Part shown: in pieces, positions 1 to 64,000 of the stretch
Layout of the letters: each line of letters begins with the position of its first letter
Position numbering within the stretch: position 1 is the stretch's first letter
NCBI RefSeq assembly: GCF_036075115.1
Contig: NZ_CP107958.1
Span: 9,052,001 to 9,116,000, forward strand
Length of the DNA stretch: 64,000 bases
Origin: Streptomyces sp. NBC_00377
GTDB taxonomy: Bacteria > Actinomycetota > Actinomycetes > Streptomycetales > Streptomycetaceae
Direction of reading: 5' to 3'
The notes under the pieces: model-generated
Told to the model about the DNA's origin: nothing
The model's input: only the letters and a program-made list of their open reading frames with translations
Databases searched by the model: none
Position numbers and translations under genes: made by a program

Positions 1-996
1 GTCGCCGCACTGCGCTGGGTGCGCGAGAACATCGCCGCCTTCGGCGGTGACCCGCACAACGTCACGCTCTTCGGCCAGTCGGCCGGGGCGACCATCGTCG
101 GCGGCGTCCTCGCCACCCCCCAGGCCGCCGGCCTCTTGCGCCGCGCGATCGTCCAGAGCGGCAGCGGCCTGGGCGCGTTCACCACCGAGCAGGCCGCCCG
201 CGTCACCAAGGCGGCAGCCGAGGCGCTGGACATCGAGCCCCACGTCGACGCCTTCGCGGGCATCTCCGACGAGCGCCTGGTCGAGGCCGCCTCCCAGCTC
301 GCGGGCATCGACTTGCAGACCGAGACCCACGGCGACCCTCTGATCGGACTCAGCCCCTTCAGCCTCGTCCTCGACACCCAGCCTGCCGAATCCGTCGCCG
401 CTGGCCTGAGCGCCGACGTCGACCTGCTCGTCGGCACCAACACCGAAGAGGGCAACCTCTACCTGGTCCCCGTCGGCAAGTACGCCACCTCGACCGCAGC
501 CGACGTCGACGAGGCGGCCGCGCGCTCCCACCCGAACCCGGCGCAGCTCGTCGAGACGTACCGCAAGTCGCGCCCCGAGGCGTCCCACGCGGAACTGCGC
601 TCGGCCATCATGGCCGACGCGCTCTTCGGCGCGGGCAGCCGCGCCCTGGCCGGCGCCCACGCCACCCACCCGAAGTCCGCCACCTACACCTACGAGTTCG
701 CCTGGCGCTCGAAGGCCCTGGACGGAGAGCTCGGCGCCACCCACGCGGTCGAACTGCCCTTCGTCTTCGACCTCGCGGAACGGCCCGAACTGAACGGCTC
801 CAACGCCCTGCTCGGCCCCGACAAGCCCCCCGCGGACCTCGCCACTCGCATACACGAGGCCTGGATCCGGTTCGCCAGGACCGGCGACCCAGGCTGGGAC
901 CCGTACGACACCGAGCGCCGCGCCACCATGCGCATCGACGCGGAGTGGACCCAGGTAGACGACCCCCGCAGCCAGGAACGACAGGTCTGGAGCTGA
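1..996 (+). CDS. Type B carboxylesterase, 5' end missing
   Basis: The frame is open from base 1, so the gene starts upstream of the window; 331 residues are visible. It is an alpha/beta-hydrolase of the carboxylesterase/lipase type B family, which hydrolyses carboxylic esters. The nucleophile elbow GQSAGA places the serine at visible residue 27. The acidic residue is in GTNTEEG (about 150) and the histidine in GATHAVELPF (about 248), so the Ser-Glu-His triad looks complete. The missing N-terminus should hold the oxyanion-hole HGG motif. It ends 31 bases before ridA on the same strand, so the two are probably co-transcribed. The substrate cannot be read from the sequence. Confidence 0.9.
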   Translation, partial: VAALRWVRENIAAFGGDPHNVTLFGQSAGATIVGGVLATPQAAGLLRRAIVQSGSGLGAFTTEQAARVTKAAAEALDIEPHVDAFAGISDERLVEAASQLAGIDLQTETHGDPLIGLSPFSLVLDTQPAESVAAGLSADVDLLVGTNTEEGNLYLVPVGKYATSTAADVDEAAARSHPNPAQLVETYRKSRPEASHAELRSAIMADALFGAGSRALAGAHATHPKSATYTYEFAWRSKALDGELGATHAVELPFVFDLAERPELNGSNALLGPDKPPADLATRIHEAWIRFARTGDPGWDPYDTERRATMRIDAEWTQVDDPRSQERQVWS

Positions 997-1027
997 CGCT
1001 CCGACCGACCCTTCTCAAGGACACACC

Positions 1028-1411
1028 ATGACCAGAACCATCATCACCACCGAGAACGCACCCTCGCTGCCGGCCCCACTGTCCCAGGGCATCCGCAAGG
1101 GCCCCGTCCTGCACGTCTCCGGGCAGCTCCCATTCGACCCGAAGACCGGCGAAGTCGTCGGCACCACGGTCGGCGAGCAGACCGCGCAGGTACTGCGCAA
1201 CGTCACCGCCGTCCTCAAGGCGGCCGGCGCGGGCCTGGAAGACGTCGTGATGCTCCGCGTGTACCTCACCGACCCCGCCCACATGGCCGAGATGAACGAG
1301 GCGTACGCGGCAGCCGTCGGCGAGCCCTTCCCCGCCCGCACCACCGTCTACATGCAGCTTCCGCCGGGACTGCTCGTCGAGATCGACGCCCTGGCCGTAC
1401 TGGACGACTGA
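1028..1411 (+). CDS. ridA: RidA-family enamine/imine deaminase
   Basis: 127 residues, the usual RidA (YjgF/YER057c/UK114) length. Family features visible are VSGQLPFDPKTGEVVG near residue 35, the RVYL segment with the substrate-binding arginine near 78, and a C-terminal LVEIDALAVL strand. RidA proteins are cytosolic trimers that hydrolyse reactive 2-aminoacrylate-type enamines released by PLP enzymes. The ATG follows an AAGGACAC ribosome site. It lies between a carboxylesterase (31-base gap) and an unknown gene (5-base gap), which suggests one operon. Members with other substrates exist, so the exact deaminase activity is inferred. Confidence 0.9.
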   Translation: MTRTIITTENAPSLPAPLSQGIRKGPVLHVSGQLPFDPKTGEVVGTTVGEQTAQVLRNVTAVLKAAGAGLEDVVMLRVYLTDPAHMAEMNEAYAAAVGEPFPARTTVYMQLPPGLLVEIDALAVLDD

Positions 1412-1416
1412 TCACG

Positions 1417-2268
1417 ATGGCCGGTCGTCTGACAAGGGCGTGCACCAACCTGAGGGTTCCTCCGACGCACCTGCTCGACGCCCTGTGCGCACTGGTCGGA
1501 CGACCGGCACCTCCCCGCGGGCCCCATCCCGTACGCCGCATCCACGAACGGGTGCTCCAAGCAGCCGGGTCGGTGGCGCCGGGCGTGCTGGAGCCGGGCG
1601 ACGTGTGCGCGGCCACATACGTGCGCGCGGGCCTCCTGAACGCCGAAATCCCGGCCCCGTCGGACACGGCCGTCCTCTGCATCCGGCGCACGGTCGACGA
1701 CCTCGGACCGGCCGACCTGTGGGAACTGGCCCGCGCCACCGCCATGACCCGAGACGATCTCTCGTGGGGCGCCGCCGCGGTCCTGGCCGAAGAAGGTCCC
1801 GGCGCCGCAGACCCGCTGGACGAACACGCCGCGCACACCCTCGCGCAGGAGGTCGCCACGCGATCCCCGTGCCACTGGGGCCGAGGCCACACCGAGGCGG
1901 TACGCGCCGCGCTGTACCGGATTATGGCCGACCTCGCGGACGCCCTCCTGGAGGTATCGGAATCGACCCCGACACCCCTGGACTGGACCATCCACGACAA
2001 CGGCGGGCGGTATGCCACCACCGCAGCGGGCGACAGGGTGATGTACGAGGTGCAGGTCCAGACGGCGCGGAACGCTCTCCCGGCTGCGGCACCCGTCTGG
2101 CACCACCCGTCACTGCCCGCCGCATGCGCCGCCTGGCAGTGGCGGATCACCAGCGGACCGGCCGACCGTGCCTCTCACAGCTGCGCACCCTTCCCCTCCG
2201 CACTCGCGGCACGGCACGCCGCCGAGTGCGCCATCACCGCACTCACCGCCGGGAGATGTGACCTGTGA
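1417..2268 (+). CDS. Unrecognised protein, third gene of esterase-ridA unit
   Basis: 283 residues from an ATG five bases after the ridA stop, strongly G/C-biased at third positions, so probably real. I do not recognise the family. The protein is rich in Ala, Arg and Asp and has no signal peptide or membrane span. It contains scattered Cys and His (for example near residues 23, 67, 91 and 150) but no clear metal-binding pattern. An equally long frame runs on the opposite strand; the tight spacing to ridA favours this one. A role linked to the esterase or ridA is inferred only from position. Confidence 0.55.
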   Translation: MAGRLTRACTNLRVPPTHLLDALCALVGRPAPPRGPHPVRRIHERVLQAAGSVAPGVLEPGDVCAATYVRAGLLNAEIPAPSDTAVLCIRRTVDDLGPADLWELARATAMTRDDLSWGAAAVLAEEGPGAADPLDEHAAHTLAQEVATRSPCHWGRGHTEAVRAALYRIMADLADALLEVSESTPTPLDWTIHDNGGRYATTAAGDRVMYEVQVQTARNALPAAAPVWHHPSLPAACAAWQWRITSGPADRASHSCAPFPSALAARHAAECAITALTAGRCDL

Positions 2269-2633
2269 GCAGCCTCATCTGACCTGGGCACTCATCACTC
2301 TGTTGACCCGCAGGTCACTCGACGGGGCCCGCACCAACTGGTCGAAGAATCCCTGAGAGGTCGTTTTCTCCCGTTGTTTTATCCCGTGATGCGGATTTGG
2401 TTCTGTGATGTCGGGTCACGCCACGAGATGGTGGTCTCGCCGCGGCGGGGCAGGGAACCGGCAGCGGCTGCATGAGGAGATTGTGCAAGAAGTCCGGAAC
2501 ATTCCGTGCGCAGAACGTGGTCGCCGCCAATCGCCAGCGGACCGCCCTTCACCTTCACTGGCCTGACCGGGTCCTCGGATGGGTCTGTGACGTGCGCCGT
2601 TCGAGACCGGATCTCCGATGGCAACTCGCCGCT
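2269..2633. other. Intergenic region, convergent ends
   Basis: About 365 bases between the unknown + strand gene and the - strand LysR gene. I see no convincing gene. A T-rich stretch near 2360-2410 is lower in GC than its surroundings and could be an old insertion boundary, but no transposase similarity was found. Confidence 0.4.
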
Positions 2634-3581
2634 TCAGGCTTCGTCAGCGAGGGCTTCTTTCGCGTCAAAACCCGCGCCGACGTCTCGGCTCTGGATCGTT
2701 GCGGCTGCACGGTGCAGTTCAGTGAGCACCATCCGTACGGCTCGCCGTGCGGCACGTTCAGGGCGGTGGAGCACATCGATATGGCGTCGGGTGTGCACGC
2801 CGCTGAGCGGTCTGAGGATCAGTGCGGGGTGCGGACGTGTGGTCCAGCGGGGCATCAGGGCCAGGCCGCCTCCGGCGGCTACGGCTTCGGCGACCACCGC
2901 GAATTCGTTGATGCGATGGACGATGTTGAGCCGGCGGTTCGCGGCGGTCGCGATGGCGTCGATGGTGGCCATCAGCGGGAAGCCGTCGTTGACGGTGATC
3001 CAGGGTTGATCCGCGACGTCTCGCGGGGTGAGGCGTCGTTTGGCGGCCAAGGGGTGGTCGGCCGGCAGGGCGATGTCGAGCGGTTCACGCAGCAGCGTGC
3101 CGACGGTGACCGTGGTCGGCCACGGTGGCCCTTGGTCGAGACGGTGGGCGAGCACGAGGTCGTAGTCCCGGGTCAGCCGCGGGAAATGGTCTTGCGCGAC
3201 GTCCTGGTCGGCGAGCGAGAGCCGCGGGCGTCCAGGGCCGGCCTGGGCAAGCAGCAGCAGTGGGAAGAATGAGGCGGCCGCGCTGTGGAAAGCCGTTACC
3301 GACACATCAGCGTCCGGCTGGTCGACGAACTCCTCAATGGTGTGCCGTGCCCTGGCCAGCGCGGTCTCCACCTCGATCGCCGCACCGGCCAGGGCTTGCC
3401 CGGCATCGGTGAGCACCAACCGCCGTCCGTCACGTTCGGTGAGTGGGACCGGGATCGAGCGTTGCAGCAGCCGTAGCTGTTGGGAGATTGCAGAGGGAGT
3501 CATCAACAGCGCCTCGGCGGTCGCGGTGACGCTTCCCAGCTCGCCGAGCTCCCGCAAGATCTGCAACTGCCGTTCATTCAT
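2634..3581 (-). CDS. LysR-family transcriptional regulator
   Basis: 315 residues, the normal LysR length. The N-terminal winged HTH spans residues 1-60, with the recognition region around TATAEALLMTPSAISQQLRL and the usual LTDAGQAL after it. The remainder is a periplasmic-binding-like effector domain, with its first strand near DVSVTAFHSAA at about 95. It is divergent from the nitrilase gene, separated by about 80 bases, the classical arrangement for a LysR protein controlling its neighbour and itself. The inducer is unknown; a nitrile or amino-acid-related compound would fit the neighbours. Confidence 0.9.
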   Translation of the reverse strand: MNERQLQILRELGELGSVTATAEALLMTPSAISQQLRLLQRSIPVPLTERDGRRLVLTDAGQALAGAAIEVETALARARHTIEEFVDQPDADVSVTAFHSAAASFFPLLLLAQAGPGRPRLSLADQDVAQDHFPRLTRDYDLVLAHRLDQGPPWPTTVTVGTLLREPLDIALPADHPLAAKRRLTPRDVADQPWITVNDGFPLMATIDAIATAANRRLNIVHRINEFAVVAEAVAAGGGLALMPRWTTRPHPALILRPLSGVHTRRHIDVLHRPERAARRAVRMVLTELHRAAATIQSRDVGAGFDAKEALADEA

Positions 3582-3599
3582 CCTCTCAGTGTAGTGATG

Positions 3600-3616
3600 C
3601 TTCAGGATTGTTGAAG
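3600..3616. promoter_or_regulatory. Candidate LysR box between regulator and nitrilase
   Basis: The sequence CTTCAGGATTGTTGAAG is an imperfect dyad (CTTCA / TGAAG) matching the T-N11-A form typical of LysR sites. It lies in the short divergent region between the LysR gene and the nitrilase start at 3662. Assignment rests on pattern and position only. Confidence 0.4.
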
Positions 3617-3661
3617 AACCTCGCTCTTGGCTTCAGGGTGGAAGCAGTGCATTCTCACGGT

Positions 3662-4768
3662 ATGACCAGTGACGACAGCACTTACAACAGCCCGGGCGCA
3701 GGTCCCGGCCGGGCGGGAATCGTTCGGGCAGGCGTGGTGCAGGCCGCCCCGGTTCCGTTCGATCCGGTGGCCACGTTGCGTGTGGTGGAACGGTGGCTGT
3801 CCGAGGCAGCCGAGCGGAACCGGGATCTCGTGGTGTTCCCTGAGGCATTCATCGGCGGGTACCCCAAGGGATCGGCGTTCGGGGGAGTGGTGGGCGACCG
3901 AACCACTGCCGGACGAGAGGAGTTCGCCCGGTATTGGAACGGCGCCGTGGAGGTGCCCGGCCCTGTCACGGACCGCCTGGGCGAACTGGCGGCCGAGGCC
4001 GGCACACACCTGGTCATCGGCGTCGTCGAACGGGAATACGGCACGCTCTACTGCACGGTCCTGTTCTTCTCAGACACAGGAGCCTTCCTCGGGAAGCGGC
4101 GCAAGCTCATGCCTACCGGAGCCGAGCGGATGATCTGGGGGTTCGGCGACGGCTCGACCCTTGAGGTGCACCCTACGAAGCTCGGCCGGCTCGGGGCCGT
4201 GATCTGCTGGGAAAACATGATGCCCGCGACGCGGATGGCCATGTATGCGCAAGGCATTGAACTGTACTGTGCGCCGACGGCGGACAGCAGGGATAGCCAC
4301 CACGCGACCATGCGCCATATCGCCCAGGAAGGCAGATGCTTCGTGCTGGCGGCGAACCAATGCCTGCGTGTAGGGGACTTCCCCCCGGACCACCCCACGC
4401 CGTACGGCGACGACCCGGAGCAACTCATCTCCCGGGGTGGCAGCAGCATCATCGGCCCGCTGGGCGAAGTGCTGGCCGGCCCCGTCCTGGATCAGGAGGT
4501 CCTGCTGACCGCGGACCTCGACATGGCACTGATCACCCGCGCTCGCTACGACTTCGACCCCGTCGGCCACTACGCGCGGCCCGACATCTTCCGCCTCCAC
4601 GTGGACACCACAGTCCGCCGCGCCGTACAGACCAACGACAGTCTGAGCGCATCCCCCTCGGCCGACCTGCCCAACACGTTCACCCCGTCGCGTGCCACGC
4701 CTGACGACACGACCGACATGTCCATCCTCTCTCAGAGGTCTTCCGGCTCCCTTGGACACCGCCCATGA
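3662..4768 (+). CDS. Nitrilase (carbon-nitrogen hydrolase)
   Basis: 368 residues from the ATG at 3662; upstream in-frame starts lie inside the regulatory region. The three nitrilase-superfamily catalytic residues are present: Glu about 61 in VVFPEAFIGGYPKG, Lys about 148 in RRKLMPTGAERMIWG, and Cys about 182 in AVICWENMMPATR. The GYPKG and CWENMMP wording is typical of true nitrilases, which convert nitriles to carboxylate plus ammonia, rather than amidases. Its stop overlaps the next gene's ATG (ATGA), so the two are translationally coupled. It is probably controlled by the divergent LysR protein. Confidence 0.9.
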   Translation: MTSDDSTYNSPGAGPGRAGIVRAGVVQAAPVPFDPVATLRVVERWLSEAAERNRDLVVFPEAFIGGYPKGSAFGGVVGDRTTAGREEFARYWNGAVEVPGPVTDRLGELAAEAGTHLVIGVVEREYGTLYCTVLFFSDTGAFLGKRRKLMPTGAERMIWGFGDGSTLEVHPTKLGRLGAVICWENMMPATRMAMYAQGIELYCAPTADSRDSHHATMRHIAQEGRCFVLAANQCLRVGDFPPDHPTPYGDDPEQLISRGGSSIIGPLGEVLAGPVLDQEVLLTADLDMALITRARYDFDPVGHYARPDIFRLHVDTTVRRAVQTNDSLSASPSADLPNTFTPSRATPDDTTDMSILSQRSSGSLGHRP

Positions 4769-5724
4769 ACGCACAGTCCGTCAACATCCCCTCCTCGAAC
4801 GACATCGCGTCCGCAGCCAGACGGATCCGCAACATAGTGCGCCGCACACCCGTGATACAGGTGGCGGCCGGGGAACTGGACGTGCCCATCCCCGTCAATC
4901 TGAAGCTGGAATTCCTCCAGCACACCGGCTCCTTCAAAGTCCGCGGCGCATCCAACGCCGTCGCCCTCCTGCACGCCACGGAACGCGGCGCCCCGACCGC
5001 CGGCGTCTCCTGCGCGTCCGGAGGCAACCACGGGGCCGCCGTGGCCTGGGCGGCGCGCGAAGCGGACCTGCCCGCCACCGTGTTCGTGCCCCACTTCTCA
5101 CCCAAGGCCAAGACCGACATCATCGAATCCCTCGGCGCACGCCTGCGCCGCGTCGAAGGCTTCTACGCCGACGCACTGGCAGCCAGCCAGGACCATGCCC
5201 GGCACGAGGGCGCCTTCCACATCGACGCCTACGACGCCCCGCAGACGGTCGCAGGGTAGGGCACGCTCGGCCTGGAGCTCGCCGAGCAGGTACCGGAGGG
5301 GCAGCCCGTGCTGGTCGGGTGCGGTGGAGGAGGCCTGTACGCAGGGGTCGCCCTGGCGCTGGATGGACGCAACCGCGTGACCGCAGCTGAACCGTCCTCA
5401 GCGCCCTCGCTCACAGCAGCGCTGGAGGCAGGGAAACCAGTGGACGTGGAAGTCGGCGGGATCGCCGTGGACAGCTTGGGTGCCCGCCGGGCGGGCCGCA
5501 TAGCCACCGCTGTCGGCCTCTCGCTCGGCATGAAGACCCTCACCGTCGCGGACGAGGATATCGCCGCCGCCCGCGCACTCCTGTGGCAGCGGCTACGCAT
5601 CGTGGCCGAACCCGGCGGAGCCACCGCTCTCGCCGCGCTGCTCGCCCACCCCGAACACTTCCCGGACGGGGCCACCGTCGTCGTCTCAGGAGCCAACACA
5701 GCACCCTCGTCGAGTTTGGGCTGA
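4765..5724 (+). pseudogene. Threonine/serine dehydratase-like gene with in-frame amber stop
   Basis: One frame from 4765 to 5724 (319 codons) reads as a fold-type II PLP enzyme of the threonine dehydratase family, which deaminates Ser/Thr to 2-oxo acids. The PLP lysine is about residue 58 in TGSFKVRGASNAV, the SGGNHG motif near 90, and the glycine-rich GCGGGGLYAG loop near 185. A TAG at 5257-5259 (codon 165) interrupts it at VAG*GTLGLE; homologues usually read VAGQGT, so a single CAG-to-TAG change explains the break. It overlaps the nitrilase by four bases. Expression would give a truncated product unless the stop is suppressed or is a sequence error. Confidence 0.85.
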
Positions 5725-5988
5725 TGAGGAGCCGATGCCGTACCGAGAGATTGGCTTGGCCTGGGTCTTGCCGGGATTGCTGCTGGATTGAACGGTAAGG
5801 GTGTGTCAGCCCCCGAAGGCGCGCCGGTGATCGTCGAGTTGCACCTTGGGACTGGTAGGCGCACCGGTTGAGGTGTCGCGTATCCGTCAGCGCAGACGCG
5901 TTCATGCCCTGATGGTGTGACGGACAGTGATGTTCGGGAGCCCTACCCCTCCGCTGTTTGACTTCGCCTTGTGCCTGCGAGCTTCGAC

Positions 5989-6150
5989 TTACTCCATAGA
6001 GAGAGGTGCCAAGCGGGGCAGTCCGTGAGTCATTTCGCTGTGGTCGTCGAAATCGAAGTTCCAGGTGGGTTCCAGCTCCGGGTATCGGATGGTGAACGCG
6101 TCGTCAGGGGGTGTTTGCCGGTCGCCATGATGTGTGCGTTCCAGACAAGG
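5989..6150 (-). pseudogene. C-terminal remnant of an unrecognised protein
   Basis: On the minus strand an open stretch of 53 codons ends with a well-formed tail (DAFTIRYPELEPTWNFDFDD, then a short stretch ending PRLAPLSME and stop). Composition and codon use look genuinely coding, but there is no start and a TAG lies directly upstream. I read it as the surviving C-terminus of a decayed gene; the family is not recognised. Confidence 0.35.
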
Positions 6151-6154
6151 CTAA

Positions 6155-6277
6155 TTAGGTTCAACTATTGGGAAGCTCCGCTGGAGCCTCACGGCTGATG
6201 AGGCCGAGGTGGCCGCCTTGCGCGAGGTGGCGGCCGGGTGCCCGGACCAGAGCGTGACGTACGAGCCAGTCGCATAA
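6155..6277 (+). pseudogene. Possible C-terminal gene remnant
   Basis: A 40-residue open stretch with strong third-position G/C bias ends AGCPDQSVTYEPVA and stop. No start codon or ribosome site is visible and a TAA lies just upstream. With the neighbouring minus-strand remnant it suggests that the 5.7-6.4 kb gap is a patchwork of gene ends. The family is not recognised. Confidence 0.3.
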
Positions 6278-6472
6278 CCGGCCTGCTCGGGCCCGCCGCC
6301 TGCGGGCGGTAAGGCCGCGGGCAGCGGCCCCGGGCGCGGCATGGCCTTCGCCCCGGTGCGAATCGTTCCTGCGGTGAAGCCCCTGGGCCGTGCGGGTGAG
6401 CCCGGCGGCCTAGGCCCCCGGGGGGCGTGCAGGGCGGGTAGAACGCGGGGGGTTGTTCCGTCGTGATGAAGG

Positions 6473-7081
6473 GTGGTCATGGTGAGCCGAGGCTTGATCG
6501 TCGTGGACGTGCAGAACGACTTCTGTGAAGGAGGCAGTATTCCCGTACCGGGCGGCGCGCGGATCGCGACCAAGATCGCCGATCTGGTGGAGCAGAGCGC
6601 GGGACGTGACTACCAGTACATCGTCGCCACCCGTGACCATCACATCGACCCGGGAGGTCACTTCTCCCAGACCCCGGACTTCAAGGACAGCTTCCCCGTC
6701 CACTGCGTGGCCGGAGGCGAGGGCAGCGAATTCCATCCCCACTTCGTCCCCGCCGTCACCGGCGGAAAGGTCGACGCCGTCTTCTACAAAGGCGCCCACA
6801 GCGCCTCCAAGAGCGGCTTCGAAGGAGCCGACGAGGAAGGAACCCCCCTCGCGGACTGGCTGCGAGCCCGCGGGGTCAAGAAGGTCGACGTGGTGGGCAT
6901 CGCCACGGACCACTGCGTGCGTGCGACCGCGCTGGACGCCGTGAAGGCCGGCTTCCGCGCACGGGTACGCCTGGACTATTCGGTCGGAGTTGCCCCGCAC
7001 ACGACGGCCGCCGCGGTGAACGACTTCCGCCAGGCAGGTATTGCGGTATCCGGCAAGGCGCCGGGACCGGAACAGTCCTGA
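6473..7081 (+). CDS. pncA: Nicotinamidase / isochorismatase-fold hydrolase
   Basis: 202 residues. The cysteine-hydrolase triad is present: Asp12 in VVDVQNDFCEGG, Lys106 in VFYKGAHSASKSGF, and Cys148 in GIATDHCVRATALDA. The metal-binding region (TRDHHIDPGGHFS) and DYSVGV close to the C-terminus match nicotinamidases of the PncA type, which turn nicotinamide into nicotinate for NAD salvage. ATG codons at 6473 and 6479 are both possible starts after a GAAGGGTGG ribosome site. It stands alone, flanked by non-coding stretches. Confidence 0.88.
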   Translation: MVMVSRGLIVVDVQNDFCEGGSIPVPGGARIATKIADLVEQSAGRDYQYIVATRDHHIDPGGHFSQTPDFKDSFPVHCVAGGEGSEFHPHFVPAVTGGKVDAVFYKGAHSASKSGFEGADEEGTPLADWLRARGVKKVDVVGIATDHCVRATALDAVKAGFRARVRLDYSVGVAPHTTAAAVNDFRQAGIAVSGKAPGPEQS

Positions 7082-7190
7082 CACCGGGCGACATCGTCCA
7101 GGACCACCGGCCACCGGCAGGCCCGCTGCTCTGCCGCGGGCTGCGGCCGGGCCAGGAAGCCTGCCTGCGAGGCAAGGGGGCCTACCTGGT

Positions 7191-7213
7191 GCGGCCACAC
7201 GGCCGGTGGCCGC
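7191..7213. terminator. Inverted repeat downstream of nicotinamidase
   Basis: GCGGCCAC (7191-7198) and GTGGCCGC (7206-7213) form a perfect 8-bp stem with a 7-base loop, about 110 bases after the nicotinamidase stop. It could act as an intrinsic-type terminator without a U-tract, as is common in high-GC actinobacteria. The rest of 7082-7456 holds nothing else I can support. Confidence 0.35.
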
Positions 7214-7456
7214 AGACGATCACGCCGCCCTTTGCCCGTGACAGGGCCGTAGAGCGCACCACGACAGGGATCGCTCACGTCACGCCCGTCGAAGCACGCC
7301 GCTGCGGTGCGCCCCAGGCCGGTGAAGCGCTTGGGCGCTGCCCTTTCTGCTGCCGCCCTCCGCTGTGAGAGACGGGTAGAGATGGTGATCGCCTATACGG
7401 GGCAATTCAGGTGCCTGTCCCTGCCGGCAGGGCCTTGGTTCGGTCACCGTGGGGGG

Positions 7457-8416
7457 ATGGACGACCGGCAGTCAGTCTGGGTGGGCTCCGGGTCCGGGGC
7501 GGTGCTGCGGTGGGCTCGGGCCATGGGACTGGTGGTGGATGAGGGGGAGGAGCGGCGGCTTGCCGCGATGAGGTTGGAGATGCTCGCTGAAGGGGCTCTG
7601 CCGCAGGCCCGCGCGCAGGATGTGGCGCTGACGGTCCGGTGGGCGGTGTTCATCTGCCTTGTGGACGACCTGATCGACCGGCGCGGCCTGGGGCTGGTGC
7701 CCGGCGAGGTGGAGGAGTTCACCGCGCCGATGCGTGCGGCCCTTGCCGCCGACGGTGAGCCGCTTCCTGTGGCGACGGCCCCGCACGCCGCGGTCCTGGG
7801 GGAGCTGTTCGCGCACACGGCTGAGGGGATGTCCGCCCGGTGGAGGGAGCGTTTCACCGCGGACTACACCGACTTCCTGGATGCCACCGAGGAGGAAGCG
7901 GCCCTGCGCCGCAACGGTGTCCGGCTGTCCCTCGAGCCGTATGTGCGGTTGCGCCGCCGCACGATCACCCTGCTTCCTCTTCTCGACGTGCTGGAACGCA
8001 CCGGTAACGCCTCGCTGGTGGAGTGTCCGCAGACCAGTGCCCGACTGCGCGAGCTGCGATGGACGCTGGCCGACGTCGCGGGATGGACGAACGACCTGGC
8101 TTCTGCGGCCGACGACGCGGCCGCCGGCCAGGACAACCTGATGACCGTCCTCGCTCGGCAGGACGGCTGCTCCCTGGCCGTGGCCCGGGCACGGGCGGCC
8201 GCCATGATCGCCGAACGCCGCAGTGACTTCCGCTCCGCCGCCACCGCTCTGCGCACGGGCCAGGACGTGCCGCCCGAGCGGGCGGAGGACGTGTGCCGGT
8301 ACGTGGACCTGACGCAGACGTTCATGGCCGCCACACTGCGCTGGCTGGCCGGCACGGCCCGCTTCACCCCCGATCCCGGGCCGCCCGCCCCCCACGTGTC
8401 GGGGCTGAAGCCCTGA
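7457..8416 (+). CDS. Class I terpene synthase
   Basis: 319 residues, the size of bacterial class I terpene cyclases. The aspartate-rich motif is DDLID at residues 70-74. The second metal-binding motif is NDLASAADD at 212-220, an NSE triad with Asp in the last position. The ATG at 7457 follows GGGGGG at a suitable distance; an upstream in-frame start would add 50 unrelated residues. Members ionise a prenyl diphosphate using three Mg2+ ions and cyclise the cation; the product cannot be predicted here. It is followed after 74 bases by a class II cyclase-like gene on the same strand, so the two probably serve one terpenoid pathway. No prenyl diphosphate synthase or P450 lies next to them. Confidence 0.85.
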   Translation: MDDRQSVWVGSGSGAVLRWARAMGLVVDEGEERRLAAMRLEMLAEGALPQARAQDVALTVRWAVFICLVDDLIDRRGLGLVPGEVEEFTAPMRAALAADGEPLPVATAPHAAVLGELFAHTAEGMSARWRERFTADYTDFLDATEEEAALRRNGVRLSLEPYVRLRRRTITLLPLLDVLERTGNASLVECPQTSARLRELRWTLADVAGWTNDLASAADDAAAGQDNLMTVLARQDGCSLAVARARAAAMIAERRSDFRSAATALRTGQDVPPERAEDVCRYVDLTQTFMAATLRWLAGTARFTPDPGPPAPHVSGLKP

Positions 8417-8490
8417 CACGGAAGGCAACCTTCCAACCGGACGCACCCAGTGGCAGGCCGGATGCGTCGATGCAGGAGAACGGACCCCCG

Positions 8491-10443
8491 ATGAGAATCG
8501 CTGCCCCGGCCACGGCTATGCCCCCCTGGCCGCGTACCGCGCTGCCTGCCGGCCTGGCGCCGGCCACCGCACGGCTGCGCTCCCATCTGCTGGACCTGAT
8601 CCGGCCGGACGGAATCCTGCACAGTCCGTGCCGCAGCCGCGTCCTGGAATCCGCACTGCTGCTTGCGCTCCTGGAGCGAACCCGCCTGGAACCTGCCGCG
8701 CGCAGCCGCCTGGCCGCCTACCTGGCCTTGCACTGCGACTCTCGTGAACCGCTGGACCGCCTCCTGGCCCGGGCCGCCCTGCACCACAGGCCAGACCCCG
8801 CCGGCCTGCTGGATGTGGAACGGTTCCTCACCCGGGCCCCCGACTTCACCGGCCCTCGCAAGCGGGCCCTGTTGCACGCGGTCCTGACGCTCCTGGACGC
8901 CGTCCCCACCGAGGACGAGATCACCGCCGCCCCCGAGGCGTTCAATCTGCACCGTCTGCATGCCTGGGCGCGCGTTCAGGTCACCGCGGTCAAAGCGGTC
9001 CTCGCCCACGCCCGCGGATACCGCCTGATCGACGAAGGCGACCTGGAACTGCTGCGCTCCACGCAGCGGCCCGGAACCGTCTGGGAGGCCAACCTGCTCA
9101 TCCACCTCTCGGTACTGCACGCCCTGCTACCCGTCCCCGGCCAGTACCCGCTGGTCGTCGAGGGGGTGCGAACCGCAATGCAGCACCAGCGTCCCGATGG
9201 CGGGTTGCCGTTCATCTGCGACGAGGACACCTGGGTCTCCGCCACGGCCGGCGTCGCCCTGCACGCCGCCGGCGCCGGCGCACCAGTCATGGACCTCATC
9301 GCCCGGCGTCTGGCGGCTCTCCAACACCCCGCAGGCGGCTGGTCCTACACCGACGGCGTCCAACTCACGGACGTCGACTGCACATCGGTGGCGATCGAAG
9401 TCCTCCACCTCGCCGGCCCCGACGCCTACCGCGCACCGCTGCGCCGCGCACTGGGCGCGCTGCACGCTCTGCGTGGCGCGGACGGTGGCTTCCCGACCTA
9501 CCTGACCGGCGCGCCGTCGGAAGCCTGCATGACCGCTGCGGCAGCCAACGCCCTCAGCACTCAGGGGACGGCCTACCACCATGCGTTCGAATCAGCCCTG
9601 AGCTACCTCGCCTCCCAACAGCGTCCCGACGGCTCCTTCCCACCGGACTGGAGCAGCAGCCGCCTGCACACCGTCTCCCGCGCCGTCCTCGCGGCCTCCC
9701 GCCACCCCCGCATCAGCTCCTGCCGCGCCGCCCAGCGCATCATCGACACGGCCGTGAACCTGCTGGCGGATTCACAAAATGCCGACGGCGGGTGGGGCCA
9801 GCAGGACGGCGACGCGAGCGACGCCCTGAGCACCGCCTACGCCCTGACGGCCCTCAGCACCCAGAACACTCCCGGCCCCGCCGCCCGGGGCGCCGCCTAC
9901 CTGCTCACCCAGCAACGCCCCGACGGATCGATCCCCAGCATTGCGGACTCGATCGGACCCCGCCCGTTCGGTTTCACCGTCCCCGCGCTCGCCGATGTCT
10001 TCGCCCTGCTCGCCCTTGGCCACCTCACCGGCCGCCTGGAACCTGCACCACGCCGAATACCCGCGGTGACCAGCGGCGGCACGGGTGAACACCGCCGTGC
10101 GTTTTCAGCCCGCCACAAGCTGCCCCCAGCCCGCCCGCTGGGGGCAGCGCGGCCCCGGAACTGCTGGGGGACGGCTCGGTGGTGGGTTCCTGGAGCGTTC
10201 CCGGCGGCGGCGGTGCAGGGCTACTTCTGGGTGGCGCAGGGGTCGCAGCAGGAGGGGGCCGGTTCGACGCAGACGGTGACGGTGTCGGTGTTGTTGGTGG
10301 TGTCGGGGTCCTTTTCGTTGCCGGTGGCGGTGGCGGTGTTGCTGGTCAGGCCGGCCTTTGTGGCCTTGGCCCGCAGTACGAGGCTGGCGGTGGCGCCGTC
10401 GGCCAGGTCGCCCACGGTCCACTGCCCGGTGGCCGGGTCGTAG
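8491..10443 (+). CDS. Squalene-hopene-cyclase-like / class II terpene cyclase-like protein
   Basis: 650 residues from the ATG at 8491 (AGGAGAAC upstream; ATG 8470 also possible). Residues about 225-520 contain repeated QW-type motifs (QRPDGGLPF, QHPAGGWSY, QQRPDGSFPPDW, QNADGGWGQ), the alpha-barrel repeats of class II terpene cyclases. The acid motif is DVDCTS (294-299) rather than DxDD, closer to the DCTA motif of oxidosqualene cyclases. It likely protonates a prenyl substrate or an intermediate from the class I enzyme. The recognisable part ends near 10060. The tail then crosses a strong hairpin and runs antisense through the DUF11 gene, so the true C-terminus is doubtful; a one-base shift would end it at 10069 or 10088. 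Confidence 0.75.
   Translation: MRIAAPATAMPPWPRTALPAGLAPATARLRSHLLDLIRPDGILHSPCRSRVLESALLLALLERTRLEPAARSRLAAYLALHCDSREPLDRLLARAALHHRPDPAGLLDVERFLTRAPDFTGPRKRALLHAVLTLLDAVPTEDEITAAPEAFNLHRLHAWARVQVTAVKAVLAHARGYRLIDEGDLELLRSTQRPGTVWEANLLIHLSVLHALLPVPGQYPLVVEGVRTAMQHQRPDGGLPFICDEDTWVSATAGVALHAAGAGAPVMDLIARRLAALQHPAGGWSYTDGVQLTDVDCTSVAIEVLHLAGPDAYRAPLRRALGALHALRGADGGFPTYLTGAPSEACMTAAAANALSTQGTAYHHAFESALSYLASQQRPDGSFPPDWSSSRLHTVSRAVLAASRHPRISSCRAAQRIIDTAVNLLADSQNADGGWGQQDGDASDALSTAYALTALSTQNTPGPAARGAAYLLTQQRPDGSIPSIADSIGPRPFGFTVPALADVFALLALGHLTGRLEPAPRRIPAVTSGGTGEHRRAFSARHKLPPARPLGAARPRNCWGTARWWVPGAFPAAAVQGYFWVAQGSQQEGAGSTQTVTVSVLLVVSGSFSLPVAVAVLLVRPAFVALARSTRLAVAPSARSPTVHCPVAGS
10119..10148. terminator. 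Perfect 12-bp hairpin between convergent genes
   Basis: GCTGCCCCCAGC (10119-10130) and GCTGGGGGCAGC (10137-10148) pair perfectly around a 6-base loop. The site lies between the cyclase-like gene and the convergent DUF11 gene, so it probably terminates transcription from both sides. Confidence 0.7.
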
Positions 10444-11621
10444 CTTCCGGCGCCTTCGGTGGACAGGAAGGTGAGGCCGTCGGGGAGCTGGTCGGTGACG
10501 GTGACGCCGGTGGCGTCGTTCGGGCCGGCATTGTGGACGGTGATGCGGTAGGTCACGGTCTGGCCGACGGTGACGGTGGTGGCGTCGGCTGCCTTCGTCA
10601 CGGTCAGGTCGGCGGCCGGCTTGACCTGGGTGACCTGCTCGTTGGAGGTGGACGTCAGGGGCTCCGGCGTGTCGCCGAGCCGGTTGTCGTAGGAGGCGGT
10701 GGCGGTGTTGCTGATCTGCTTGCCGCCGCTGGCCCGGTCGATGACGGCCCGGTACTCCACCGTGGTCCCTGCCGGCAGGGATTCGGTGCTGGGCAGGCTG
10801 CCCCCGTCCGCGGCGGTGGCGCCGTTGCCGAGATGGAAGACGACCTTGTTCGCCGCGGCGTCGTAGTACGCCTGGTCGTCCCCTTGCGCGTCGCTCTTCG
10901 CTCCGGCGTTCGGGCCGTCGACGATGCGCAGGGAGCCGGGCAGGTACGTCGTGCCCTGCGGGACGACGTCGCTCAGGATGAGGTTCTCGGCCCCGCCGCC
11001 GCCTTCGTTCTTGGCGGTGATGCGGTAGGTGACGACGTCGCCCACCTCGAGCGGCCCCGCGGGAATGGCGGTCTTGGCGAGTTCCACGTAGGGAGCGGTG
11101 CCGAAGAAGATGCCGTCCAGGAAGTTGCCGACGCCGCGGTTGCCGCCGGCGGCTGAGATGGAACGGAAGGCGAAGCGTGTCAGGGTCTGGCCTGCCGGGA
11201 CGGTGTAGGTGCCGGTGTAGTAGCCCCAGGCGGTGTTGCCGTCAGTGAAGCGCCTCTGCTCCGCTGTGGAGCCCGGTGCGCCGATGTCCAGCGCCATGGT
11301 GTCGTCCCCCTGGCGGCCGCGGTGGTACAGCCGCCAGTACAGCTTCGTGCCGGGCGTGGTCGGCAGGTCTTGGTAGAGCGTGGAGACCTCGTTCGCGTTG
11401 AGCTCGGCGAACTGGACGCCGTCGGCTGCCGCCACTCCCTGAAAGCCCGAATGCCACAGCTCGATCTTGTGGTCGGAGGCGGTGGTGAGCCAGCCGGGGA
11501 CCCGCTTGGCCGCCTGCGTCTGTGAGGCGTCCGGCAGGATCTCCACACTGGTCACGGCAGGCTGTTCGAAGCTGCCGTTGGTCAGGGCGACGCGGAGCGG
11601 AGCAGCGGGAGGTGTGGTCAT
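10221..11621 (-). CDS. DUF11 repeat protein, no signal peptide, cysteine-rich tail
   Basis: 466 residues from the ATG at 11621, preceded by AGGGGAAG. Residues 1-170 look like a carbohydrate-binding beta-sandwich (NGSFEQP near 13, then ELWHSGFQGV and VQFAELNANEV). Two DUF11-type repeats follow: about 180-320 (VELAKTAIPAGPLEVGDVVT) and about 330-455 (ADLTVTKAADATTVTVGQTV). DUF11 domains are extracellular beta-sandwich units in surface proteins. Unusually, I see no signal peptide, membrane anchor or sorting signal. The tail ends CVEPAPSCCDPCATQK with four cysteines. It is convergent with the terpene cyclase gene; a link between them is not established. Confidence 0.8.
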   Translation of the reverse strand: MTTPPAAPLRVALTNGSFEQPAVTSVEILPDASQTQAAKRVPGWLTTASDHKIELWHSGFQGVAAADGVQFAELNANEVSTLYQDLPTTPGTKLYWRLYHRGRQGDDTMALDIGAPGSTAEQRRFTDGNTAWGYYTGTYTVPAGQTLTRFAFRSISAAGGNRGVGNFLDGIFFGTAPYVELAKTAIPAGPLEVGDVVTYRITAKNEGGGGAENLILSDVVPQGTTYLPGSLRIVDGPNAGAKSDAQGDDQAYYDAAANKVVFHLGNGATAADGGSLPSTESLPAGTTVEYRAVIDRASGGKQISNTATASYDNRLGDTPEPLTSTSNEQVTQVKPAADLTVTKAADATTVTVGQTVTYRITVHNAGPNDATGVTVTDQLPDGLTFLSTEGAGSYDPATGQWTVGDLADGATASLVLRAKATKAGLTSNTATATGNEKDPDTTNNTDTVTVCVEPAPSCCDPCATQK

Positions 11622-12445
11622 CGTTCTTCCCCTCGAGACGCTTCTGGAACGCGCTCCTGGCCGGCCGCGCACTGCGCGCCCGGGGCGGAGCCGAAACGAC
11701 TAGTAGCTCAACGCATTCACGTGAACACGCAAAGTGATGAGCGGGTGGGATCGGCCAACCTCCAGCGGCAGGTTTGTGAAGCCAGCGCCCCCGCGGACCC
11801 CGCCACGCCGTCACTCATGCCGCGGCCGGCCCACCACTCTCACCACACACGCCTCCCAGCTCTCTCCCGCACACTCCCGCGATGACCTAAAGTCCCTGTT
11901 GCTCCCCATAACTCCCTATCGCTCAGGGTGAATCAGCCACCAGTGAGGTTGACGCTCCCCCCAGCAGCGGCCAGCTTCCCCAGCGAGTACGAGGCGCTGG
12001 GGGGTCATCAACGGGGTGCGGCAGCCCGGGTGTGGACAGCGGCGTAGGCGCAGGCAGCGGCAGAAGGTCGACGAAAGCGAAGGTCTCCGTTCGGAGGACG
12101 CCGGCCCTCCAGGTGCCCACGATCAAGAGGAAAGCGAAGCCCGCCAGCACGACCATCGGGTTGCGGGTCCGGCGGGCTGAGCTGGCTGGCCGGTATGGGG
12201 AGGGCGCATTCGGCGCATGTGTCGTACACGGGAGCGGAGCGGGTCAGGGTGCGCGCCGACACCGGGCCGAGGTGGCGGCCGTAGCAGTTGGGCCCTGCTC
12301 GTGACGCGGCCAGTCTTGAAGTCCAGCTGCGGTTCGCGGATCCCGATGGAGCATGCGTAGTCCTGCGCTTGTCGGCGGCCTGCTGTGAAGCCGCCTGGCC
12401 AGGAATCCGATTGCTCCTTCGCGGCCGGATGCGCATCCTGCTGGG
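11622..12445. other. Intergenic region, no supported gene
   Basis: About 820 bases. The part next to 11622 should hold the DUF11 promoter. A short minus-strand frame at 11923-12156 begins with a hydrophobic stretch (VVLAGFAFLLIVGTW) and could encode a 77-residue membrane peptide, but it has no clear ribosome site or family, so it is not called. Confidence 0.4.
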
Positions 12446-13309
12446 ATGCGCTTCTCCATCAACATCCCCAACTTCGGTGACTTCGCGGACCCTCGTAACG
12501 TGGCGACCGTGGCGGCTGCGGCCGAACAGGCCGGCTGGGACGGGCTCTTCGTCTGGGACCACGTACTGCATCGACAACACCAGGGGCGCCCCTTCGGAGA
12601 CCCCTGGATGCTCTTGACCGCGGCTGCGCTGGCGACCTCCCGGATCCGGCTGGGCACCCTGCTGACGCCGGTCCCCCGTTACCGTCCGCAGCAACTCGCT
12701 CGCCATGTGGCCACCCTGGACTACTTCAGCGGCGGCCGGGTGATCTTTGCAGCAGGTCTGGGCGGTCCGATCGAGGACGAATACCACAGCTTCGGCGACG
12801 CCGCCGAGCCACGCCTCCTCGCCGAGCGGCTGGAGGAGGGACTGGAGCTGTTGAGGCGCTTCTGGTCCGGCGAGCCGGTGAACCACCACGGCCGGCACTA
12901 CGAGGCCCGAGACGTGACACTGCTGCCCGCCACCGTGCAGCGGCCCGGTCCACCGGTGTGGATCGGCGGGTTCTGGCCGCGTCGCCCGCCCATGCGGCGG
13001 GCAGCGCGGTGGGACGGCGTGGTGCCGCTCTTCGAGACGGCCCGGCATGGTCATGTGCCGGATGTGGCCGAGGTGCGGGATCTGGTCGGCTATGTGCGCA
13101 AACACCGTGCAACTGGGGCGGAGGATCCCTTCGAGTTCGTGCTCGGCGGTGCCACGCCCCCGGACGCGGCCAAGGCCAAGGACGTGATCGGTCCGCTGCA
13201 CGACGCCGGCGCCACTTGGTGGGACGAGCGACAGGTCCAGACCGGCCCAGACCTGGACCGCCTGCCTCCAGTACTCCAGCGCATTGAGGCAGGGCCGCCG
13301 GTGGTTTGA
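12446..13309 (+). CDS. LLM-class flavin-dependent oxidoreductase
   Basis: 287 residues with the luciferase-like monooxygenase pattern: MRFSINIPNFGDF at the start, AEQAGWDGLFVWDHVL near 27-42, ASSR-type IRLGTLLTPVPRYRP near 75, and GRVIFAAGLGG near 105. These TIM-barrel enzymes use reduced F420 or FMN; the cofactor cannot be decided by eye. It stands alone on the + strand and is followed immediately by an IstB fragment on the other strand. Substrate unknown. Confidence 0.85.
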   Translation: MRFSINIPNFGDFADPRNVATVAAAAEQAGWDGLFVWDHVLHRQHQGRPFGDPWMLLTAAALATSRIRLGTLLTPVPRYRPQQLARHVATLDYFSGGRVIFAAGLGGPIEDEYHSFGDAAEPRLLAERLEEGLELLRRFWSGEPVNHHGRHYEARDVTLLPATVQRPGPPVWIGGFWPRRPPMRRAARWDGVVPLFETARHGHVPDVAEVRDLVGYVRKHRATGAEDPFEFVLGGATPPDAAKAKDVIGPLHDAGATWWDERQVQTGPDLDRLPPVLQRIEAGPPVV

Positions 13310-13663
13310 TCAGCCGTTCGCGGGTGTGCCGGGCTTGTCGCTGGGTCCCTTGGGGCGCTTGTTGGTCCGGTAGCTGGGGCCGTTCATGATGACCTGTTGG
13401 CTGGCGTTGATCAGCCGGTCCAGCAGCGACTCGGCGACGACGGGGTTGGGGAAGAGGGGATACCAGTCGCTGGGCGCCCTGTTGCTGGTGATGATCAGGG
13501 ACCGGCCCTGCCGTTCGGAGACGAGTTCGTAGAGGTCGTCGGCCTGGGACGCGGACAGCTGGCGCATGGCGAAGTCGTCGAGGATGAGCAGGTCAGGGCG
13601 GATGAGTTCGCGGATGCGCTTATCCCAGGTGCGGTCGGCGTGGCCGCCGGCGAGCTCGGCGAG
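13310..13663 (-). pseudogene. istB: C-terminal fragment of IS21-type helper ATPase
   Basis: A minus-strand frame of about 117 codons carries the last part of an IstB helper ATPase. It includes a Walker-B-like LLILDDFAM, then QADDLYELVSERQGRS, TSNRAPSDWYPLFPNP and LLDRLINASQQVIMNG. The N-terminal half with the Walker A motif is missing: similarity stops near 13663, where unrelated sequence on the opposite strand begins. No istA is present. It is a dead IS21 remnant abutting the oxidoreductase stop. Confidence 0.8.
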
Positions 13664-13668
13664 AATGC

Positions 13669-13820
13669 ACGACCTCGTGGAACAACGACCGCGACACCGC
13701 GACCCTGCGCTCCGACCGCGGCCGTCTCGTCGACGAGGAGTCCTGGGGCCCCGCCACCACGGCCGCTCCGGCGACGAGGAGTCCTGGGGTCACCACCGCC
13801 ACGGCGACTTCCGTCGCTGA
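13669..13820 (+). pseudogene. Lamin-tail-domain protein fragment
   Basis: The + strand reads WNNDRDTATLRSDRGRLVDE then ESWG, which resembles the last strands of a lamin tail domain as found in secreted Streptomyces proteins. After a frame change the end GDEESWGHHRHGDFRR and stop at 13820 fits the usual His/Arg-rich terminus. A near repeat of CGACGAGGAGTCCTGGGG accompanies the frame change. The N-terminal part was lost at the junction with the IstB fragment near 13665. Confidence 0.4.
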
Positions 13821-14553
13821 CCCACCCGCCCTCCCGCAGGGCACAGCCACAGGGTGATCACTCGGTGGCGTGACAGTCGGCGGCGCGCGACCCGGTGGTG
13901 CGGTCGCGCGCCGCTTCACGTTCGGCGGCCTCCTGCATGCCGGGGGAGGCCCGGGTTTCGTAGGCGGGAGGTGCTCGGGGCTCACGCCATCTCCCGACCT
14001 TGCCGACTGGTGTGCCCTTGAGAGCGACGGTATGCGCCGCCGTGATCTGCTTCCACCGTTGATCGGCCCAGAGCGGTTGGCATCGTTGCACGCTTCGGCG
14101 CGACCTCACGCCGGCCGAGACACTGACTGTCCCGCTGCCGGAGGTTGGCGCTGCCGGGCGCTTGCACCACCACCCCCACTGCTGCCGAGTGCGCCGGGAC
14201 CACGTCCCGCGAGTGGGGTGATGTGCACGGGAGTCAGCTTGGACAGGATGGCGGTTGGTGATCTTGCCGTCATGGCATGACCTGTGTCGTTTCCACGCGG
14301 TGTGCCGTGCTGTACGAGATCGGCGTCGACGACCGGGACCGGCGCCGCCAGCGCTACCCCGAGCCCGCCGGCCGCTGAACGTCGCCCACGACGCCGGGCG
14401 CGTCCTTGCGTACGAAGGGCCTGCCCGGCGCCCGGAGCCGATCTGCCGCTTGTTTGTTTTCTGACCGCCGACGCCGGCGCGGAGGCCGACGGCCCGGCGC
14501 GTACGCCACGGGTGGGTGGCGTGGCTGCCGGGCCGTCAGTCACTCACGCGGTC
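13821..14553. other. Gap with no supported gene
   Basis: About 730 bases between the lamin-tail fragment and the glycoside hydrolase stop. Several short frames exist on both strands but none has a ribosome site, known motif or consistent codon bias over more than about 80 codons. It is probably decayed sequence continuous with the fragments upstream. Confidence 0.4.
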
Positions 14554-16305
14554 TCACTTCCCGTGCAAACCCCTGCGACGACGTCCGCGAAGCACCAGCA
14601 CGCCGCCAGCAGCGATGACCAGCAGGCCGCCGAAGGCGCTGTACGTGACAACAGCGTTGCTCGCCCCGGTGGAAGCCAGGTCGCCGGACGCGCTGCTCGG
14701 GCTCGCCTGGCCGACGGGCGCGCTGATCCCCCCCTGCGCACGGGTGCCGATCGTGCCGGAGGAGGAGACAACCGGCGTGGGGGCGGTCGGCGTGGGGGCG
14801 GGCGTCGGCTTGTCAGCTATGGCGGTCCCCGGCGCGGGCTTCAGCTGAAGAGTCGTGATCGAGTACGGCGGCAGCGTCTGTGCGACCGCCGTGCCCCGCT
14901 TCGCCGTCGTCAGGGCGGTGCCTCCCTTGGCGTACGAAACGGTCGTGACCGCCCCTGCGGCCGGGGTGAATCCGGCGTACGAGAGCGACACCTGCGCCGC
15001 GTTCTGCGGGCTCTTGTTGGTCAGCATGACGTTCAGACCGCCGGTGCTGTTCCGCACCGCGTGCACAGTGACCGACGAGTTGCCCGAGGACGACTTGACG
15101 ATGGTGTCGCCAGGCTTCGCCAGTGAGGTCAGCGAGCGGATGCCCCAGTAGGTGGGGAAGGTTGTGTCGCGCGGCGGTTCGCACTTCCCCCCGGCGCAGG
15201 TGCCGGCGGAGAGAATGCCCCCGTCCTGGTAGTCGGTCTGGCCGTTGACGGTGGTGGGTGCTTGGTCCGTGCCGTTGTGCAGGTTCCACCAGTCCACGTG
15301 GGTGGCACCCTGCTCGAACCAGGTCATGTAGGTGTCCGGCGCGAACAGGGCCGCGGCCTGGCTGGTCAAGGCGGGCGAGCCGACGCCGTCGGTCTCGGTG
15401 ACCGCGATCTCCACCGAAGCGGCGCGCGAGCCCGCGTACTTGGCGATCAGCGAGCGCAGCTCGGACGTGGTACCGGCGATCCGGGAGGGGGTGTTCAGCA
15501 GGTCGGCCGTGGTGGTGCCGCCCGGATACCAGTGGACGATGACGAAGTCGATCGAGCTTCCCGCGATGGAGAGCACCGTGTTGTTCCAGTCGGCGCTGTC
15601 ACCGGGAGCCTTCTCCTTGTCCGGCCAGCCGCCGGGGGTGGTGAGCACCGCTCCGATCTTCACCGTCGGGTCCACGGCCTTCATCGCCTTCGCGTAGGCG
15701 ACCAGGTTCTTCCCGTACTCCCTCGGGCTCTTGTCGGCGTGATTGTCGATTTCCCAGCCCTTGCCGTTGCCGTAGTGCCCGTTGCCGTATACCTCGTTGC
15801 CGATCTCCCAGTACTTCACGCCGTAGCCCTTGTCGACGTTGGAGTACTTGACCCAGTCGGCGGCCTCCTGGGGGGTGCCGGAACCGTAGTTCGCGGTCAG
15901 GATCGGCTGGGCGCCGACCTTCTTCGCGGTGGCCATGAAGCGATCAAAGTTGGTGTTGGAGGGGATCCAGCCGCTGCCGTCGCCGGAGGTATGGGTCTTC
16001 CAGTGGTAGTCGTCCGCGCCGGAGCCACCGGGATAGCGCAGCTGCCGAACTCCCGCCGCCTTCATCAGCGATGTCACCTTGGCGTCCCCCATGTGCTCGT
16101 CGCCGAAGCCCGTGTTGAGGCCGACACCACTGCTGGGCACCGTGCCCAAGGAGGTGCGGGCATCCACACGGATGCCGATGGTCGGCGCTGCGCCCGCGCT
16201 GGGCGCCAGGGCGCCGACGCCGACCGAGGCGGCGAGCACCGCCACCGCCCCCGCGACAAAGCGGCGGCGCATCCGGCTACGGCGGGGCGTGCGACCCCGA
16301 GGCAT
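14554..16305 (-). CDS. Secreted, LAxTG-anchored glycoside hydrolase (clan GH-A type)
   Basis: 583 residues from the ATG at 16305; a GTG 36 bases upstream is an alternative start. A basic, twin-arginine-like N-terminus (RRSRMRRRF) precedes a hydrophobic signal ending near SAGA. The catalytic TIM barrel shows YPGGSGADDYHWK near 91, the acid/base Glu171 in WEIGNEVYG and the probable nucleophile Glu304 in IAVTETDG, as in alpha-L-arabinofuranosidase-like clan GH-A enzymes. A C-terminal beta-domain follows, then a Pro/Thr-rich spacer, LASTG at about 543-547, a membrane span and RGRRRRG. That order is a sortase E sorting signal, so the enzyme should be covalently wall-attached. Substrate (arabinan, arabinoxylan or similar) is inferred. 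Confidence 0.8.
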   Translation of the reverse strand: MPRGRTPRRSRMRRRFVAGAVAVLAASVGVGALAPSAGAAPTIGIRVDARTSLGTVPSSGVGLNTGFGDEHMGDAKVTSLMKAAGVRQLRYPGGSGADDYHWKTHTSGDGSGWIPSNTNFDRFMATAKKVGAQPILTANYGSGTPQEAADWVKYSNVDKGYGVKYWEIGNEVYGNGHYGNGKGWEIDNHADKSPREYGKNLVAYAKAMKAVDPTVKIGAVLTTPGGWPDKEKAPGDSADWNNTVLSIAGSSIDFVIVHWYPGGTTTADLLNTPSRIAGTTSELRSLIAKYAGSRAASVEIAVTETDGVGSPALTSQAAALFAPDTYMTWFEQGATHVDWWNLHNGTDQAPTTVNGQTDYQDGGILSAGTCAGGKCEPPRDTTFPTYWGIRSLTSLAKPGDTIVKSSSGNSSVTVHAVRNSTGGLNVMLTNKSPQNAAQVSLSYAGFTPAAGAVTTVSYAKGGTALTTAKRGTAVAQTLPPYSITTLQLKPAPGTAIADKPTPAPTPTAPTPVVSSSGTIGTRAQGGISAPVGQASPSSASGDLASTGASNAVVTYSAFGGLLVIAAGGVLVLRGRRRRGLHGK

Positions 16306-16741
16306 CGGCTGCTCGGCGGATCTCGGGTTGTCTGGTGACACGTGGGGCTCCGATCGGGTGTTGACACAGAGGGCGTAGCGCCGCTGACCACGGCTCGCCC
16401 TCGTCGGTACACCCCCCAAGTGGCCACCCAGAGCGAAAAGGTTGCCGCTTCAATCGTTTATTCGCCGAGACGCGGTCGCACCGTGTCACCGGACCCGGTG
16501 ACACGGTGCCCCGGTGACACGCCCCGGGCTCCCTTTCCACCTCGACGGCGCGAACCATCACATGCTTCCGGCCGCACACCGCCCCGCGGTGGCCGAGCGG
16601 CTGAAGCCGCACAGGAAGCACAGGAAGAGGGTCGCCTCACGGGCGTTGATGTCCTCGGGTAGATCGAGGCCGCCAGCCGTACAGCACCATCCCGACGGTG
16701 CCGCGTGCCGGGTGCAGCCCGAGAGTTCCTCCTCGCCGGGC
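16306..16741. other. Upstream region of glycoside hydrolase, no gene
   Basis: About 435 bases. The part next to 16305 should hold the hydrolase promoter. A short inverted motif CACCGTGTCACCGG / CCGGTGACACGGTG near 16480-16511 is a strong dyad and could be an operator or terminator. No coding sequence could be supported. Confidence 0.4.
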
Positions 16742-16972
16742 CTACCGATCGAGATGTGGTGCGCTACCGGGGGCATCATGGCGACAGTCTGGGGCGATCA
16801 GGGTCAGCGCCGGAAACGCGGGGCTCAGGTCCGATCCCTGCCGAGACTGCACCCGAACCAGGTCGGCGCGCGCGAAGACGATAGTCCTGAACCCGTCCGG
16901 CTTCTGCTCGTAGTGCAGCGATCCGGGCAGCATGCCGTCGGGCGGCAGTGCAGGCCGGGCCTCGGCAAGCAT
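16742..16972 (-). pseudogene. ATP-dependent DNA ligase, N-terminal fragment
   Basis: A 76-codon minus-strand frame starts MLAEARPALPPDGMLPGSLH and contains YEQKPDGFR, matching the nucleotidyltransferase motif ExKxDGxR with the AMP-accepting lysine. It continues with VRVQSRQGSDLSPAFPAL, typical of the actinobacterial ATP-dependent DNA ligases used in repair and end-joining. The rest of the adenylation domain and the OB-fold are missing, so this is a broken remnant. Confidence 0.5.
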
Positions 16973-16990
16973 CGGGTCAAATCGGAGGAG

Positions 16991-17776
16991 TCAGGACCAC
17001 ACGCCACACCTACCCCCTGCCAGTCCGGTCGGCGCGCCGAGCGGATCCGAAGGGTCGGTGACGGCCCCCAGCCACGGGTGGCACAGTGGCAGCATGTGCG
17101 GCCGATACGTTTCCACCCGCAGCCCCCACGACCTCGCCCCCCTCTTCCACGTCTCCTTCGTTCCGACTACCCCGCCGTCCCGGCCCCGCAGAAGGAACTG
17201 GGCGGAACGCCGCGGACTCACGAGGTGGCCAAGCCGTAGGCGAAGACCGGAGAGGCGCCGTCGCGTTCCGTCCGTACCGAGGCGGCCGTCACCGCGTGTC
17301 CGGCGTCCCTTCGTCCGGTCCTCGCCTGCGGCCTGCTGCTGCGTTCTGGCCTGCCCGACCGCTGCCACAACGTACCGGGCCGCGACACCGACCAGCAGCA
17401 AGTTGGCTGTCATCTGCTCAGTGACCAGCAACCCCGGTTCGCTGCGCGGACTGATGTCGCCGAAACCGACCGTGCTGAACACGGTCACGGTGAAGTACAG
17501 CGCGTCGGACCGCGACAGCGGCTCGCTGAAACGGTCGGAGGCGTTGTGCTCGATCAGGCGGTAGGTCGTAGCGAACAGGAGCAGATAGATCGGGAGGGTC
17601 GTCCCCAGGGCTTCCATGGCCCGCAGCCCGGGCCGCTGCGAGCGCGATATCTTCCGGACCTGCCAGGACAGGAGCAGAGCCACCACCGCGATGCCGCCGA
17701 CGAGCCCGAGGACGAGCTGCGGCAGCAGCTGTGCCAGACCCCGGAAATTTGTGATGCTCCGTGAGTCGTGGCTCAT
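16991..17776 (-). CDS. Two-helix potassium channel-like protein
   Basis: 261 residues from the ATG at 17776. Hydrophobic spans lie at about 20-38, 58-75 and 119-141. The pore loop reads FTVTVFSTVGFGDISP with selectivity filter TVGFGD at 102-107, the hallmark of K+-selective channels (Ion_trans_2 fold). The Arg-rich tail after about residue 145 is unlike a folded domain, and its end overlaps an SRAP fragment on the other strand. The natural C-terminus may therefore have been replaced by read-through into debris. An ATG at 17797 lies inside a hairpin and is less likely. It is preceded by a separate membrane protein gene and a terminator. Confidence 0.7.
   Translation of the reverse strand: MSHDSRSITNFRGLAQLLPQLVLGLVGGIAVVALLLSWQVRKISRSQRPGLRAMEALGTTLPIYLLLFATTYRLIEHNASDRFSEPLSRSDALYFTVTVFSTVGFGDISPRSEPGLLVTEQMTANLLLVGVAARYVVAAVGQARTQQQAAGEDRTKGRRTRGDGRLGTDGTRRRLSGLRLRLGHLVSPRRSAQFLLRGRDGGVVGTKETWKRGARSWGLRVETYRPHMLPLCHPWLGAVTDPSDPLGAPTGLAGGRCGVWS
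17094..17160 (+). pseudogene. SRAP (YedK/HMCES-type) N-terminal fragment
   Basis: The + strand reads MCGRYVSTRSPHDLAPLFHV from an ATG at 17094. This is the invariant start of SRAP proteins, whose Cys2 crosslinks to abasic sites in single-stranded DNA. Similarity ends after about 22 residues and the frame continues as unrelated Arg/Pro-rich sequence, so only the beginning of the gene survives. It overlaps the tail of the channel gene antisense. Confidence 0.55.
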
Positions 17777-17797
17777 TCCGGACGTGTCAGGAGACAT

Positions 17798-17824
17798 GAA
17801 GGGCCGGGAGTTTCCCGGCCCTTC
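17798..17824. terminator. Perfect 12-bp hairpin
   Basis: GAAGGGCCGGGA (17798-17809) and TCCCGGCCCTTC (17813-17824) pair perfectly with a 3-base loop. It lies downstream of the minus-strand membrane protein gene and just upstream of the channel gene, so it probably ends the former transcript and makes the channel a separate unit. Confidence 0.75.
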
Positions 17825-17922
17825 ATGGTGTGGGGGGTCGTGTGAGCTTGACGCCTGGCCGCCGCGGCCGTGCGCCGGGCGGAAGTGGCTGCCGTCCTGC
17901 ACGGACGCGGGTGCGGGTACGG

Positions 17923-18834
17923 TCAACGTGGTACACGGCGGGCGCGGCGCCAGGCGCTTTGCCAATGGCGCCAGTGGTCCGCGCCGTTGACAGCGACGGC
18001 CGCCGCCACGGCGGGGATGGACACCAGCCCGAAGATCCAGGAGAGGGAGAACCCGAAGAGGATCGCCATCCCCGCAAAGCTCACCCCGGTGTACGTGGCG
18101 ACCAACCGCTCGGCCAGTTCGGTGTACCGACTGGGCCCCTCGATCAGCAGCACGTTCGCGTAGTGCAGTACGAACCAGCCGCCGACCAGGATCAGTCCGA
18201 GATAGATGAGTGTCCAGAGCGGCCATGGTTCGTACAGTTCCTCCCACCGGTGGTGCACGCTCTCCTGCCAGGCCCACACAATGCCCTGCGATTCGGCGAC
18301 GACGACCTCCGAGCTGTGTCGCTCACTCCAGTTCGGCCCGATCTGGAACGTCGGCTCCGAGGCCCCGTCGAGATACACGAACAGCACGGACAGGCCGCCC
18401 CAGTCATCCCGCTCGTCTGTTTTCGTGATGGCGGCGGTCCGCACAGGCAGGCACTGCTCGACACCACGCTCGGCGATACACGCCGCCACGACCTGTTGCT
18501 CGTGCTCGCGGTGGTGCGCCGGCCCGATGCGCCAGGCGCCCAGTCCCACGAGAACCAACCCGAACACGATGCCTGCGACCCACCATGAACTGCCGTTGTC
18601 TCGCCAGCGCATTGGGCAAGTAGAACAGCGAAAGGCGGAACCGTACAGGTGGTAGCGGATCCGCTGTTCCTGACCCTTCGTCGCACTGCGGACCTGGAGT
18701 CCGCCGAGCGGTCCTCCCTCGACCAGGGGGACCGCAGGGCGCGGCCAGGGCAACGACTGAATGTCCACCGCCTGCGGAGCAGGCGGCCCGGTTCGCTCTG
18801 CCAGCTGTGCAGCCTGGCGAACGAACTTGCTCAC
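17923..18834 (-). CDS. Membrane protein of unknown function
   Basis: 303 residues from a GTG at 18834; an internal ATG at 18612 (229 residues) is an equally possible start and neither has a convincing ribosome site. Predicted spans are at about 84-101, 206-224 and 250-283. Between the first two is a roughly 100-residue hydrophilic domain with two cysteines (about 119 and 128), probably outside the cell. The arrangement resembles actinobacterial DUF3592-like membrane proteins, but I do not claim the family. Role unknown. Confidence 0.6.
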   Translation of the reverse strand: MSKFVRQAAQLAERTGPPAPQAVDIQSLPWPRPAVPLVEGGPLGGLQVRSATKGQEQRIRYHLYGSAFRCSTCPMRWRDNGSSWWVAGIVFGLVLVGLGAWRIGPAHHREHEQQVVAACIAERGVEQCLPVRTAAITKTDERDDWGGLSVLFVYLDGASEPTFQIGPNWSERHSSEVVVAESQGIVWAWQESVHHRWEELYEPWPLWTLIYLGLILVGGWFVLHYANVLLIEGPSRYTELAERLVATYTGVSFAGMAILFGFSLSWIFGLVSIPAVAAAVAVNGADHWRHWQSAWRRARRVPR

Positions 18835-19268
18835 CAGTCACGGACGGTCACCGATCAAGGGACATGGCACAGCTTCTGAGATTGTTTTTTATGGTTTGTG
18901 AGCTTTGAGCTAATTACGTTCAGCGATGCTTTCTGGGTGCCTGGTCGATTTGCCCACGTCGTAACGGGTGGCGGGTCATCGGTTCCTCGAGCCAAGTGAG
19001 CTTCCTGGGCCGGGAGTTGATGGAACGGTCTTGGAGGACTACAGCCAGACGGGAAGTGGAGTCCTTGACGACGGGGTGTTCGGGGGTGGCTTCCGGCGGT
19101 GCGGGGTCCATCGGCTCGGTGCCGAGTGAGCCGGGGTTGTGGCCGGACACCCAGTGGCCGCAGCGCCGTCATCAGCTCAAGGCCCGATACGGCTGTGGAG
19201 CCGCGCGGGGTGATGACGCGGGTGGCGTAGACGCCTAGGGCGTGTCGCTCCGGTGGTGGCGCGGAGGT
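18835..19268. other. Gap with AT-rich patch, no supported gene
   Basis: About 430 bases. A patch near 18880-18930 is clearly AT-richer than its surroundings, and minus-strand frames here look like the end of a decayed mobile element, but no transposase motif can be named. Confidence 0.35.
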
Positions 19269-19997
19269 TCAGGCCTGCGGCGTGCCGTAGTCCGCCGCCA
19301 GGCGGGTGAGCCACTCGCGCAGCAGGCGCTGTTCGGCCTCGCTCAGCACGTCGGCGTCGTCGGGAAGGGCGGCGCGCAGCGCGCGGGCTGCCGGCGCGGG
19401 GCCGGACTCCGCGGCGGGGACCGTCGGTTCGGCGCGGGTGACGGCGGCGACCATGGACTCGCGAAGGATGGTCAGCAGCGCCGGGTTGCGGCGTTCCGCG
19501 GGGGTGGCGTGCCATGTGGTGACCCCGCCCTGGCCGGTGGCCTGGATGATCTGGGCGGCCAGGTCCTCGTCGACGCGCAGCCATCCCGAGGCCGCCAGCC
19601 GGCGCACCCGGGCGCGGAGGATCTCCAGGCCCGCGCGGTGTGCCGCGTCCGTCCCCGAGCCGGTGGCCCGGTTCATCAGGGCGAACAGTTCGGGGCGCGA
19701 GACTCCGAACTCCACCACCATGTCCCAGCCGCGGCGCAGCTCTTCCACCGGATCCTCGGGCGTGAGGTCGAGCTGCGCGTGCTTGCGCTCCAGGAACTGC
19801 GCGTAGCCGTGCTCGGCGACTGCGTGCAGCAGCCCTTCCTTGTCGCCGAAATGGCGGTAGATGGCCGGTGGCTGCATCCCGGCCGCGGCGGCGACCGCGC
19901 GGGTGCTCAGCGCGTCGGGGCCGCCGTTCTCCAGTAGCTCGACGGCCGCCTCGATGATGCGGTGGCGGGGGCTGTCGGGGGTGTCGCGGATCGGCAT
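19269..19997 (-). CDS. TetR-family repressor
   Basis: 242 residues from the ATG at 19997. The N-terminal HTH spans about 12-58 (RHRIIEAAVELLENGG, then STRAVAAAAGMQPPAIYRHF and GDKEGLLHAV), the standard TetR pattern. The longer C-terminal part is the ligand-binding dimerisation domain, with an Ala/Pro-rich linker near 185-205. It is divergent from an NmrA-like oxidoreductase gene, with a clear inverted repeat in the 89-base interval, so it very likely represses that gene and itself. Confidence 0.9.
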   Translation of the reverse strand: MPIRDTPDSPRHRIIEAAVELLENGGPDALSTRAVAAAAGMQPPAIYRHFGDKEGLLHAVAEHGYAQFLERKHAQLDLTPEDPVEELRRGWDMVVEFGVSRPELFALMNRATGSGTDAAHRAGLEILRARVRRLAASGWLRVDEDLAAQIIQATGQGGVTTWHATPAERRNPALLTILRESMVAAVTRAEPTVPAAESGPAPAARALRAALPDDADVLSEAEQRLLREWLTRLAADYGTPQA

Positions 19998-20032
19998 GTA
20001 TCGATGATATCCGGGGTTTGCTTCCACCGTTA

Positions 20033-20068
20033 GTTCCAGTGTTATCGTGCGACTGATTCCACTGGAAC
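20033..20068. promoter_or_regulatory. Inverted repeat operator between tetR and NmrA-like gene
   Basis: GTTCCAGTG (20033-20041) and CACTGGAAC (20060-20068) are perfect 9-bp inverted arms separated by 18 bases. They lie in the divergent promoter region directly upstream of the start at 20087. This is the obvious candidate binding site for the TetR protein. Confidence 0.6.
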
Positions 20069-20086
20069 CATTGCTGGGAGATCCTC

Positions 20087-20947
20087 ATGATCATCGTGAC
20101 CGGAGCCACCGGAAAGCTCGGCCGCCGCACCGTCGACCGCCTCCTGGAGCGTCTCCCCGCCGACCGCGTCGGCGTCAGTGTCCGCGACCCGCACAAGGCC
20201 CGGGACCTCGCCGAGCGCGGCGTCCGCGTCCGGCGCGGCAGCTTCGACGACCCCGCCTCGCTCCTCCACGCCTTCGAGGGCGCCGAACAGCTGCTGCTCG
20301 TCTCCCTCGACCGCACGGGCGAGGAGTGCGTCACCGGCCACCGTGCCGCGATCGACGCCGCCGTGAAGGCCGGAGCCGGCCGCATCCTGTACACCAGCCA
20401 GATGGGCGCCGCCCATGACTCCCGCTTCCAGGCATGCCGTGACCACGCCCGGACCGAGGACCTGCTGCGCGCCACCGGCCTGCCCTGGACCGCGTTGCGC
20501 AACGGCTTCTACGCCGCCAGCGCCCTGCAGTTCCTGGAGTCCGCCCGCCGCACCGGCGACATCGCCCTGCCCGCCGACGGCCCCGTCGCCTGGACCGGCC
20601 ACGACGATCTCGCCGAGGCCACCGCGGCGATCCTCACCGACGAGGGCCGCTTCGAGGGGCCCACCCCGCCGCTCACCGGCCCGGCGGCGCTGGACTTCGA
20701 CGCCGTCGCCGAGACAGCGGCCAAGGCCACTGGGCGGCCCTTCACCCGCACCGTCCTCCCCGACGACGCCTTCCGCGAACAGGCCCTGGCGCACGGCGCC
20801 CCCGCCCTGATCGCCGACCTGATGCTGAGCATCTTCGCGGCGGCACGCAACGGCGAGTTCACCGCCGTCGACCCGACCCTGGCCGAGCTGATCGGCCGGG
20901 AGCCCGCCACCTTCCGCACCGTGCTGGAGCACACCTGGGCCGCATAG
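20087..20947 (+). CDS. NAD(P)-binding NmrA-like oxidoreductase
   Basis: 286 residues starting MIIVTGATGKLGRRTVDRLL, an N-terminal Rossmann fold with GATGKLG at 6-12. ILYTSQMGA near 108 and WTALRNGFYA near 138 are typical of the NmrA/SDR-a5 atypical short-chain dehydrogenases (quinone oxidoreductase 2-like). Such proteins reduce quinones or sense the NADP/NADPH ratio; which applies here is open. The divergent TetR gene and the inverted repeat suggest inducible expression by a small molecule. ATG with GGGAGATCCTC upstream. Confidence 0.88.
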   Translation: MIIVTGATGKLGRRTVDRLLERLPADRVGVSVRDPHKARDLAERGVRVRRGSFDDPASLLHAFEGAEQLLLVSLDRTGEECVTGHRAAIDAAVKAGAGRILYTSQMGAAHDSRFQACRDHARTEDLLRATGLPWTALRNGFYAASALQFLESARRTGDIALPADGPVAWTGHDDLAEATAAILTDEGRFEGPTPPLTGPAALDFDAVAETAAKATGRPFTRTVLPDDAFREQALAHGAPALIADLMLSIFAAARNGEFTAVDPTLAELIGREPATFRTVLEHTWAA

Positions 20948-21123
20948 ACCCGGCGGCGCGCACCCGCCGCCGCGGCGGGATCCGGGCACGAAGCGTCGCG
21001 CGGTACACCTTGCCGGACGCTTCAGCGGCAGACCGGTCGACCTGGTACCCGTGCGGAGGCAGCGCCCAAGGTTGCAGGCAACGGAAGGTTACGGTGACGG
21101 GCACACACACTCCGTGAAGCCGG

Positions 21124-21156
21124 GAGGGCGCCTGGCCACGCACGGCAGGCGCCCTC
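21124..21156. terminator. 11-bp hairpin between convergent genes
   Basis: GAGGGCGCCTG (21124-21134) and CAGGCGCCCTC (21146-21156) are perfect inverted arms with an 11-base loop. They lie between the NmrA-like gene and the convergent minus-strand genes, a likely bidirectional terminator. Confidence 0.65.
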
Positions 21157-21282
21157 TCGCAAAGAACGATCAGTCTGGCGAGTCGATGGCGGTCACGCCA
21201 CGGTCGCCGAGGCGAGTTCCTCGGCGGCCTCGTCCGGCCTCTGCGCATCGTAGGAGACCTTCTCCGTGTCGAAGATCGAGAC

Positions 21283-21981
21283 TTAGCAGGGGCCGTAGCC
21301 CACGTTCGCCGAGCCGCATCCGAGTGGCTGTCCCGCAGGCCAGTGTGGGTTCGGCATGCCGTCATCGCTCATGTGCGCCCGCTGCCAGATCCCGTTCCAG
21401 CTGAATGGGGTCTCCGGTACGAACCGGTGCCGCTGGCCGCACGGACATGGGGCCAGCACCCACGCGCACCCACGGCACAGCTCGACCCAGCCATGCCCGG
21501 TAGAGCTCAGCACTCGCGGTCCCTCGTCCCCGCAAGCCGTGCAGCCGGGCAGATCGGCGCCGTCCAGAAGCGCGTTCTGCCGCCGGACGTACTCGGACAG
21601 TCGCAGCGACGGGTGGCGAAACGGATCTTCGAACCAAGCACGCTCCGGGCCCTCCCACCAGCTCCGCAGCCACCACGGCCGAGGGTTCGGTACAGCCCGC
21701 CGCCCGCCCTGCTTCTCCGCCCGCCGCTGCACGGCGTACTCCTCTGCCCGCACGAGCCACAGCACCCGCGCCTCGTGCAGTTCCTCCACCGCCCGCGCCA
21801 GCGCGTCCGGGTCCGCCTCCAGCCTTCGGGGGATCGCGGCGCTGAGCGTGAGGTGGTGGTATGTCGCCCGCAGGCCGTAAGGAGCAAAAACGGTGAGACA
21901 TGTGCGCAGCGCGCTGTGCCGCCGGTGCAAGGGGAGCTGGGCGTCGTGCACACGCGCCCGGTGGGACAGGAAGCTGGTCAC
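21283..21981 (-). CDS. Unknown protein with Cys-rich zinc-ribbon-like segment
   Basis: 232 residues from a GTG at 21981 whose GTGA overlaps the stop of the gene before it, so translation is coupled. The N-terminal two-thirds are Arg-rich and unrecognised. Residues about 155-195 hold a cysteine pattern: CTACGDEG, then CRGCAW and CPCGQRH, which could bind zinc. No signal peptide or membrane span. The same frame stays open for 29 codons after the TAA (to 21194), which may be a mutated extension. It forms a pair with the 206-residue gene upstream; function unknown. Confidence 0.6.
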   Translation of the reverse strand: MTSFLSHRARVHDAQLPLHRRHSALRTCLTVFAPYGLRATYHHLTLSAAIPRRLEADPDALARAVEELHEARVLWLVRAEEYAVQRRAEKQGGRRAVPNPRPWWLRSWWEGPERAWFEDPFRHPSLRLSEYVRRQNALLDGADLPGCTACGDEGPRVLSSTGHGWVELCRGCAWVLAPCPCGQRHRFVPETPFSWNGIWQRAHMSDDGMPNPHWPAGQPLGCGSANVGYGPC

Positions 21982-22598
21982 TGTGTGAGCTCTAGGTCCA
22001 GCGCCCGGGCCAAGGCGGCCGTGACGGCGGCGGCGCGTGTCGGCAGGTGTTGTTCGGCCCAGGTTCCGGCAAGGCTGTGGAAGTCCCGCAAGTCCGCCTC
22101 GGCACCGGTGACGAGCGCGCGCACTTGGTCCACCGGCAGTTCGATCACCGGGCTTTGGTCCTTCGCGTCGGCGTCGAGAGTCAGCCGGACACTGTCGTCG
22201 ACACGTTCGGCCGCCGAGGACGGGTCGGGACCGAAGTAGGAGCAGTCGGTGCCGTCTGGCACCTCCCGCCAGTCCCGCCAGGTCTCCAGGCCGTTGCAGC
22301 AGCCCGGCACGACGAAGACGGTGTCGGTGGCTATGTCAGTCACCCGGAACCCGCCGGCGACGAACATGTTGGGCATGGTGAGCAACCCATGCAGGAATGC
22401 GCCGAGCGGGTCGGTCGGGCACGGCCCGTGCTCCTCCTCCGGCTCGAAGTTGTTGCAGTCGGCGATCCGCAGAACCGCCGTGCCGACCTCCGCCGCAGTC
22501 AACTCCCCGTCCAGTACGAGGTAGCCGTACGACTCGTGCTCGCCAACCGGCCAGAGCGCGAAGTCGTCTGCGGCAAAGATCTCCAGAACGGGTTGCAT
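21978..22598 (-). CDS. Unknown acidic cytoplasmic protein
   Basis: 206 residues from the ATG at 22598 (MQPVLEIFAADDFALWPVGE). It is acidic, without signal or membrane spans. A cluster NNFEPEEEHGPCPTDPLGAF near 64-83 and VVPGCCNGLETWRDWREV near 108-125 are the most distinctive parts and look conserved in character, but I do not recognise the family. Its stop overlaps the GTG of the next gene by four bases, so the two products are probably made together and may act together. Confidence 0.65.
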   Translation of the reverse strand: MQPVLEIFAADDFALWPVGEHESYGYLVLDGELTAAEVGTAVLRIADCNNFEPEEEHGPCPTDPLGAFLHGLLTMPNMFVAGGFRVTDIATDTVFVVPGCCNGLETWRDWREVPDGTDCSYFGPDPSSAAERVDDSVRLTLDADAKDQSPVIELPVDQVRALVTGAEADLRDFHSLAGTWAEQHLPTRAAAVTAALARALDLELTQ

Positions 22599-22810
22599 CA
22601 CAGTCACACAGGGATGATGCCGGACCCGATGCCACACCACCACAGGCTTTCGCTGCGGCATGAGGCCCGGCGGCCGCCCGCTACCTGGGCAGTTTCGCGG
22701 TTCGCTCCGGGTAGGCGATGCCGGCGTATCGCATGGCGGTCTGTTCGGTGATACCGAAGAGCCGGATGAGCGTGAGCACTGTCGAGCCCGGGAGCCGGTC
22801 CGGGCCCGTT

Positions 22811-23209
22811 TCAGTCGGCGTCGGGTCCCCGCTGCGCCGCAGTGTCGTAGGCGGCGCGGGCCTCGGCGATGGCGGACCGGTGGCGCTCGGCCCAGCCCAC
22901 CAGTCCGGTCAGTGAGGCATGAAGTTCTCGGGCCATCGGCGTGAGGCCGTACTCGACCTTGGGCGGGACGGTCGGATACACGGTGCGCACGAGCAGCCCG
23001 TCCCGCTCCAGCCTGCGCAGGTTGAGGGTGAGCATCCGCCGGCTGATGCCGTTGATGGAGCGTTCGAGTTCGGTGAAGCGGACCGGGCCGTGGGCGGCGG
23101 CGATCAGGATCCCGATGCTCCACTTGCCCGCCACGCGGTCGAGCACCTCGGTGACCGGGCAGGCTTCGTCCTTCAGCGCATCGGTAACACGGGTGTGACT
23201 GCGTGACAT
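22811..23209 (-). CDS. HxlR-family regulator
   Basis: 132 residues with the HxlR winged helix: Cys17 in DEACPVTEVLDRVAGKWSI, then GPVRFTELERSINGISRRML and TLNLRRLERDGLLVRTVYPT, and VEYGLTPMARELH. The single N-terminal cysteine corresponds to the thiol sensor of HypR/QorR-type members that respond to electrophiles, oxidants or quinones. It has an AGGAGG ribosome site. It is divergent from a quinone-reductase-like gene (77-base interval), the same arrangement as QorR with its quinone oxidoreductase, so redox control of that gene is a good inference. Confidence 0.9.
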   Translation of the reverse strand: MSRSHTRVTDALKDEACPVTEVLDRVAGKWSIGILIAAAHGPVRFTELERSINGISRRMLTLNLRRLERDGLLVRTVYPTVPPKVEYGLTPMARELHASLTGLVGWAERHRSAIAEARAAYDTAAQRGPDAD

Positions 23210-23286
23210 GAAAGTGCCTCCTTTCGATGAGCAGCAAGGTTATCGATGATGACTGTTGTTACAAGTCGTGAACCAAGGGGAAAAAC

Positions 23287-24204
23287 ATGTCTGTTCGTGC
23301 TCTCGTCGTCGATCCGTCCGCATCCGCCGCTGTGCGCCTCTCCGAGGTTCCCGACCCCGTGCCCGGGCCGGGTCAGGTCCTGGTGGACGTCTCCCATGCC
23401 TCATTGAACTACGGCGACCTCAACGACGCCCGCTCCGGTCGGGTCCCTGTGGGTGCGGTGCTCGGTTCGGACGCTGCCGGGGTTGTGGTTCAGGCCGCCG
23501 CCGACGGAACCGGCCCGGCGGTGGGCACCCGGGTGGTAGCCCTGACCTCGGGGGCATTCGCTGAGCGCGTGGCGATCGACGTGGGTGCGCTCGCGAAGGT
23601 GCCGAAGGGCTTGGACCTGGCGAAGGCGGTTGCTCTACCGGTGGCCGGAGTGGCCGCACTGCGCTCGCTGCGGGCCGCCGGGCTCGGGCCGGACAAGAGG
23701 GTGTTGGTCACCGGTGCCTCCGGGGGAGTCGGCCGGTTCGCCGTCCAGTTGGCGGCGCGTGCCGGTGCCCACGTGATCGCGTCCGTGGGCTCGACGGCCC
23801 GCGCGGAGGGGCTGGTCGAGGCCGGCGCCGACGAGGTGCTGATCGGTTTGGAGGGACTCCAGCGACCGGTCGACGTGGTCATCGACAGCATCGGCGGCCC
23901 CCAGCTGGTCGCGGCATGGAACCTGCTCGCTCCCGGGGGCAGCGTGCAGAGCGTCGGCTGGACATCCGGGGAGCCGGCGGTCTTTCCCCCGTATGCGACC
24001 GTCGGCCCGGCCAAGTCGCTGACATCCTTCGTCATCGAGGGCGGCGCCGATGCGGACCTGGCCATTCTCACCGAGCTGGCCGCTGAGGGGGCCATCACCG
24101 TCGAAATCGGCTGGCAGGGATCCTGGGACCACTTCGCCGAGGCCGCCGAGGCCCTCCGCGGGCGCCGTGTCTCCGGAAAAGCGGTCCTGCATGTCACGCG
24201 GTGA
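23287..24204 (+). CDS. NADPH:quinone reductase-like MDR protein
   Basis: 305 residues of the medium-chain dehydrogenase/reductase superfamily. The N-terminal catalytic fold has PGPGQVLVDVSHASLNYGDL; the nucleotide fold has VTGASGGVGRFAVQLAARAG at about 141-160. No catalytic-zinc ligands are visible, consistent with zinc-free quinone reductases that use NADPH. AAGGGG precedes the ATG. The divergent HxlR protein probably controls it, so together they form a quinone/electrophile response module. Confidence 0.88.
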   Translation: MSVRALVVDPSASAAVRLSEVPDPVPGPGQVLVDVSHASLNYGDLNDARSGRVPVGAVLGSDAAGVVVQAAADGTGPAVGTRVVALTSGAFAERVAIDVGALAKVPKGLDLAKAVALPVAGVAALRSLRAAGLGPDKRVLVTGASGGVGRFAVQLAARAGAHVIASVGSTARAEGLVEAGADEVLIGLEGLQRPVDVVIDSIGGPQLVAAWNLLAPGGSVQSVGWTSGEPAVFPPYATVGPAKSLTSFVIEGGADADLAILTELAAEGAITVEIGWQGSWDHFAEAAEALRGRRVSGKAVLHVTR

Positions 24205-24285
24205 GTGGCACACGCCGGCGCTCCCTCCGCAGGACTAGGACCTGCCCGCCTGATGGTGTGGCTGTCTTCTTGCCGGGTCGTTGGT

Positions 24286-24513
24286 CTGTCCCTGGGACGG
24301 GGTGACTTGACGGACGCCGAGTGGGAGCGGCTTGAGCCGTTCCCACCGGTCAGCCCTGGGCGTTGTGGCCGGTGGAGGGATCACCGGCAGGTGATCGACG
24401 GGATCCTGCACCGGGTGCGAACGGGGGTGCAGTGGCGGGATCTGCCCGAGAGGTTCGGGCCGTGGAAGACGGTCTATGAACGCCACCGGCTGTGGTCGGC
24501 CGATGGCACTTCG
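24286..24513 (+). pseudogene. IS5-family transposase, N-terminal fragment
   Basis: The frame reads GDLTDAEWERLEPFPPVSPG, then RWRDHRQVIDGILHRVRTGV and QWRDLPERFGPWKTVYERHR, the DUF4096-type N-terminus of IS5-like transposases. Similarity ends at WSADGT; the DDE catalytic part is missing and unrelated sequence follows. It is a truncated insertion sequence 80 bases after the quinone reductase gene. Confidence 0.8.
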
Positions 24514-24751
24514 CCGGGCAGCCGGGCCGGGCGTTGCGGGTAGCGGAGGCCGGGGCGCTGCGGGCGGGGCCGGCCGATCCGGCGGCGCGGAACGGGGAAT
24601 GCGTACGAGCGTTCCTCCAGAGGTCGGTGGACAGCAAGCACCCTGCGCCGCCACGTTCGTCGGCGGGCGCGTGGCGAGGCGGCCGGACGGTCTGTCCGGT
24701 CCTCGCCCGGCCTCGCGCGTGGAGGGGCGGGGACCAGGCGGAGCGACCGGA

Positions 24752-24964
24752 TCAGTGCTGGCTCGGGCGGATGACTGTGCTGGCGGGGGTGTCGTCGGAG
24801 GCGCTCGCCGGGGCGGGGACGCTGTGGAGGTGCAGGACTCCGCCGTCCTGCCACGCGGTGCGCCATGCGGTGCGCAGTCGCGCGAGGGGGAGGGCGCCCG
24901 GGTCGGTGGGCGGGACACCGGTGCTGTTCGGGCGGTGCCGGCCGTAACCACTTGAGTTCGCCCG
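24752..24964 (-). pseudogene. Possible C-terminal remnant of an unknown protein
   Basis: On the minus strand a 70-codon open stretch with good codon bias reads PPTDPGALPLARLRTAWRTA, then WQDGGVLHLHSVPAPASASD, and ends STVIRPSQH and stop. There is no start codon; a TAG lies directly upstream. It looks like the end of a gene whose front was lost, perhaps at the IS5 insertion. Nothing else in 24514-25073 can be supported. Confidence 0.3.
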
Positions 24965-25073
24965 CTACTCGGCGGTCATTCGTGGGGTCTCCCTTGTCGA
25001 TGCGGCCTCGGCTTCGTAGGGAAGGAGGGCGGCAGCGGGTCCGGGGACCCCGGCTGCTCACTGGGGCGCTACG

Positions 25074-25652
25074 TCAGACCACGGCGAGCCGGTCCACCAC
25101 CAGCTGCACCCTGCGCTCGGTGTCCTCCGGCGGGAGCCGTCGCGCCCGGGTCAGGGTGGCCAGTCCATGCAGGGCCGCCCAGAACACCTCGGTGAACAGG
25201 CCCCGGTGGACGCCGTCCCCGGCCACCTCACCGAGGCTTTCCAGCAGGGCGGCGAAGGCGTCCTTGAGAGGTTCCGGGGTGTCCTCCTGTGCGTACGGGA
25301 GACCGCCGTCGAGCTGGAAGATGGCGTCGTAGACCGCCGGGTTGCGTGCGGCGAAGTCGAGGTAGGCGCGGGCGAGGGCGGAGACCCGGGCGCGCGGGCT
25401 GTCCGCGGCGGCGGTCGCGGTGCGCACCGCCGTGGCCAGCTCGGTGGCGCCCTCCAGGGCGACGGCGCCGATGATCTCGCGCTTGCCGCGGAAGTGGCTG
25501 TAGAGGACGGGCTGGCTGTATTCGATGCGCTCGGCGAGCCGGCGGGTGGTGACCGCGTCCCAGCCCTGCTGCTCAGCGAGTTCGCGGGCCGTCGCCACGA
25601 TGAGGCGCTCGCGGACCACCCGTTCGCGCTCCTTGCGTTCCTGTACCGACAT
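25074..25652 (-). CDS. TetR-family repressor
   Basis: 192 residues. The HTH lies at about 15-60: ERLIVATARELAEQQGWDAV followed by TTRRLAERIEYSQPVLYSHF and RGKREIIGAV. The C-terminal half matches a TetR_C-type ligand domain (LARAYLDFAARNPAVYDAIF). It is divergent from the DUF1772 membrane gene, with two palindromes in the 91-base interval, so it most likely represses that gene and itself. Ligand unknown. Confidence 0.9.
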   Translation of the reverse strand: MSVQERKERERVVRERLIVATARELAEQQGWDAVTTRRLAERIEYSQPVLYSHFRGKREIIGAVALEGATELATAVRTATAAADSPRARVSALARAYLDFAARNPAVYDAIFQLDGGLPYAQEDTPEPLKDAFAALLESLGEVAGDGVHRGLFTEVFWAALHGLATLTRARRLPPEDTERRVQLVVDRLAVV

Positions 25653-25661
25653 AGCTCGATC

Positions 25662-25724
25662 CTAGCATCGCTAGACAATCAAGCGGCAATAGTACTAGCG
25701 TTGCCTCATCTTCTAGCAATGCTA
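25662..25724. promoter_or_regulatory. Two palindromic operators for the TetR/DUF1772 pair
   Basis: CTAGCATCGCTAG (25662-25674) is a dyad CTAGC-N3-GCTAG. TAGCAATGCTA (25714-25724) is a second TAGCA/TGCTA dyad about 50 bases away, next to the DUF1772 ribosome site. The shared TAGCA core suggests one TetR dimer at each. Confidence 0.6.
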
Positions 25725-25743
25725 TATGTCAGGAGGGGCCGTC

Positions 25744-26190
25744 ATGTTCAACGCACTTGAGGTCGTCACCACCGTGGTCGTCGGCTTGATGGTGGGGGTG
25801 GAGTTCGCCGTCGCCTTCGTCATGAACCGGATCCTTAACGCACTCCCGGAGGACAGCAGCCAACTCGGCCACGCCCACGGGGGCCGGATGCTCGGCGCCG
25901 TGATGCCGGTCTGGTACATCGGCTCGCTCGTCCTCGTCGCGGTCTGGGCCATCGCCGGATGGCACCACCGCGGCACCGGCCTCGTCGTCACCGCCGGCGC
26001 GCTGCTGCTCCTCAGCGTGGTCATGTCGGTCCTGCTGCTCGTCCCGATCAACAACCGGAACAAGACATGGACCCCCGAGAACCGGCCCCAGGACTGGCAG
26101 GAGCAGCTGCAGCGCTGGGAACGCTTCCACTACCTCCGCGTCGCCGTCATCATCGCTGCCTTCACCCTGCTCGTCGCCGCCCTCGTCTGA
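25744..26190 (+). CDS. DUF1772-family integral membrane protein
   Basis: 148 residues from the ATG at 25744, chosen because AGGAGG lies at 25731-25736; an ATG at 25726 precedes that site. Four hydrophobic spans lie at about 4-24, 54-72, 80-102 and 128-146. The pattern VGVEFAVAFVMNRILNALP, PVWYIGSLVL, PINNRNKTW and then WERFHYLRV is typical of DUF1772 (anthrone-oxygenase-like) proteins. The molecular role of most members is unknown. Control by the divergent TetR protein is likely. Confidence 0.85.
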   Translation: MFNALEVVTTVVVGLMVGVEFAVAFVMNRILNALPEDSSQLGHAHGGRMLGAVMPVWYIGSLVLVAVWAIAGWHHRGTGLVVTAGALLLLSVVMSVLLLVPINNRNKTWTPENRPQDWQEQLQRWERFHYLRVAVIIAAFTLLVAALV

Positions 26191-26486
26191 GCCCGCGGTC
26201 CGGCCGCGCGCTGGCGGCGTACCCGCCCCCGCTCCCCCGCTCGGCCCGCTCCCCCACTCCGAGGGCAGGGGAGCGGCGTGTTGCGGCCGCATTGGGCTTC
26301 GAGGAGTTGGGCTCCCAACTCAGCATCGAGATCGCTTAAGAGGGGCGGTGTGGTGGGACTCCGTGGGGATCAGCAACGGTAGTCGCCCGTGCATCGCATC
26401 CACGTACGACAATTCGACGCAGGGCCTCGTCTGATCCACCCCAGTCGGCACAGCCATCCAGCGCGCCCCCAGCGCACTCAGTTGCG
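26191..26486. other. Non-coding stretch upstream of IS256 element
   Basis: No gene could be supported between the DUF1772 stop and the direct repeats at 26487. A minus-strand frame through the region has no start signal or recognisable motif. Confidence 0.35.
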
Positions 26487-26551
26487 CGACTAGGTTCGCT
26501 GAGACAGAAGCCCGAACGACTCGGTTCGTTGAGAAAACGACTCGATTGAGT
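26487..26551 (+). repeat. Short direct repeats (CGACTnGGTTCGnTGAGA)
   Basis: CGACTAGGTTCGCTGAGA (26487-26504) and CGACTCGGTTCGTTGAGA (26517-26534) differ at two positions and are 30 bases apart. A shortened third unit, CGACTCGATTGAGT, follows at 26538-26551. They may be transposase-binding repeats at an old element end or regulator sites. They lie about 130-190 bases outside the possible left end of the IS256 element. Confidence 0.5.
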
Positions 26552-26784
26552 GCGACAGGACAACACGGGAGGTCCTGTAGTTCAGTCAGCCTCCGTGGGT
26601 CGGGCGGTGATTACGGCGTAATCACCCCGAGGGGGCAAGCCGGTGCGTCAACTTGGTCTAGAGCAATGCTCAGGACTTGTGGATCGGTTCCGGGAGGGTG
26701 CACGGAGGGCGTCCCTTCCCGAATGATCCTGTGATGGTCACCGAGTAGGCCCGCGTTCGCAGCGCGGGTCGGGAAGGCACGCCC

Positions 26785-28036
26785 GTGCTCAGCGTAGTAA
26801 ATGCCGACGGTTTGACGGAGTCCGGCTCCCTTATCGACGAGATCGTCCGCGAGGGCGTCCCGGCGGATGCTGGCCGCCACGCTGGAGGCGGAAGTCAACC
26901 AGTACATAGCCGAGTTGGCGGCCGAGACCGATGAGCGGGGGCGGCGCCCGGTGGTGCGCAACGGCCGTCACAAGCCGCGGACCGTGACCACCGCGGCCGG
27001 CCCGGTGGAGGTCACGGCGCCTCGGGTGAACGACCGCCGCGTCGACGAGGCCACCGGCGAGCGAAAGCGGTTCTCCTCGAAGATCCTGGCGCCGTGGTGC
27101 CGCAAGTCGCCCAAGGTGAGCGAGGTACTGCCGCTGCTCTACCTCCACGGGCTGTCGTCGGGGGACTTCGTGCCGGCGCTGGAGCAGTTCTTCGGCTCTG
27201 CCGCCGGCCTGTCGGCCGCAACCGTGACCCGGCTGACGAAGCAGTGGGGCGAGGATCATGCCGCGTTCCAGAGCTGGGACCTGTCGGACCGGGATTTCGT
27301 TTACGTGTGGGCCGACGGGGTGCATCCGAAGGTCCGGCTCGGGCAGGCGCATTCGTGCGTGCTGGTCCTGCTCGGCGTCCGCGTGGATGGCTCCAAGGAG
27401 TTGATCGCGCTCGCGGAGGGGCTGCGGGAGTCGACGGAGTCGTGGGCGGACCTGCTGCGGGACTGCCGCCGACGCGGCATGCGCGACCCTGAGCTGGTGG
27501 TCGGCGATGGTGCGATGGGACTGTGGCGGGCCCTGGCTGAAGTGTTCCCGGCAGCCCGGCATCAGAGGTGCTGGGTTCACAAATCCCGGAATGTCACCAA
27601 TGCCCTGCCGAAGTCGGCCCAGCCCGGCGCGACCAGGGCGATGCAGGAGATCTACAACGCCGAGGACCGCGCCCACGCCGAGAAGGCCATCGAAGCATTC
27701 GCGAGGACCTACAGCACCAAGTGGCCCAAGGCCGCCGCGAAGATCACCGACGACCGGGACGAACTGCTGGCGTTCTACGACTTCCCCGCCGAACACTGGA
27801 TCCACCTGCGGACCACCAACCCAATCGAGTCCACCTTTTCCACTGTCAAGCTCCGCACCAAGGTCACCCGTGGTGCCGGCAGCCCGGCCGCCGCCCTGGC
27901 GATGGTGTTCAAGCTGGTCGAGTCCGCCCAGGACCGATGGCGGGCGATCACCGGTGCCCACCTGGTGGCACTCGTCCGCACAGGGGCCCGGTTCGAGAAC
28001 GGCGTCCTGGTCGAGCGCCAGGAGCAGGCCGCGTGA
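26785..28036 (+). pseudogene. IS256-family transposase with N-terminal frameshift
   Basis: From 26867 a 389-codon frame encodes an IS256 (mutator-like) transposase: EAEVNQYIAELAAETDERGR, then the DDE-region motifs VYVWADGVHPKVR and ELVVGDGAMGLWRAL, RCWVHKSRNVTNALP, and the C-terminal WIHLRTTNPIESTFSTVKLR. The usual N-terminus (LIDEIVREG) is present upstream from GTG 26785 but one frame off. A single extra C in the CCC at 26859-26861 separates GVRRMLAA into two frames. Translation from ATG 26867 would lack the first roughly 28 residues, so activity is doubtful. Possible end sequences TGTGGATC (26678-26685) and GATCCACA (28641-28648) would include the next gene as a passenger. Confidence 0.8.
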
Positions 28037-28087
28037 CCACGCGAAACCAGGTGCACAGATCCGGCTCAGCGGTGCGACACTGCCCCC

Positions 28088-28642
28088 ATGACCAGGCCAG
28101 AGCTCTCCGAACTCGACTATCTGCGGGAGATCGAACGGCTCGCCAAGGCAGTTGTCTCCGCGGCCGCCGGTGAGCAGTGGTACGCCGGCGACACCGAAAT
28201 TGAGGGGCCGCTCCAACGTAGTGTCAACGCCTTGGGACGGGCGCTGCTGCACTACCACTTTTCTTTGGACGGGTGCCTGGAGGAGGAGGCAGAGCGCCCA
28301 CAGGTTCCTCTCGCCGCCGTGGCCATCATCCGCCCCGAGGCCATGCCCGTCGGCAGCGACGAGACCTACCCGCATGCCTGTGTTCGGCTGGGAGTGGAAG
28401 CACGCCCCGAAGGGTGGGCGTTGTGGGAGACCTGGGCCGACGGCAACGTGAAGGTCACCATGGTCGTCTCTGCCGTGGACACCACCGAGGGCTTGCTCAC
28501 CAACTGGGCCAAGGGCAGAAACGTGCTCCCGGTCATGCCGCTGCCCTCCCAGATCGCCCAGGTCCACGCCGGTTGGACCAACTGGGGGTCGATCTTCTCC
28601 CCCTACGGCAAGAGGAAGCTCGGCCTCAACGGACAGCCGTGA
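28088..28642 (+). CDS. Unknown protein, possible IS passenger
   Basis: 184 residues beginning [20 protein letters not shown]; acidic, no signal peptide or membrane span, several Trp ([25 protein letters not shown]). I do not recognise the family. It starts 51 bases after the IS256 transposase stop and ends six bases before a GATCCACA that matches TGTGGATC upstream of the transposase, so it may travel with the element. Otherwise it is simply the next gene. The frame is intact and G/C-biased at third positions, so it is probably expressed or recently so. Confidence 0.6.
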
Positions 28643-28667
28643 TCCACAGATATTGACTATTGCTCTT

Positions 28668-29011
28668 GGGGGAGGTGTTCGAAGTCTTCAACCCACACGC
28701 ACAGGAGCCGCGTTGGTTGGGTATTCTGCCGCACTCGACCTGCCTCACGCCTTGGTCGAGTGGGTCACGATGCTTATCGTCACCCGCGAGGGTGGCCGCC
28801 GCTGCAAGCTCCCGCCGCACCAGCGTGCCCTGGTCGGCCTGGTGTACCTGCGCCCGCACGACACCCTCGCCCAGCTCGCTGCCGGGTTCGGCATCTCCGT
28901 CGGCATCGCGCACGCCTACGTGGCAGCCGTCGTCGACCTGCTGGCCGACCGCGCGCCCGGCCTGCTACGTGCCCGGCGCGAGGCCGATCCGGACTACGTC
29001 CTGTTGGACGT
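28668..29011 (+). mobile_element. IS5-like element copy B, both ends missing
   Basis: The sequence GGGGGAGGTGTTCGAAGTC and the frame [20 protein letters not shown], then [20 protein letters not shown] and [20 protein letters not shown], belong to the HTH_Tnp_4 N-terminus of an IS5-like transposase. It stops at DPDYVLLD just before the DDE domain. The left terminal repeat is gone and the right side abuts a zinc-ribbon pseudogene. Three other copies or fragments lie at 34068, 35798 and 37119. Confidence 0.8.
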
Positions 29012-29240
29012 GGATGCAGGAAGCCCGGCGGCGCTCAATGACCTTGTCCAATACGGCGTCGACCTGCTTGCCGCAGGTGATGTGCTCTGCCTTCCAGACG
29101 ACTTTGACACTCCCAGGAAAGGGGCGAGCGGTTTCAGGCCAGCCTCCTTCATGATCTCAACGGCGATGTCAGGATCTGTCGCGCGCTGAGCGCATTACCG
29201 GCAGGGGTACTTCGTCTTGCGGGCGTTGTACAGCGTTGAA
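29012..29240 (-). pseudogene. Treble-clef zinc-ribbon repeat protein remnant
   Basis: Minus-strand segments read NARKTKYPCR[12 protein letters not shown], then [18 protein letters not shown] and, after a one-base frameshift, [20 protein letters not shown]. Joined, they match the repeat style of actinobacterial probable zinc-ribbon proteins: CxxC, then an EAGLxPL helix, PGxxxxW, then CGxxV. The TAA near 29198 replaces the expected Tyr codon inside C-R-Y-C, and one C was lost near PFPG. The gene is therefore doubly broken and cut by IS copy B. Confidence 0.5.
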
Positions 29241-29652
29241 CGCACGCAGGGACCTGCTGACGCAGTGCCTCGATGGCCTGCTGCCGGGGCGCCGGGCGGC
29301 GCCGGCCATTCTTGGCCCCTCACGCGCCACGGACGGTCACTGTCGTGATGCAGCGCCATACGCTCAAGGTAGGGCAACGAGCGCCACCTTGACCCGGCCC
29401 GGCCTCTCCCGGCTTCCCAACGGCCGTCTCCGTACGTCCCGTTCGGCCGCCGCCACATCCGGCCGCGGGACCCGCCCCGGTGTCCGCGTCCCGAGCCCGT
29501 CCCAGCGCCGGTCCGTCCGCGCAGGTCACAGCCGTGCCGGCGTCCCGGCGTCCCGATCTCGGCCGGACGCGACCACGACGGGACGTCCGCTGCCAGCATC
29601 ACTCGGGCCGGGAGGGCTCCTGGCGACTCACCAGCAAGAGGAGGAACACCAG
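29241..29652. other. Leader region of the cell-wall cassette
   Basis: About 410 bases with no supportable gene. It should contain the promoter of the muramidase operon; the ribosome site AAGAGGAGGAAC ends eight bases before the ATG at 29653. Confidence 0.4.
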
Positions 29653-31008
29653 ATGGGAAAGAGGACGCTTCTGCGGGGTCTGACCCTCGCCGTGGCAGCG
29701 GTCCTGCCCCTGTACGGGCAAACGGCCATGCAGGCGGCACAGGCCGCGGCCACCGCGGTCGCGGTCTGCGGGCACACGAGTGCACAGCCCACGCTGGAGC
29801 AGGGATCGACGGGGGACGCGACGGTCGAGGCGCAGTGCGAGCTCGACCTCGCGACGAAGCCGAGCCGGTACGCGCCGATCGCGGCTGACGGCACGTTCGG
29901 TACGGCAACGGAGACGCGCGTCAGGGAGTTCCAGCGGTGCGCCGGGCTGAGCGCGGACGGCGTGCTCGGCCCGAACACCTGGGTCGCGCTCAACACCTGG
30001 GCCGCCCAGCCGCACACCTGCGCGACCCAGGGCACGGCGGGCACGGCGGGCACGGCGCAGGCGACCGTGTGCGGCCACACCGACTCACGCCCGACCCTGA
30101 AGAAGGGGGCGAAGAGCGACGAGGTCAAGGAGGTGCAGTGCCGGCTCAACCTCGCCATGGAGCCGTACCACTATCCGCCGCTGACGATCGACGGCGACTT
30201 CGGCGGCGGCACCGAGGACCGGGTCATCGAGCTCCAGCACTGCGCCAACCTCAGCGCCGACGGCACGGTGGGCCCGAACACGTGGGCGAAGCTGGTCGAG
30301 TGGTCCAGCCGTGACACGTACTGCACCCCGCCACGCCCGGCCGGGCACTCGATCGACGGGCTGGACACGGCCAAGTACCAGCACCCGGGCGGTGCGCCGA
30401 TCGACTGGAAGGCCGTCCGTGCTTCGGGCGTCGAGTTCGCGACGGTCAAGGCCACCCGGGGCATGAACGTCACCGACGAGTACCTCCCCACCGACCTGGA
30501 GGCGGCCCGGGCGGCGGGGCTGGCCGTCGCGCCATACCACTTCTACACGGGCTCGGCCGCCGACACGGGTGCCGCGCAGGCCGACCGGTTCATCGCCGCC
30601 GTGCGGGCGACCGGCTACACCGGCAAGCGCGCGGGCGACCTGCCTCCCATCTTCGACCTGGAGCGCATGGACGACGGCAGCGGACGCTGTCCCACCTACG
30701 GCACGGTGGCCGACGCCAAGGCCTGGCTGGACCGGGTCGAGAACGCCTTCGGCCGCGTCCCGATGATCTACACCCAGAAGTCCTTCCTGGACGACTGCAT
30801 GGGGTCGACCACCGCCTTCGCCCGGTATCCGCTTCAGCTCGCGGACTACCGCCAGTCGATCACCCAGCCTCCGCTGCCGAACGGCTCGACGACCTGGGCG
30901 ATGTGGCAGTACACGGACGCCGCGCTCTTCCCCGGCCTGCGGGCGCCGGCGACCGGGGACGTGTTCAACGGCACCCAGGCCGACCTCGACCGCCTGGCCA
31001 ACCGGTGA
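29653..31008 (+). CDS. Secreted GH25 muramidase with two peptidoglycan-binding repeats
   Basis: 451 residues from the ATG at 29653 after AGGAGG. Residues 1-34 form a Sec signal peptide. Two peptidoglycan-binding domains, about 38-123 and 139-224, each carry four cysteines (VCGHT...QC...RC/HC...TC/YC), probably two disulfides per repeat, and the GPNTW motif. From about 233 a GH25 lysozyme barrel follows: IDGLDTAKYQ with Asp238, IFDLERMDDG with Asp335 and Glu337 as the catalytic DxE, and WAMWQYTD near 415. It should cleave MurNAc-GlcNAc bonds in walls outside the cell. Three more secreted-protein genes follow with gaps of 38, 32 and 52 bases, an operon devoted to the wall. Confidence 0.88.
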   Translation: MGKRTLLRGLTLAVAAVLPLYGQTAMQAAQAAATAVAVCGHTSAQPTLEQGSTGDATVEAQCELDLATKPSRYAPIAADGTFGTATETRVREFQRCAGLSADGVLGPNTWVALNTWAAQPHTCATQGTAGTAGTAQATVCGHTDSRPTLKKGAKSDEVKEVQCRLNLAMEPYHYPPLTIDGDFGGGTEDRVIELQHCANLSADGTVGPNTWAKLVEWSSRDTYCTPPRPAGHSIDGLDTAKYQHPGGAPIDWKAVRASGVEFATVKATRGMNVTDEYLPTDLEAARAAGLAVAPYHFYTGSAADTGAAQADRFIAAVRATGYTGKRAGDLPPIFDLERMDDGSGRCPTYGTVADAKAWLDRVENAFGRVPMIYTQKSFLDDCMGSTTAFARYPLQLADYRQSITQPPLPNGSTTWAMWQYTDAALFPGLRAPATGDVFNGTQADLDRLANR

Positions 31009-31046
31009 TCCCGGCCGTGGCCATCACCGTACCGAGGAGGAACACC

Positions 31047-31430
31047 ATGACCGACCGCTTCTCCCGCGCGGCCCTCGTCGCCCTGCTCGCCGTCCTGGGC
31101 TTCACCGTCCCGGCGCCCGCCTCGGCCGCCACCGCCGCCACAAGCTGCTACGGCGGAGCGGTCACGGTCCACTACGGGGAGGTCCGCGACTTCGGTCCGT
31201 ACGTGACCACGAGCCGCTGCACGGACATCAACATGCGGATGACCGGCGGCGACGCCGACTTCGGCTGGGCCTGCGTGCAGTTCGCGAGGGCCAGCGGCTG
31301 TAACTACTGGACCAAGATCGGCCGGAGCTGGACGACCATCGCCACCGACGTCCTGAACGGAACGAAGTTCACCGTGCCCAACGGCGTGGACCTGGAAGGC
31401 AGTTCCGCCACCTTCCAGATCGCCTTCTGA
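31047..31430 (+). CDS. Small secreted four-cysteine protein A
   Basis: 127 residues from an ATG preceded by GAGGAGGAACACC. A Sec signal peptide ends near ASA (residue 27). The mature protein of about 100 residues has four cysteines at 34, 58, 76 and 85 and the segments ATSCYGGAVTVHYGE, SRCTDINMRMTGG and FGWACVQFA. It is clearly paralogous to the next gene, with all four cysteines aligned, so a compact two-disulfide beta fold is likely. I do not recognise a named family. Placement between a muramidase and an M15 peptidase suggests an accessory role at the wall: binding, inhibition or immunity. Confidence 0.8.
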   Translation: MTDRFSRAALVALLAVLGFTVPAPASAATAATSCYGGAVTVHYGEVRDFGPYVTTSRCTDINMRMTGGDADFGWACVQFARASGCNYWTKIGRSWTTIATDVLNGTKFTVPNGVDLEGSSATFQIAF

Positions 31431-31462
31431 CCTCCCGCCCACTTCACCGAACGGAGACCACC

Positions 31463-31876
31463 ATGCTCAAGACCCGGGCGCTCGCCTCGGCTCTCGTCAC
31501 CGTGGCCGCACTGCTGGCAGCGGGTGCCGCGCCCGCCGCCGCACAGTCCTCGGCCGCGGCGACCAGCTGCTACGGCGGCGCGAAGAACCTCAACTACCGC
31601 TACCAGGTGGGACCCAAGGACTACGGGCCGTTCACCACGTCCTCGCGGTGCGGTGACATCAACATGCGGCTCACCACGGACGATGGCGGATTCCTCTACG
31701 CCTGTGTGGTGTTCGTCGAACACACCGACAAGTGCAACCACGACAACACGTACTCCCTGCACGGCACCCCGTGGGCGACGGTCGCCACCGACGTCAAGGA
31801 CGGTACCCGCTTCGTTCTGCGCGTCGGCCCCTACGACACCGACGCGCAGAACGTGAACTTCCAGCTCGCCTACTGA
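31463..31876 (+). CDS. Small secreted four-cysteine protein B
   Basis: 137 residues; signal peptide of about 28 residues (ALVTVAALLAAGAAPAAAQS). The mature part matches protein A: ATSCYGGAKNLNY, YGPFTTSSRCGDINMRLTTD and FLYACVVFVEHTDKC, with cysteines at 36, 63, 81 and 91. It differs mainly by an insert before YGPF and a longer stretch after the last cysteine, so the pair arose by tandem duplication followed by divergence. It has an ACGGAG ribosome site and sits 32 bases after protein A. Function unknown. Confidence 0.8.
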   Translation: MLKTRALASALVTVAALLAAGAAPAAAQSSAAATSCYGGAKNLNYRYQVGPKDYGPFTTSSRCGDINMRLTTDDGGFLYACVVFVEHTDKCNHDNTYSLHGTPWATVATDVKDGTRFVLRVGPYDTDAQNVNFQLAY

Positions 31877-31928
31877 TCTCCTTCCGTACTTCTCGCACCA
31901 CCGTTCCGACTGTTCCGAAAGGACGACG

Positions 31929-32708
31929 ATGACCTTCCTCTTCCGTTCTGCCGACGGGCGCTCCGCCGCAGGCCACCCGCTCGACCGCCGCAGCATGCTG
32001 CGCGGCACGCTGGCCGTCGGCGCCGGCCTGGCGTTGGGCCCGCTGCTGCTCTCCGGTACCGCGCAGGCCTATTCGTGGTCGCGCACCATGAAGCAGGGCG
32101 ACAGCGGCGCCGACGTGCTCGAGCTGCAGATCCGGGTATCCGGCTGGGCGGCCGACAGCGCGAGCCACACCCGGGTCGGCCTCGACGGCGACTTCGGCCC
32201 CGGCACGCTCGCGGCCGTCAAGCGGTTCCAGGCCGCGTACGGCCTCGACGACGACGGGGTCGCCGGCCCCAACACCCAGGCGAAGCTCAACGCGCTCGAG
32301 CAGTCGGACGGCTCCACGGCCCACTTCAACTGGAGCGAGTTCGTGGACCAGTCGAGCGGCACCTTCAACGGCGGCAAGCTGAGCGCTGCGCAGACCAAGG
32401 AGAACGCCCGCCGCTGCATGTACAAGCTGGAGGCGCTGCGCAAGAAGCTCGGGGACAAGCCGATCACGGTCAACTCGGGCTTTCGCAGCATCGCGCACAA
32501 TGCCGACATCGGAGGGGCCAGCGACAGCATGCACCTGTACGGCACGGCGGCCGACCTCGACGTGCCCGGCGTCGCCACGAAGACCGTCTACCAGAAGGCG
32601 GAGACCTGCGGGTTCTCCGGCCTGGAGCGGTACACCGTCGACCACCAGCACGTCGACAGCCGGGCCGACCTGGGCCGCGACTGGTGGTGGGAGAGCGGCA
32701 CGATCTGA
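31929..32708 (+). CDS. Tat-exported M15 D-Ala peptidase with peptidoglycan-binding domain
   Basis: 259 residues. The N-terminus DRRSMLRGTLAVGAGLALGP is a twin-arginine signal, with a cut near AQA (47). A peptidoglycan-binding domain spans about 52-122 (MKQGDSGADVLELQIRV, GLDGDFGPGT, GPNTQAKL). The M15A peptidase domain follows from about 133 (FNWSEFVD), with GFRS at 184-187 and zinc ligands His202 and Asp209 in SMHLYGTAADLD and His241 in DHQHVD. Such enzymes are zinc D,D-carboxypeptidases or endopeptidases acting on stem peptides. It would complement the GH25 muramidase, which cuts glycan strands. Two hairpins follow its stop. Confidence 0.88.
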   Translation: MTFLFRSADGRSAAGHPLDRRSMLRGTLAVGAGLALGPLLLSGTAQAYSWSRTMKQGDSGADVLELQIRVSGWAADSASHTRVGLDGDFGPGTLAAVKRFQAAYGLDDDGVAGPNTQAKLNALEQSDGSTAHFNWSEFVDQSSGTFNGGKLSAAQTKENARRCMYKLEALRKKLGDKPITVNSGFRSIAHNADIGGASDSMHLYGTAADLDVPGVATKTVYQKAETCGFSGLERYTVDHQHVDSRADLGRDWWWESGTI

Positions 32709-32710
32709 CG

Positions 32711-32767
32711 CGGTCGCGGCCCGGCCGCGACCGTGCAGCCCGGGTATCGCGGCGGCGGTACCCGGGC
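32711..32767. terminator. Two tandem hairpins between convergent genes
   Basis: CGGTCGCGG (32711-32719) pairs with CCGCGACCG (32725-32733). GCCCGGGTA (32738-32746) pairs with TACCCGGGC (32759-32767). Both are perfect 9-bp stems in the 67-base space between the M15 gene and the convergent HTH gene, a strong bidirectional terminator. Confidence 0.75.
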
Positions 32768-32775
32768 TTCGCGCC

Positions 32776-33942
32776 TCAGGCCTTGGGCGTGTCCTTCAGC
32801 GCCGCCTCGCAGGAGGGCCAGTCGTGAAAGTCGTGCTGCGCACTCCACAGGCGGTGGGCTGCCTTGATGTTCCACTCCGGGTCGAACGCCCGCAGCGGGG
32901 TGCCGCCGAGCTCGCGCAGGCGGCCGTCGGAGATCTGGAAGACGCCCCAGTTGCGGCTGCCGTTGGTGTTGGGCAGGACCCACAACGGGTCCAGGAAGGA
33001 CGCGCAGCGGGCGACGGCCACTGCGGACGTGGGATCCTCGGTGAACACCTGACGGATCCGCTCCGCCACTCTGACCGGCGACCAGGTCGACATGCTCACC
33101 GTCCGGGCGTAGAGCGCCTTCTTGGTGTCCTCGTCGACCACGTTGTTGGCCGGCAGGCCCGCCAACACCTGGAAGGCGGTCAGCCTGCGCAGGGTCTCCG
33201 GCCCGAAGTCCCCGTCGACGGCGAGCCGGCCCTTCGCCGCCACCAGCAGGCTCTGGACCTCGCGCACGCACTCGTCGTGCTGGCCCATGCTCACCGATCT
33301 GCATGCGGGGGAGTACAGCAGCCCGTCGTCCGCCGCCGGTGACCCGTCGGCGGAACGACCGCCGGGCAGCCACACGAAACCGGCCACCAGCAGCACCGCG
33401 ACCACGGCCGCCAGTACCGCGAAACGGGGAGAGAGCTTCTCGGGCATCCGGGACCGTCCAGGCCGCCCCGCCGTCCCGAGCTCTATCTCCAGCGGGACGA
33501 CGTCGTCCGCCCCCGCGTCCGCCGCCACGGGAGATACGCCGTGCCTGGGCCCGGGCTCCGCAGCCCCGGCCTCAGCCGTGGTTGCCGCCGGGCTGGCCTC
33601 CCGGCTCGCGTCGGCGTCCGATCGTGCCACCGTCTCCGCTCCGGCCTCGGGTTCCGCTGCGGGGCTCTCCTTGGCGGTCCCGGTGGGTGCGTCCCGTTCG
33701 GTGTCCGCCAGTGCCCAGAGCCGGTGGAGGTCGCGGAGCTCCTCCGCACTGGCACCGCACACCTTGGCGAAGGAGTGCACGACCCGGTAGTCCGTCGGAA
33801 CACCGAGCCCCGAGCAGTACCGATGCAGACTGGAACCACTGACGCCCGCCTCCTTGCCGAGACGGTCGTACCCCCGGCCGCTGCGCTCCTTCAGCATGCG
33901 AAGACAGGCGGCGAACTTATCGGTATGCGGAGAGGCAACCAC
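32776..33942 (-). CDS. Membrane HTH protein with external peptidoglycan-binding and degenerate lysozyme-like domains
   Basis: 388 residues from GTG 33942 (AAGGG upstream; TTG 33960 is an alternative). Residues about 10-60 are an XRE-like HTH (LGKEAGVSGSSLHRYCSGLG). A 90-residue Ala/Glu linker leads to one membrane span at about 175-193 (FAVLAAVVAVLLVAGFVWLP). Outside lie a peptidoglycan-binding domain (213-282, VDGDFGPETLRRL) and a lysozyme-like domain (289-380) with NGSRNWGVFQIS and FDPEWNIKAAHRL. Related lytic domains read RCES; here it is RCAS (312-315), so the catalytic Glu appears lost. The layout is that of a one-component receptor that could bind wall material outside and DNA inside. 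It is convergent with the wall-hydrolase operon. Confidence 0.8.
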   Translation of the reverse strand: MVASPHTDKFAACLRMLKERSGRGYDRLGKEAGVSGSSLHRYCSGLGVPTDYRVVHSFAKVCGASAEELRDLHRLWALADTERDAPTGTAKESPAAEPEAGAETVARSDADASREASPAATTAEAGAAEPGPRHGVSPVAADAGADDVVPLEIELGTAGRPGRSRMPEKLSPRFAVLAAVVAVLLVAGFVWLPGGRSADGSPAADDGLLYSPACRSVSMGQHDECVREVQSLLVAAKGRLAVDGDFGPETLRRLTAFQVLAGLPANNVVDEDTKKALYARTVSMSTWSPVRVAERIRQVFTEDPTSAVAVARCASFLDPLWVLPNTNGSRNWGVFQISDGRLRELGGTPLRAFDPEWNIKAAHRLWSAQHDFHDWPSCEAALKDTPKA

Positions 33943-34067
33943 ACTTCCACCCTTGCTCAAGCCCCTACTGACGGGTAGAAGCTACACCGCACGCCGGAGC
34001 GCGTGCGCCCTTTCGCCCATGCAATACGATCGCCATTAGTCTTTCTCTCGACGCAATTCGAAGCAAT

Positions 34068-34289
34068 GTGAGCTCTTTCAGCGTGGCCGCTGATCGGGTG
34101 ACGGGATCGGGGCCCGCAACGCACGAGGCTCCCGTGCCGTTGGGGGAGGTGTTCGAAGTCTCAACCCACAGGCACAGGAGCCGCGTTGGTTCCGTATTCT
34201 GCCGCACTCGACCTGCCCCATGCCCTGGTCGAGTGGGTCACGATGCTCATCGTCACCCGCGACGGTGACCGCCGCTGCAAGCTCCCACC
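34068..34289 (+). mobile_element. IS5-like element copy D, left end only
   Basis: The terminal repeat GTGAGCTCTTTCAG (34068-34081) matches the ATGAGGTCTTTCAG end of copy A at 12 of 14 positions. It is followed by GGGGGAGGTGTTCGAAGTC and the coding start [25 protein letters not shown]. Everything after about 34289 is lost and a different gene remnant follows. Confidence 0.8.
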
Positions 34290-34445
34290 GGCGACGGGCA
34301 CAAGGTGTCGCAGTGGAGCATCTATGACGGTGCCGGCCTGGGACACGGGCCGCGCGCGGCCGCACTGCGCGCGGTGTGCTCCTGCGGTTGGACCGGGCCG
34401 GAGCAGCAACTCGATTGGGATGAGATCGGAGACGGGCAATTCGCG
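34290..34445 (+). pseudogene. Internal fragment of a conserved-looking Streptomyces protein
   Basis: Directly after IS copy D the frame reads TGDGHKVSQWSIYDGAGLGH, then PRAAALRAVCSCGWTGPEQQ and LDWDEIGD. This has the CxCGW style of small hypothetical proteins common in Streptomyces. The start is cut by the IS end and the rest degenerates after about 50 codons. From 34446 to 34876 I see no gene; promoter elements of the downstream oxidoreductase should lie there. Confidence 0.4.
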
Positions 34446-34876
34446 CGTCGGGCTCAGGCGAAGGGTATGCGCTGGTCTGGCGGGTCCTGGCTGCGGGGGA
34501 GTCGGTCCTGCGGTGGTGCCAAGGCCAAGCGTGTGGCCTTCCTGGGGGCTGACCAGAGCCGGGCCGGCGGTATTGGTCCGGGACGAGGGAGTTCCTTCTT
34601 CATGCGGCCGCGCCGGCGGCCCCGGCTCGACGGCGCCCCTGGCCTGTTCGGCCAACGCGCTCCTCCTGTGGTCGGGATCCTCACTGCACCTGAGTAGTCA
34701 CCGTTCATCCGTTCATCCGGAAGTAAACCCGCAGGACAGCGGGTTCCATCGGCGGAGATGCACCGCGTCTGGCGTCCTTGGACACTCCCGACGGGAGCGT
34801 CCTTCCTGGGATCGGCGCGGATGTTGAGTATGTGCTACTCACATGTCCGCGGTGTCGGCCTGATATCGATGGATAC

Positions 34877-35797
34877 ATGCGCCGAGTAATGCAGAGCAGG
34901 TTGGGTGGTCCGGATGTTCTCGAGGTCGTCGAGGTTGATGTGCCGCAACCTGGACCGGCAGAGGTCCTGGTCGAGGTGAAGGCCGCCGGCGTGAATCCGG
35001 TGGACTGGAAGGTGCGCACCGGGGGAGGCCTGGGCGAACCGCCCTTCTCGGTCGGCTGGGACGTCTCAGGAGTGGTGGCGGGCGTCGGGGCCGGTGTGAC
35101 GCGCTTCAGGCCCGGAGACGAGGTCTTCGGAATGCCACGGTTTCCGGCCGAGGCGGGAGCGTACGCGCAGTTCGTGACCGCTCCGTCGAGACACCTTGTT
35201 CTCAAGCCGCCCGGCATGAGCCATGTCCAAGCGGCGGGCCTTCCCCTAGCGGGTCTTACCGCTTGGCAGGCGCTGGTGGCGGTGGCTGGGCTCGCTGTCG
35301 GAGAGCGGGTACTCATTCCGGCTGCGGCGGGAGGCGTCGGCCACCTCGCGGTTCAGATCGCCAAGGCTCACGGCGCCTACGTCATCGCGACCGCCAGCGG
35401 AGCAAAGCACGATTTCGTCAGGGGCCTCGGCGCCGATGAGGTCATCGACTACAGGAGCTCTGAAGTGAGCTCGCAGGTGCGAGACGTCGATGTCCTTCTG
35501 GCTACCATCGCCGGGCAGATCCGGGACCTGGCTGAGGTGTTGGTGCCCGGTGGCCGAGTCGTCGCACTCAACGGCGTCGATGCGGACACGGTTCGATGGG
35601 CCGCGCAGAACGGTCTGCGAGCCGACTTCATGCTGGTGGAGCCTGATCGGGCCGACCTGGAAACCCTGGCTTCTCTCGCCGAAGAAGGTCGGATCACGGT
35701 CCACATCGATCGCACGTTTCCTCTTGACCAGGTGATCGACGCCCACCGCCTGGGCGAGGAGGGTCGAACCACAGGGAAGATCGTTCTGATTCCGTAG
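34877..35797 (+). CDS. Zinc-free MDR-family NADP-dependent oxidoreductase
   Basis: 306 residues from ATG 34877 (ATG 34889 is also possible). The MDR catalytic fold shows VLVEVKAAGVNPVDWKVRTG and GWDVSGVV; the cofactor fold has IPAAAGGVGHLAVQIAKAHG near 147-166. A GADEVIDYRSSE segment, typical of quinone-reductase-like members, follows. No structural or catalytic zinc ligands are apparent. The TAG stop ends at 35797 and the terminal repeat of IS copy A begins at 35798, so the insertion lies exactly at the end of this gene and leaves it intact. Substrate unknown. Confidence 0.85.
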   Translation: MRRVMQSRLGGPDVLEVVEVDVPQPGPAEVLVEVKAAGVNPVDWKVRTGGGLGEPPFSVGWDVSGVVAGVGAGVTRFRPGDEVFGMPRFPAEAGAYAQFVTAPSRHLVLKPPGMSHVQAAGLPLAGLTAWQALVAVAGLAVGERVLIPAAAGGVGHLAVQIAKAHGAYVIATASGAKHDFVRGLGADEVIDYRSSEVSSQVRDVDVLLATIAGQIRDLAEVLVPGGRVVALNGVDADTVRWAAQNGLRADFMLVEPDRADLETLASLAEEGRITVHIDRTFPLDQVIDAHRLGEEGRTTGKIVLIP

Positions 35798-36572
35798 ATG
35801 AGGTCTTTCAGCGTTGCCGCTCCAGGGTGAGGACCGCTGCTGCGATTGACGACAGTCGATTCGGGCTGCACCGTGCTCTCCGGAAGATACGCCAGGACTT
35901 CTGACGGGCGACTCCGTCCTCGATCGGGGCTCGCACCCTCGACAGCGCCCGGTTTACGGTCTGTTGGGTGAGCGTCAGTTCGCTTCTCGCAGGCCGTCTG
36001 GCCGGTGTGGTCACCCACGCGCCGGCGCCGATGCAAGCGCGATCGGCGAGGATCGGCACCCGTTGGCGCTCGCAGATCCTGATGATCCGGTGGGTACGTG
36101 TGCGGTGAGGTTGTGGCAGCGCCCCGGCAGGGCTGAGGGGACGGCTACAGCAGTCGGCCGTGGGGATCGGTGATCACCCGCACGTTCACTCCATGCCGAC
36201 GGTGCTTGGCCGAGTAGTCGGCCCTCATCGAGGCGGTCGCACTCGGCCAGGGTGCCGTCGAGCAGGACGAACGCTGGGTGCGCCTCACTCAGAGTACGCA
36301 GCAGACCGGGGCGCGGGCGGCCAGGAGATCGATGACCGCGGTGGTGTAGGCATGCGCGGTGCCGACCGAGATGCCGAACCCGGCGGCGATCTGTGCGAGG
36401 AGCTCGTGCTTGCGCAGGTACATCAGAGCGACAACAGCATGCTGGTGCCGTGGGAGCTTGCACTGTCGGTCACCTTCACGGGTGACGACGAGCATGGCGA
36501 CCCACCCGACGAGCCTTGTGCGTAGTGGCCAAGGTTGCCGTGACCCGATCGGTGGCCTCTGAAAGACCTCAT
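35798..36572 (-). mobile_element. IS5-like element copy A, complete ends, broken transposase
   Basis: ATGAGGTCTTTCAG (35798-35811) and CTGAAAGACCTCAT (36559-36572) are perfect 14-bp terminal inverted repeats enclosing 775 bp. The minus strand encodes a transposase in pieces: [20 protein letters not shown] with the HTH segment [20 protein letters not shown] (36495 to about 36290), a shifted middle with HPAFVLLDGTLAECDRL, and the C-terminus VARQKSWRIFRRARCSPNRL to VLTLERQR, whose stop at 35808 lies in the terminal repeat. At least two frameshifts make it non-autonomous. No clear target duplication is seen. Confidence 0.88.
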
Positions 36573-36731
36573 TGGTCGACAGCTCCCTGCTTCAGGTCCC
36601 TGCACAGTCGCCTACAAGGGGCCCGTGCGAAGAAACGAGTACCTCTTACTCATCCGGTGGCCTCGCGAGTGGTCCAGCGTTGCTCGTGGGCATGGGCTAC
36701 CGGCTCATTGCCATGAGACCTAGGAGGACTG

Positions 36732-37091
36732 ATGAGCGCGCACGGCCATGTGGACCTGGGCCACACGGTGGCGGGATGGACCGGCACCTTCATCGCCGTG
36801 GCCGGCTTCGGGATCGCCGGCATCGGCGTGATAGCCGTCTCGGCCCTCGTGATCGCCGCTGGGGCTGCGACCGTCCTACTCGCTGCGGGCGTCACGTGGG
36901 TGCTCCACCTGGCCGGATGGGGAAAGCCGAGCGGACCTCGTCCCGATGACCAATGGGACTGGCGTGTGCGCGATCTGAGTGCGCGCGGCGGCCACCCGCA
37001 CTGTCTCGGATGCCGCATGGCCGGCCGGCGACCGGCCACTGTCGTGGAGGGTCGTCATCCGATGCAGGAAACCGCTGACGCCGGGATCTAA
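36732..37091 (+). CDS. Small HGxxPAAW-like membrane protein
   Basis: 119 residues with an ideal ribosome site, TAGGAGGACTG, before the ATG. The N-terminus HGHVDLGHTVAGWTG resembles the HGxxPAAW signature of small actinobacterial membrane proteins. Two hydrophobic stretches (about 18-40 and 43-65) are followed by HLAGWGKPSGPRPDDQWDWR and a Cys/His-containing tail (HPHCLGCRMAGRRP). Function of the family is unknown. It lies between two IS5-like copies, separated from copy A by 160 bases, and is intact. Confidence 0.65.
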   Translation: MSAHGHVDLGHTVAGWTGTFIAVAGFGIAGIGVIAVSALVIAAGAATVLLAAGVTWVLHLAGWGKPSGPRPDDQWDWRVRDLSARGGHPHCLGCRMAGRRPATVVEGRHPMQETADAGI

Positions 37092-37118
37092 GGCAAGTTA
37101 ATCCTCTGCGAGCCCTTA

Positions 37119-37520
37119 CTGAGCTTTTTCAGAGTGGTCACCGATGGGGTGATGGTGAGGTGGGCCGCAACGCACGAGGCACCGGTGCCGTCGAGGGAGG
37201 TGTTCGAAGTCTCAACTCGTCAGCGCAGGTGCCTCGTTGGTTATCTATCCTGCCGCACTCGATCTGCCCCACGCGTTGGTCGAGTGGGTCACCATGCTCA
37301 TCGTCACCCGCGAGGGTGACCGCCGCTGCAAGCTCCCGCCGCACCAACGTGCGCTCGTCGCTCTGGTGTCCTGCGCAAGCATGACACCCTGGCCCGGATC
37401 GCGGCCGGCTTCGGCATCTCGGTGGGTACCGCCCATGCCTACACCACCGCCGTGATCAGCCTTCTCGCTGGTCGGGCACCGGGCCTGCTCAAGGCCCTGC
37501 GCGAACACGAACCGGAAGAT
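37119..37520 (+). mobile_element. IS5-like element copy C, right part missing
   Basis: The left end CTGAGCTTTTTCAG (37119-37132) matches copy A's terminal repeat at 11 of 14 positions. The frame [34 protein letters not shown] is followed by a one-base deletion, after which [20 protein letters not shown] continues in another frame to LLKALREHEPEDRD. The DDE domain and right end are absent. Confidence 0.8.
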
Positions 37521-37529
37521 CGCGATGCA

Positions 37530-37745
37530 GCCCGAATCGAATGACGTCAATCGCCAGGGCCGTCCTCACCCTGAAGAGGCAGCGCTGAAAACGCTCGATG
37601 AATGCGCGCGACAAGGGCATGCCGTGCTGCAAGCCGGTCGGCGTTGTCGGTGAAAGGGTGGGCGGTGTGTCCCCCCTCAGGGTCTTGACGTGGGAGGCGT
37701 CGGCCACGCAGCGACACCAGTCCGGCCAGGAGGTCGCGTTGTGTT
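37530..37745 (-). pseudogene. Possible decayed IS5-type transposase piece
   Basis: On the minus strand WPDWCRCVADASHVKTLRGD resembles the Asp-containing DASHVxAxKGG region of IS5-family transposases. The expected following motifs are scrambled over other frames. It is short and uncertain, but it fits the IS debris around it. Confidence 0.25.
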
Positions 37746-37758
37746 CGCCGGCAGGACT

Positions 37759-38793
37759 TCAGGTGACCGCTGGCGTGCCCGCCTCCGCCGTCTGCCGATG
37801 CACCTCCCGTGAGTGCGCAGGAATCTGTGGGGAACGGCGGGGTGCACCGAGCATGTCGAGAGCCACCTCCGCGGCGGCCAGGTCCTGGACGCCGAGGCCG
37901 ATGAGCTTGCAGATGGTGATTTCCTCGTCGTTCTCGCGGCCGGGTGCCGTTCCGGCGAGGACCTCACCGAGTTCCGCGTCGACCCGGCGGTCCTCTTCCG
38001 CAAGCCGTGACAGATCGCCGTGGACGGCGGTGAGTTCACGGCTGTCGACCACGATCCGGTCCGCCCGTCTCAGGCTGTCGGAGGTCAGCTCCGCCTTCGT
38101 CGGATCGTCGGCGCCGACCGCGTTGATGTGCACTCCGGGTGTCAGCCATGAGGCGCGCACCAGTGGTTCGGTGCTGGAGGTCGCGGTCACCACTACGTCG
38201 GCGCCGTCGAACGCGGCGTGGGCGCTGTCCACGCCGATGACGCGCAGATCCGGCCGCCTGGCATGCAACGCGGCGGCGAGCGACTGGACGTGGGACGCGC
38301 GCCGTCCCCACACGCGTACGTCGCGCAGCGGGAGTTCGTCGGCCACGGCGAGCGTCTGGAGGTAGGCCTGAGTGCCGGTGCCGATGACCCCCAGGACGCG
38401 GGAGTCGCGCCGCGCCATCATCCGCGCGGCGAGGGCTCCCGCGGCGGCCGTCCGCACGTCCGAGAGGTGGTGCTCGTCGTCCAGGAGTGCCCGCAGGTCA
38501 CCGGTCGCCGCGTCGAAGACGGCAATGACGCCGCTCGTGGGTGTTCCTGCGCGACGTGCACGCTCGAGGAACCACGAGGCGACCTTGACGGTGAAGACCT
38601 GCCGGCCCGGCAGCCACGCCGACTTCACGTGGACGTCGCCGTCGGGACCGGCAGGAGCGAACACGGCGGCCGGTGAGTCCCCGAGCCCTCGGCTGTAGTC
38701 ACGCAGGGCGGCAGCGACGGGCTCCAGCACGTCCCGGTAGCCGACCGTGCTGCGGATCTCCTGCGGCCCGAAGTAGGCGGGCCCGCCGATCAC
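37759..38793 (-). CDS. Ornithine cyclodeaminase / mu-crystallin family protein
   Basis: 344 residues from GTG 38793, whose GTGA overlaps the PhzF-like stop. The family pattern is clear: Lys70 in FTVKVASWFLER, SGVIAVFDAATGDLRALLDD, then LSDVRTAAAGALAARMMARR with the conserved Arg, and the NAD fold VLGVIGTGTQAYLQTLAVAD near 133-152. VVVTATSSTEPLV and GVHINAVGADDPTKAEL follow. Members include ornithine cyclodeaminase, alanine dehydrogenase, ketimine reductases and SbnB-type enzymes; the exact reaction cannot be chosen. Coupling with a PhzF-like isomerase suggests a short amino-acid-derived pathway under the divergent LysR regulator. Confidence 0.88.
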   Translation of the reverse strand: MIGGPAYFGPQEIRSTVGYRDVLEPVAAALRDYSRGLGDSPAAVFAPAGPDGDVHVKSAWLPGRQVFTVKVASWFLERARRAGTPTSGVIAVFDAATGDLRALLDDEHHLSDVRTAAAGALAARMMARRDSRVLGVIGTGTQAYLQTLAVADELPLRDVRVWGRRASHVQSLAAALHARRPDLRVIGVDSAHAAFDGADVVVTATSSTEPLVRASWLTPGVHINAVGADDPTKAELTSDSLRRADRIVVDSRELTAVHGDLSRLAEEDRRVDAELGEVLAGTAPGRENDEEITICKLIGLGVQDLAAAEVALDMLGAPRRSPQIPAHSREVHRQTAEAGTPAVT

Positions 38794-39653
38794 TGCGGCA
38801 GCCCTTCGAGGCGCCCTCGGGCGACGACGGCGACCTCTCCGCCGACTCGCACGGAGGAGATGTCCTGTGGCCCGCCGTGGGCGCTGATCGTCATTTCGCT
38901 GGGGCGGCCGCAGAACTGGCCCTGGCGCAGCACCTGTCGGTCGCCGTCCCCGAGCCTTTCGTGCCGACGGAGGTAGGCGGCCACACACCCTGCCGCGCTG
39001 CCGGTGGCCACGTCCTCGACGACGCCGTCGTTGTTCCAGTGCCGTCCTTCCAGGGCGTCGGCGTCCAGAAGGTAGGCGAACTGCGCTCCGACCTGGGCCA
39101 GCGGTTGTGTGATGTCGGACGTGATCCTGGCCCGCTTCAGCGCTCCCGTCCGTACGGGAACGATCAGATAGCGCAGCCCGGTCGAGACGATCTCGGGACG
39201 CAGTTCGGCGTGGAGGTCCTCCTCGTCCAGGCAGAACCAGGAGGCCAGGTCGTTCAGCACGGGCCGTCCGAGGAAGTGGGGAGGGCCCTGGTCGAGAACG
39301 CTCGCGTATCTCCCGCGGGCACGGCGCTCGGTGACGACCTCCACCGTGCGCGCCTTCAGCTCGAGTGACCATGTACGGCTGGTGTCGCCGCCCGCCACGG
39401 CATGCAGAACGCTTGCCGCCCCGATGACCGGATGCCCGGCGAAATCCAGCTCCTCACTGAGATCGAACACCCGTGCCCGCCATGCGTCGCCCGCCTCATC
39501 CTTCTGATCCAGGAAGATGGATTCGAAGTGACGCATTTCCTCGGTGATCCGCTGCATTTGGGATCCGTTCAGGCCTGCTGCACCGGGAAAAACGGCAAGA
39601 CTGTTCCCGCTGAAAGGCGTTCCGCTGAAGACATCGACATGAAAGTAGTGCAT
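38790..39653 (-). CDS. PhzF-family isomerase/epimerase
   Basis: 287 residues starting MHYFHVDVFSGTPFSGNSLA with the PhzF signatures GNSLAVF and ITEEMRHFESIFL, where the Glu of FESIF corresponds to the catalytic acid. ELDFAGHPVIGAA and DVATGSAAGCVAAYL in the second half are also diagnostic. PhzF proteins have a diaminopimelate-epimerase-like fold and move double bonds or protons in small acids. The downstream ornithine-cyclodeaminase-like gene overlaps by four bases. It is divergent from a LysR gene with a GC-rich dyad between them. This is not a phenazine cluster: no other phz genes are nearby. Confidence 0.88.
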   Translation of the reverse strand: MHYFHVDVFSGTPFSGNSLAVFPGAAGLNGSQMQRITEEMRHFESIFLDQKDEAGDAWRARVFDLSEELDFAGHPVIGAASVLHAVAGGDTSRTWSLELKARTVEVVTERRARGRYASVLDQGPPHFLGRPVLNDLASWFCLDEEDLHAELRPEIVSTGLRYLIVPVRTGALKRARITSDITQPLAQVGAQFAYLLDADALEGRHWNNDGVVEDVATGSAAGCVAAYLRRHERLGDGDRQVLRQGQFCGRPSEMTISAHGGPQDISSVRVGGEVAVVARGRLEGLPQ

Positions 39654-39693
39654 AGAACAACGCTACCGATGGGCTGAAACGAGCGGAACCCTC

Positions 39694-39711
39694 CCCCTGA
39701 ACAGAGGGGGC
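39694..39711. promoter_or_regulatory. Dyad in LysR/PhzF divergent promoter
   Basis: CCCCCT-GAACAG-AGGGGG is a perfect 6-bp dyad lying 14 bases before the LysR start and 41 bases before the PhzF start. Its position makes it the best candidate LysR or autoregulatory site in the 71-base interval. Confidence 0.45.
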
Positions 39712-39724
39712 ATAGCATGTCGTT

Positions 39725-40579
39725 ATGGCCCCCGATCTCGAAACGGCACTGCTGCGCGCATTCGTCAGCTCCGTGCGGTCCGGAAGCATCAGCCGGGCCG
39801 CCGCGGCCCTCGGTCACAGCCAGCCCGCTCTCAGCAACCAGCTGCGCAGGCTCGAACGCACCGTGGGCCGGCGGCTGCTGCACCGCGGGACGACCGGTGT
39901 GTCCCTGACCAAGTCCGGAGAGATCTTCCTGCCCTACGCCGAGCGGATCCTCGCCATGTCCGCGCAGGCGCTCGCGGCGGCCGGCCCGGTTGTCACCGGA
40001 CACTGTGGTGTGGGGTTGATGGAGGACTTCGTGACGCCGTCGCTGGTCGAGGCGCTGAGCGATTTCAGTGGCCTCCACCCGGGCGCCAAGCTGGAACTGG
40101 TGACAGGCCCCGGGCCCTTGATGAAGCAGTCCCTCGCCGAGGGGCGGATCCAGCTCGCCCTGTGCGACCCCTTCTACCTGGCCGAGGCGCCTCGCTGGAC
40201 GGCACGCCTCCCACTGGCCTGGTCGGCTGCGCGGACCTTGGACCTGCGCCAGGACCCACTGCCACTTGTGCTCTTCTCCCAGCCGTGCCGCTGGCGGGCT
40301 CCCGTGTTCGACGCCCTGGAAGCCGCGGGGATCCGATGGGACGTCGTGTTCGAGAGCACGGCTCTGGGCGCAGTACAAGCCGCCGTGCGTGCCGGCCTCG
40401 GCGCCACCGCGCTGCTCCCGGCGAACGTGGAACCGGGGACGGCAGCCGAGGGGCTTCCCGCCCTCCCGGAGGTCGAGATCGCCCTGACCCGTCACACCGG
40501 GACAGGCGGCGACCCGCTCCTCGATGCCGTGGAGAACCTCCTGAGGCGACTGACCGACCTCGCGGCGTCGACAGGCTGA
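39725..40579 (+). CDS. LysR-family regulator of the PhzF/OCD operon
   Basis: 284 residues. The HTH lies at about 3-62: LETALLRAFVSSVRSGSISR, AAAALGHSQPALSNQLRRLE, then LLHRGTTGVSLTKSGEIFLP. The effector domain begins near 90 (GHCGVGLMEDFVTPSLVEAL). It is somewhat shorter than a typical LysR protein but intact. Divergent orientation and the 71-base interval with a dyad indicate control of the PhzF-like and ornithine-cyclodeaminase-like genes. Confidence 0.9.
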   Translation: MAPDLETALLRAFVSSVRSGSISRAAAALGHSQPALSNQLRRLERTVGRRLLHRGTTGVSLTKSGEIFLPYAERILAMSAQALAAAGPVVTGHCGVGLMEDFVTPSLVEALSDFSGLHPGAKLELVTGPGPLMKQSLAEGRIQLALCDPFYLAEAPRWTARLPLAWSAARTLDLRQDPLPLVLFSQPCRWRAPVFDALEAAGIRWDVVFESTALGAVQAAVRAGLGATALLPANVEPGTAAEGLPALPEVEIALTRHTGTGGDPLLDAVENLLRRLTDLAASTG

Positions 40580-40828
40580 AGGACGAAACCGACGCCAGGT
40601 CCGGCAGTGGGAAAACAAGACGGTCCGCCCCCGTCGCCGCCCACGAACGAAACGCAGGCGGGATGAATGTGACTCCAACCGCCGCCCGGATGGGCCGTAA
40701 TCACTTACGCTCGCCGGCCTCGCGTTTGAATCCATTCTCTCGCCATGCGCCGGCAGGGCTGTCGGTCCCCATTCGAGAAGAAAAGCAGTTCACTTGGTCA
40801 TGGCCGACGCCGGAGTGAGTCTTCGGCT

Positions 40829-43018
40829 TCACAAAGCAACGCGTTGATCGACTTCCGGGCGCTCGTCGACTGTCGCGTCAGGGCTGGAAGACGTGAGGGG
40901 TGCGAACGAGCTCGAGAGCTTTGCTCCCTCGATGTCGATGTCCGGCAGGAGCGCGTCCAGTCGACGGGGCAGCCACCAGGCTTTCTGGCCCAGCAGGGCC
41001 AGGACTGCGGGAACGATGGCCATGCGGACGACGAAGGCGTCGAAGAACACCGCGATGGCCAGTCCGAAACCGATCATTTTGATCATGGGCTCACCTGAGC
41101 CGATGAAGCCCGCGAAGACAGCGATCATGATGACGGCGGCAGCTGTGACCACCCGCGCGCCGTGCCTGAAGCCGGTGACGATCGCCGTGTGCGGCTGCTC
41201 GCCGTGTACGTAGGCCTCGCGCATCCGGGTGACCAGGAAGACCTCGTAGTCCATGGCCAGTCCGAAGACGACGCCCACCATGAAGATCGGCATCATCGAG
41301 ACGATGGGCCCGGTCTGCTCGACTCCGAAGAGGGAGCCCAGCCATCCCCATTGGAAGACGGCCACGACGGCGCCCAGTGCGGCGGTCACCGACAGAAGGA
41401 AGCCCAGGGCTGCCTTGAGGGGCACGAGGACCGAGCGGAAGACGATCATGAGCAGGATGAACGCCAGCCCTACGACCAGTGCGAGGTAGGGCATCAGCGC
41501 GCTGTTCATCTTCTGCGAGAAGTCGATGTTGAGGGCCGTGGTCCCGGTGACCAGGACGTCGTCTGCGGTCTCTTTGCGGATCTCCTGGACGAGATGTTCG
41601 GTGGACTCGGAGGAAGGACGGTGTGCGGGGACGACCGTGATGACAGATGTGTCTCCGGCGGCATTGGCCGTGGGTGCAGTGATGACCGCGGCGCCCGGGA
41701 TCTTCTTGAGGGTCGTCACCGTCTGGTCGGCTGCCGTCTTGTCTCCGTCGACGACCACCAGCAGCGGGCCGTTGACGCCGGGCCCGAAGCGGTCGGACAG
41801 CAGGTCGTATGCCTTGCGCTGGGTGGTGCTGGCGGGCTGCGCCCCGTCGTCGGGCAGGCCGAGTTCCAGGGACGAGGCGGGAAGGGCGATGGCCCCGAGC
41901 CCCAGCACGCCCAGCAGGAGCACGTGCCGGGGGCGCCGCAGGACGAAGTGTGCCCAGCGGGTGCCTCCATTGCGTTCACGGCGTGCTCGAGGCCTGTGAC
42001 TCTTCTTGCGGCCGGTGATCCGCTTTCCTGCGAATCCGAGGAGTGCGGGTATGAGGGTCAGGGCGATCAGGACGGCGATGAGTACGGTGCCGGCGGCGGC
42101 CAGGCCCATTTTGGTCAGCCCGGGGATGCCCACCACGGACAGGCCGGCCAGGGCGATGACCACGGTCAGACCGGCGAAGACGACGGCGGAGCCCGCGGTG
42201 CCGACAGCGTGGCCGACGGCTTCCTCGCCTTCTTTGCCCTCGGCTGTTTCTGCTCGGTACCGGGAGACGATGAACAGGGCGTAGTCGATTCCCACGGCAA
42301 GCCCGATCATCATGGCCAGGGTGGAGGTGGTGGAACCCAGGTCCAGCACGTTGCTCAGCGCCGTGATGGTGGAGATGCCGATCCCGACGCCGACGATGGC
42401 CGTCATCAGCGGCAGACCGGCCGCCACCAGGGAGCCGAAGGTGAGGGCGAGGACGACGCCGGCGATGACGACGCCGATGATTTCGCCCGCGCCCGGTTCG
42501 GGCGAAACGGCGAGGGCATCGCCGCCGATCTCGACGTGCATGCCGTCCTGCTCCGCCCGCGCACCGGCCTCGTTGAGCGCCTCTCGGGTGGCATCCGTGA
42601 TCTGCGGTGCGGTGGCGTCGTAGGTGACGGTCACGAACGCGGTCGAACCGTCTTTCGAGACTGCTCCGGTTTCGTACGGGTCGGCCACCGAGGCGACCTG
42701 AGCAGACCCGGCACGCAGGTCCTCGATCGTCTCCTGTACCGCGCTCTGCTGCGCTCTTGCGGTGATCTGGGTGTCGGCAGGGGCCCGCAGGACGACGCGG
42801 GCCGTGGCGCCGTCGGCATGAGCGTCGGGCATGCGCTGCTCGAGCAGATCGAGGGCCCTTTGTGACTCCGTGCCGGGCAGGGAGAAGGACGACGACGTGG
42901 CGGTGGACGCTGTCGCTGCACCCAGGCCCACCAGGGCCAGAAGAGCCAGCCAGAGGAAAACGACGATCCGGCGTCGGCGGAACGCCAGGCGGGCGAGTCT
43001 GTCGAGGTAGGCGGCCAC
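40829..43018 (-). CDS. MMPL-family RND exporter
   Basis: 729 residues from GTG 43018 with GGGAG upstream; longer frames upstream are not family-like. Two repeated halves each hold an N-terminal helix, a large extracytoplasmic domain and five helices. The first half starts RRRRIVVFLWLALLALVGLG and contains GIGISTITALSNVLDLGSTT, MMIGLAVGIDYALFIVSRYR. The second contains MMPIFMVGVVFGLAMDYEVF and LVTRMREAY. The GxxxDY motifs are those of actinobacterial MMPL proton-driven exporters of lipids, pigments or drugs. It is divergent from an FAD monooxygenase across a 431-base region with operator-like repeats. Cargo unknown, possibly the monooxygenase substrate or product. Confidence 0.9.
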   Translation of the reverse strand: MAAYLDRLARLAFRRRRIVVFLWLALLALVGLGAATASTATSSSFSLPGTESQRALDLLEQRMPDAHADGATARVVLRAPADTQITARAQQSAVQETIEDLRAGSAQVASVADPYETGAVSKDGSTAFVTVTYDATAPQITDATREALNEAGARAEQDGMHVEIGGDALAVSPEPGAGEIIGVVIAGVVLALTFGSLVAAGLPLMTAIVGVGIGISTITALSNVLDLGSTTSTLAMMIGLAVGIDYALFIVSRYRAETAEGKEGEEAVGHAVGTAGSAVVFAGLTVVIALAGLSVVGIPGLTKMGLAAAGTVLIAVLIALTLIPALLGFAGKRITGRKKSHRPRARRERNGGTRWAHFVLRRPRHVLLLGVLGLGAIALPASSLELGLPDDGAQPASTTQRKAYDLLSDRFGPGVNGPLLVVVDGDKTAADQTVTTLKKIPGAAVITAPTANAAGDTSVITVVPAHRPSSESTEHLVQEIRKETADDVLVTGTTALNIDFSQKMNSALMPYLALVVGLAFILLMIVFRSVLVPLKAALGFLLSVTAALGAVVAVFQWGWLGSLFGVEQTGPIVSMMPIFMVGVVFGLAMDYEVFLVTRMREAYVHGEQPHTAIVTGFRHGARVVTAAAVIMIAVFAGFIGSGEPMIKMIGFGLAIAVFFDAFVVRMAIVPAVLALLGQKAWWLPRRLDALLPDIDIEGAKLSSSFAPLTSSSPDATVDERPEVDQRVAL

Positions 43019-43345
43019 GGGAACTCCCGGAGACTTCGGTGGGCGAAGGGAACAGAGTTGGCCTGCTGCGGCGCGCAGCCGCTTGAGCAGCTTGCTTTCC
43101 GGACCGGATGAGCATCCGGCCGGGCGGATTCCCTCAGCACCGATGCTTCCGGCCCCGGCTTCCACGCGAGTGAGTAAACGGTGCCTATGTCGCAGGTCAC
43201 CCGGTCGGGCCGCTCGGAAGACGTCCGGTGCCGCGGGCTCAAGCCGCCGGCCGGGCCCCGGCGGCGCAACGGCCGTCGTGAGTACGGCAGGTGGCGCCGC
43301 CGAGAGGGAAGGCGAGCCCCCGGCCCCGTCGCGCCAACGACTGTG

Positions 43346-43416
43346 GGCCAACGCGTGTTGACTCTGGCTGGGATTTCGAGCATCCTGTCAACGAGCGTCG
43401 GCCAACGCCTGTTGAC
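43346..43416. promoter_or_regulatory. Repeated CCAACGCnTGTTGAC operator elements
   Basis: GGCCAACGCGTGTTGAC (43346-43362) and GGCCAACGCCTGTTGAC (43400-43416) differ at one base. The second is part of a GTCAAC-N18-GTTGAC dyad (43387-43416). The same motif occurs upstream of the TetR gene at 56305: GCCAACGCATGTTGGC, and a 30-base stretch identical at 23 positions. They lie just before the FAD monooxygenase, in the region shared with the divergent MMPL gene. Confidence 0.65.
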
Positions 43417-43449
43417 CTGCTTCCCGGATCAGAAACGGAAGGCTCCGCC

Positions 43450-44580
43450 ATGAACGCCACCGCACTTCCCGCCCGCACCGAAGTCGCCGTTGTCGGCGCC
43501 GGACCGGCCGGTCTCGCACTCGCCGTCACGCTCGCTGCCGCGGGCATCGACTTCGTTGTCCTGGACAAGCTGGCGGAGGGTGCCAACACCTCGCGCGCCG
43601 CCGTGGTGCATGCCCGCACGCTGGAGGTCCTGGACGAGCTCGGTGCCTCCGAGGAGCTGATCGCGCGAGGCGTCAAGGTCACCCGGTTCGCCGTCCGCGA
43701 CGGCGCGCGCCGGCTGCTGACGGTGCCGTTCGACACGCTGCCCACGCCCCATCCGTACACGCTGATGGTTCCGCAGTACGAGACCGAGAGCGTGCTGCTG
43801 GACCGGCTGCGGGCGCTCGGCGCCGACGTGCACCGCCCCTACGAGGTCGCCTCCGTCGTCCAGGACGAGGAGGGCGTGACGCTCACCATGACCACGGGCG
43901 AGACGCTGCGCGCCGCCCACGCCGTCGGCGCCGACGGCATGCACAGCACCGTGCGTGAGGCGGCGGGCATCGGTTTCACCGGCAACGCCTACGCCGAGTC
44001 CTTCGTGCTCGCCGACGTGGTGATGGACTGGGTCCCCGGGCCGGACGAGGTCTCGCTGACCTTCGGCACCTTGGGGCTCGCCGTCGTCGCCCCGCTTCCC
44101 GGCGGCCACTACCGGGTCGTCGCCACCGTGGACGACGCGCCCGCCTCCCCGGACCTCGACTTCGTCCAGAAGCTGCTCGACGAGCGCGCCCCCGGCCAGG
44201 CGAAGGTCACCGGTATGGCGTGGTCGTCACGGTTCCGGGTGCACCACCGGGTAGCCGACCACTACCGCGCCGGCCGTCTGCTGCTGGCCGGCGACGCGGC
44301 CCATGTGCACAGCCCCGCCGGCGGTCAGGGGATGAACACCGGCATCCAGGACGGCTACACCCTGGGGCGGGCGTTCGCCACCGGCCGGCTCGACGGCTAC
44401 GAGGCGCAACGCCGCCCCGTGGCCGAGCGCGTGGTCGCCTTCACCCACCGCATGACCCGCGTGGCCACCACGCGCAGCTCCGTGGCCCGCAGTGTCCGCA
44501 ACCTCGCACTGCCTCTGCTGGCACATACCCCGATGCCCAAGAAGCTCGCCACCGAGCTCGCCGAGCTCAACTACCGCTAG
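43450..44580 (+). CDS. FAD-dependent aromatic monooxygenase
   Basis: 376 residues from ATG 43450. The dinucleotide fold VVGAGPAGLALAVTLAAAGI lies at about 12-31. The second FAD motif, LLLAGDAAHVHSPAGGQGMN at about 278-297 with the conserved GD, and the following TGIQDGYTLG are typical of the PheA/TfdB/RdmE class that hydroxylates phenols and polyketide aromatics using NAD(P)H. It lacks the C-terminal thioredoxin-like extension of the longest members. Operator-like repeats directly upstream are shared with the TetR gene at 56.3 kb. It is divergent from an MMPL exporter, suggesting an inducible detoxification pair. Confidence 0.9.
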   Translation: MNATALPARTEVAVVGAGPAGLALAVTLAAAGIDFVVLDKLAEGANTSRAAVVHARTLEVLDELGASEELIARGVKVTRFAVRDGARRLLTVPFDTLPTPHPYTLMVPQYETESVLLDRLRALGADVHRPYEVASVVQDEEGVTLTMTTGETLRAAHAVGADGMHSTVREAAGIGFTGNAYAESFVLADVVMDWVPGPDEVSLTFGTLGLAVVAPLPGGHYRVVATVDDAPASPDLDFVQKLLDERAPGQAKVTGMAWSSRFRVHHRVADHYRAGRLLLAGDAAHVHSPAGGQGMNTGIQDGYTLGRAFATGRLDGYEAQRRPVAERVVAFTHRMTRVATTRSSVARSVRNLALPLLAHTPMPKKLATELAELNYR

Positions 44581-44830
44581 GCATCGCCCTCCTCGCCGCC
44601 GTGCAGGGGGAACCGGCCTGCCCGGCACACCGAACAGGAAGGAAGAAGGAACGTGCGCCGGACCGAACGGCCATCGCGCTTGCGCGCCAGCCCGTGGCGG
44701 CACCGACGGACAGCGGGAAGCCAGTTGTGCCCCACCGCAGTTCGGGTCGGCGAAGATCCCCTCACCCGGATGCCGCCTGGAGATATGTCGTCGTGGGACT
44801 CCCGCCGCGGCAGGTTCGCCGCGGGACGTC

Positions 44831-45046
44831 TCAGACCGTCACCTCCTCAAACGTCAGCACCTCGTGGCCGGCATCCCAGAGCAGGTTCAGCAGAGCGCGG
44901 ACCGATGCCTGGTCCATGGCTTCGGCGACCAGCACGGTGCCGTCCGTGCCGGGCGTGGACACGTGGTCGAACCGCGTCGAGATCACGTCCAGCAGGGAGC
45001 GGGCGATCGGTCCGCGCAGCGTCAGCTCGAAACGGGTACGGGTCAT
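44831..45046 (-). CDS. Small conserved-type protein downstream of the LuxR gene
   Basis: 71 residues from ATG 45046 (MTRTRFELTLRGPIARSLLD), ending LLWDAGHEVLTFEEVTV. The arrangement RFELTLRGPI, then VLVAEAMDQASVRALLNLLW, matches a type of small alpha/beta protein often found in actinobacteria near regulators, with no assigned function. The start of the LuxR-type gene's coding end lies 68 bases upstream, so both may share a transcript. No signal peptide. Confidence 0.65.
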   Translation of the reverse strand: MTRTRFELTLRGPIARSLLDVISTRFDHVSTPGTDGTVLVAEAMDQASVRALLNLLWDAGHEVLTFEEVTV

Positions 45047-45114
45047 ACCGTCCAGAAAACCCGTGGCCCGGGTGCCCGCGCACCACCCGCTCGAAAAGAG
45101 CACCCCGGGTGGCC

Positions 45115-47349
45115 TCAGATCAGGCCAAGATCGCGCGCAGCTGCGACGGCGTCGTGCCGGGACGCGACGCCGAGCTTGCGGTAGAGGCTCTTGTTGTACG
45201 CCTTGACCGTGTTGATCGACAAGAACAGCTCCGCGCCGATCTCACGCTGGGTCGCCGGCCCTTGCAGAGCCCGCAGGATCGACAGCTCCCTGTCGGTGAG
45301 CTCCTCCACAAGAGCACCCGAGCGCACGGCGGTGCGGGCGCCGGCCCGGCCCAGCCGTGCCTCGGTCTCCTCCAGCCGCCGCCGCGCGTAGGCGCTCACC
45401 GGCTCCTCGTCCACCACCTCACGGGCCCGCGACAGCGCCGCACGGGCCGCCGACCGCTCACCGCAGGCGAGTTCGGCGTCGGCCAGGTACACCAGCCCGA
45501 GGAAGCGCACCGTCGGCCGCGGGTGCAGTTCTGCGAGGGGGACGACCCGCCGCAGCAGGACGGCGGCCGCCTCCATGCGGGCGTTCTGGTAGTTGCGCCT
45601 GGCCTGGGCGATGCGCAACGAGGCCACCCCTGGCATGCTCGCCTCCCGGCCCATGCGCTCGACGGCGTCGGCGAGCGGGCCGGCCTCGCCCATGACCCGA
45701 TCGCACTCCTCGCCGCGGCCGGCTTCGACAAGACTGATCATCAGAGTGCCGGCGGCCTGAAGAACGAGCGTCGGCGGCCACGCCTTGCGGTCGCGCGGCG
45801 ACGACCACAGGTCGAGCAGCAGGGTTGCCGCCTCGTCGAAGCGGCCGTCACGGCCCAGCATGGCCCCGAGCGCCGCCCGCACGGTCGGATCCCCAGCGCC
45901 GCCCCCCTCGGTTTCCTCGCGCAGCGCCTGCTGCACCATGACGACGGATCGCGCGGCCTCGGAATCTGGCATGCCGTAGCCCGCACGCACGCAGCGCACG
46001 GCACTGCGGAAGTTGTGCCAACCGGGGACCACGGCGGAGCTATCACTCGCCTCACAGACGTCCAGCCAGCGGTTCACGCCCGCCTGATCGCCGCAGAGCG
46101 CTGCCGAGTAGGCCAGCGAGAACGCCAGGGCCGGGCCCACCACCCGGCCGGACAACTCCTCCCCGAACTCCAGGAACGTCGCCGCCTCGCCGCGGGGAAA
46201 GAACCACGTGTCCGCGTTGCGCAGCATCAGCTCGGCGGCGGCATCATCGCGGTGGGCCCGCAGCAGGTGGCGTACTGCGTCGTCGATCCGGTCCTGTGCC
46301 GCGAACCAGTCCGCGGCATGGCCGAGAACCTCCTTCGGGTCCGTCGTCGTCTCGCCTGCCAGAACATCCCGCAGCAGACGATGGCACCGGTACCACCGCT
46401 GTTCGTCGTCCAGCGCGGCCACGAAAAGATCCGCCCTGACCAGATCGGCCAGCACTGCGGCCGAACCCGTCACCTGCAGCGCAGCGTCACACAGCGCACC
46501 CGAGAGCCGTTCGAGCGGCGCGGCCCGCACGAGCAGGTCACGCTGCCTGGGCTCGAGAGCGGGCAGCACCTCGGCCGCAAAATAATCCAGCAGATGCCGA
46601 TCACCGGCGGGCGCCTTCGCCGGGTCCGCGCGCAGCGCGAGGGCAGCCAGCTGCAGCCCGGCAGCCCACCCCTCCGTCCGCTCCCACACGCCGGCTGCGG
46701 CCGCGCCGTCGAGGTCGTGCCCCGACACCGCCGACAACAGGGCAGCCGCCTCGCCGGGCGAGAACCGCAGCTGTGCCGCCCGCAACTCCGTCAGGTCGCC
46801 ACGGGCCCGAAGCCGCGCGATCGGCAGCGGCGGATCCGTACGTGCGGCGATCACCACCCGCAACGAGGCGGGCAGGTACGTCACGAGGTACTCGAGCGCC
46901 TCGTGGATCCGCGGATCGGCGAGCAGATGGTAGTCGTCGAGCACCAGTACATGCGGTACCGCGGACGCGGCCAGCTCGTTCAGCAGCATCGGCAGAGCAA
47001 GGTCGATCGGGGGGACGCCGGCCGCGTCCAACGCCTGAAGCGGACCTGCGCTGACCACCCCGCCGGCGCCGCGCAGCGCGGTGAGGACATAACTCCAGAA
47101 CCGCACGGGCTCGTCGTCGCTCTCGTCGAGCGAGACCCATGCGATGCGGCGCTTCTCTTCGGGATCCGCCGCCCAGCCGCTCAGCAGACTCGTCTTGCCC
47201 CAGCCGGCGGGCGCCACCACCACGGTCAGCCGGGTCTCGGCCAGACGCAACTGCCGCTGCAGGCGTTCGCGCGGGACCGCGCCGGCCCGGGCCGGCGGGA
47301 CCACCTGTTTCACCGTGAGCAGTGGCCGCGTAGATATCTTCGACGTCAC
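45115..47349 (-). CDS. Large MalT/LAL-type LuxR regulator
   Basis: 744 residues from GTG 47349 with GGGAG upstream. The N-terminal NTPase shows Walker A APAGWGKTSLL (47-57) and the Walker-B-like HVLVLDDYHLLADPRIHEAL near 135. A long middle of TPR-like helices follows (about 330-670). The C-terminal LuxR HTH at about 680-744 reads LTDRELSILRALQGPATQRE, then LSINTVKAYNKSLYRKLGV. This is the MalT-type signal-transduction ATPase layout, activated by a ligand plus ATP. It is divergent from nitroreductase and MFS genes across 154 bases with a 10-bp inverted repeat, so it is their likely activator. Confidence 0.92.
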   Translation of the reverse strand: MTSKISTRPLLTVKQVVPPARAGAVPRERLQRQLRLAETRLTVVVAPAGWGKTSLLSGWAADPEEKRRIAWVSLDESDDEPVRFWSYVLTALRGAGGVVSAGPLQALDAAGVPPIDLALPMLLNELAASAVPHVLVLDDYHLLADPRIHEALEYLVTYLPASLRVVIAARTDPPLPIARLRARGDLTELRAAQLRFSPGEAAALLSAVSGHDLDGAAAAGVWERTEGWAAGLQLAALALRADPAKAPAGDRHLLDYFAAEVLPALEPRQRDLLVRAAPLERLSGALCDAALQVTGSAAVLADLVRADLFVAALDDEQRWYRCHRLLRDVLAGETTTDPKEVLGHAADWFAAQDRIDDAVRHLLRAHRDDAAAELMLRNADTWFFPRGEAATFLEFGEELSGRVVGPALAFSLAYSAALCGDQAGVNRWLDVCEASDSSAVVPGWHNFRSAVRCVRAGYGMPDSEAARSVVMVQQALREETEGGGAGDPTVRAALGAMLGRDGRFDEAATLLLDLWSSPRDRKAWPPTLVLQAAGTLMISLVEAGRGEECDRVMGEAGPLADAVERMGREASMPGVASLRIAQARRNYQNARMEAAAVLLRRVVPLAELHPRPTVRFLGLVYLADAELACGERSAARAALSRAREVVDEEPVSAYARRRLEETEARLGRAGARTAVRSGALVEELTDRELSILRALQGPATQREIGAELFLSINTVKAYNKSLYRKLGVASRHDAVAAARDLGLI

Positions 47350-47405
47350 GACGCTCCCGACCTGCGGCGCCCAGCACCGCAACCCGACGCCGATTCTGCC
47401 AGCTC

Positions 47406-47439
47406 CACCACCCCGGGTACATCTTGTGGCGGGGTGGTG
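47406..47439. promoter_or_regulatory. 10-bp inverted repeat upstream of nitroreductase gene
   Basis: CACCACCCCG (47406-47415) and CGGGGTGGTG (47430-47439) pair perfectly around 14 bases, in the divergent interval between the LuxR-type gene and the nitroreductase gene. It could be the activator site or a leader hairpin. Confidence 0.45.
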
Positions 47440-47503
47440 CGCGAGCACCCTGTCCCACGCGAATCTCCTGCCACGACCGCGGCCGCGCGACAGGAGAGAC
47501 GCA

Positions 47504-48706
47504 ATGGCCACGAACACTGCCACACAGGATCACCCGGAAATAGCCCTGACCCGCAGGGACGGGCTGAAGCTGGCCGGCCTCGGCCTCGGCTCGATGGCGG
47601 CACTGGGCGTAGGCGTCGGCGGAGTCCGGGCCGTCACCAACGGCGCCTTCAGCGCCGGATCCGGCGATCCGTACGACCTCTGGCACGACTGGAGCTCGAT
47701 GACAGGCATCGAGCGGGTGGTCGCCGCCGGCGTCCTCGCCTGCAACCCGCACAACACCCAGCCCTGGCGAATGATCGTCGACGGCGACACCATCGACGTC
47801 CACTCCGACCCCAGCAGGAGGATGCCGCTCAACGACGTGAGCGGCCGCGAACACTTCGCCGGCCTCGGCTGCGCCGTCGAGAACATGGTGATCGCCGCCG
47901 GAGCGGCCGGCGCGACGTCGCAGGTCACCCTCTTCCCGCACGGCCCGGCCTCGGACCACGTCGCGCGCATCGCCCTCAGGAAGGACCGCACCAGGCAGGA
48001 CCGTGACCTCGCCGCCGCGATCCCGCACCGGCACACCAACCGCGGCCCGTACACATCCGCACCCGTCGACCTGAGCGGCTTCACCGAACAGAGTTCCCGC
48101 ATCGACGGAGCGAATGTGCTGTGGATCACCGAACCGACGACGCGCAAGCAGCTGGGCCGGCTCTACGTCGAGGCCACCGAGGCGATCACCGCAGACACCG
48201 CCCAGTCGACGGAAGCCTTCAGCTGGTTCCGCAGCGCGCGCGGCAGCATCGACAAGTACCGCGACGGGCTCACCCTCGACGCTCAGGGCCTCGGCGACCT
48301 GGCCCTGTTCGCCGCGAAACTCCTCCCGGCGCAGTCCCGCACGGACGGCGACGCCTACTGGGTCAAGGCCACCCGCGAGGTGCACACCGCGACCGCCGCC
48401 GCCTACGGCGTCATCACCGTCGACGACGTCACCGACCGAAGCGCCCAGGTCAACGGCGGACGGCTGCTGGCCCGGATGCACCTCACCGCCACCGCACTCG
48501 GCCTGGGCCTGCACCACATGAACCAGATCACCGAACGCATCGACCGCGACAAAGCGGTCGGCAACCCCGATGTCTTCTCCGCACGCTGGGCCGCCCTGCT
48601 CGGCCGCCCCGCCTCGAGCGGCCTGCTGTCCTTCCGTATCGGTCACCCCGAGCGCACGCCGGGCCTCAGCCCGCGCCGCAGCCTCGACGACGTCGTCGCC
48701 GGCTGA
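47504..48706 (+). CDS. Acg-type nitroreductase-fold protein with Tat-like leader
   Basis: 400 residues from ATG 47504 after CAGGAGAG. The leader TRRDGLKLAGLGLGSMAALG has twin arginines and a hydrophobic stretch, so export or membrane attachment is possible. The body resembles the Acg family of degenerate flavin nitroreductases: LACNPHNTQPWRMIVDGDTI near 81, HRHTNRGPYTSAPV near 170, ARMHLTATALGLGLHHMNQI near 325. Acg-type proteins bind FMN and may lack reductase activity, acting in stress by sequestering flavin. It is first in a run with an MFS pump, HxlR protein and enoyl-CoA hydratase, divergent from the LuxR-type regulator. Confidence 0.8.
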   Translation: MATNTATQDHPEIALTRRDGLKLAGLGLGSMAALGVGVGGVRAVTNGAFSAGSGDPYDLWHDWSSMTGIERVVAAGVLACNPHNTQPWRMIVDGDTIDVHSDPSRRMPLNDVSGREHFAGLGCAVENMVIAAGAAGATSQVTLFPHGPASDHVARIALRKDRTRQDRDLAAAIPHRHTNRGPYTSAPVDLSGFTEQSSRIDGANVLWITEPTTRKQLGRLYVEATEAITADTAQSTEAFSWFRSARGSIDKYRDGLTLDAQGLGDLALFAAKLLPAQSRTDGDAYWVKATREVHTATAAAYGVITVDDVTDRSAQVNGGRLLARMHLTATALGLGLHHMNQITERIDRDKAVGNPDVFSARWAALLGRPASSGLLSFRIGHPERTPGLSPRRSLDDVVAG

Positions 48707-48777
48707 CTACTGCGAAGAGCGGTGGGGCCAAGTGCACCGTCGCTGCTCACCAGGTTTCATCCAAAGGAGGTTCCCCC

Positions 48778-50352
48778 ATGACCGGCATTTCTGACCAGGC
48801 CGGCGGACCGGTGCGCACCTTGCGCCCCGGTGCCGTTCTGGCCGTCACCTGCCTGGCACTGGCGACCGTCGTCTCTGCGATGGCTTCGCTGAGCGTGGCG
48901 TTGCCCGACGTCGCCCGCGAGACGCACGCCAACCAGACCCAGCTGTCGTGGATCATCGATTCCTACAGTCTGATCTTCGCTTCGTTCCTGCTGTTCGCCG
49001 CGACCCTCGGCGACCGCTTCGGCCGTCGCAAGGCACTGCTCGGCGGCGTCGCAGTGTTCGGTGGAATATCACTCGCCGCGACCTTCACGGCCGAGCCGGG
49101 CGTCCTGATCGCCCTTCGTGCGGTGCTGGGCGTGGCAGCCGCGTTCGTCATGCCCGCCACGCTGTCCACGATCACCAGCACGTTTCCCCGAGCCCAGCAG
49201 GCGCGTGCCATCAGCATCTGGGCGGGGGTCGCGGGCGCCAGCGCCGCGCTGGGACTGCTCGCCTCCGGAATACTGCTCGAGGCGTGGTCGTGGCGATCGG
49301 TGTTCTGGCTGAACGCCGTCATGGCCGCGGTGGCGTTCATCGGCACCTACCTCTTCGTGCCGGAGTCCGCGCAGCCGGGCAGGCAGCGCATCGATGTGAC
49401 CGGGGCGGCTCTCACCGTGGCGGGACTGGGCGTGCTGGTCTACTCGGTCATCGAGGCGCCCGAGCACGGCTGGGGCAGCACGCGCACCCTGGCAGGCATG
49501 GCCATCGGGCTCGCCGTCCTGGTCGCCTTCGTCGCCTGGGAGCTCAGGCACCCGCACCCCCTGCTCGATCCGCGGCTGTTCCGCAACAAGCTGTTCGCGG
49601 CCGGGTCGATCTCGACCACTTTGCAGTTCTTCGCGTTCTTCGGGTTCATCTTCGTCACCATGCAGTACCTCCAGCTGGTGCGCGGCGACAGCGCACTGAT
49701 GGCCGCGGTGAGCGTGCTGCCGATGTCCGCGGCGATGATCCCCAGCGCCCGCCTCAGCCCGCTCCTGGTCGCCCGGCGAGGCATGCGAGCCCCCTGGACC
49801 GTCGGCCTCGTCCTGGTCACCACCGGCCTGGTCGTGCTGGCCCAGCTCGACGCCGGCAGCTCGTACTGGCTGGTCGTCGGCGGTCTCCTGCCGCTCGGTG
49901 CGGGCATGGGCCTGGCCACGACGCCGGCCACCGCGGCCATCACCGACGCCCTGCCGCCCCGTCTGCAGAACGTGGGATCCGCCGTGAACGACCTCTCCCG
50001 CGAACTCGGCGGCGCCCTGGGCATCGCCGTCCTCGGCAGCCTCATGAGCGCCCAGTACCGTGACTCCCTCGACACCGGCGGCCTCCCCGCCCCGGTCGCG
50101 GAAGCAGCCCGCTCCTCCCTCGCCGCCGCCAACCACATCGGCCACGCCACGGGCAACCCGGCACTGATCGACGAGGCCCGCGACGCCTTCGCCTCCGGCA
50201 TGCAGCTCTCTCTCATCGGCGGCGCCGCGACCACCGTCCTGGCCGCCGTCGTCGTCACCCTCCTGCTGCGCCGTCCCGGCAAGCCCGGCACGGAGCAGGC
50301 AGAGACGCCGAACAGCGGCACACACCGCGACACGGCCAAGTCGACCGCGTAG
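48778..50352 (+). CDS. MFS drug-efflux transporter, EmrB/QacA type (copy 1)
   Basis: 524 residues from ATG 48778 after AAAGGAGG. Fourteen hydrophobic spans are expected. Motif A GDRFGRRKALLGG lies near 73 and motif C-like SGILLEAWSWRSVFWLNAVM near 160; VNDLSRELGGALGIAVLGSL near 403 is typical of DHA2 drug:H+ antiporters. It is closely similar along its whole length to the pump at 54465-56012, for example in LAVTCLALATVVSAMASLSV against LAVTCLALAAVVSAMASLNV. It sits between a nitroreductase-like gene and an HxlR gene, probably under the LuxR-type regulator. Confidence 0.9.
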   Translation: MTGISDQAGGPVRTLRPGAVLAVTCLALATVVSAMASLSVALPDVARETHANQTQLSWIIDSYSLIFASFLLFAATLGDRFGRRKALLGGVAVFGGISLAATFTAEPGVLIALRAVLGVAAAFVMPATLSTITSTFPRAQQARAISIWAGVAGASAALGLLASGILLEAWSWRSVFWLNAVMAAVAFIGTYLFVPESAQPGRQRIDVTGAALTVAGLGVLVYSVIEAPEHGWGSTRTLAGMAIGLAVLVAFVAWELRHPHPLLDPRLFRNKLFAAGSISTTLQFFAFFGFIFVTMQYLQLVRGDSALMAAVSVLPMSAAMIPSARLSPLLVARRGMRAPWTVGLVLVTTGLVVLAQLDAGSSYWLVVGGLLPLGAGMGLATTPATAAITDALPPRLQNVGSAVNDLSRELGGALGIAVLGSLMSAQYRDSLDTGGLPAPVAEAARSSLAAANHIGHATGNPALIDEARDAFASGMQLSLIGGAATTVLAAVVVTLLLRRPGKPGTEQAETPNSGTHRDTAKSTA

Positions 50353-50435
50353 CCACGGCCGACCGCCCGACAGCCACCACGACGGCGCGAGGGCCGCACC
50401 CCGCCGCCCCGCGCCGTACCAGGAAGGACCCGGCC

Positions 50436-50987
50436 ATGACGCTGCCGCACCAGCCCCACCCTCCGCACCTGCCCGAACCCCTGGTGCCCCTCACCCGGGC
50501 CTTCTCCCTGCTGGGCAGACGCGGGACCGGGCTGATCATCACGGCCCTCGCCAGGGGTCCGGCCGACGTCGCCCAGGTGTGCGAGCGCCTCCCCGGCCTC
50601 AGCGAAGGCGTGCTCACCCGGCGCCTGCGCGAACTCACCACCCTCGGCCTCGTGACCCGAACCGCCGCGCCGGACACGCCATCACGTTCCCGCTACGCGC
50701 TCTCCCCCCACGGCAAGGCCCTCCTCATCCCCCTGGCATCCCTGACCGTCTGGGCGGAGGACCACCTCTGCGCCAACACCCCGCAGGCCAAGACCGGTCG
50801 CAGAAGGCAACCGGGGCACCCGGCTCGGGTTCCTGGCCTCCACCAGCGCCATACGCACGCAGCTGGCCGAGGAAACGTCCGTGAAGGACGTGAAGGTGAG
50901 CAGACGGCCACACCTGCGCCGCGAGGGCGTCGTGACAGCAGGCGCGCCCGAGCCTCGCTGCGCGCCTCACGCCTGGGCAACCGGTAA
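50436..50987 (+). CDS. HxlR-like winged-helix regulator with extended basic tail
   Basis: 183 residues. The first 110 match an HxlR/MarR-like winged helix: PLVPLTRAFSLLGRRGTGLI, LPGLSEGVLTRRLRELTTLG, then SRSRYALSPHGKALLIPLAS. No sensor cysteine is present at the usual N-terminal place. After about residue 118 the sequence becomes Arg/Gly/His-rich and unlike the family, so the true end may have been altered by a frameshift or the gene extended into spacer. It lies 83 bases after the MFS pump and probably regulates this unit. Confidence 0.7.
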   Translation: MTLPHQPHPPHLPEPLVPLTRAFSLLGRRGTGLIITALARGPADVAQVCERLPGLSEGVLTRRLRELTTLGLVTRTAAPDTPSRSRYALSPHGKALLIPLASLTVWAEDHLCANTPQAKTGRRRQPGHPARVPGLHQRHTHAAGRGNVREGREGEQTATPAPRGRRDSRRARASLRASRLGNR

Positions 50988-51045
50988 AGCGCCTCGACGA
51001 CCTTCGCCCCTCTACACCCGATCCCGCCTCACTTGAAGGAGTCAG

Positions 51046-51717
51046 ATGCCCACGCTCGATCGTCACGACGACGTTTTCGTTCTCGACCTCGGAGACGGCG
51101 AGAACCGCTTCCACCCCGACTGGCTCGCCTCCCTCGCCACTGCACTGGACAAGGTCGAGAAAGAGAGCGGCCCGCGCGCCCTGGTGACCACCGCGACGGG
51201 AAAGTTCTACTCCAACGGCCTGGACCTGGACTGGCTGCTGGCCCACCTGGACGAGCACCCCGACTACGTCGTCCGCGTCCAGGAGCTCTTCGCGCGCATG
51301 CTGTCCCTGCCGATGATCACCGTTGCGGCTCTGCAGGGACATGCCTTCGCGGCCGGAGCGATGTTCTCCCTCGCTCACGACTTCCGCATCATGCGCGCAG
51401 ACCGCGGGTACTGGTGCCTGCCCGAGGCAGACATCGACATCCCCTTCACCCCTGGCATGTCCGCACTCATCCAGGCCCGGCTGGGCCCGCACACCGCGCA
51501 CCGGGCCATGCTCACCGCGCACCGCTACGGCGGACCCGACGCGGTGGCCGCCGGCATCGTCGACCGAGCAGTCGCCGAGGACGACGTGCGCACGGCGGCC
51601 ATCGCACTGGCCCAGTCACAGGCGAGCAGAGCGGGGGCCACCCTCGGCACCATCAAGGCCCGCATGTACGCCCCGGCCCTGACCACGCTGCGCGACACCA
51701 CCCTTCCTCTCAGCTGA
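51046..51717 (+). CDS. Enoyl-CoA hydratase/isomerase family protein
   Basis: 223 residues of the crotonase superfamily. ALVTTATGKFYSNGLDLDWL (about 45-64) gives the first oxyanion-hole segment and VAALQGHAFAAGAMFSLAHD (about 92-111) the second. CLPEADIDIPFTPGMSALIQ follows at about 125-144, with the PE Glu in the place of the isomerase acid. The size and the NGLDL wording are closer to delta3,delta2-enoyl-CoA isomerase-like members than to canonical hydratases. AAGGAG precedes the ATG. It closes the nitroreductase-MFS-HxlR run after 58 bases. Confidence 0.85.
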   Translation: MPTLDRHDDVFVLDLGDGENRFHPDWLASLATALDKVEKESGPRALVTTATGKFYSNGLDLDWLLAHLDEHPDYVVRVQELFARMLSLPMITVAALQGHAFAAGAMFSLAHDFRIMRADRGYWCLPEADIDIPFTPGMSALIQARLGPHTAHRAMLTAHRYGGPDAVAAGIVDRAVAEDDVRTAAIALAQSQASRAGATLGTIKARMYAPALTTLRDTTLPLS

Positions 51718-52285
51718 AGCGCCGTACACGCCGTCGTGCCGGCCGGTGCGGGCCGTCGCGAAGGAGCAGGCGCGGCACGTCCGCGGCGCGTCCTCCGCAG
51801 GCCGCAGGCCGCGGACGAGCTTGGCGGGCGTGCGGGCCGGAGCCGGGTAGGACGCGGCGATGATCAGGCAGGTTCCAGCGGCCGCCGCATCCGGAATCCC
51901 GCAACCCGGGCCTGGTGCGTAGTCGTTGCAGACCCCGAGGTCCACCTCACTCCTCTAGGGGCCACGGGCACCGGAGCGTGTGAAGGTGTCCTTCGGCGTC
52001 TGGCATGTGCGAGCTGCGGTGGCGGACCCCCGGAGAGCTAAAGGGCCCACTCCCGACAGCCTCCCCACCAAAACCATGGTGCTCGGAACCGGCAGGCACT
52101 CGGAAAGCACTGGCCAAGGACATCCAGGGGGTCTACCTTCAGCGGCGACGAATTCAGGGGAGTGGTCGGCAGCGACGGGCGACTGGGCAGACACTCAGCG
52201 AGAAATGGGTAAGGTCGGCCTCCAGATATAGCTGGGGAACTTCGGATGACGAAAAATCACGTTCTACAGCAAAGAAGGCAAAGCA
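51718..52285. other. Gap, no supported gene
   Basis: About 570 bases before the WhiB gene. Two short frames (minus 51616-51945, plus 51980-52231) have no recognisable motif or ribosome site. The part nearest 52285 is AT-richer (GAAAAATCACG) and probably holds the WhiB promoter. Confidence 0.4.
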
Positions 52286-52615
52286 GTGCCGTGGAATGAG
52301 ATGGAGTGGTTGCGCGCTGCCGCCTGCGTGGGCGAGGACCCCGAACTGTTCTTCCCCGTGGGCACCACCGGGCCGGCGCTGCGGGAGGCCACCGCCGCCA
52401 AACGCGTCTGCGCCCGCTGCCCGGTGAGGGGCGAGTGTCTGTCCTACGCCCTCGGCACCGCACAGACGTCGGGTGTGTGGGGAGGGACCGGCGAGGAGGA
52501 ACGCACGGAGCTGCTCCGAACCGCCAGGTATGAAGCGACGAGGAGGAGTCTCGCCCGAACCGAGCTGGGACGCATTGAGCCCTTTCCAATGGCGTCGGCT
52601 GGGCAGTTGGCCTGA
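52286..52615 (+). CDS. WhiB-like iron-sulfur regulator
   Basis: 109 residues from GTG 52286. The four Fe-S cysteines are Cys14 (AAACVGEDPELFFP) and Cys42, Cys45 and Cys51 in VCARCPVRGECLSYAL. The beta-turn GVWGG (63-67) and a basic C-terminal stretch (EATRRSLART) complete the family pattern. Wbl proteins carry a [4Fe-4S] cluster, sense redox change or NO and act with sigma factors in actinobacterial development, stress and resistance. It stands alone; targets unknown. Confidence 0.92.
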   Translation: MPWNEMEWLRAAACVGEDPELFFPVGTTGPALREATAAKRVCARCPVRGECLSYALGTAQTSGVWGGTGEEERTELLRTARYEATRRSLARTELGRIEPFPMASAGQLA

Positions 52616-52860
52616 CGGGCGGATGGAGCCCCTGGTAGTTGGGTTTTCCGCCAAGAGAACCGTCTCTACTCGAGGCTTCGCATGCTTGTCTACCCGTCCG
52701 GCGTCGACGTGGCCAGCTCTGCCCTCCGCTAGTGCTCTGGACCGGGAAGGTTCACCGGGTCGTTGGTGCGTTGAAAGGCCGGGCCTGGCGAGGAAAACTG
52801 GTTGCGGGGCTGGGGCATGCCTGACACGGTGCGGGTTTCCGTAACACCCGTGAGGTTCCC

Positions 52861-53343
52861 ATGACGATTTACTTCTATGGTGCCGACGAAGTCCCTTATG
52901 GATGCTTCTCGAACTTCTCCGATCACGGCTTCGACCTCGACGGGGTCTGGTGGCCAACATCGGAGCACTACTTCCAGGCGCAGAAATTCAAGGGCACTCG
53001 TCACGCGGATCTCATCCGGCGTGCTCGCACGCCGCTGCGCGCAGCGGAGCTGGGCCGTGACTCGTGTAAACCTCTGCGGAGGGACTGGGAGCGGGTCAAG
53101 GATGAGGTGATGCGCCGTGCGGTGGGAACCAAGTTCCGCGCGCATGCCGATATCCGTGACATTCTGCTGTCCACCGGTGACGAAGAGATCGTCGAGGACA
53201 CCACCACCGATCACTACTGGGGTCGCGGCAGGACCGGGAACGGCAAGAACATGCTCGGGCGGATTCTGGTGCGCACCCGTAGCCAGCTGCACGCCGAACT
53301 CACCGAAGCTCTCGACAGCGATGGCCGCCGCCCGAGGCGGTGA
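52861..53343 (+). CDS. NADAR (YbiA-like) family protein
   Basis: 160 residues. FYGADEVPYGCFSNFSDHGF, WPTSEHYFQAQKFKGT and the C-terminal DHYWGRGRTGNGKNMLGRIL form the NADAR/DUF1768 signature. YbiA-type members are N-glycosidases acting on riboflavin intermediates or on ADP-ribosylated substrates; this family also appears in ADP-ribose-related defence. It starts at an ATG with GTGAGG upstream and seems to be a single gene between the WhiB gene and a convergent STAS gene. No ADP-ribosyltransferase is seen nearby, so a housekeeping or damage-repair role is more likely. Confidence 0.88.
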   Translation: MTIYFYGADEVPYGCFSNFSDHGFDLDGVWWPTSEHYFQAQKFKGTRHADLIRRARTPLRAAELGRDSCKPLRRDWERVKDEVMRRAVGTKFRAHADIRDILLSTGDEEIVEDTTTDHYWGRGRTGNGKNMLGRILVRTRSQLHAELTEALDSDGRRPRR

Positions 53344-53529
53344 TCCGGGAGATGTGTGCGGTGTGTCGCATGTGTAGGACGGGTCAGGCCGCGGTCTCGA
53401 GTACCGGGCGTCCTCTCCAGCGGATGCCTTTCTTCCCTTGAGCCGGGACGGTGGTTCGCAGGGCCTGTCCGGCCGGCGTACGTGGCGGATGCCTGAGACT
53501 CGTGCTGTTGGCGGCTTCGGTCGGCCTCT

Positions 53530-53883
53530 TCAGGGGGAGGGGAGAGCAGCCTGGAGCGTGGCATACATCGGCAAGAGGTCGCCCAGGCCGACGATGTACA
53601 AGAGCCGCTGCACGCGCTGGGGAACGCGGGCCAGGCGAAGCCAGCCGTTGGTCTCCTGCGCGGCACGGTGAGCGTAGACGAGGAAGGAGATGCCGCTGCA
53701 GTCCATGAACGTGACGTGTTCGAAGTCGATGACCGTGCACGGCGCGCATCGGTCGCCTGCGCCGCTGTCGAACGCCCAGCCCACGAAGGACACGCTGCTG
53801 TAGTCGATCTCCCCGCTCAAGGCCAGGACGTGCACACCGGCAGGAGTGGTGTGCTGGAAGACGGTCAGGGGGGATACGTTCAT
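53530..53883 (-). CDS. STAS-domain anti-sigma factor antagonist
   Basis: 117 residues from ATG 53883 after GGAGGAAACGAGGTGG. The STAS fold is clear: HVLALSGEIDYSSV near 18 and TVIDFEHVTFMDCSGISFLV near 50-69, with Ser63 in DCSG as the residue phosphorylated by anti-sigma kinases. Such proteins (SpoIIAA/RsbV/BldG type) bind and release anti-sigma factors in stress and development. No partner kinase gene is adjacent, so it must work with one encoded elsewhere. Confidence 0.88.
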   Translation of the reverse strand: MNVSPLTVFQHTTPAGVHVLALSGEIDYSSVSFVGWAFDSGAGDRCAPCTVIDFEHVTFMDCSGISFLVYAHRAAQETNGWLRLARVPQRVQRLLYIVGLGDLLPMYATLQAALPSP

Positions 53884-54464
53884 GGGACCACCTCGTTTCC
53901 TCCGGAGATCCACGCAACGGAGTCGGCGTCCTCCCCCACGCAAGCGCATGGACGGTTGCAACGTCAACAAAATCCGGGTTCGTATACCGCACCGCTCCAT
54001 GGAAGGGTGCGAGGCCAGTGACCGGGACCGCGAGGCGCTCTCGTCGGACCGGGACACGCTGACCGGGGTGAGCATGGCCTCCAAACGCTGGTGCGCCAGT
54101 CAACTGGCTTCAGTGGCAGGCCGGCGATTTCGGTGCCGGCGAAGGCGCGAATCCTGGAAGCGTTGCAGTAGTAGTGCGGCGGGCGGGGCCAGGCTCGCTG
54201 GGCTCCTGAATTGGAGAGGGTGCCTGTCAGCGCAGTCGCGCCGGTTCTGCGAGGTTGTGTAGGTCGTCGACCCCGACGGCGAAGACGTACGGATCGCGTC
54301 AGCGCGTCCCACAGCTGCCGCAGGTGCGATCAGTCGTGACGGGACCACGACGCGCAGAATCCGCAGTGCACCCTCCCGGCCTCACGGCCTTGGCCAAGCA
54401 CGACGCTGCCCGTGCCGGCACGAGGCGGGGCACAGGCAGCGCGGGGGAGGAGGGCGGGAGCCGG
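53884..54464. other. Gap, no supported gene
   Basis: About 580 bases between the STAS gene start and the stop of the MFS pump. The right-hand minus-strand sequence has short coding-like stretches interrupted by stops (for example RDPYVFAVGVDDLHNLAEPA), possibly another remnant. The part next to 53883 should contain the STAS promoter. Confidence 0.35.
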
Positions 54465-56012
54465 TCATTCCTCCGTGGCGATGCCGTCGAGAGCGTCGGC
54501 ACTGTCACGGGTGCCGGGGGAGCGCCGCAGAAGGAAGGCGACCGATGCCGCACCCAGGACGGCTGCTCCCGCGCCGGTGACGAGAGCGAGGTGCAGACCG
54601 GAGGCGAAGGCGTCGCGGGCCTGATTGACCAGGGCGGCGTCACCTGTCTTGGCGCCGACGATGTTGGCTGCGGCGAGGGAGGAGCGAGCTGCCTCGGCCA
54701 CGTGAGCCGGGAGCCCCTCGGTGTCGAGAGTGTTGCGGTAGCCGGCGTTCAGCGCACTGCCGAGTACGGCGATTCCCAGGGCGCCGCCCAGTTCACGGGA
54801 CAGGTCGTTCACCGCAGAGCCCACGTTTTGCAGGCGGGAGGGCAACGCGTCGGTGATGGCCGCGGTGGCGGGCGTCATGGCCAGCCCCATGCCGGCGCCC
54901 AGGGGAATGAGCCCCGTCACGATGAGCCAGTAGGAGCTCGTCTTGTCGAGCTCGGCGAGCACGCTCAGACCGACGGCGACGGCGATCAGCCCTGCGATCC
55001 AGGGACGGCGGGCGCCGACGCGTGCTGCCAGCTTCGGGGACAGCCGGGCGCTCGGGATCATGGCGGCGGGCATGGGCAGCACGCTCAGGGCGGCGATCAG
55101 CGCACTGTCGCCTCGCACGAGCTGCAGGTACTGCATGACGACGAAGATGAACCCGAAGAACGCGAAGAACTGCAAGGTGATCGACAAAGTCCCGGCTGCG
55201 AACGTCTTGTTGCGGAAGAGCCGGGGATCCAGCAGAGGGTAGGGGTGGCGCAGCTCCCAGACGATGAAACCGGCGAGCACGAAGAGTCCCACGGTGATGC
55301 CGGCCAGGGTGCGGGTGCTTCCCCAGCCGTGCTCGGGCGCCTGGATGACCGAGTAGACCAGGATTCCCAGGCCGACGACGGTAAGCGTGGCGCCGACGGT
55401 GTCGACGCGCTGCTTCGTTGCCTCGGCCGACTCCGGCACGAAGACGTAAGTGCCGATGAACGCCACGACCGCCAGAACGACGTTCACCCAGAAGACAGAC
55501 CGCCAGGACCATGCTTCGAGCACGGCGCCGGAAGTCACCAGGCCCAGGATGGCGCTCGCTCCCGCGACGGCCGCCCAGATGCTGACAGCACGCGTCCTTT
55601 GTTCGCGGGGAAAGGTGCTGGTAATGGTCGAGAGCGTGGCGGGCATGACAAAGGCGGCCGCCACCCCCAGCAGAGCTCGCAGGGCTATGAGAACCCCGGG
55701 TTCCGAGGAGAACGCGGCCGCGACCGATCCGGCCGCGAACAGAGCGAGGCCGCCCAGCAGGGCCCGGCGTCGGCCGAACCGGTCGCCCAGAGTCGCCGCC
55801 AGCAGCAGAAGGGCGGCAAAGACCAGGCTGTAGGCGTCGATGATCCACGACAGCTGCGTCTGGCTTGCGTGGGTCTCCCGGGCGATGTCTGGCAGGGCCA
55901 CGTTCAGCGATGCCATGGCCGAGACGACGGCTGCCAGAGCCAGGCATGTGACGGCCAGTACCGCGCCGTGACGCACCACTTTGTGACCTTGTTCTGTGAG
56001 GCCTCGGTTCAT
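54465..56012 (-). CDS. MFS drug-efflux transporter, EmrB/QacA type (copy 2)
   Basis: 515 residues from the ATG at 56012. It has the same DHA2 layout as the pump at 48778: GDRFGRRRALLGG, SGAVLEAWSWRSVFWVNVVL, VNDLSRELGGALGIAVLGSA, with about fourteen spans. The two genes are recent-looking paralogues 4 kb apart in opposite orientation. This copy is divergent from a TetR gene, with palindromes and a repeated CCAACGC motif in the 292-base interval, so it is probably induced by one of its own substrates through that repressor. Confidence 0.9.
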   Translation of the reverse strand: MNRGLTEQGHKVVRHGAVLAVTCLALAAVVSAMASLNVALPDIARETHASQTQLSWIIDAYSLVFAALLLLAATLGDRFGRRRALLGGLALFAAGSVAAAFSSEPGVLIALRALLGVAAAFVMPATLSTITSTFPREQRTRAVSIWAAVAGASAILGLVTSGAVLEAWSWRSVFWVNVVLAVVAFIGTYVFVPESAEATKQRVDTVGATLTVVGLGILVYSVIQAPEHGWGSTRTLAGITVGLFVLAGFIVWELRHPYPLLDPRLFRNKTFAAGTLSITLQFFAFFGFIFVVMQYLQLVRGDSALIAALSVLPMPAAMIPSARLSPKLAARVGARRPWIAGLIAVAVGLSVLAELDKTSSYWLIVTGLIPLGAGMGLAMTPATAAITDALPSRLQNVGSAVNDLSRELGGALGIAVLGSALNAGYRNTLDTEGLPAHVAEAARSSLAAANIVGAKTGDAALVNQARDAFASGLHLALVTGAGAAVLGAASVAFLLRRSPGTRDSADALDGIATEE

Positions 56013-56219
56013 GAGAGGCGTCCTTTCCCGCTGGACAGAGGTGCGCTGGTGCGATGGACGGATCCGATGGCGGATGCAGCCGCCCTGGAGGCGCGGCGTC
56101 CAGCAGGCAGCGCAGGGTTATAGCGCGCTAGCGCAAAGTGATGGGAGGCCGGTGTCGACCGCTGCCGTCCGTGCTGCCCGCCCCGGGCGGGACGGGCAGC
56201 ACCACGAAAGTCACCGGAT

Positions 56220-56304
56220 GCCAACGCATGTTGGCCAACCTGCGTTGACATTAACGCACTCATGGGGATGGAAAGTCAACGAGCGATGGCCTACATTTGT
56301 TGGC
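56220..56304. promoter_or_regulatory. Cluster of TetR-operator-like repeats
   Basis: GCCAACGCATGTTGGC (56220-56235) is a dyad with 6-bp arms. GGCCAACCTGCGTTGAC (56233-56249) overlaps it. A 30-base segment at 56275-56304 starts GTCAACGAGCG and reaches the TetR ATG; 23 of its 30 bases match 43387-43416. Three related sites suggest tight autoregulation and a shared regulon. Confidence 0.7.
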
Positions 56305-56886
56305 ATGACAGCAGACAACGCAGAAGCACCCCCCGGCCCTCGACGCTCCGACCGCACCCGGACAGCGATCCTCGACGCCGCCCGCCAGCGCTTTGCCGCT
56401 CAGGGCTTCGAACGCACGACAATCCGGGCCGTCGCGGCCGACGCGGACATCGACCCCTCCATGGTCATGCGCTACTACGGCAGCAAAGCCCAGCTCTTCG
56501 ACGCCGCCCTCGACATCGACCTGCACCTTCCCGACCTGTCCGCCATCCCGGCAGAGGAACGGGCCGAAGCCCTCGTGCGGCACTTCCTGCACCGCTGGGA
56601 GCACGAGGGCGCCGACGACGCGCTCCTGCTGCTTCTGCGCTCCGCCGTCACCAACGACCAGGCGGCACGCCGCATGCGGGAGATCTTCGCAGCCCAGGTC
56701 TCCCCGGCCCTCGGCCCAGCCACCAAAGACAACGTCGGCCTGGTCTCCGCCCAGTTGCTCGGCCTCGCCCTCACCCGCTATCTGCTGCGCATCCCAGCCG
56801 TGGTGCGCATGACGCCTGAAGAGATCGTCGCCGCCTACACGCCCGCCGTCCGGAGCATGCTCGAACCGCAGGCATCCGCCCATTGA
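56305..56886 (+). CDS. TetR-family repressor of the MFS pump
   Basis: 193 residues. The HTH spans about 14-60: RSDRTRTAILDAARQRFAAQ, TTIRAVAADADIDPSMVMRY, then YGSKAQLFDAALDIDLHLPD. The C-terminal domain has VRHFLHRWEHEGADDALLLL, a TetR_C-like pattern seen in regulators of drug pumps. The ATG follows TTTGTTGGC with no ribosome site, and the operator repeat runs right up to it, so a leaderless transcript is possible. It is divergent from the MFS gene; matching repeats at 43.3 kb point to further targets. Confidence 0.88.
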   Translation: MTADNAEAPPGPRRSDRTRTAILDAARQRFAAQGFERTTIRAVAADADIDPSMVMRYYGSKAQLFDAALDIDLHLPDLSAIPAEERAEALVRHFLHRWEHEGADDALLLLLRSAVTNDQAARRMREIFAAQVSPALGPATKDNVGLVSAQLLGLALTRYLLRIPAVVRMTPEEIVAAYTPAVRSMLEPQASAH

Positions 56887-57951
56887 ACAGGCAGATCAGA
56901 CGACGCAACCGGTCGGAGCCCCAGGCGGTGCCGTCGGCCACCTCGTGTCCACCGCCGCGGGGCTGAAACCGCGAGCGGTCAGGTCGCCAGTCTGTGCGGC
57001 GGCCTTCATGGTGGGACGGCGCTTCCTGCGCAGTCCAGTCCTGTCAGGCCGGCCCAGCGCATGACCGGCCGCCCGTTCGTCGCTGACACACTTGCCCATC
57101 TCCCGTACTTCGGCGGTGATCTGGGCGCCACCGGGTGCCGTCCGTGGCGTGCACCTGCGTATCCGGGTGGCGGGTCCGGCATCAGCTGCACGGTGGGGCC
57201 GCATTTTCTGTGCCAACAGCACGAAATCAAGCAAGAGACGGCGAGGACGGTGCACGGCCGCTCCACGCCGGAGCGCTGCGGCCGCCGAACAGGAAGCGTT
57301 CCTCCTGCGCAGCCTCGCTGACCTTTCCTGCGTGCGTAGCCGCGTGATGCGTCTACAAGAGCGCGGGGTTGCTCGGCGGCCCGCTCCGGCTCCTGAGCGT
57401 CTTCGAGACGGTCCCAGATCAGCGGCGAGCTCCCTGACACGTCGCTGCCGGACGCGATCGGCACAGCGTGGCCGCGGCCACCTCGGACCCGGCGCAATCA
57501 CGCTGAAGGACCACGAGATCTACGTTTCAGATCGACCCGGTGCCTCGGAGGTCTGAGATCAGAGCCAGCGCCTCCGGTGAGACGTATGGCCTGCCCCCGG
57601 CCGCCCGGATGGGCAGAGATTACTCATCTCCGCTTCCCCGGCTCACGGTTGACTGACTCTGCCTGCCCGAGCAACCGCAGCGGTGCCAAAGGCGGGCAAG
57701 TTCGCGGTGGGGGAGGGCGGCCGACCTGGAACGCCCCTCAGTGCGGGGCCCGGACTCCGGCCGCTCCCGGTGATGCCGGCGGGTCGCTGAGACGGCAGGG
57801 CGGCCGGTTCCCGTGGCACGGCGCCGTGCGACGGCTGATCCCGCCCGCAGCACTGCACGACATCCGGCTGTGCCGCTCGCCCCCCGCCCTGCAGGCAGTA
57901 ACCGACTCCGCCACGGCAGAACAGCACCACAGAAAGAGGAAGACCAGCACG
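56887..57951. other. Long gap, no supported gene
   Basis: About 1,065 bases. Frames on the minus strand (56896-57501) and plus strand (57061-57556) overlap one another but lack ribosome sites, motifs and consistent codon bias, so I call none. The last 300 bases are GC-rich and should carry the promoter and leader of the secreted protein at 57952. Confidence 0.4.
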
Positions 57952-58812
57952 ATGAACAAGCTCATAGGCCCCCTGTGCGCAGTGTCGACAGCCGTTCTCC
58001 TGGCGGTCATGCCGGCGACGGCGCAGGCAGCCGGAACCGAAGACGGCGCCCCCCTGGTGGCCGCCGAGAACGAGATCATCGACCAACTCGCGACACTCGG
58101 CTGGCCAGGACAGGACCCGGAGAACTTCTACCCCGGTGCTCTCGACCACGCGGACTCCGCCACCGCCACGGTCGTCTGGGGCACGCCCGGGAATCCCAGC
58201 TCCTATCAGGTCGAGGCCAAGTGCGCGCAGTTCCTCACCGCCTCGATGAAACATGCCTACTCCTGGGCCACCGACGCGTGGTTCACCGCCGGTATCGGCT
58301 TCCGCAGCCCTACCTCGGAGCAGTACTACGACGCCTTCACCGACACCTCCGCCGGCGGTGCGCTCGATGACATGAGCGATCACGTCAGCCGCCCCTCCGC
58401 ACAGCGGGTCAGCGACCTGCATGCGGGTTCCGTCATCGCGGTGAAGTACCTGGACAGCTCGGACGGGGGCGCTACCGGGCACATGATGGTCGTGCAGTCC
58501 GTGACACCGTTCGAGCGCGACGGCAACAGCGCCACCCAGGAGTACGCGGTCAGGGTCTCCGACAGCACCTCCGCCCCGCACGGCGTCGCCTTCTCATCCA
58601 GGACGTCGCCGCACTGGGCGTTCCGCGACAGCCGGGTCGAGGGCTCTCCGGGGCTTGCCACGAAGGAATGGAGCGGCGCCGGCCGGGGAACGGTCTTCAT
58701 CCAGGCCGACGCGGTCACCGGCAAGCCGACGGGTCACTGGTGGGGCCGCAACGAGGCCGCGTTCCACACCGTCGCCGACCGGCCCATGGCCTTTGTCGAC
58801 ATCACCCGCTGA
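57952..58812 (+). CDS. Secreted Cys-His hydrolase-like protein
   Basis: 286 residues from ATG 57952 after AAAGAGGAAG. A Sec signal ends near AQA (26). The mature part contains Cys91 in EAKCAQFLTASMKHAYSW, His177 in GATGHMMVVQSV and an Asp about 204 in VRVSDSTSAPHG. This Cys-His-Asp order is that of papain-like NlpC/P60 or CHAP-type amidases, and segments such as LHAGSVIAVKYLDSS before the His fit that fold. I do not recognise the exact family. If active it could be a wall amidase or peptidase. It ends with PMAFVDITR. No partner genes. Confidence 0.65.
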   Translation: MNKLIGPLCAVSTAVLLAVMPATAQAAGTEDGAPLVAAENEIIDQLATLGWPGQDPENFYPGALDHADSATATVVWGTPGNPSSYQVEAKCAQFLTASMKHAYSWATDAWFTAGIGFRSPTSEQYYDAFTDTSAGGALDDMSDHVSRPSAQRVSDLHAGSVIAVKYLDSSDGGATGHMMVVQSVTPFERDGNSATQEYAVRVSDSTSAPHGVAFSSRTSPHWAFRDSRVEGSPGLATKEWSGAGRGTVFIQADAVTGKPTGHWWGRNEAAFHTVADRPMAFVDITR

Positions 58813-58947
58813 GCCCGCAGGGCGGCGGCAGCGGCGCTCACCGCCGCGGCCGTCGCCCCCGGCCGCCCGCTGGGCGCCGGTGAGGCGTGACCTGGGTTGT
58901 GTGAGCACCTGCGGCGCCGCGCGAGGGTGTCCGTCGCATGATATTCA

Positions 58948-59553
58948 ATGGTGATGAATAAATCTCGTGGACGTCCGCGTGGAGGCTCCGACGCCAAGGA
59001 GAGGATTCTGGCGGCGGCGAAGGCGGCGTTTCTGCGGCGCGGCTACAACGCGACGACGATGCGAGCCGTGGCGTCGGCAGCCGACGTGGACCCGGCCCTG
59101 ATCAGCTATCACTTCGGCTCCAAGCAAGGGTTGTTCGGTGGGGCGATGGCGCTCGGGATCAGCCCGGGCCAGGTGATGGCCCGCGTGCTCGAGGGTGATC
59201 CCGAGCAGATGCCTCAGCAGATCATCCGGGCTGTCCTGGCCGTATGGGACGATCCGGAATTCGGTGGTTCGCTGACGCTGCTGGTCACCCAGGCCCAGCG
59301 GGACCCGGCGCTCCTGCGTGCGTTCCGCGAGTACGTCGAGCGGGAACTGACCGCCCGGCTGGCGGAACGCATCGGCGGGACCGACGCCGCGGAACGAGCT
59401 GGGGCCGTGCTGATGACAACTCTCGGACTGATCTTCAGCCGTTACGTTCTCAGGCTGAACCCGCTCGCCGTCATGGACTCCGAGCAGATCGTCGGCCTCC
59501 TGGCTCCAGGACTTGGTGCACTTCTCCGTCCGGCCCGATCCGCCGATGAATGA
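58948..59553 (+). CDS. TetR-family regulator
   Basis: 201 residues from GTG 58948, or ATG 58954 (MNKSRGRPRGG). The HTH is at about 15-60: AKERILAAAKAAFLRRGYNA, TTMRAVASAADVDPALISYH, then FGSKQGLFGGAM. The C-terminal half (VLAVWDDPEFGGSLTLLVTQ and RYVLRLNPLAVMDSEQIVGL) matches TetR proteins of the TetR_C_17 kind. The upstream region is AT-richer (ATATTCAATGG) and should hold its promoter. No divergent target gene is adjacent, so its target is unclear. Confidence 0.88.
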   Translation: MVMNKSRGRPRGGSDAKERILAAAKAAFLRRGYNATTMRAVASAADVDPALISYHFGSKQGLFGGAMALGISPGQVMARVLEGDPEQMPQQIIRAVLAVWDDPEFGGSLTLLVTQAQRDPALLRAFREYVERELTARLAERIGGTDAAERAGAVLMTTLGLIFSRYVLRLNPLAVMDSEQIVGLLAPGLGALLRPARSADE

Positions 59554-59896
59554 GAGAGCCGGGGCGGGGCCGGCGCAATCCGGGACGCCGCCGGTCGCCT
59601 AGCTACGTTCACTTCTGAGGACAGCGTTTGTCGACCAGTTCGGACGGCGGGCAAGGGCAAGACTGCCCCCGAATGTTCACGAGTTCCGACAATGCCGGTA
59701 AGCGCGTGTGGCACAAGCCACACTGTCTCCGCAGCCTGAAATCAGCGAGCTGGGAGGTCCTATCTCACACGCCAGTCAGACCAGTACGGGTCGGAGCGGC
59801 TGCCGGATAATTTTTGAGCCGATATGCACTAGACCCGCAGTGGTTCGACTATAAGGTAAACTCGAATTTGCCCACATCGTAGAAGAGTGTAAATGA
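59554..59896. other. Gap with AT-rich promoter region
   Basis: About 340 bases without a gene. From about 59805 the sequence becomes AT-rich (GGATAATTTTTGAGCC, GACTATAAGGTAAACTC), unlike the rest of the window, and runs into the acetyltransferase gene. Confidence 0.45.
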
Positions 59897-60406
59897 ATGA
59901 GTGATATGACGAGCGCAGAGTCAACTCGATTCCGGATGATCGCAAATATATCTAGAACGGCCGAGCGCCTACCGAATCATGAATTCACAAACCCGCTGTC
60001 CACGGACATTGCCGCCCTGGGTGAACTGATGCTGGCGGCTTATCGCGGGACCCCCGACGAAGCGGACGCCGGGCAGACAATTACGTCCGCTGTCGAAGAG
60101 ATTGGTCGGGTTTTCCGTGGAGAGTATGGGCAGCTGATACCAGAGGCGAGCTTTGTTGCGAGCGAACGTAACGAGCCAGTCGCGGTGACATTGGTGACGG
60201 GTTGGCAGGGGGAACCGCTACTGGCTTACGTATTTACAGCGCCAAGCCATACGGGGCGGGGGCTCGCCCGAAACCTCATTAAGGCATCGATGAACGCTTT
60301 GGCCGCTCACGGTCATGCGCGACTGAACCTAGCAGTGACTGAAAACAATCCTCGGGCTTGGAAGCTCTATGAAAGTATTGGTTTTCAGCGCTTCAATTCC
60401 GTTTGA
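59897..60406 (+). CDS. GNAT-family N-acetyltransferase, atypical base composition
   Basis: 169 residues. The C-terminal GNAT core is visible: LLAYVFTAPSHTGRGLARNL, with the acetyl-CoA pyrophosphate-binding R-G-x-A region near 125, and LNLAVTENNPRAWKLYESIG at about 143-162 (the NxxAxxxYExxGF motif). The gene and its upstream region are clearly lower in GC than their neighbours, with A/T-ending codons (AAT, ATA, TCT), which suggests recent acquisition. It lies beside an IstB remnant and the recombinase unit. Substrate unknown; antibiotic, polyamine or protein acetylation are all possible. Confidence 0.82.
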   Translation: MSDMTSAESTRFRMIANISRTAERLPNHEFTNPLSTDIAALGELMLAAYRGTPDEADAGQTITSAVEEIGRVFRGEYGQLIPEASFVASERNEPVAVTLVTGWQGEPLLAYVFTAPSHTGRGLARNLIKASMNALAAHGHARLNLAVTENNPRAWKLYESIGFQRFNSV

Positions 60407-60422
60407 TGCCACGTATAAACCG

Positions 60423-60614
60423 TCACGCTACGGAGGGCGTTCCAGTACGGGCGCGGGTCTGGGCGAGGTGGTAGGAGTCGGTGCCGGTTTCGATGATGGT
60501 GCCGTTGAAGGTCAGGCGGTCGACGATGGCCGCGCAGAGCCGGGGGTCGGTGAGGGTCTTGGTCCAGCCATCTGGGGCTGGCACATGTTCCTTTTCGTGG
60601 ATCGCCGCTGCCAC
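60423..60614 (-). pseudogene. istB: IS21 IstB C-terminal fragment
   Basis: The minus strand reads GWTKTLTDPRLCAAIVDRLT and FNGTIIETGTDSYHLAQTRA, the C-terminal end of an IstB helper ATPase. Only about 55 codons remain. It is a different IstB type from the fragment at 13310. The rest of the IS21 element is missing, cut by the recombinase unit on its right. Confidence 0.75.
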
Positions 60615-60707
60615 CGGCCCGTATCCTCTTCTGCTGTCCTCGTTGGTCTTCGTGGTGGTGCCCGGATTCTCCAGGTGCCGCCTTGAACGGTCAGGTTCGA
60701 GGAAGGT

Positions 60708-61778
60708 GTGCCGGTGGCATCCCAGTTGAGGGTGGTCCAGGGCGGTGCCGTCCTACTGGAGCCGGTGACCGTCGATCCGCGGGAGTTCCAGGCCGACTGC
60801 GTTGAGGCGTTCGTCGCCTCATGGCGGGCCCGTGGGTTCAGTCCGGTGACGGTTGAGAACGACATCGGCCTGCTGGAACGGACGCTCACCGCGCTGGGCC
60901 GGCCCGCCTGGGACGTCACTCCCGAAGACATCGACCGTGTCGTCGGCGACCTGGCCCTTGCCGGGCGAGCCGCCTCGACCCGGCGCGAGTACGTGCAGAT
61001 CTTCAAGGGCTTCCACCGGTTCCTTCAGGTCCGCAAGGCCGTCGAGATCGAGGCTGGTTTCGGCGTCCGTCTGGTCTGTCCGGTCGATGAGTTCAACGCG
61101 TCCCGGCATGTCGGCGACGACTCTCCGGCCCAGTTGCCGCCACCGACCCCAGAACGGGTCGCGGAGTTTTTCGACTTCCTCAAGGCCCGGATCGCCACCG
61201 CACGCAAGTACGCGCCCGCCGCCCGGGACTATGCGATGTTCCGGACCCTGTATCACGCCGGCCTGCGCTCGGAAGAGGTGTCGCTTCTGGACCGCCCGGA
61301 CCTCCACTTCACGCGGGGACCGTTCGGGAAACTCCACGTCCGGTTCGGCAAAGGCGCCCGTACCTCCGGGCCGCGGCCGCGCTGGGTGCCGATGCTGGAC
61401 GGGCTTGACCTTGTCCTGCGCTGGTTCCTCGACGACGTCCGCGGGAAGTTCCCCGACTCACCGGTGCTATTCGCGGACGAGTCCGGCGGGAGTCTGCACC
61501 GTGGGACGATCCGCAACCGTTTGCGCTATCTGATGGAACTCGAAGGCCGTCCGGCGACCGACCGGTTCAGTCCGCATGCCCTGCGTAGGGCCTGCGCGAC
61601 CCACAACTATGAGCGCGGTGTGGACCTGGTGGCAATCCAGCAGCTCCTTGGTCACTGGACGGTCAGCTCGACCATGAGATACGTCCGTCCCTCCGCAACG
61701 TTCATCGAGGATGCCTATCGCCGCGCGGTGACCACCACGCTCGGCGAACTCACCGCCGAGGGGGACAGCTCCGCATGA
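60708..61778 (+). CDS. Tyrosine recombinase, first gene of a three-gene unit
   Basis: 356 residues from GTG 60708 after GAGGAAGG. The N-terminal SAM-like DNA-binding domain lies at about 28-125 (FVASWRARGFSPVTVENDIG). The catalytic domain has all expected residues: Arg187 (HAGLRSEEVSLLD), Lys about 215, His290 and Arg293 in SPHALRRACATHNYERG, His316 in QLLGHWTVSSTMRY and the nucleophile Tyr325. It should cut and rejoin DNA at specific sites through a 3'-phosphotyrosine. Its stop overlaps the next ATG (ATGA), so it is coupled to the HTH gene, which is followed by a zinc-ribbon recombinase-like gene. Confidence 0.9.
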   Translation: MPVASQLRVVQGGAVLLEPVTVDPREFQADCVEAFVASWRARGFSPVTVENDIGLLERTLTALGRPAWDVTPEDIDRVVGDLALAGRAASTRREYVQIFKGFHRFLQVRKAVEIEAGFGVRLVCPVDEFNASRHVGDDSPAQLPPPTPERVAEFFDFLKARIATARKYAPAARDYAMFRTLYHAGLRSEEVSLLDRPDLHFTRGPFGKLHVRFGKGARTSGPRPRWVPMLDGLDLVLRWFLDDVRGKFPDSPVLFADESGGSLHRGTIRNRLRYLMELEGRPATDRFSPHALRRACATHNYERGVDLVAIQQLLGHWTVSSTMRYVRPSATFIEDAYRRAVTTTLGELTAEGDSSA

Positions 61779-62089
61779 AGATCCGATGGCGTCTGCGGAT
61801 GGCCGCCGCCCAGCGCGAGGTCTGGACTGGCACCCAGCTGCAGCGGCTGCTGGCCGAACGCGCCGGGCTGCAAATGTCCTCCGCCTCGGTGTCCGCGCTG
61901 TTCAGCAAGGAGCCATCCCAGGTGAAGATGTCAACGCTGATCGCGTTGTGCACCGCGCTGGAATGCACCCCCAACGACCTGTTCGAGGTCGATACCACCC
62001 CCGTCGAACGTCCCGCAGCCCCACCGCGGCCGGTCGCCGACCTGCCGAAGGCAGTCTCCGCGCGGGGCCGTTCGATGCCTCCGCTGTGA
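61775..62089 (+). CDS. Small Cro/C1-type HTH protein of the recombinase unit
   Basis: 104 residues. The HTH_26-like fold covers about 5-72: WRLRMAAAQREVWTGTQLQR, AERAGLQMSSASVSALFSKE, then VKMSTLIALCTALECTPNDL. A Pro/Ala-rich tail follows. It overlaps the recombinase stop by four bases and precedes the third gene by 18 bases, so the three are one operon. It could be a directionality factor or a repressor of the unit. Confidence 0.85.
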   Translation: MKIRWRLRMAAAQREVWTGTQLQRLLAERAGLQMSSASVSALFSKEPSQVKMSTLIALCTALECTPNDLFEVDTTPVERPAAPPRPVADLPKAVSARGRSMPPL

Positions 62090-62107
62090 CCTGGAGAGGG
62101 CGGCATC

Positions 62108-63739
62108 GTGGGCGTTAAGCAGAGCGACTGCACCGGTTGCGGAGCCCCGGTCGGCTTCATCGACCGGCACTACTGCTGCCGCTGCACCGCCCAACAGAAG
62201 GAGGCCGCGACCCGGGCCGCTTGTCCCCGGTGCGGCCAGCAGCGCGTCCTCCAGGCGGACACCGGCCGGTGCATCACCTGCTCGCGCGTATGCACCGCTT
62301 GCGGTAGTCCGGTACGGAGTAAATCCTCGGCTCTCTGCCGCACTTGCCTGCGGGAGTCCCAGCGCGACGCCGCCAAGGCGGCATGCCCTCGCTGCAGCCG
62401 GCCCGGATATCTACGCGAGGACACCGGCTGGTGCGGGCACTGCTCGCGTCCCCGGCAGACCAAACAGCCACCCCGTACCTGTGAACAATGCGGCAGAGTA
62501 CGGAAGCACGCAGGCCTGGGACTGTGCACGGCCTGCTGGCAGCGCCACCCCGACCGCCCCTTCATCCGGGCCGAGCACCTCATCGCCGAACTCGACAATC
62601 CCCCCGACTGGCTGCAGGACTTCACGACAGATCTCGCCGCCAAGTACTCCGTCGGCCGAGCCTGCACGATGATCACTTCCCTCGGACGGCTTCTCCGGGA
62701 CGGCCAGCCCAGTCTCCCCCAGTCCGTACTCGAACGCTCCCGCCGCCCGGGCCGCTCGATGGGCCCCCTCGCTCGTGCCCTGGAAACCTTCTTCACCAGT
62801 CACGGTCTGGCCATGGCCACCGACCAGGCCGAGCGGCTCGCGGCGGGCCGCCGGCAACGCCGGGTTGTCGCGGTCCCAGAGCCCCTGCGACCTTCGGTAG
62901 AGTCCTTCTCCGACTTCATGATCCGCTCACGCGAGCGGTCCCGGCGTGCCGGAACGCTGCCCCGCACCAATGCCACCATCGAGGCCGCACTGGCCATCGT
63001 CCGTGACCTCGCCCTGTTCCTCGCCGGTGAGCGCGGGAAGCAGGACTGGGCACTGACCGACGTGCACGATCTCGAAGCCTTCCTGGCCACCTCGCCGAAG
63101 GCCCGGAAGCGTCGACTGGTGGTGCTCGGACAGTTCTTCCGCTTCGCGCGATCCCAGAAGATCATCCTCGTCGATCCCGCCCGCGGTCTGACCGCCCGAG
63201 GACCGAGCGGCTTCACCGGTGCGACGCTGACACTTGACGAGCAACGTGTGCTGTTCCGCCGCTGGACAACGGATCCGGCCGTCCACCCGCACGAAGCCTT
63301 GCTGGGCATGCTCGCCTTGTTACACGGTGCTTCAAGCCGCGAGGTCAAGATGCTGCAGGCCGATGACCTCGACGTTCGTGCCCGGACCGCCCGGCTCGGA
63401 CACCGCCCACATCCGGTTCCTTTGGATCCGCCGTCTTGGGCAGCAGTGGAACGCTGCCTGGCCCACCGCGAAGACCAGCGGACGGACAACCCGCATGTGA
63501 TGGTCACCCGCCAGACGAAGTCCGCCCAAGGTCCGGCATCCACCGCCTATGTCAGTCACGTCCTCGACGCCTGCGGCTTCCCACCGCGCATGATCCGCTG
63601 TACTCGATTGCTCGACCTGGTCAACACCATGGACCCCAAGCTCGTCGCCGCAGCGTTCGGCATGGACCCCGAGGCCACCATGATCTATCTCGCTGACCAC
63701 GTCGACCCCGGCCGCCTGCCTGACCTGCAATCACAGTGA
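62108..63739 (+). CDS. Zinc-ribbon, tyrosine-recombinase-like protein with altered active site
   Basis: 543 residues. The first 145 hold about nine CxxC pairs (CTGCG, CCRC, CPRCG, CITC, CTACG, CRTC, CPRCSRPG, CGHC, CEQCG, CTACW), enough for several zinc ribbons. Residues about 255-350 look like a core-binding domain (SFSDFMIRSRERSRRAGTLP). A recombinase catalytic domain follows from about 372: Arg411 (LLHGASSREVKMLQADDL), then RMIR at 494-497 where HxxR is expected, FGM at 517-519 where GH is expected, and Tyr527 in EATMIYLADH. Both catalytic histidines are therefore replaced. It probably acts with the first recombinase, as an accessory or target-recognition subunit. Confidence 0.8.
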   Translation: MGVKQSDCTGCGAPVGFIDRHYCCRCTAQQKEAATRAACPRCGQQRVLQADTGRCITCSRVCTACGSPVRSKSSALCRTCLRESQRDAAKAACPRCSRPGYLREDTGWCGHCSRPRQTKQPPRTCEQCGRVRKHAGLGLCTACWQRHPDRPFIRAEHLIAELDNPPDWLQDFTTDLAAKYSVGRACTMITSLGRLLRDGQPSLPQSVLERSRRPGRSMGPLARALETFFTSHGLAMATDQAERLAAGRRQRRVVAVPEPLRPSVESFSDFMIRSRERSRRAGTLPRTNATIEAALAIVRDLALFLAGERGKQDWALTDVHDLEAFLATSPKARKRRLVVLGQFFRFARSQKIILVDPARGLTARGPSGFTGATLTLDEQRVLFRRWTTDPAVHPHEALLGMLALLHGASSREVKMLQADDLDVRARTARLGHRPHPVPLDPPSWAAVERCLAHREDQRTDNPHVMVTRQTKSAQGPASTAYVSHVLDACGFPPRMIRCTRLLDLVNTMDPKLVAAAFGMDPEATMIYLADHVDPGRLPDLQSQ

Positions 63740-63772
63740 CGACAGGCACCTCCTTGACTTACTGTTCCTGGG

Positions 63773-64000
63773 ATGAGCTCCCGAGATGCCGTCCCCGACG
63801 AACCAGCCGAATTGACCGTCCGCTGCCAGGACGACCGGGCCGTCTCCGTGAAGTTCTGCGACCTCTTCGATGAGGACGAAGACTGCGTGCACTACGCCAT
63901 CGAGGCCTGCGCGGCCGGTCTGAACGCTCGCCTGGACGGCGTGGCAGCTTGGAACTGGAGTGCCGACCTGGCTCCTTTCCTGGAGAAGCTCTCCGAGGAC
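63773..64000 (+). CDS. DUF6228-like protein, 3' end beyond window
   Basis: 76 codons are visible from ATG 63773. It begins MSSRDAVPDEPAELTVRCQD and contains VKFCDLFDEDEDCVHYAIEA and AAWNWSADLAPFLEKLSED, resembling DUF6228 proteins of Streptomyces (RCQ, then FCDRF-type, HYAVE and W-x-SDL motifs). Function of the family is unknown. It starts 33 bases after the recombinase unit and is probably the first host gene beyond it. The stop lies outside the window. Confidence 0.6.
   Translation, partial: MSSRDAVPDEPAELTVRCQDDRAVSVKFCDLFDEDEDCVHYAIEACAAGLNARLDGVAAWNWSADLAPFLEKLSED

Follow-up and report, generated by a model that had tools for sequence, protein, structure and literature searches.

A predicted transmembrane regulator of Streptomyces with a pseudo-lysozyme ectodomain and a candidate operator before genes for secreted wall-acting proteins

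It has long been asked how Gram-positive bacteria monitor the condition of their wall; the known routes run through kinases, anti-sigma factors and cytoplasmic muropeptide sensors. RodZ combines a helix-turn-helix (HTH), a membrane span and a domain outside the membrane. Transmembrane transcription regulators (TTRs) of the ToxR/CadC type (PMC10269533) keep their DNA-binding domain in the cytoplasm, cross the membrane once and carry a further domain outside; the words peptidoglycan, lysozyme and XRE do not occur in the main text of that paper. RsgI of Clostridium thermocellum senses polysaccharide through outer domains resembling enzymes or binding modules and controls secreted enzymes, acting as an anti-sigma factor together with a sigma factor and proteolysis (passages of PMC12203970 and PMC4711584), and RsiV of Bacillus, as portrayed in the passages concerned of PMC4183432, is a receptor in the membrane that deals with lysozyme and the wall. 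The protein analysed here, hereafter the receptor, is encoded by Streptomyces sp. NBC_00377 within a stretch of 64,000 nucleotides (the window). Its presumed layout is that of the TTRs, but it carries a peptidoglycan-binding domain and a pseudo-lysozyme as its ectodomain. Unlike RsgI, it unites an HTH and its outer domains in a single chain, and an anti-sigma domain was not found, the N-terminus being HTH_31 rather than the anti-sigma domain of RsgI and RsiV; and whereas RsiV binds lysozyme, the receptor is itself a dead lysozyme. Among open-licence PMC papers, searched by title and the start of the abstract, we found no description of an architecture of HTH, span, PG_binding_1 and pseudo-lysozyme, nor is it described in the passages concerned of PMC7159879.

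The original prediction, made from the window's letters, was of an HTH, a long linker, a single membrane span, a peptidoglycan-binding domain and a lysozyme-like domain containing RCAS (A314) and NGSRNWGVFQIS. By Pfam, structural models and sequence these parts are present, the presumed span as a hydrophobic helix, and both motifs are as described (Table 1). The gene starts with GTG at 33942 and stops at 32776-32778 on the minus strand. Its HTH_31 match exceeds the Pfam cut-off; the SLT_3 match to residues 305-375 (E 1.6e-5, 25.7 bits) lies under the curated cut-off of 27 in the protein search and reaches 28.3 bits, above that cut-off, at the same place in a six-frame search. At E values up to 1, Pfam returned only HTH_31, PG_binding_1 and SLT_3 for the receptor, and no RodZ or anti-sigma family. 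For the ectodomain, taken from residue 213 onwards, an AlphaFold2 model built on 100 aligned rows reached a mean pLDDT of 95.5 and a pTM of 0.90. The full-length model (77 rows; mean pLDDT 77.5, pTM 0.51) shows HTH-typical helices at residues 5-83, disorder over 86-170, a low-confidence helix at 173-189 within the hydrophobic stretch 171-191 (SPRFAVLAAVVAVLLVAGFVW), and an ectodomain as in the partial model. The HTH_31 match and the model helices thus place a DNA-binding domain in the same chain as the ectodomain.

In a Foldseek search the top match was the lytic transglycosylase 3bkh of phage phiKZ (E 2.4e-5), followed by a phage endolysin and then by hen lysozymes from E 1.9e-3. In VIA-align, the C-terminal domain superposed on echidna lysozyme 1jug with an rmsd of 2.4 over 104 residues and on silkworm lysozyme 2rsc with an rmsd of 1.9 over 99 residues, and the peptidoglycan-binding part of 5nm7 superposed on the receptor with an rmsd of 1.3 over 68 residues. 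The lysozyme Z scores of about 13 stand at the level where small helical folds may match by arrangement alone (the program warns of this for Z under about 13); in this case the sequence motifs are in accord with the structural match. Model and structural matches together assign the C-terminal domain the fold of SLT_3 proteins and c-type lysozymes, as proposed from the sequence.

Table 1. Features of the receptor, its gene block and the candidate operator (positions in the window).
Feature	Positions	Strand	Basis or remarks
Receptor gene	32776..33942	-	388 aa: HTH_31, linker, hydrophobic helix, PG_binding_1, pseudo-lysozyme
HTH_31 domain, residues 10-72	33727..33915	-	Pfam E 8.1e-14; helical HTH in full-length model
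Disordered linker, residues 86-170	33433..33687	-	pLDDT < 50; dN/dS 0.96
Hydrophobic helix, residues 171-191, presumed membrane span	33370..33432	-	Sequence; low-confidence helix 173-189 in model
PG_binding_1 domain, residues 226-277	33112..33267	-	Pfam E 1e-6; 5nm7_G Z 14.0
Pseudo-lysozyme domain, residues 285-380	32803..33090	-	SLT_3; 1jug Z 13.3, 2rsc Z 13.0
Codon of A314, catalytic-Glu position of relatives	33001..33003	-	Alignments
Codon of N331, lysozyme-Asp position of near relatives	32950..32952	-	Alignments
Conserved block directly upstream of Ala-type receptor start, GGTGTAGCTTCTACCCGTCAGTAG...	33943..33988	-	Ala-type Streptomyces loci; distinct from composite element
Candidate operator GGGAC-N3-GGGAC-N38-GGGAC-N6-GGGAC	29488..29554	-	99 bp before GH25 start, reversed to GH25
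GH25 muramidase with PG_binding_1 repeats, first gene of convergent operon	29653..31008	+	Pfam Glyco_hydro_25 E 8.2e-37; start by alignment
Small protein, signal-peptide-like start, no Pfam match	31047..31430	+	ORF, sequence
Small protein similar in kind to the preceding one, signal-peptide-like start, no Pfam match	31463..31876	+	ORF, sequence
M15 peptidase with PG_binding_1, convergent neighbour of receptor	31929..32708	+	Pfam Peptidase_M15_3 E 1.1e-21

The domain has lost the residues by which lysozymes cut. A profile search aligned H-E-S of the silkworm lysozyme 1gd6 on C-A-S of the receptor and NGSKDYG on NGTRNWG, at a weak E-value with both motifs in register; A314 and N331 therefore occupy the two carboxylate positions, the second of which corresponds to Asp52 of hen lysozyme. 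Across 100 aligned receptor rows, at least eight of which repeat a gene already in the set, position 314 is Gln in 51, Ala in 42, Thr in four and Ser in three, and never Glu; position 331 is Asn throughout. The contig scan gave the same picture at the best 80 of 102 matching stretches (Q 43, A 32, T 3, S 2; Glu 0/80), as did 42 rows from order- and phylum-wide searches that carry an HTH by a motif test, some being duplicate retrievals of one gene (Q 27, A 12, T 2, S 1). Those wider searches also returned seven Glu-bearing rows, none with an HTH and only two with Asp at the second position. Among all loci and rows searched, no HTH-bearing protein with Glu at position 314 was seen. By comparison, the nine nearest HTH-free relatives (L121-L129, from seven genomes) all carry Glu at the first position together with Asp at the second, and 16 of 16 further HTH-free SLT_3 proteins have the Glu, with a clear Asp in nine of them. 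Judged from these alignments, Glu has unmistakably been lost, whereas a loss of Asp stands out only in comparison with the nearest relatives and hence is weaker evidence. The prediction that Ala had replaced the catalytic Glu thus extends to the whole family, in which A, Q, S or T takes its place, so that the receptor has neither the catalytic Glu nor the second carboxylate of active SLT_3 proteins and c-type lysozymes. The change at N331, Asp in near relatives, had not been mentioned in that prediction. Among the Foldseek matches are two mutants of hen lysozyme, D52N (3ojp) and E35A (3ok0), which resemble the natural changes of the receptor; in the receptor, however, both positions are changed together and in a membrane-anchored HTH protein.

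Around these positions the domain is strongly constrained: C313, D318, N325, R330, G333, F335, Q336, D339, N358, W375 and C378 are invariant in all 100 rows, and residue 302 is Glu in 97. Such invariant surroundings with neutral catalytic positions would fit a retained binding cleft rather than decay. D318, D339 and E302 could in principle let the domain still cut the wall through other acids, a reading that we regard as very improbable: the relatives that keep a Glu have it at the position of A314, some of them, with ESRLLP in L122-L124, lack D318, and the alignment points to no substitute catalytic residue. For 27 close sequences, the median dN/dS (345-347 of 351 pairs usable) is lowest in the HTH, at 0.07, and highest in the linker, at 0.96; the hydrophobic helix (0.39), the peptidoglycan-binding domain (0.38) and the lysozyme-like domain (0.34) lie between. 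A decaying pseudogene was considered and rejected, the domain being under purifying selection.

The predicted N-terminal HTH likewise folds as such by Pfam and in the model. It is scarcely credible that the receptor is a RodZ-like scaffold in which the HTH leaves DNA alone and the protein ties the wall to something cytoplasmic; RodZ also combines an HTH, a span and an outer domain, but the receptor matches HTH_31 above cut-off and lacks a RodZ domain by Pfam, its HTH is strongly conserved, and it goes together with a DNA element, described below.

Within the genus, 18 of 150 genomes have a match covering the ectodomain. The lysozyme-like profile matched in 43 of 391 genomes of the order, 14 of 394 of the class (seven of them HTH-free) and 8 of 396 of the phylum (five HTH-free), and the contig scan placed receptor loci in eight genera: Streptomyces, Amycolatopsis, Umezawaea, Kutzneria, Lentzea, Actinosynnema, Catenuloplanes and Couchioplanes. 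Such recurrence in 80 orthologous actinobacterial loci, together with the dN/dS values, goes beyond chance. In the 80 best loci of that scan the HTH is in frame in 74, cut at a contig end in four, in another frame in one and missing in one. Contig ends cut L072, L082, L109 and L111; a locus present in the collection as L106, L020 and L180 (one assembly) has an ectodomain with Q and N and no HTH motif in any forward frame; and in L097, L146, L193 and L021 the frame shifts or a stop occurs, within the ectodomain or ahead of it. Where a copy lacks the HTH or is interrupted in this way, either decay or sequencing error may be the cause. Deviating loci include L195, where an HTH-like stretch was seen only by eye and is not recognised by Pfam, and L197, with Met and Arg at the two catalytic positions. 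In genome G567, receptor genes form a tandem pair (L188), the second copy having Gln and Thr there. Among the 42 receptor-type genomes used below, the HTH is not in frame in G026, is separated by a stop in G535 and has diverged in G578 and G834.

The original prediction also placed a convergent operon with a muramidase and an M15 peptidase next to the receptor gene. Pfam identifies these as GH25 and M15, and the link to the receptor proved stronger than proposed, in that the genes form a conserved block and a receptor-associated DNA element precedes the operon. Among 37 loci of the A/S/T type, 33 have a convergent M15 gene, the median distance being 69 bp. GH25 is present in 31; of the six loci that lack it, two have less than 900 bases of sequence on the GH25 side. 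At 43 Gln-type loci M15 occurs once and GH25 not at all. The operon of GH25, two small proteins and M15 looks above all like a target of the receptor. Upstream of the receptor itself, part of the block at 33943-33988 (GGTG-TA-CTT) is also present in other families, and many Streptomyces loci have a TTGAC-N5-GTCAA-like sequence farther upstream. No 7- or 8-mer present in at least half of the loci is common to the Ala-type receptor promoter and the GH25 promoter.

The element emerged from aligning the DNA before GH25 at Ala-type loci and before the receptor at Gln-type loci. Both promoter sets have in common a composite element, opposite in orientation to the gene, with the pattern GGGAY-N3-GGGAY-N38..40-GGRAY-N6-GGGAY, which we regard as a candidate operator. 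Written as one expression it has 39 copies in 780,533 bases of loci, all at GH25 or Gln-type receptor promoters, and it appeared in none of 21,600 single-base shuffles of upstream regions. With up to three mismatches, 32 of 33 GH25 upstream regions contain it in reverse and none in the forward direction, as against 12 of 4,000 random 260 bp stretches; it is found in 27 of 37 upstream regions of Gln-type receptors and in 0 of 37 of the Ala/Ser/Thr type. The gap, allowed to vary from 35 to 41, is 38 in 57, 39 in 21 and 40 in six of 84 distinct sites. In its own genome the candidate operator of Table 1 is the only match to the strict pattern, a backward control pattern also having one match; with three mismatches allowed and the gap fixed at 38, three further, unconvincing places appear versus one for the control, and the half-pattern GTCCC-N6-GTCCCAGC is not enriched there (five sites versus four for the control).

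The element also follows the receptor from genome to genome. Over 391 genomes the strict pattern matched in 22 of 42 with a receptor-type ectodomain versus 5 of 349 without (Fisher 6e-20, one match per genome), counts that, like the others given for the element, come from related, partly repeated and overlapping genomes and loci and are not independent trials. The 42 are the 43 profile-matching genomes minus G541, whose match is a Glu-bearing SLT_3 protein. Half of the 22 sites adjoin GH25 and the other 11 the receptor; the five matches in the remaining genomes adjoin neither. The general pattern was found in 29 of 40 receptor-type genomes (two of the 42 left out) versus 1 of the 40 others that come first in the list, and in 21 of 33 hand-picked receptor-type genomes, most of them from outside Streptomyces or from deviating members of it; the backward control had 0 matches there. 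Of the 33, at least two (the genomes of L069 and L110) also belong to the set of 40, and neither has a match. Two general-pattern sites, one in G274 and a second site in G107, look like chance. In the 300 bp upstream of 15 HTH_31 paralogues with another ectodomain there is no pair with 11-base spacing, and two of them (L029, L032) have one GGGAC pair with 8-base spacing. An RNA element was also considered and rejected: an Rfam search of 29100-34400 gave no match, and the orientation of the element, opposite to GH25 and to the Gln-type receptor, speaks against one transcribed RNA.

The element might instead be the site of another regulator and co-occur with the receptor by chance. The Ala-type receptor promoter carries a different conserved block, and exact copies are absent from part of the receptor-type genomes (from 20 of 42 for the strict pattern and from 11 of 40 for the general one). 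It is, however, nearly absent from receptor-free genomes and sits beside the receptor or its gene block, and receptor genomes have distant copies, one of them before a gene whose product shares the extra domain of that genome's receptor. We judge a second regulator improbable. Copies remote from the receptor or on other contigs occur in G007 (C1:5285994), G079 (C1:6301992 and 6599759, the latter with no clear target gene), G747, G1230 and G661. The G661 site lies on another contig, 106 bp upstream of the gene for a protein that bears a signal peptide and the sequence DRVYLIGPN; the G661 receptor (L189) has an extra C-terminal domain with DRVYLVGPG, and among the loci compared the motif was confined to receptors with this extra domain and the G661 target. 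The extra domain, following the pseudo-lysozyme, was seen in L011, L014, L112, L187 and L189.

The genes behind the element mostly encode proteins that look exported. Of 84 distinct sites, 72 have a reversed gene with a signal-peptide-like start within 10-250 bp, by a lenient rule that 123 of 389 background ORFs also pass; three have a gene lacking such a start, and at nine no gene was called. The distance from the site to the first possible start codon is 91-99 bp in 30 of the 72. In Amycolatopsis GH25 genes the element lies at 54-55 bp, and in a group with the element at 37-38 bp an inner Met, chosen by eye, gives about 95. Besides GH25, the genes encode an M15 peptidase (L054), unnamed small proteins, secreted peptidoglycan-binding proteins (L082, L095, L264), a CHAP protein (L260), an SH3-like protein under the cut-off (L258) and I36 inhibitors (L210, L262). 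At L073 there are two back-to-back genes, one coding for a small protein and the other for a protein that contains PG_binding_1 repeats and matches an M74 peptidase. A relative of the small proteins at 31047-31430 and 31463-31876 (34% identical) also stands behind an element in L073. The scan of the 80 loci gave 13 places outside the defined GH25 and receptor promoters, one of them (L097) upstream of a frame-shifted receptor. Nine of the 13 were examined: six (L054, two in L073, L082, L095, L104) precede genes with signal-peptide-like starts, L066 and L070 give an ambiguous picture, and the place in L107, with three mismatches, looks like chance.

Some of these genes raise the question of the ligand. 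The receptor might be a genuine membrane regulator with a different ligand: its lysozyme fold could serve to bind a protein, such as a small secreted one, an inhibitor of the I36 type or a foreign inhibitor of lysozyme, or the ligand could be another glycan. Elements before small secreted proteins, I36 inhibitors included, would agree with this, as would the anti-sigma factor RsiV, which binds lysozyme itself according to the passages concerned of PMC4183432. We nevertheless consider such a ligand rather unlikely, given that PG_binding_1 adjoins the fold in every receptor aligned, that the residues around the lysozyme cleft motif are invariant and that many targets act on or bind the wall.

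We think it likely that the receptor is a single-pass transmembrane one-component regulator whose pseudo-lysozyme ectodomain probably binds peptidoglycan and whose HTH recognises an operator before genes for secreted wall-acting proteins. The one-component layout follows from a dead enzyme fold joined to a DNA-binding domain by a hydrophobic helix; of the original proposal of a one-component peptidoglycan receptor, the family-wide loss of Glu and this joining have held up, whereas binding of peptidoglycan and of DNA is what we infer. Outside the cell, PG_binding_1 and the lysozyme fold devoid of catalytic carboxylates would hold peptidoglycan glycan or fragments without cutting them. Inside, HTH_31 on its flexible linker would recognise the 67-69 bp operator with its four GGGAC-like half-sites, placed some 50-100 bp before the target genes, in its own genome the operon convergent with the receptor gene. 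Occupancy or clustering of the ectodomain might change the number of HTH domains near the DNA, and the four half-sites would read that number. As the site lies well upstream of the start codon, activation is suggested rather than repression. In many Gln-type relatives the receptor is probably self-regulating, because the element sits between it and a divergently oriented gene whose product is secreted. In turn, the GH25 and M15 enzymes may feed back by making or altering the receptor's ligand, an idea already contained in the original prediction. A broader reading, for and against which we see about equal weight, is of a class of dead-lysozyme peptidoglycan receptors that contain the whole pathway in one protein, in which HTHs clustered on four half-sites set wall-gene expression and ectodomains gain modules that match their targets.

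With a candidate operator for the receptor, protein, operator and target genes can be named together, which makes the question of wall sensing testable at this locus. An enzyme fold appears here turned into a probable sensor, its catalytic positions neutral throughout the family, and receptor and element together provide a sequence rule that predicts secreted wall-acting genes in Streptomyces and its relatives.

In the window, similar short ORF stretches are repeated around the gene block (28653-29189, 34186-34827, 36289-36495 and 37237-37455) and look like remnants of transposases or mobile elements. In Streptomyces phyllanthi (L078) and S. narbonensis (L095), GH25 and a Gln-type receptor point away from each other, and the element between them is weakened, with two and three mismatches, respectively; a divergent receptor/GH25 pair may be ancestral, each clade having kept one half. 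A larger Streptomyces family (L002, L003 and L004 of the same genome; L022-L033) shares with the receptor an HTH_31 containing LHRYC, followed by a long linker and a hydrophobic segment, but has a different, unnamed ectodomain. From the sequences, ectodomains seem to have been swapped on one membrane-HTH chassis.
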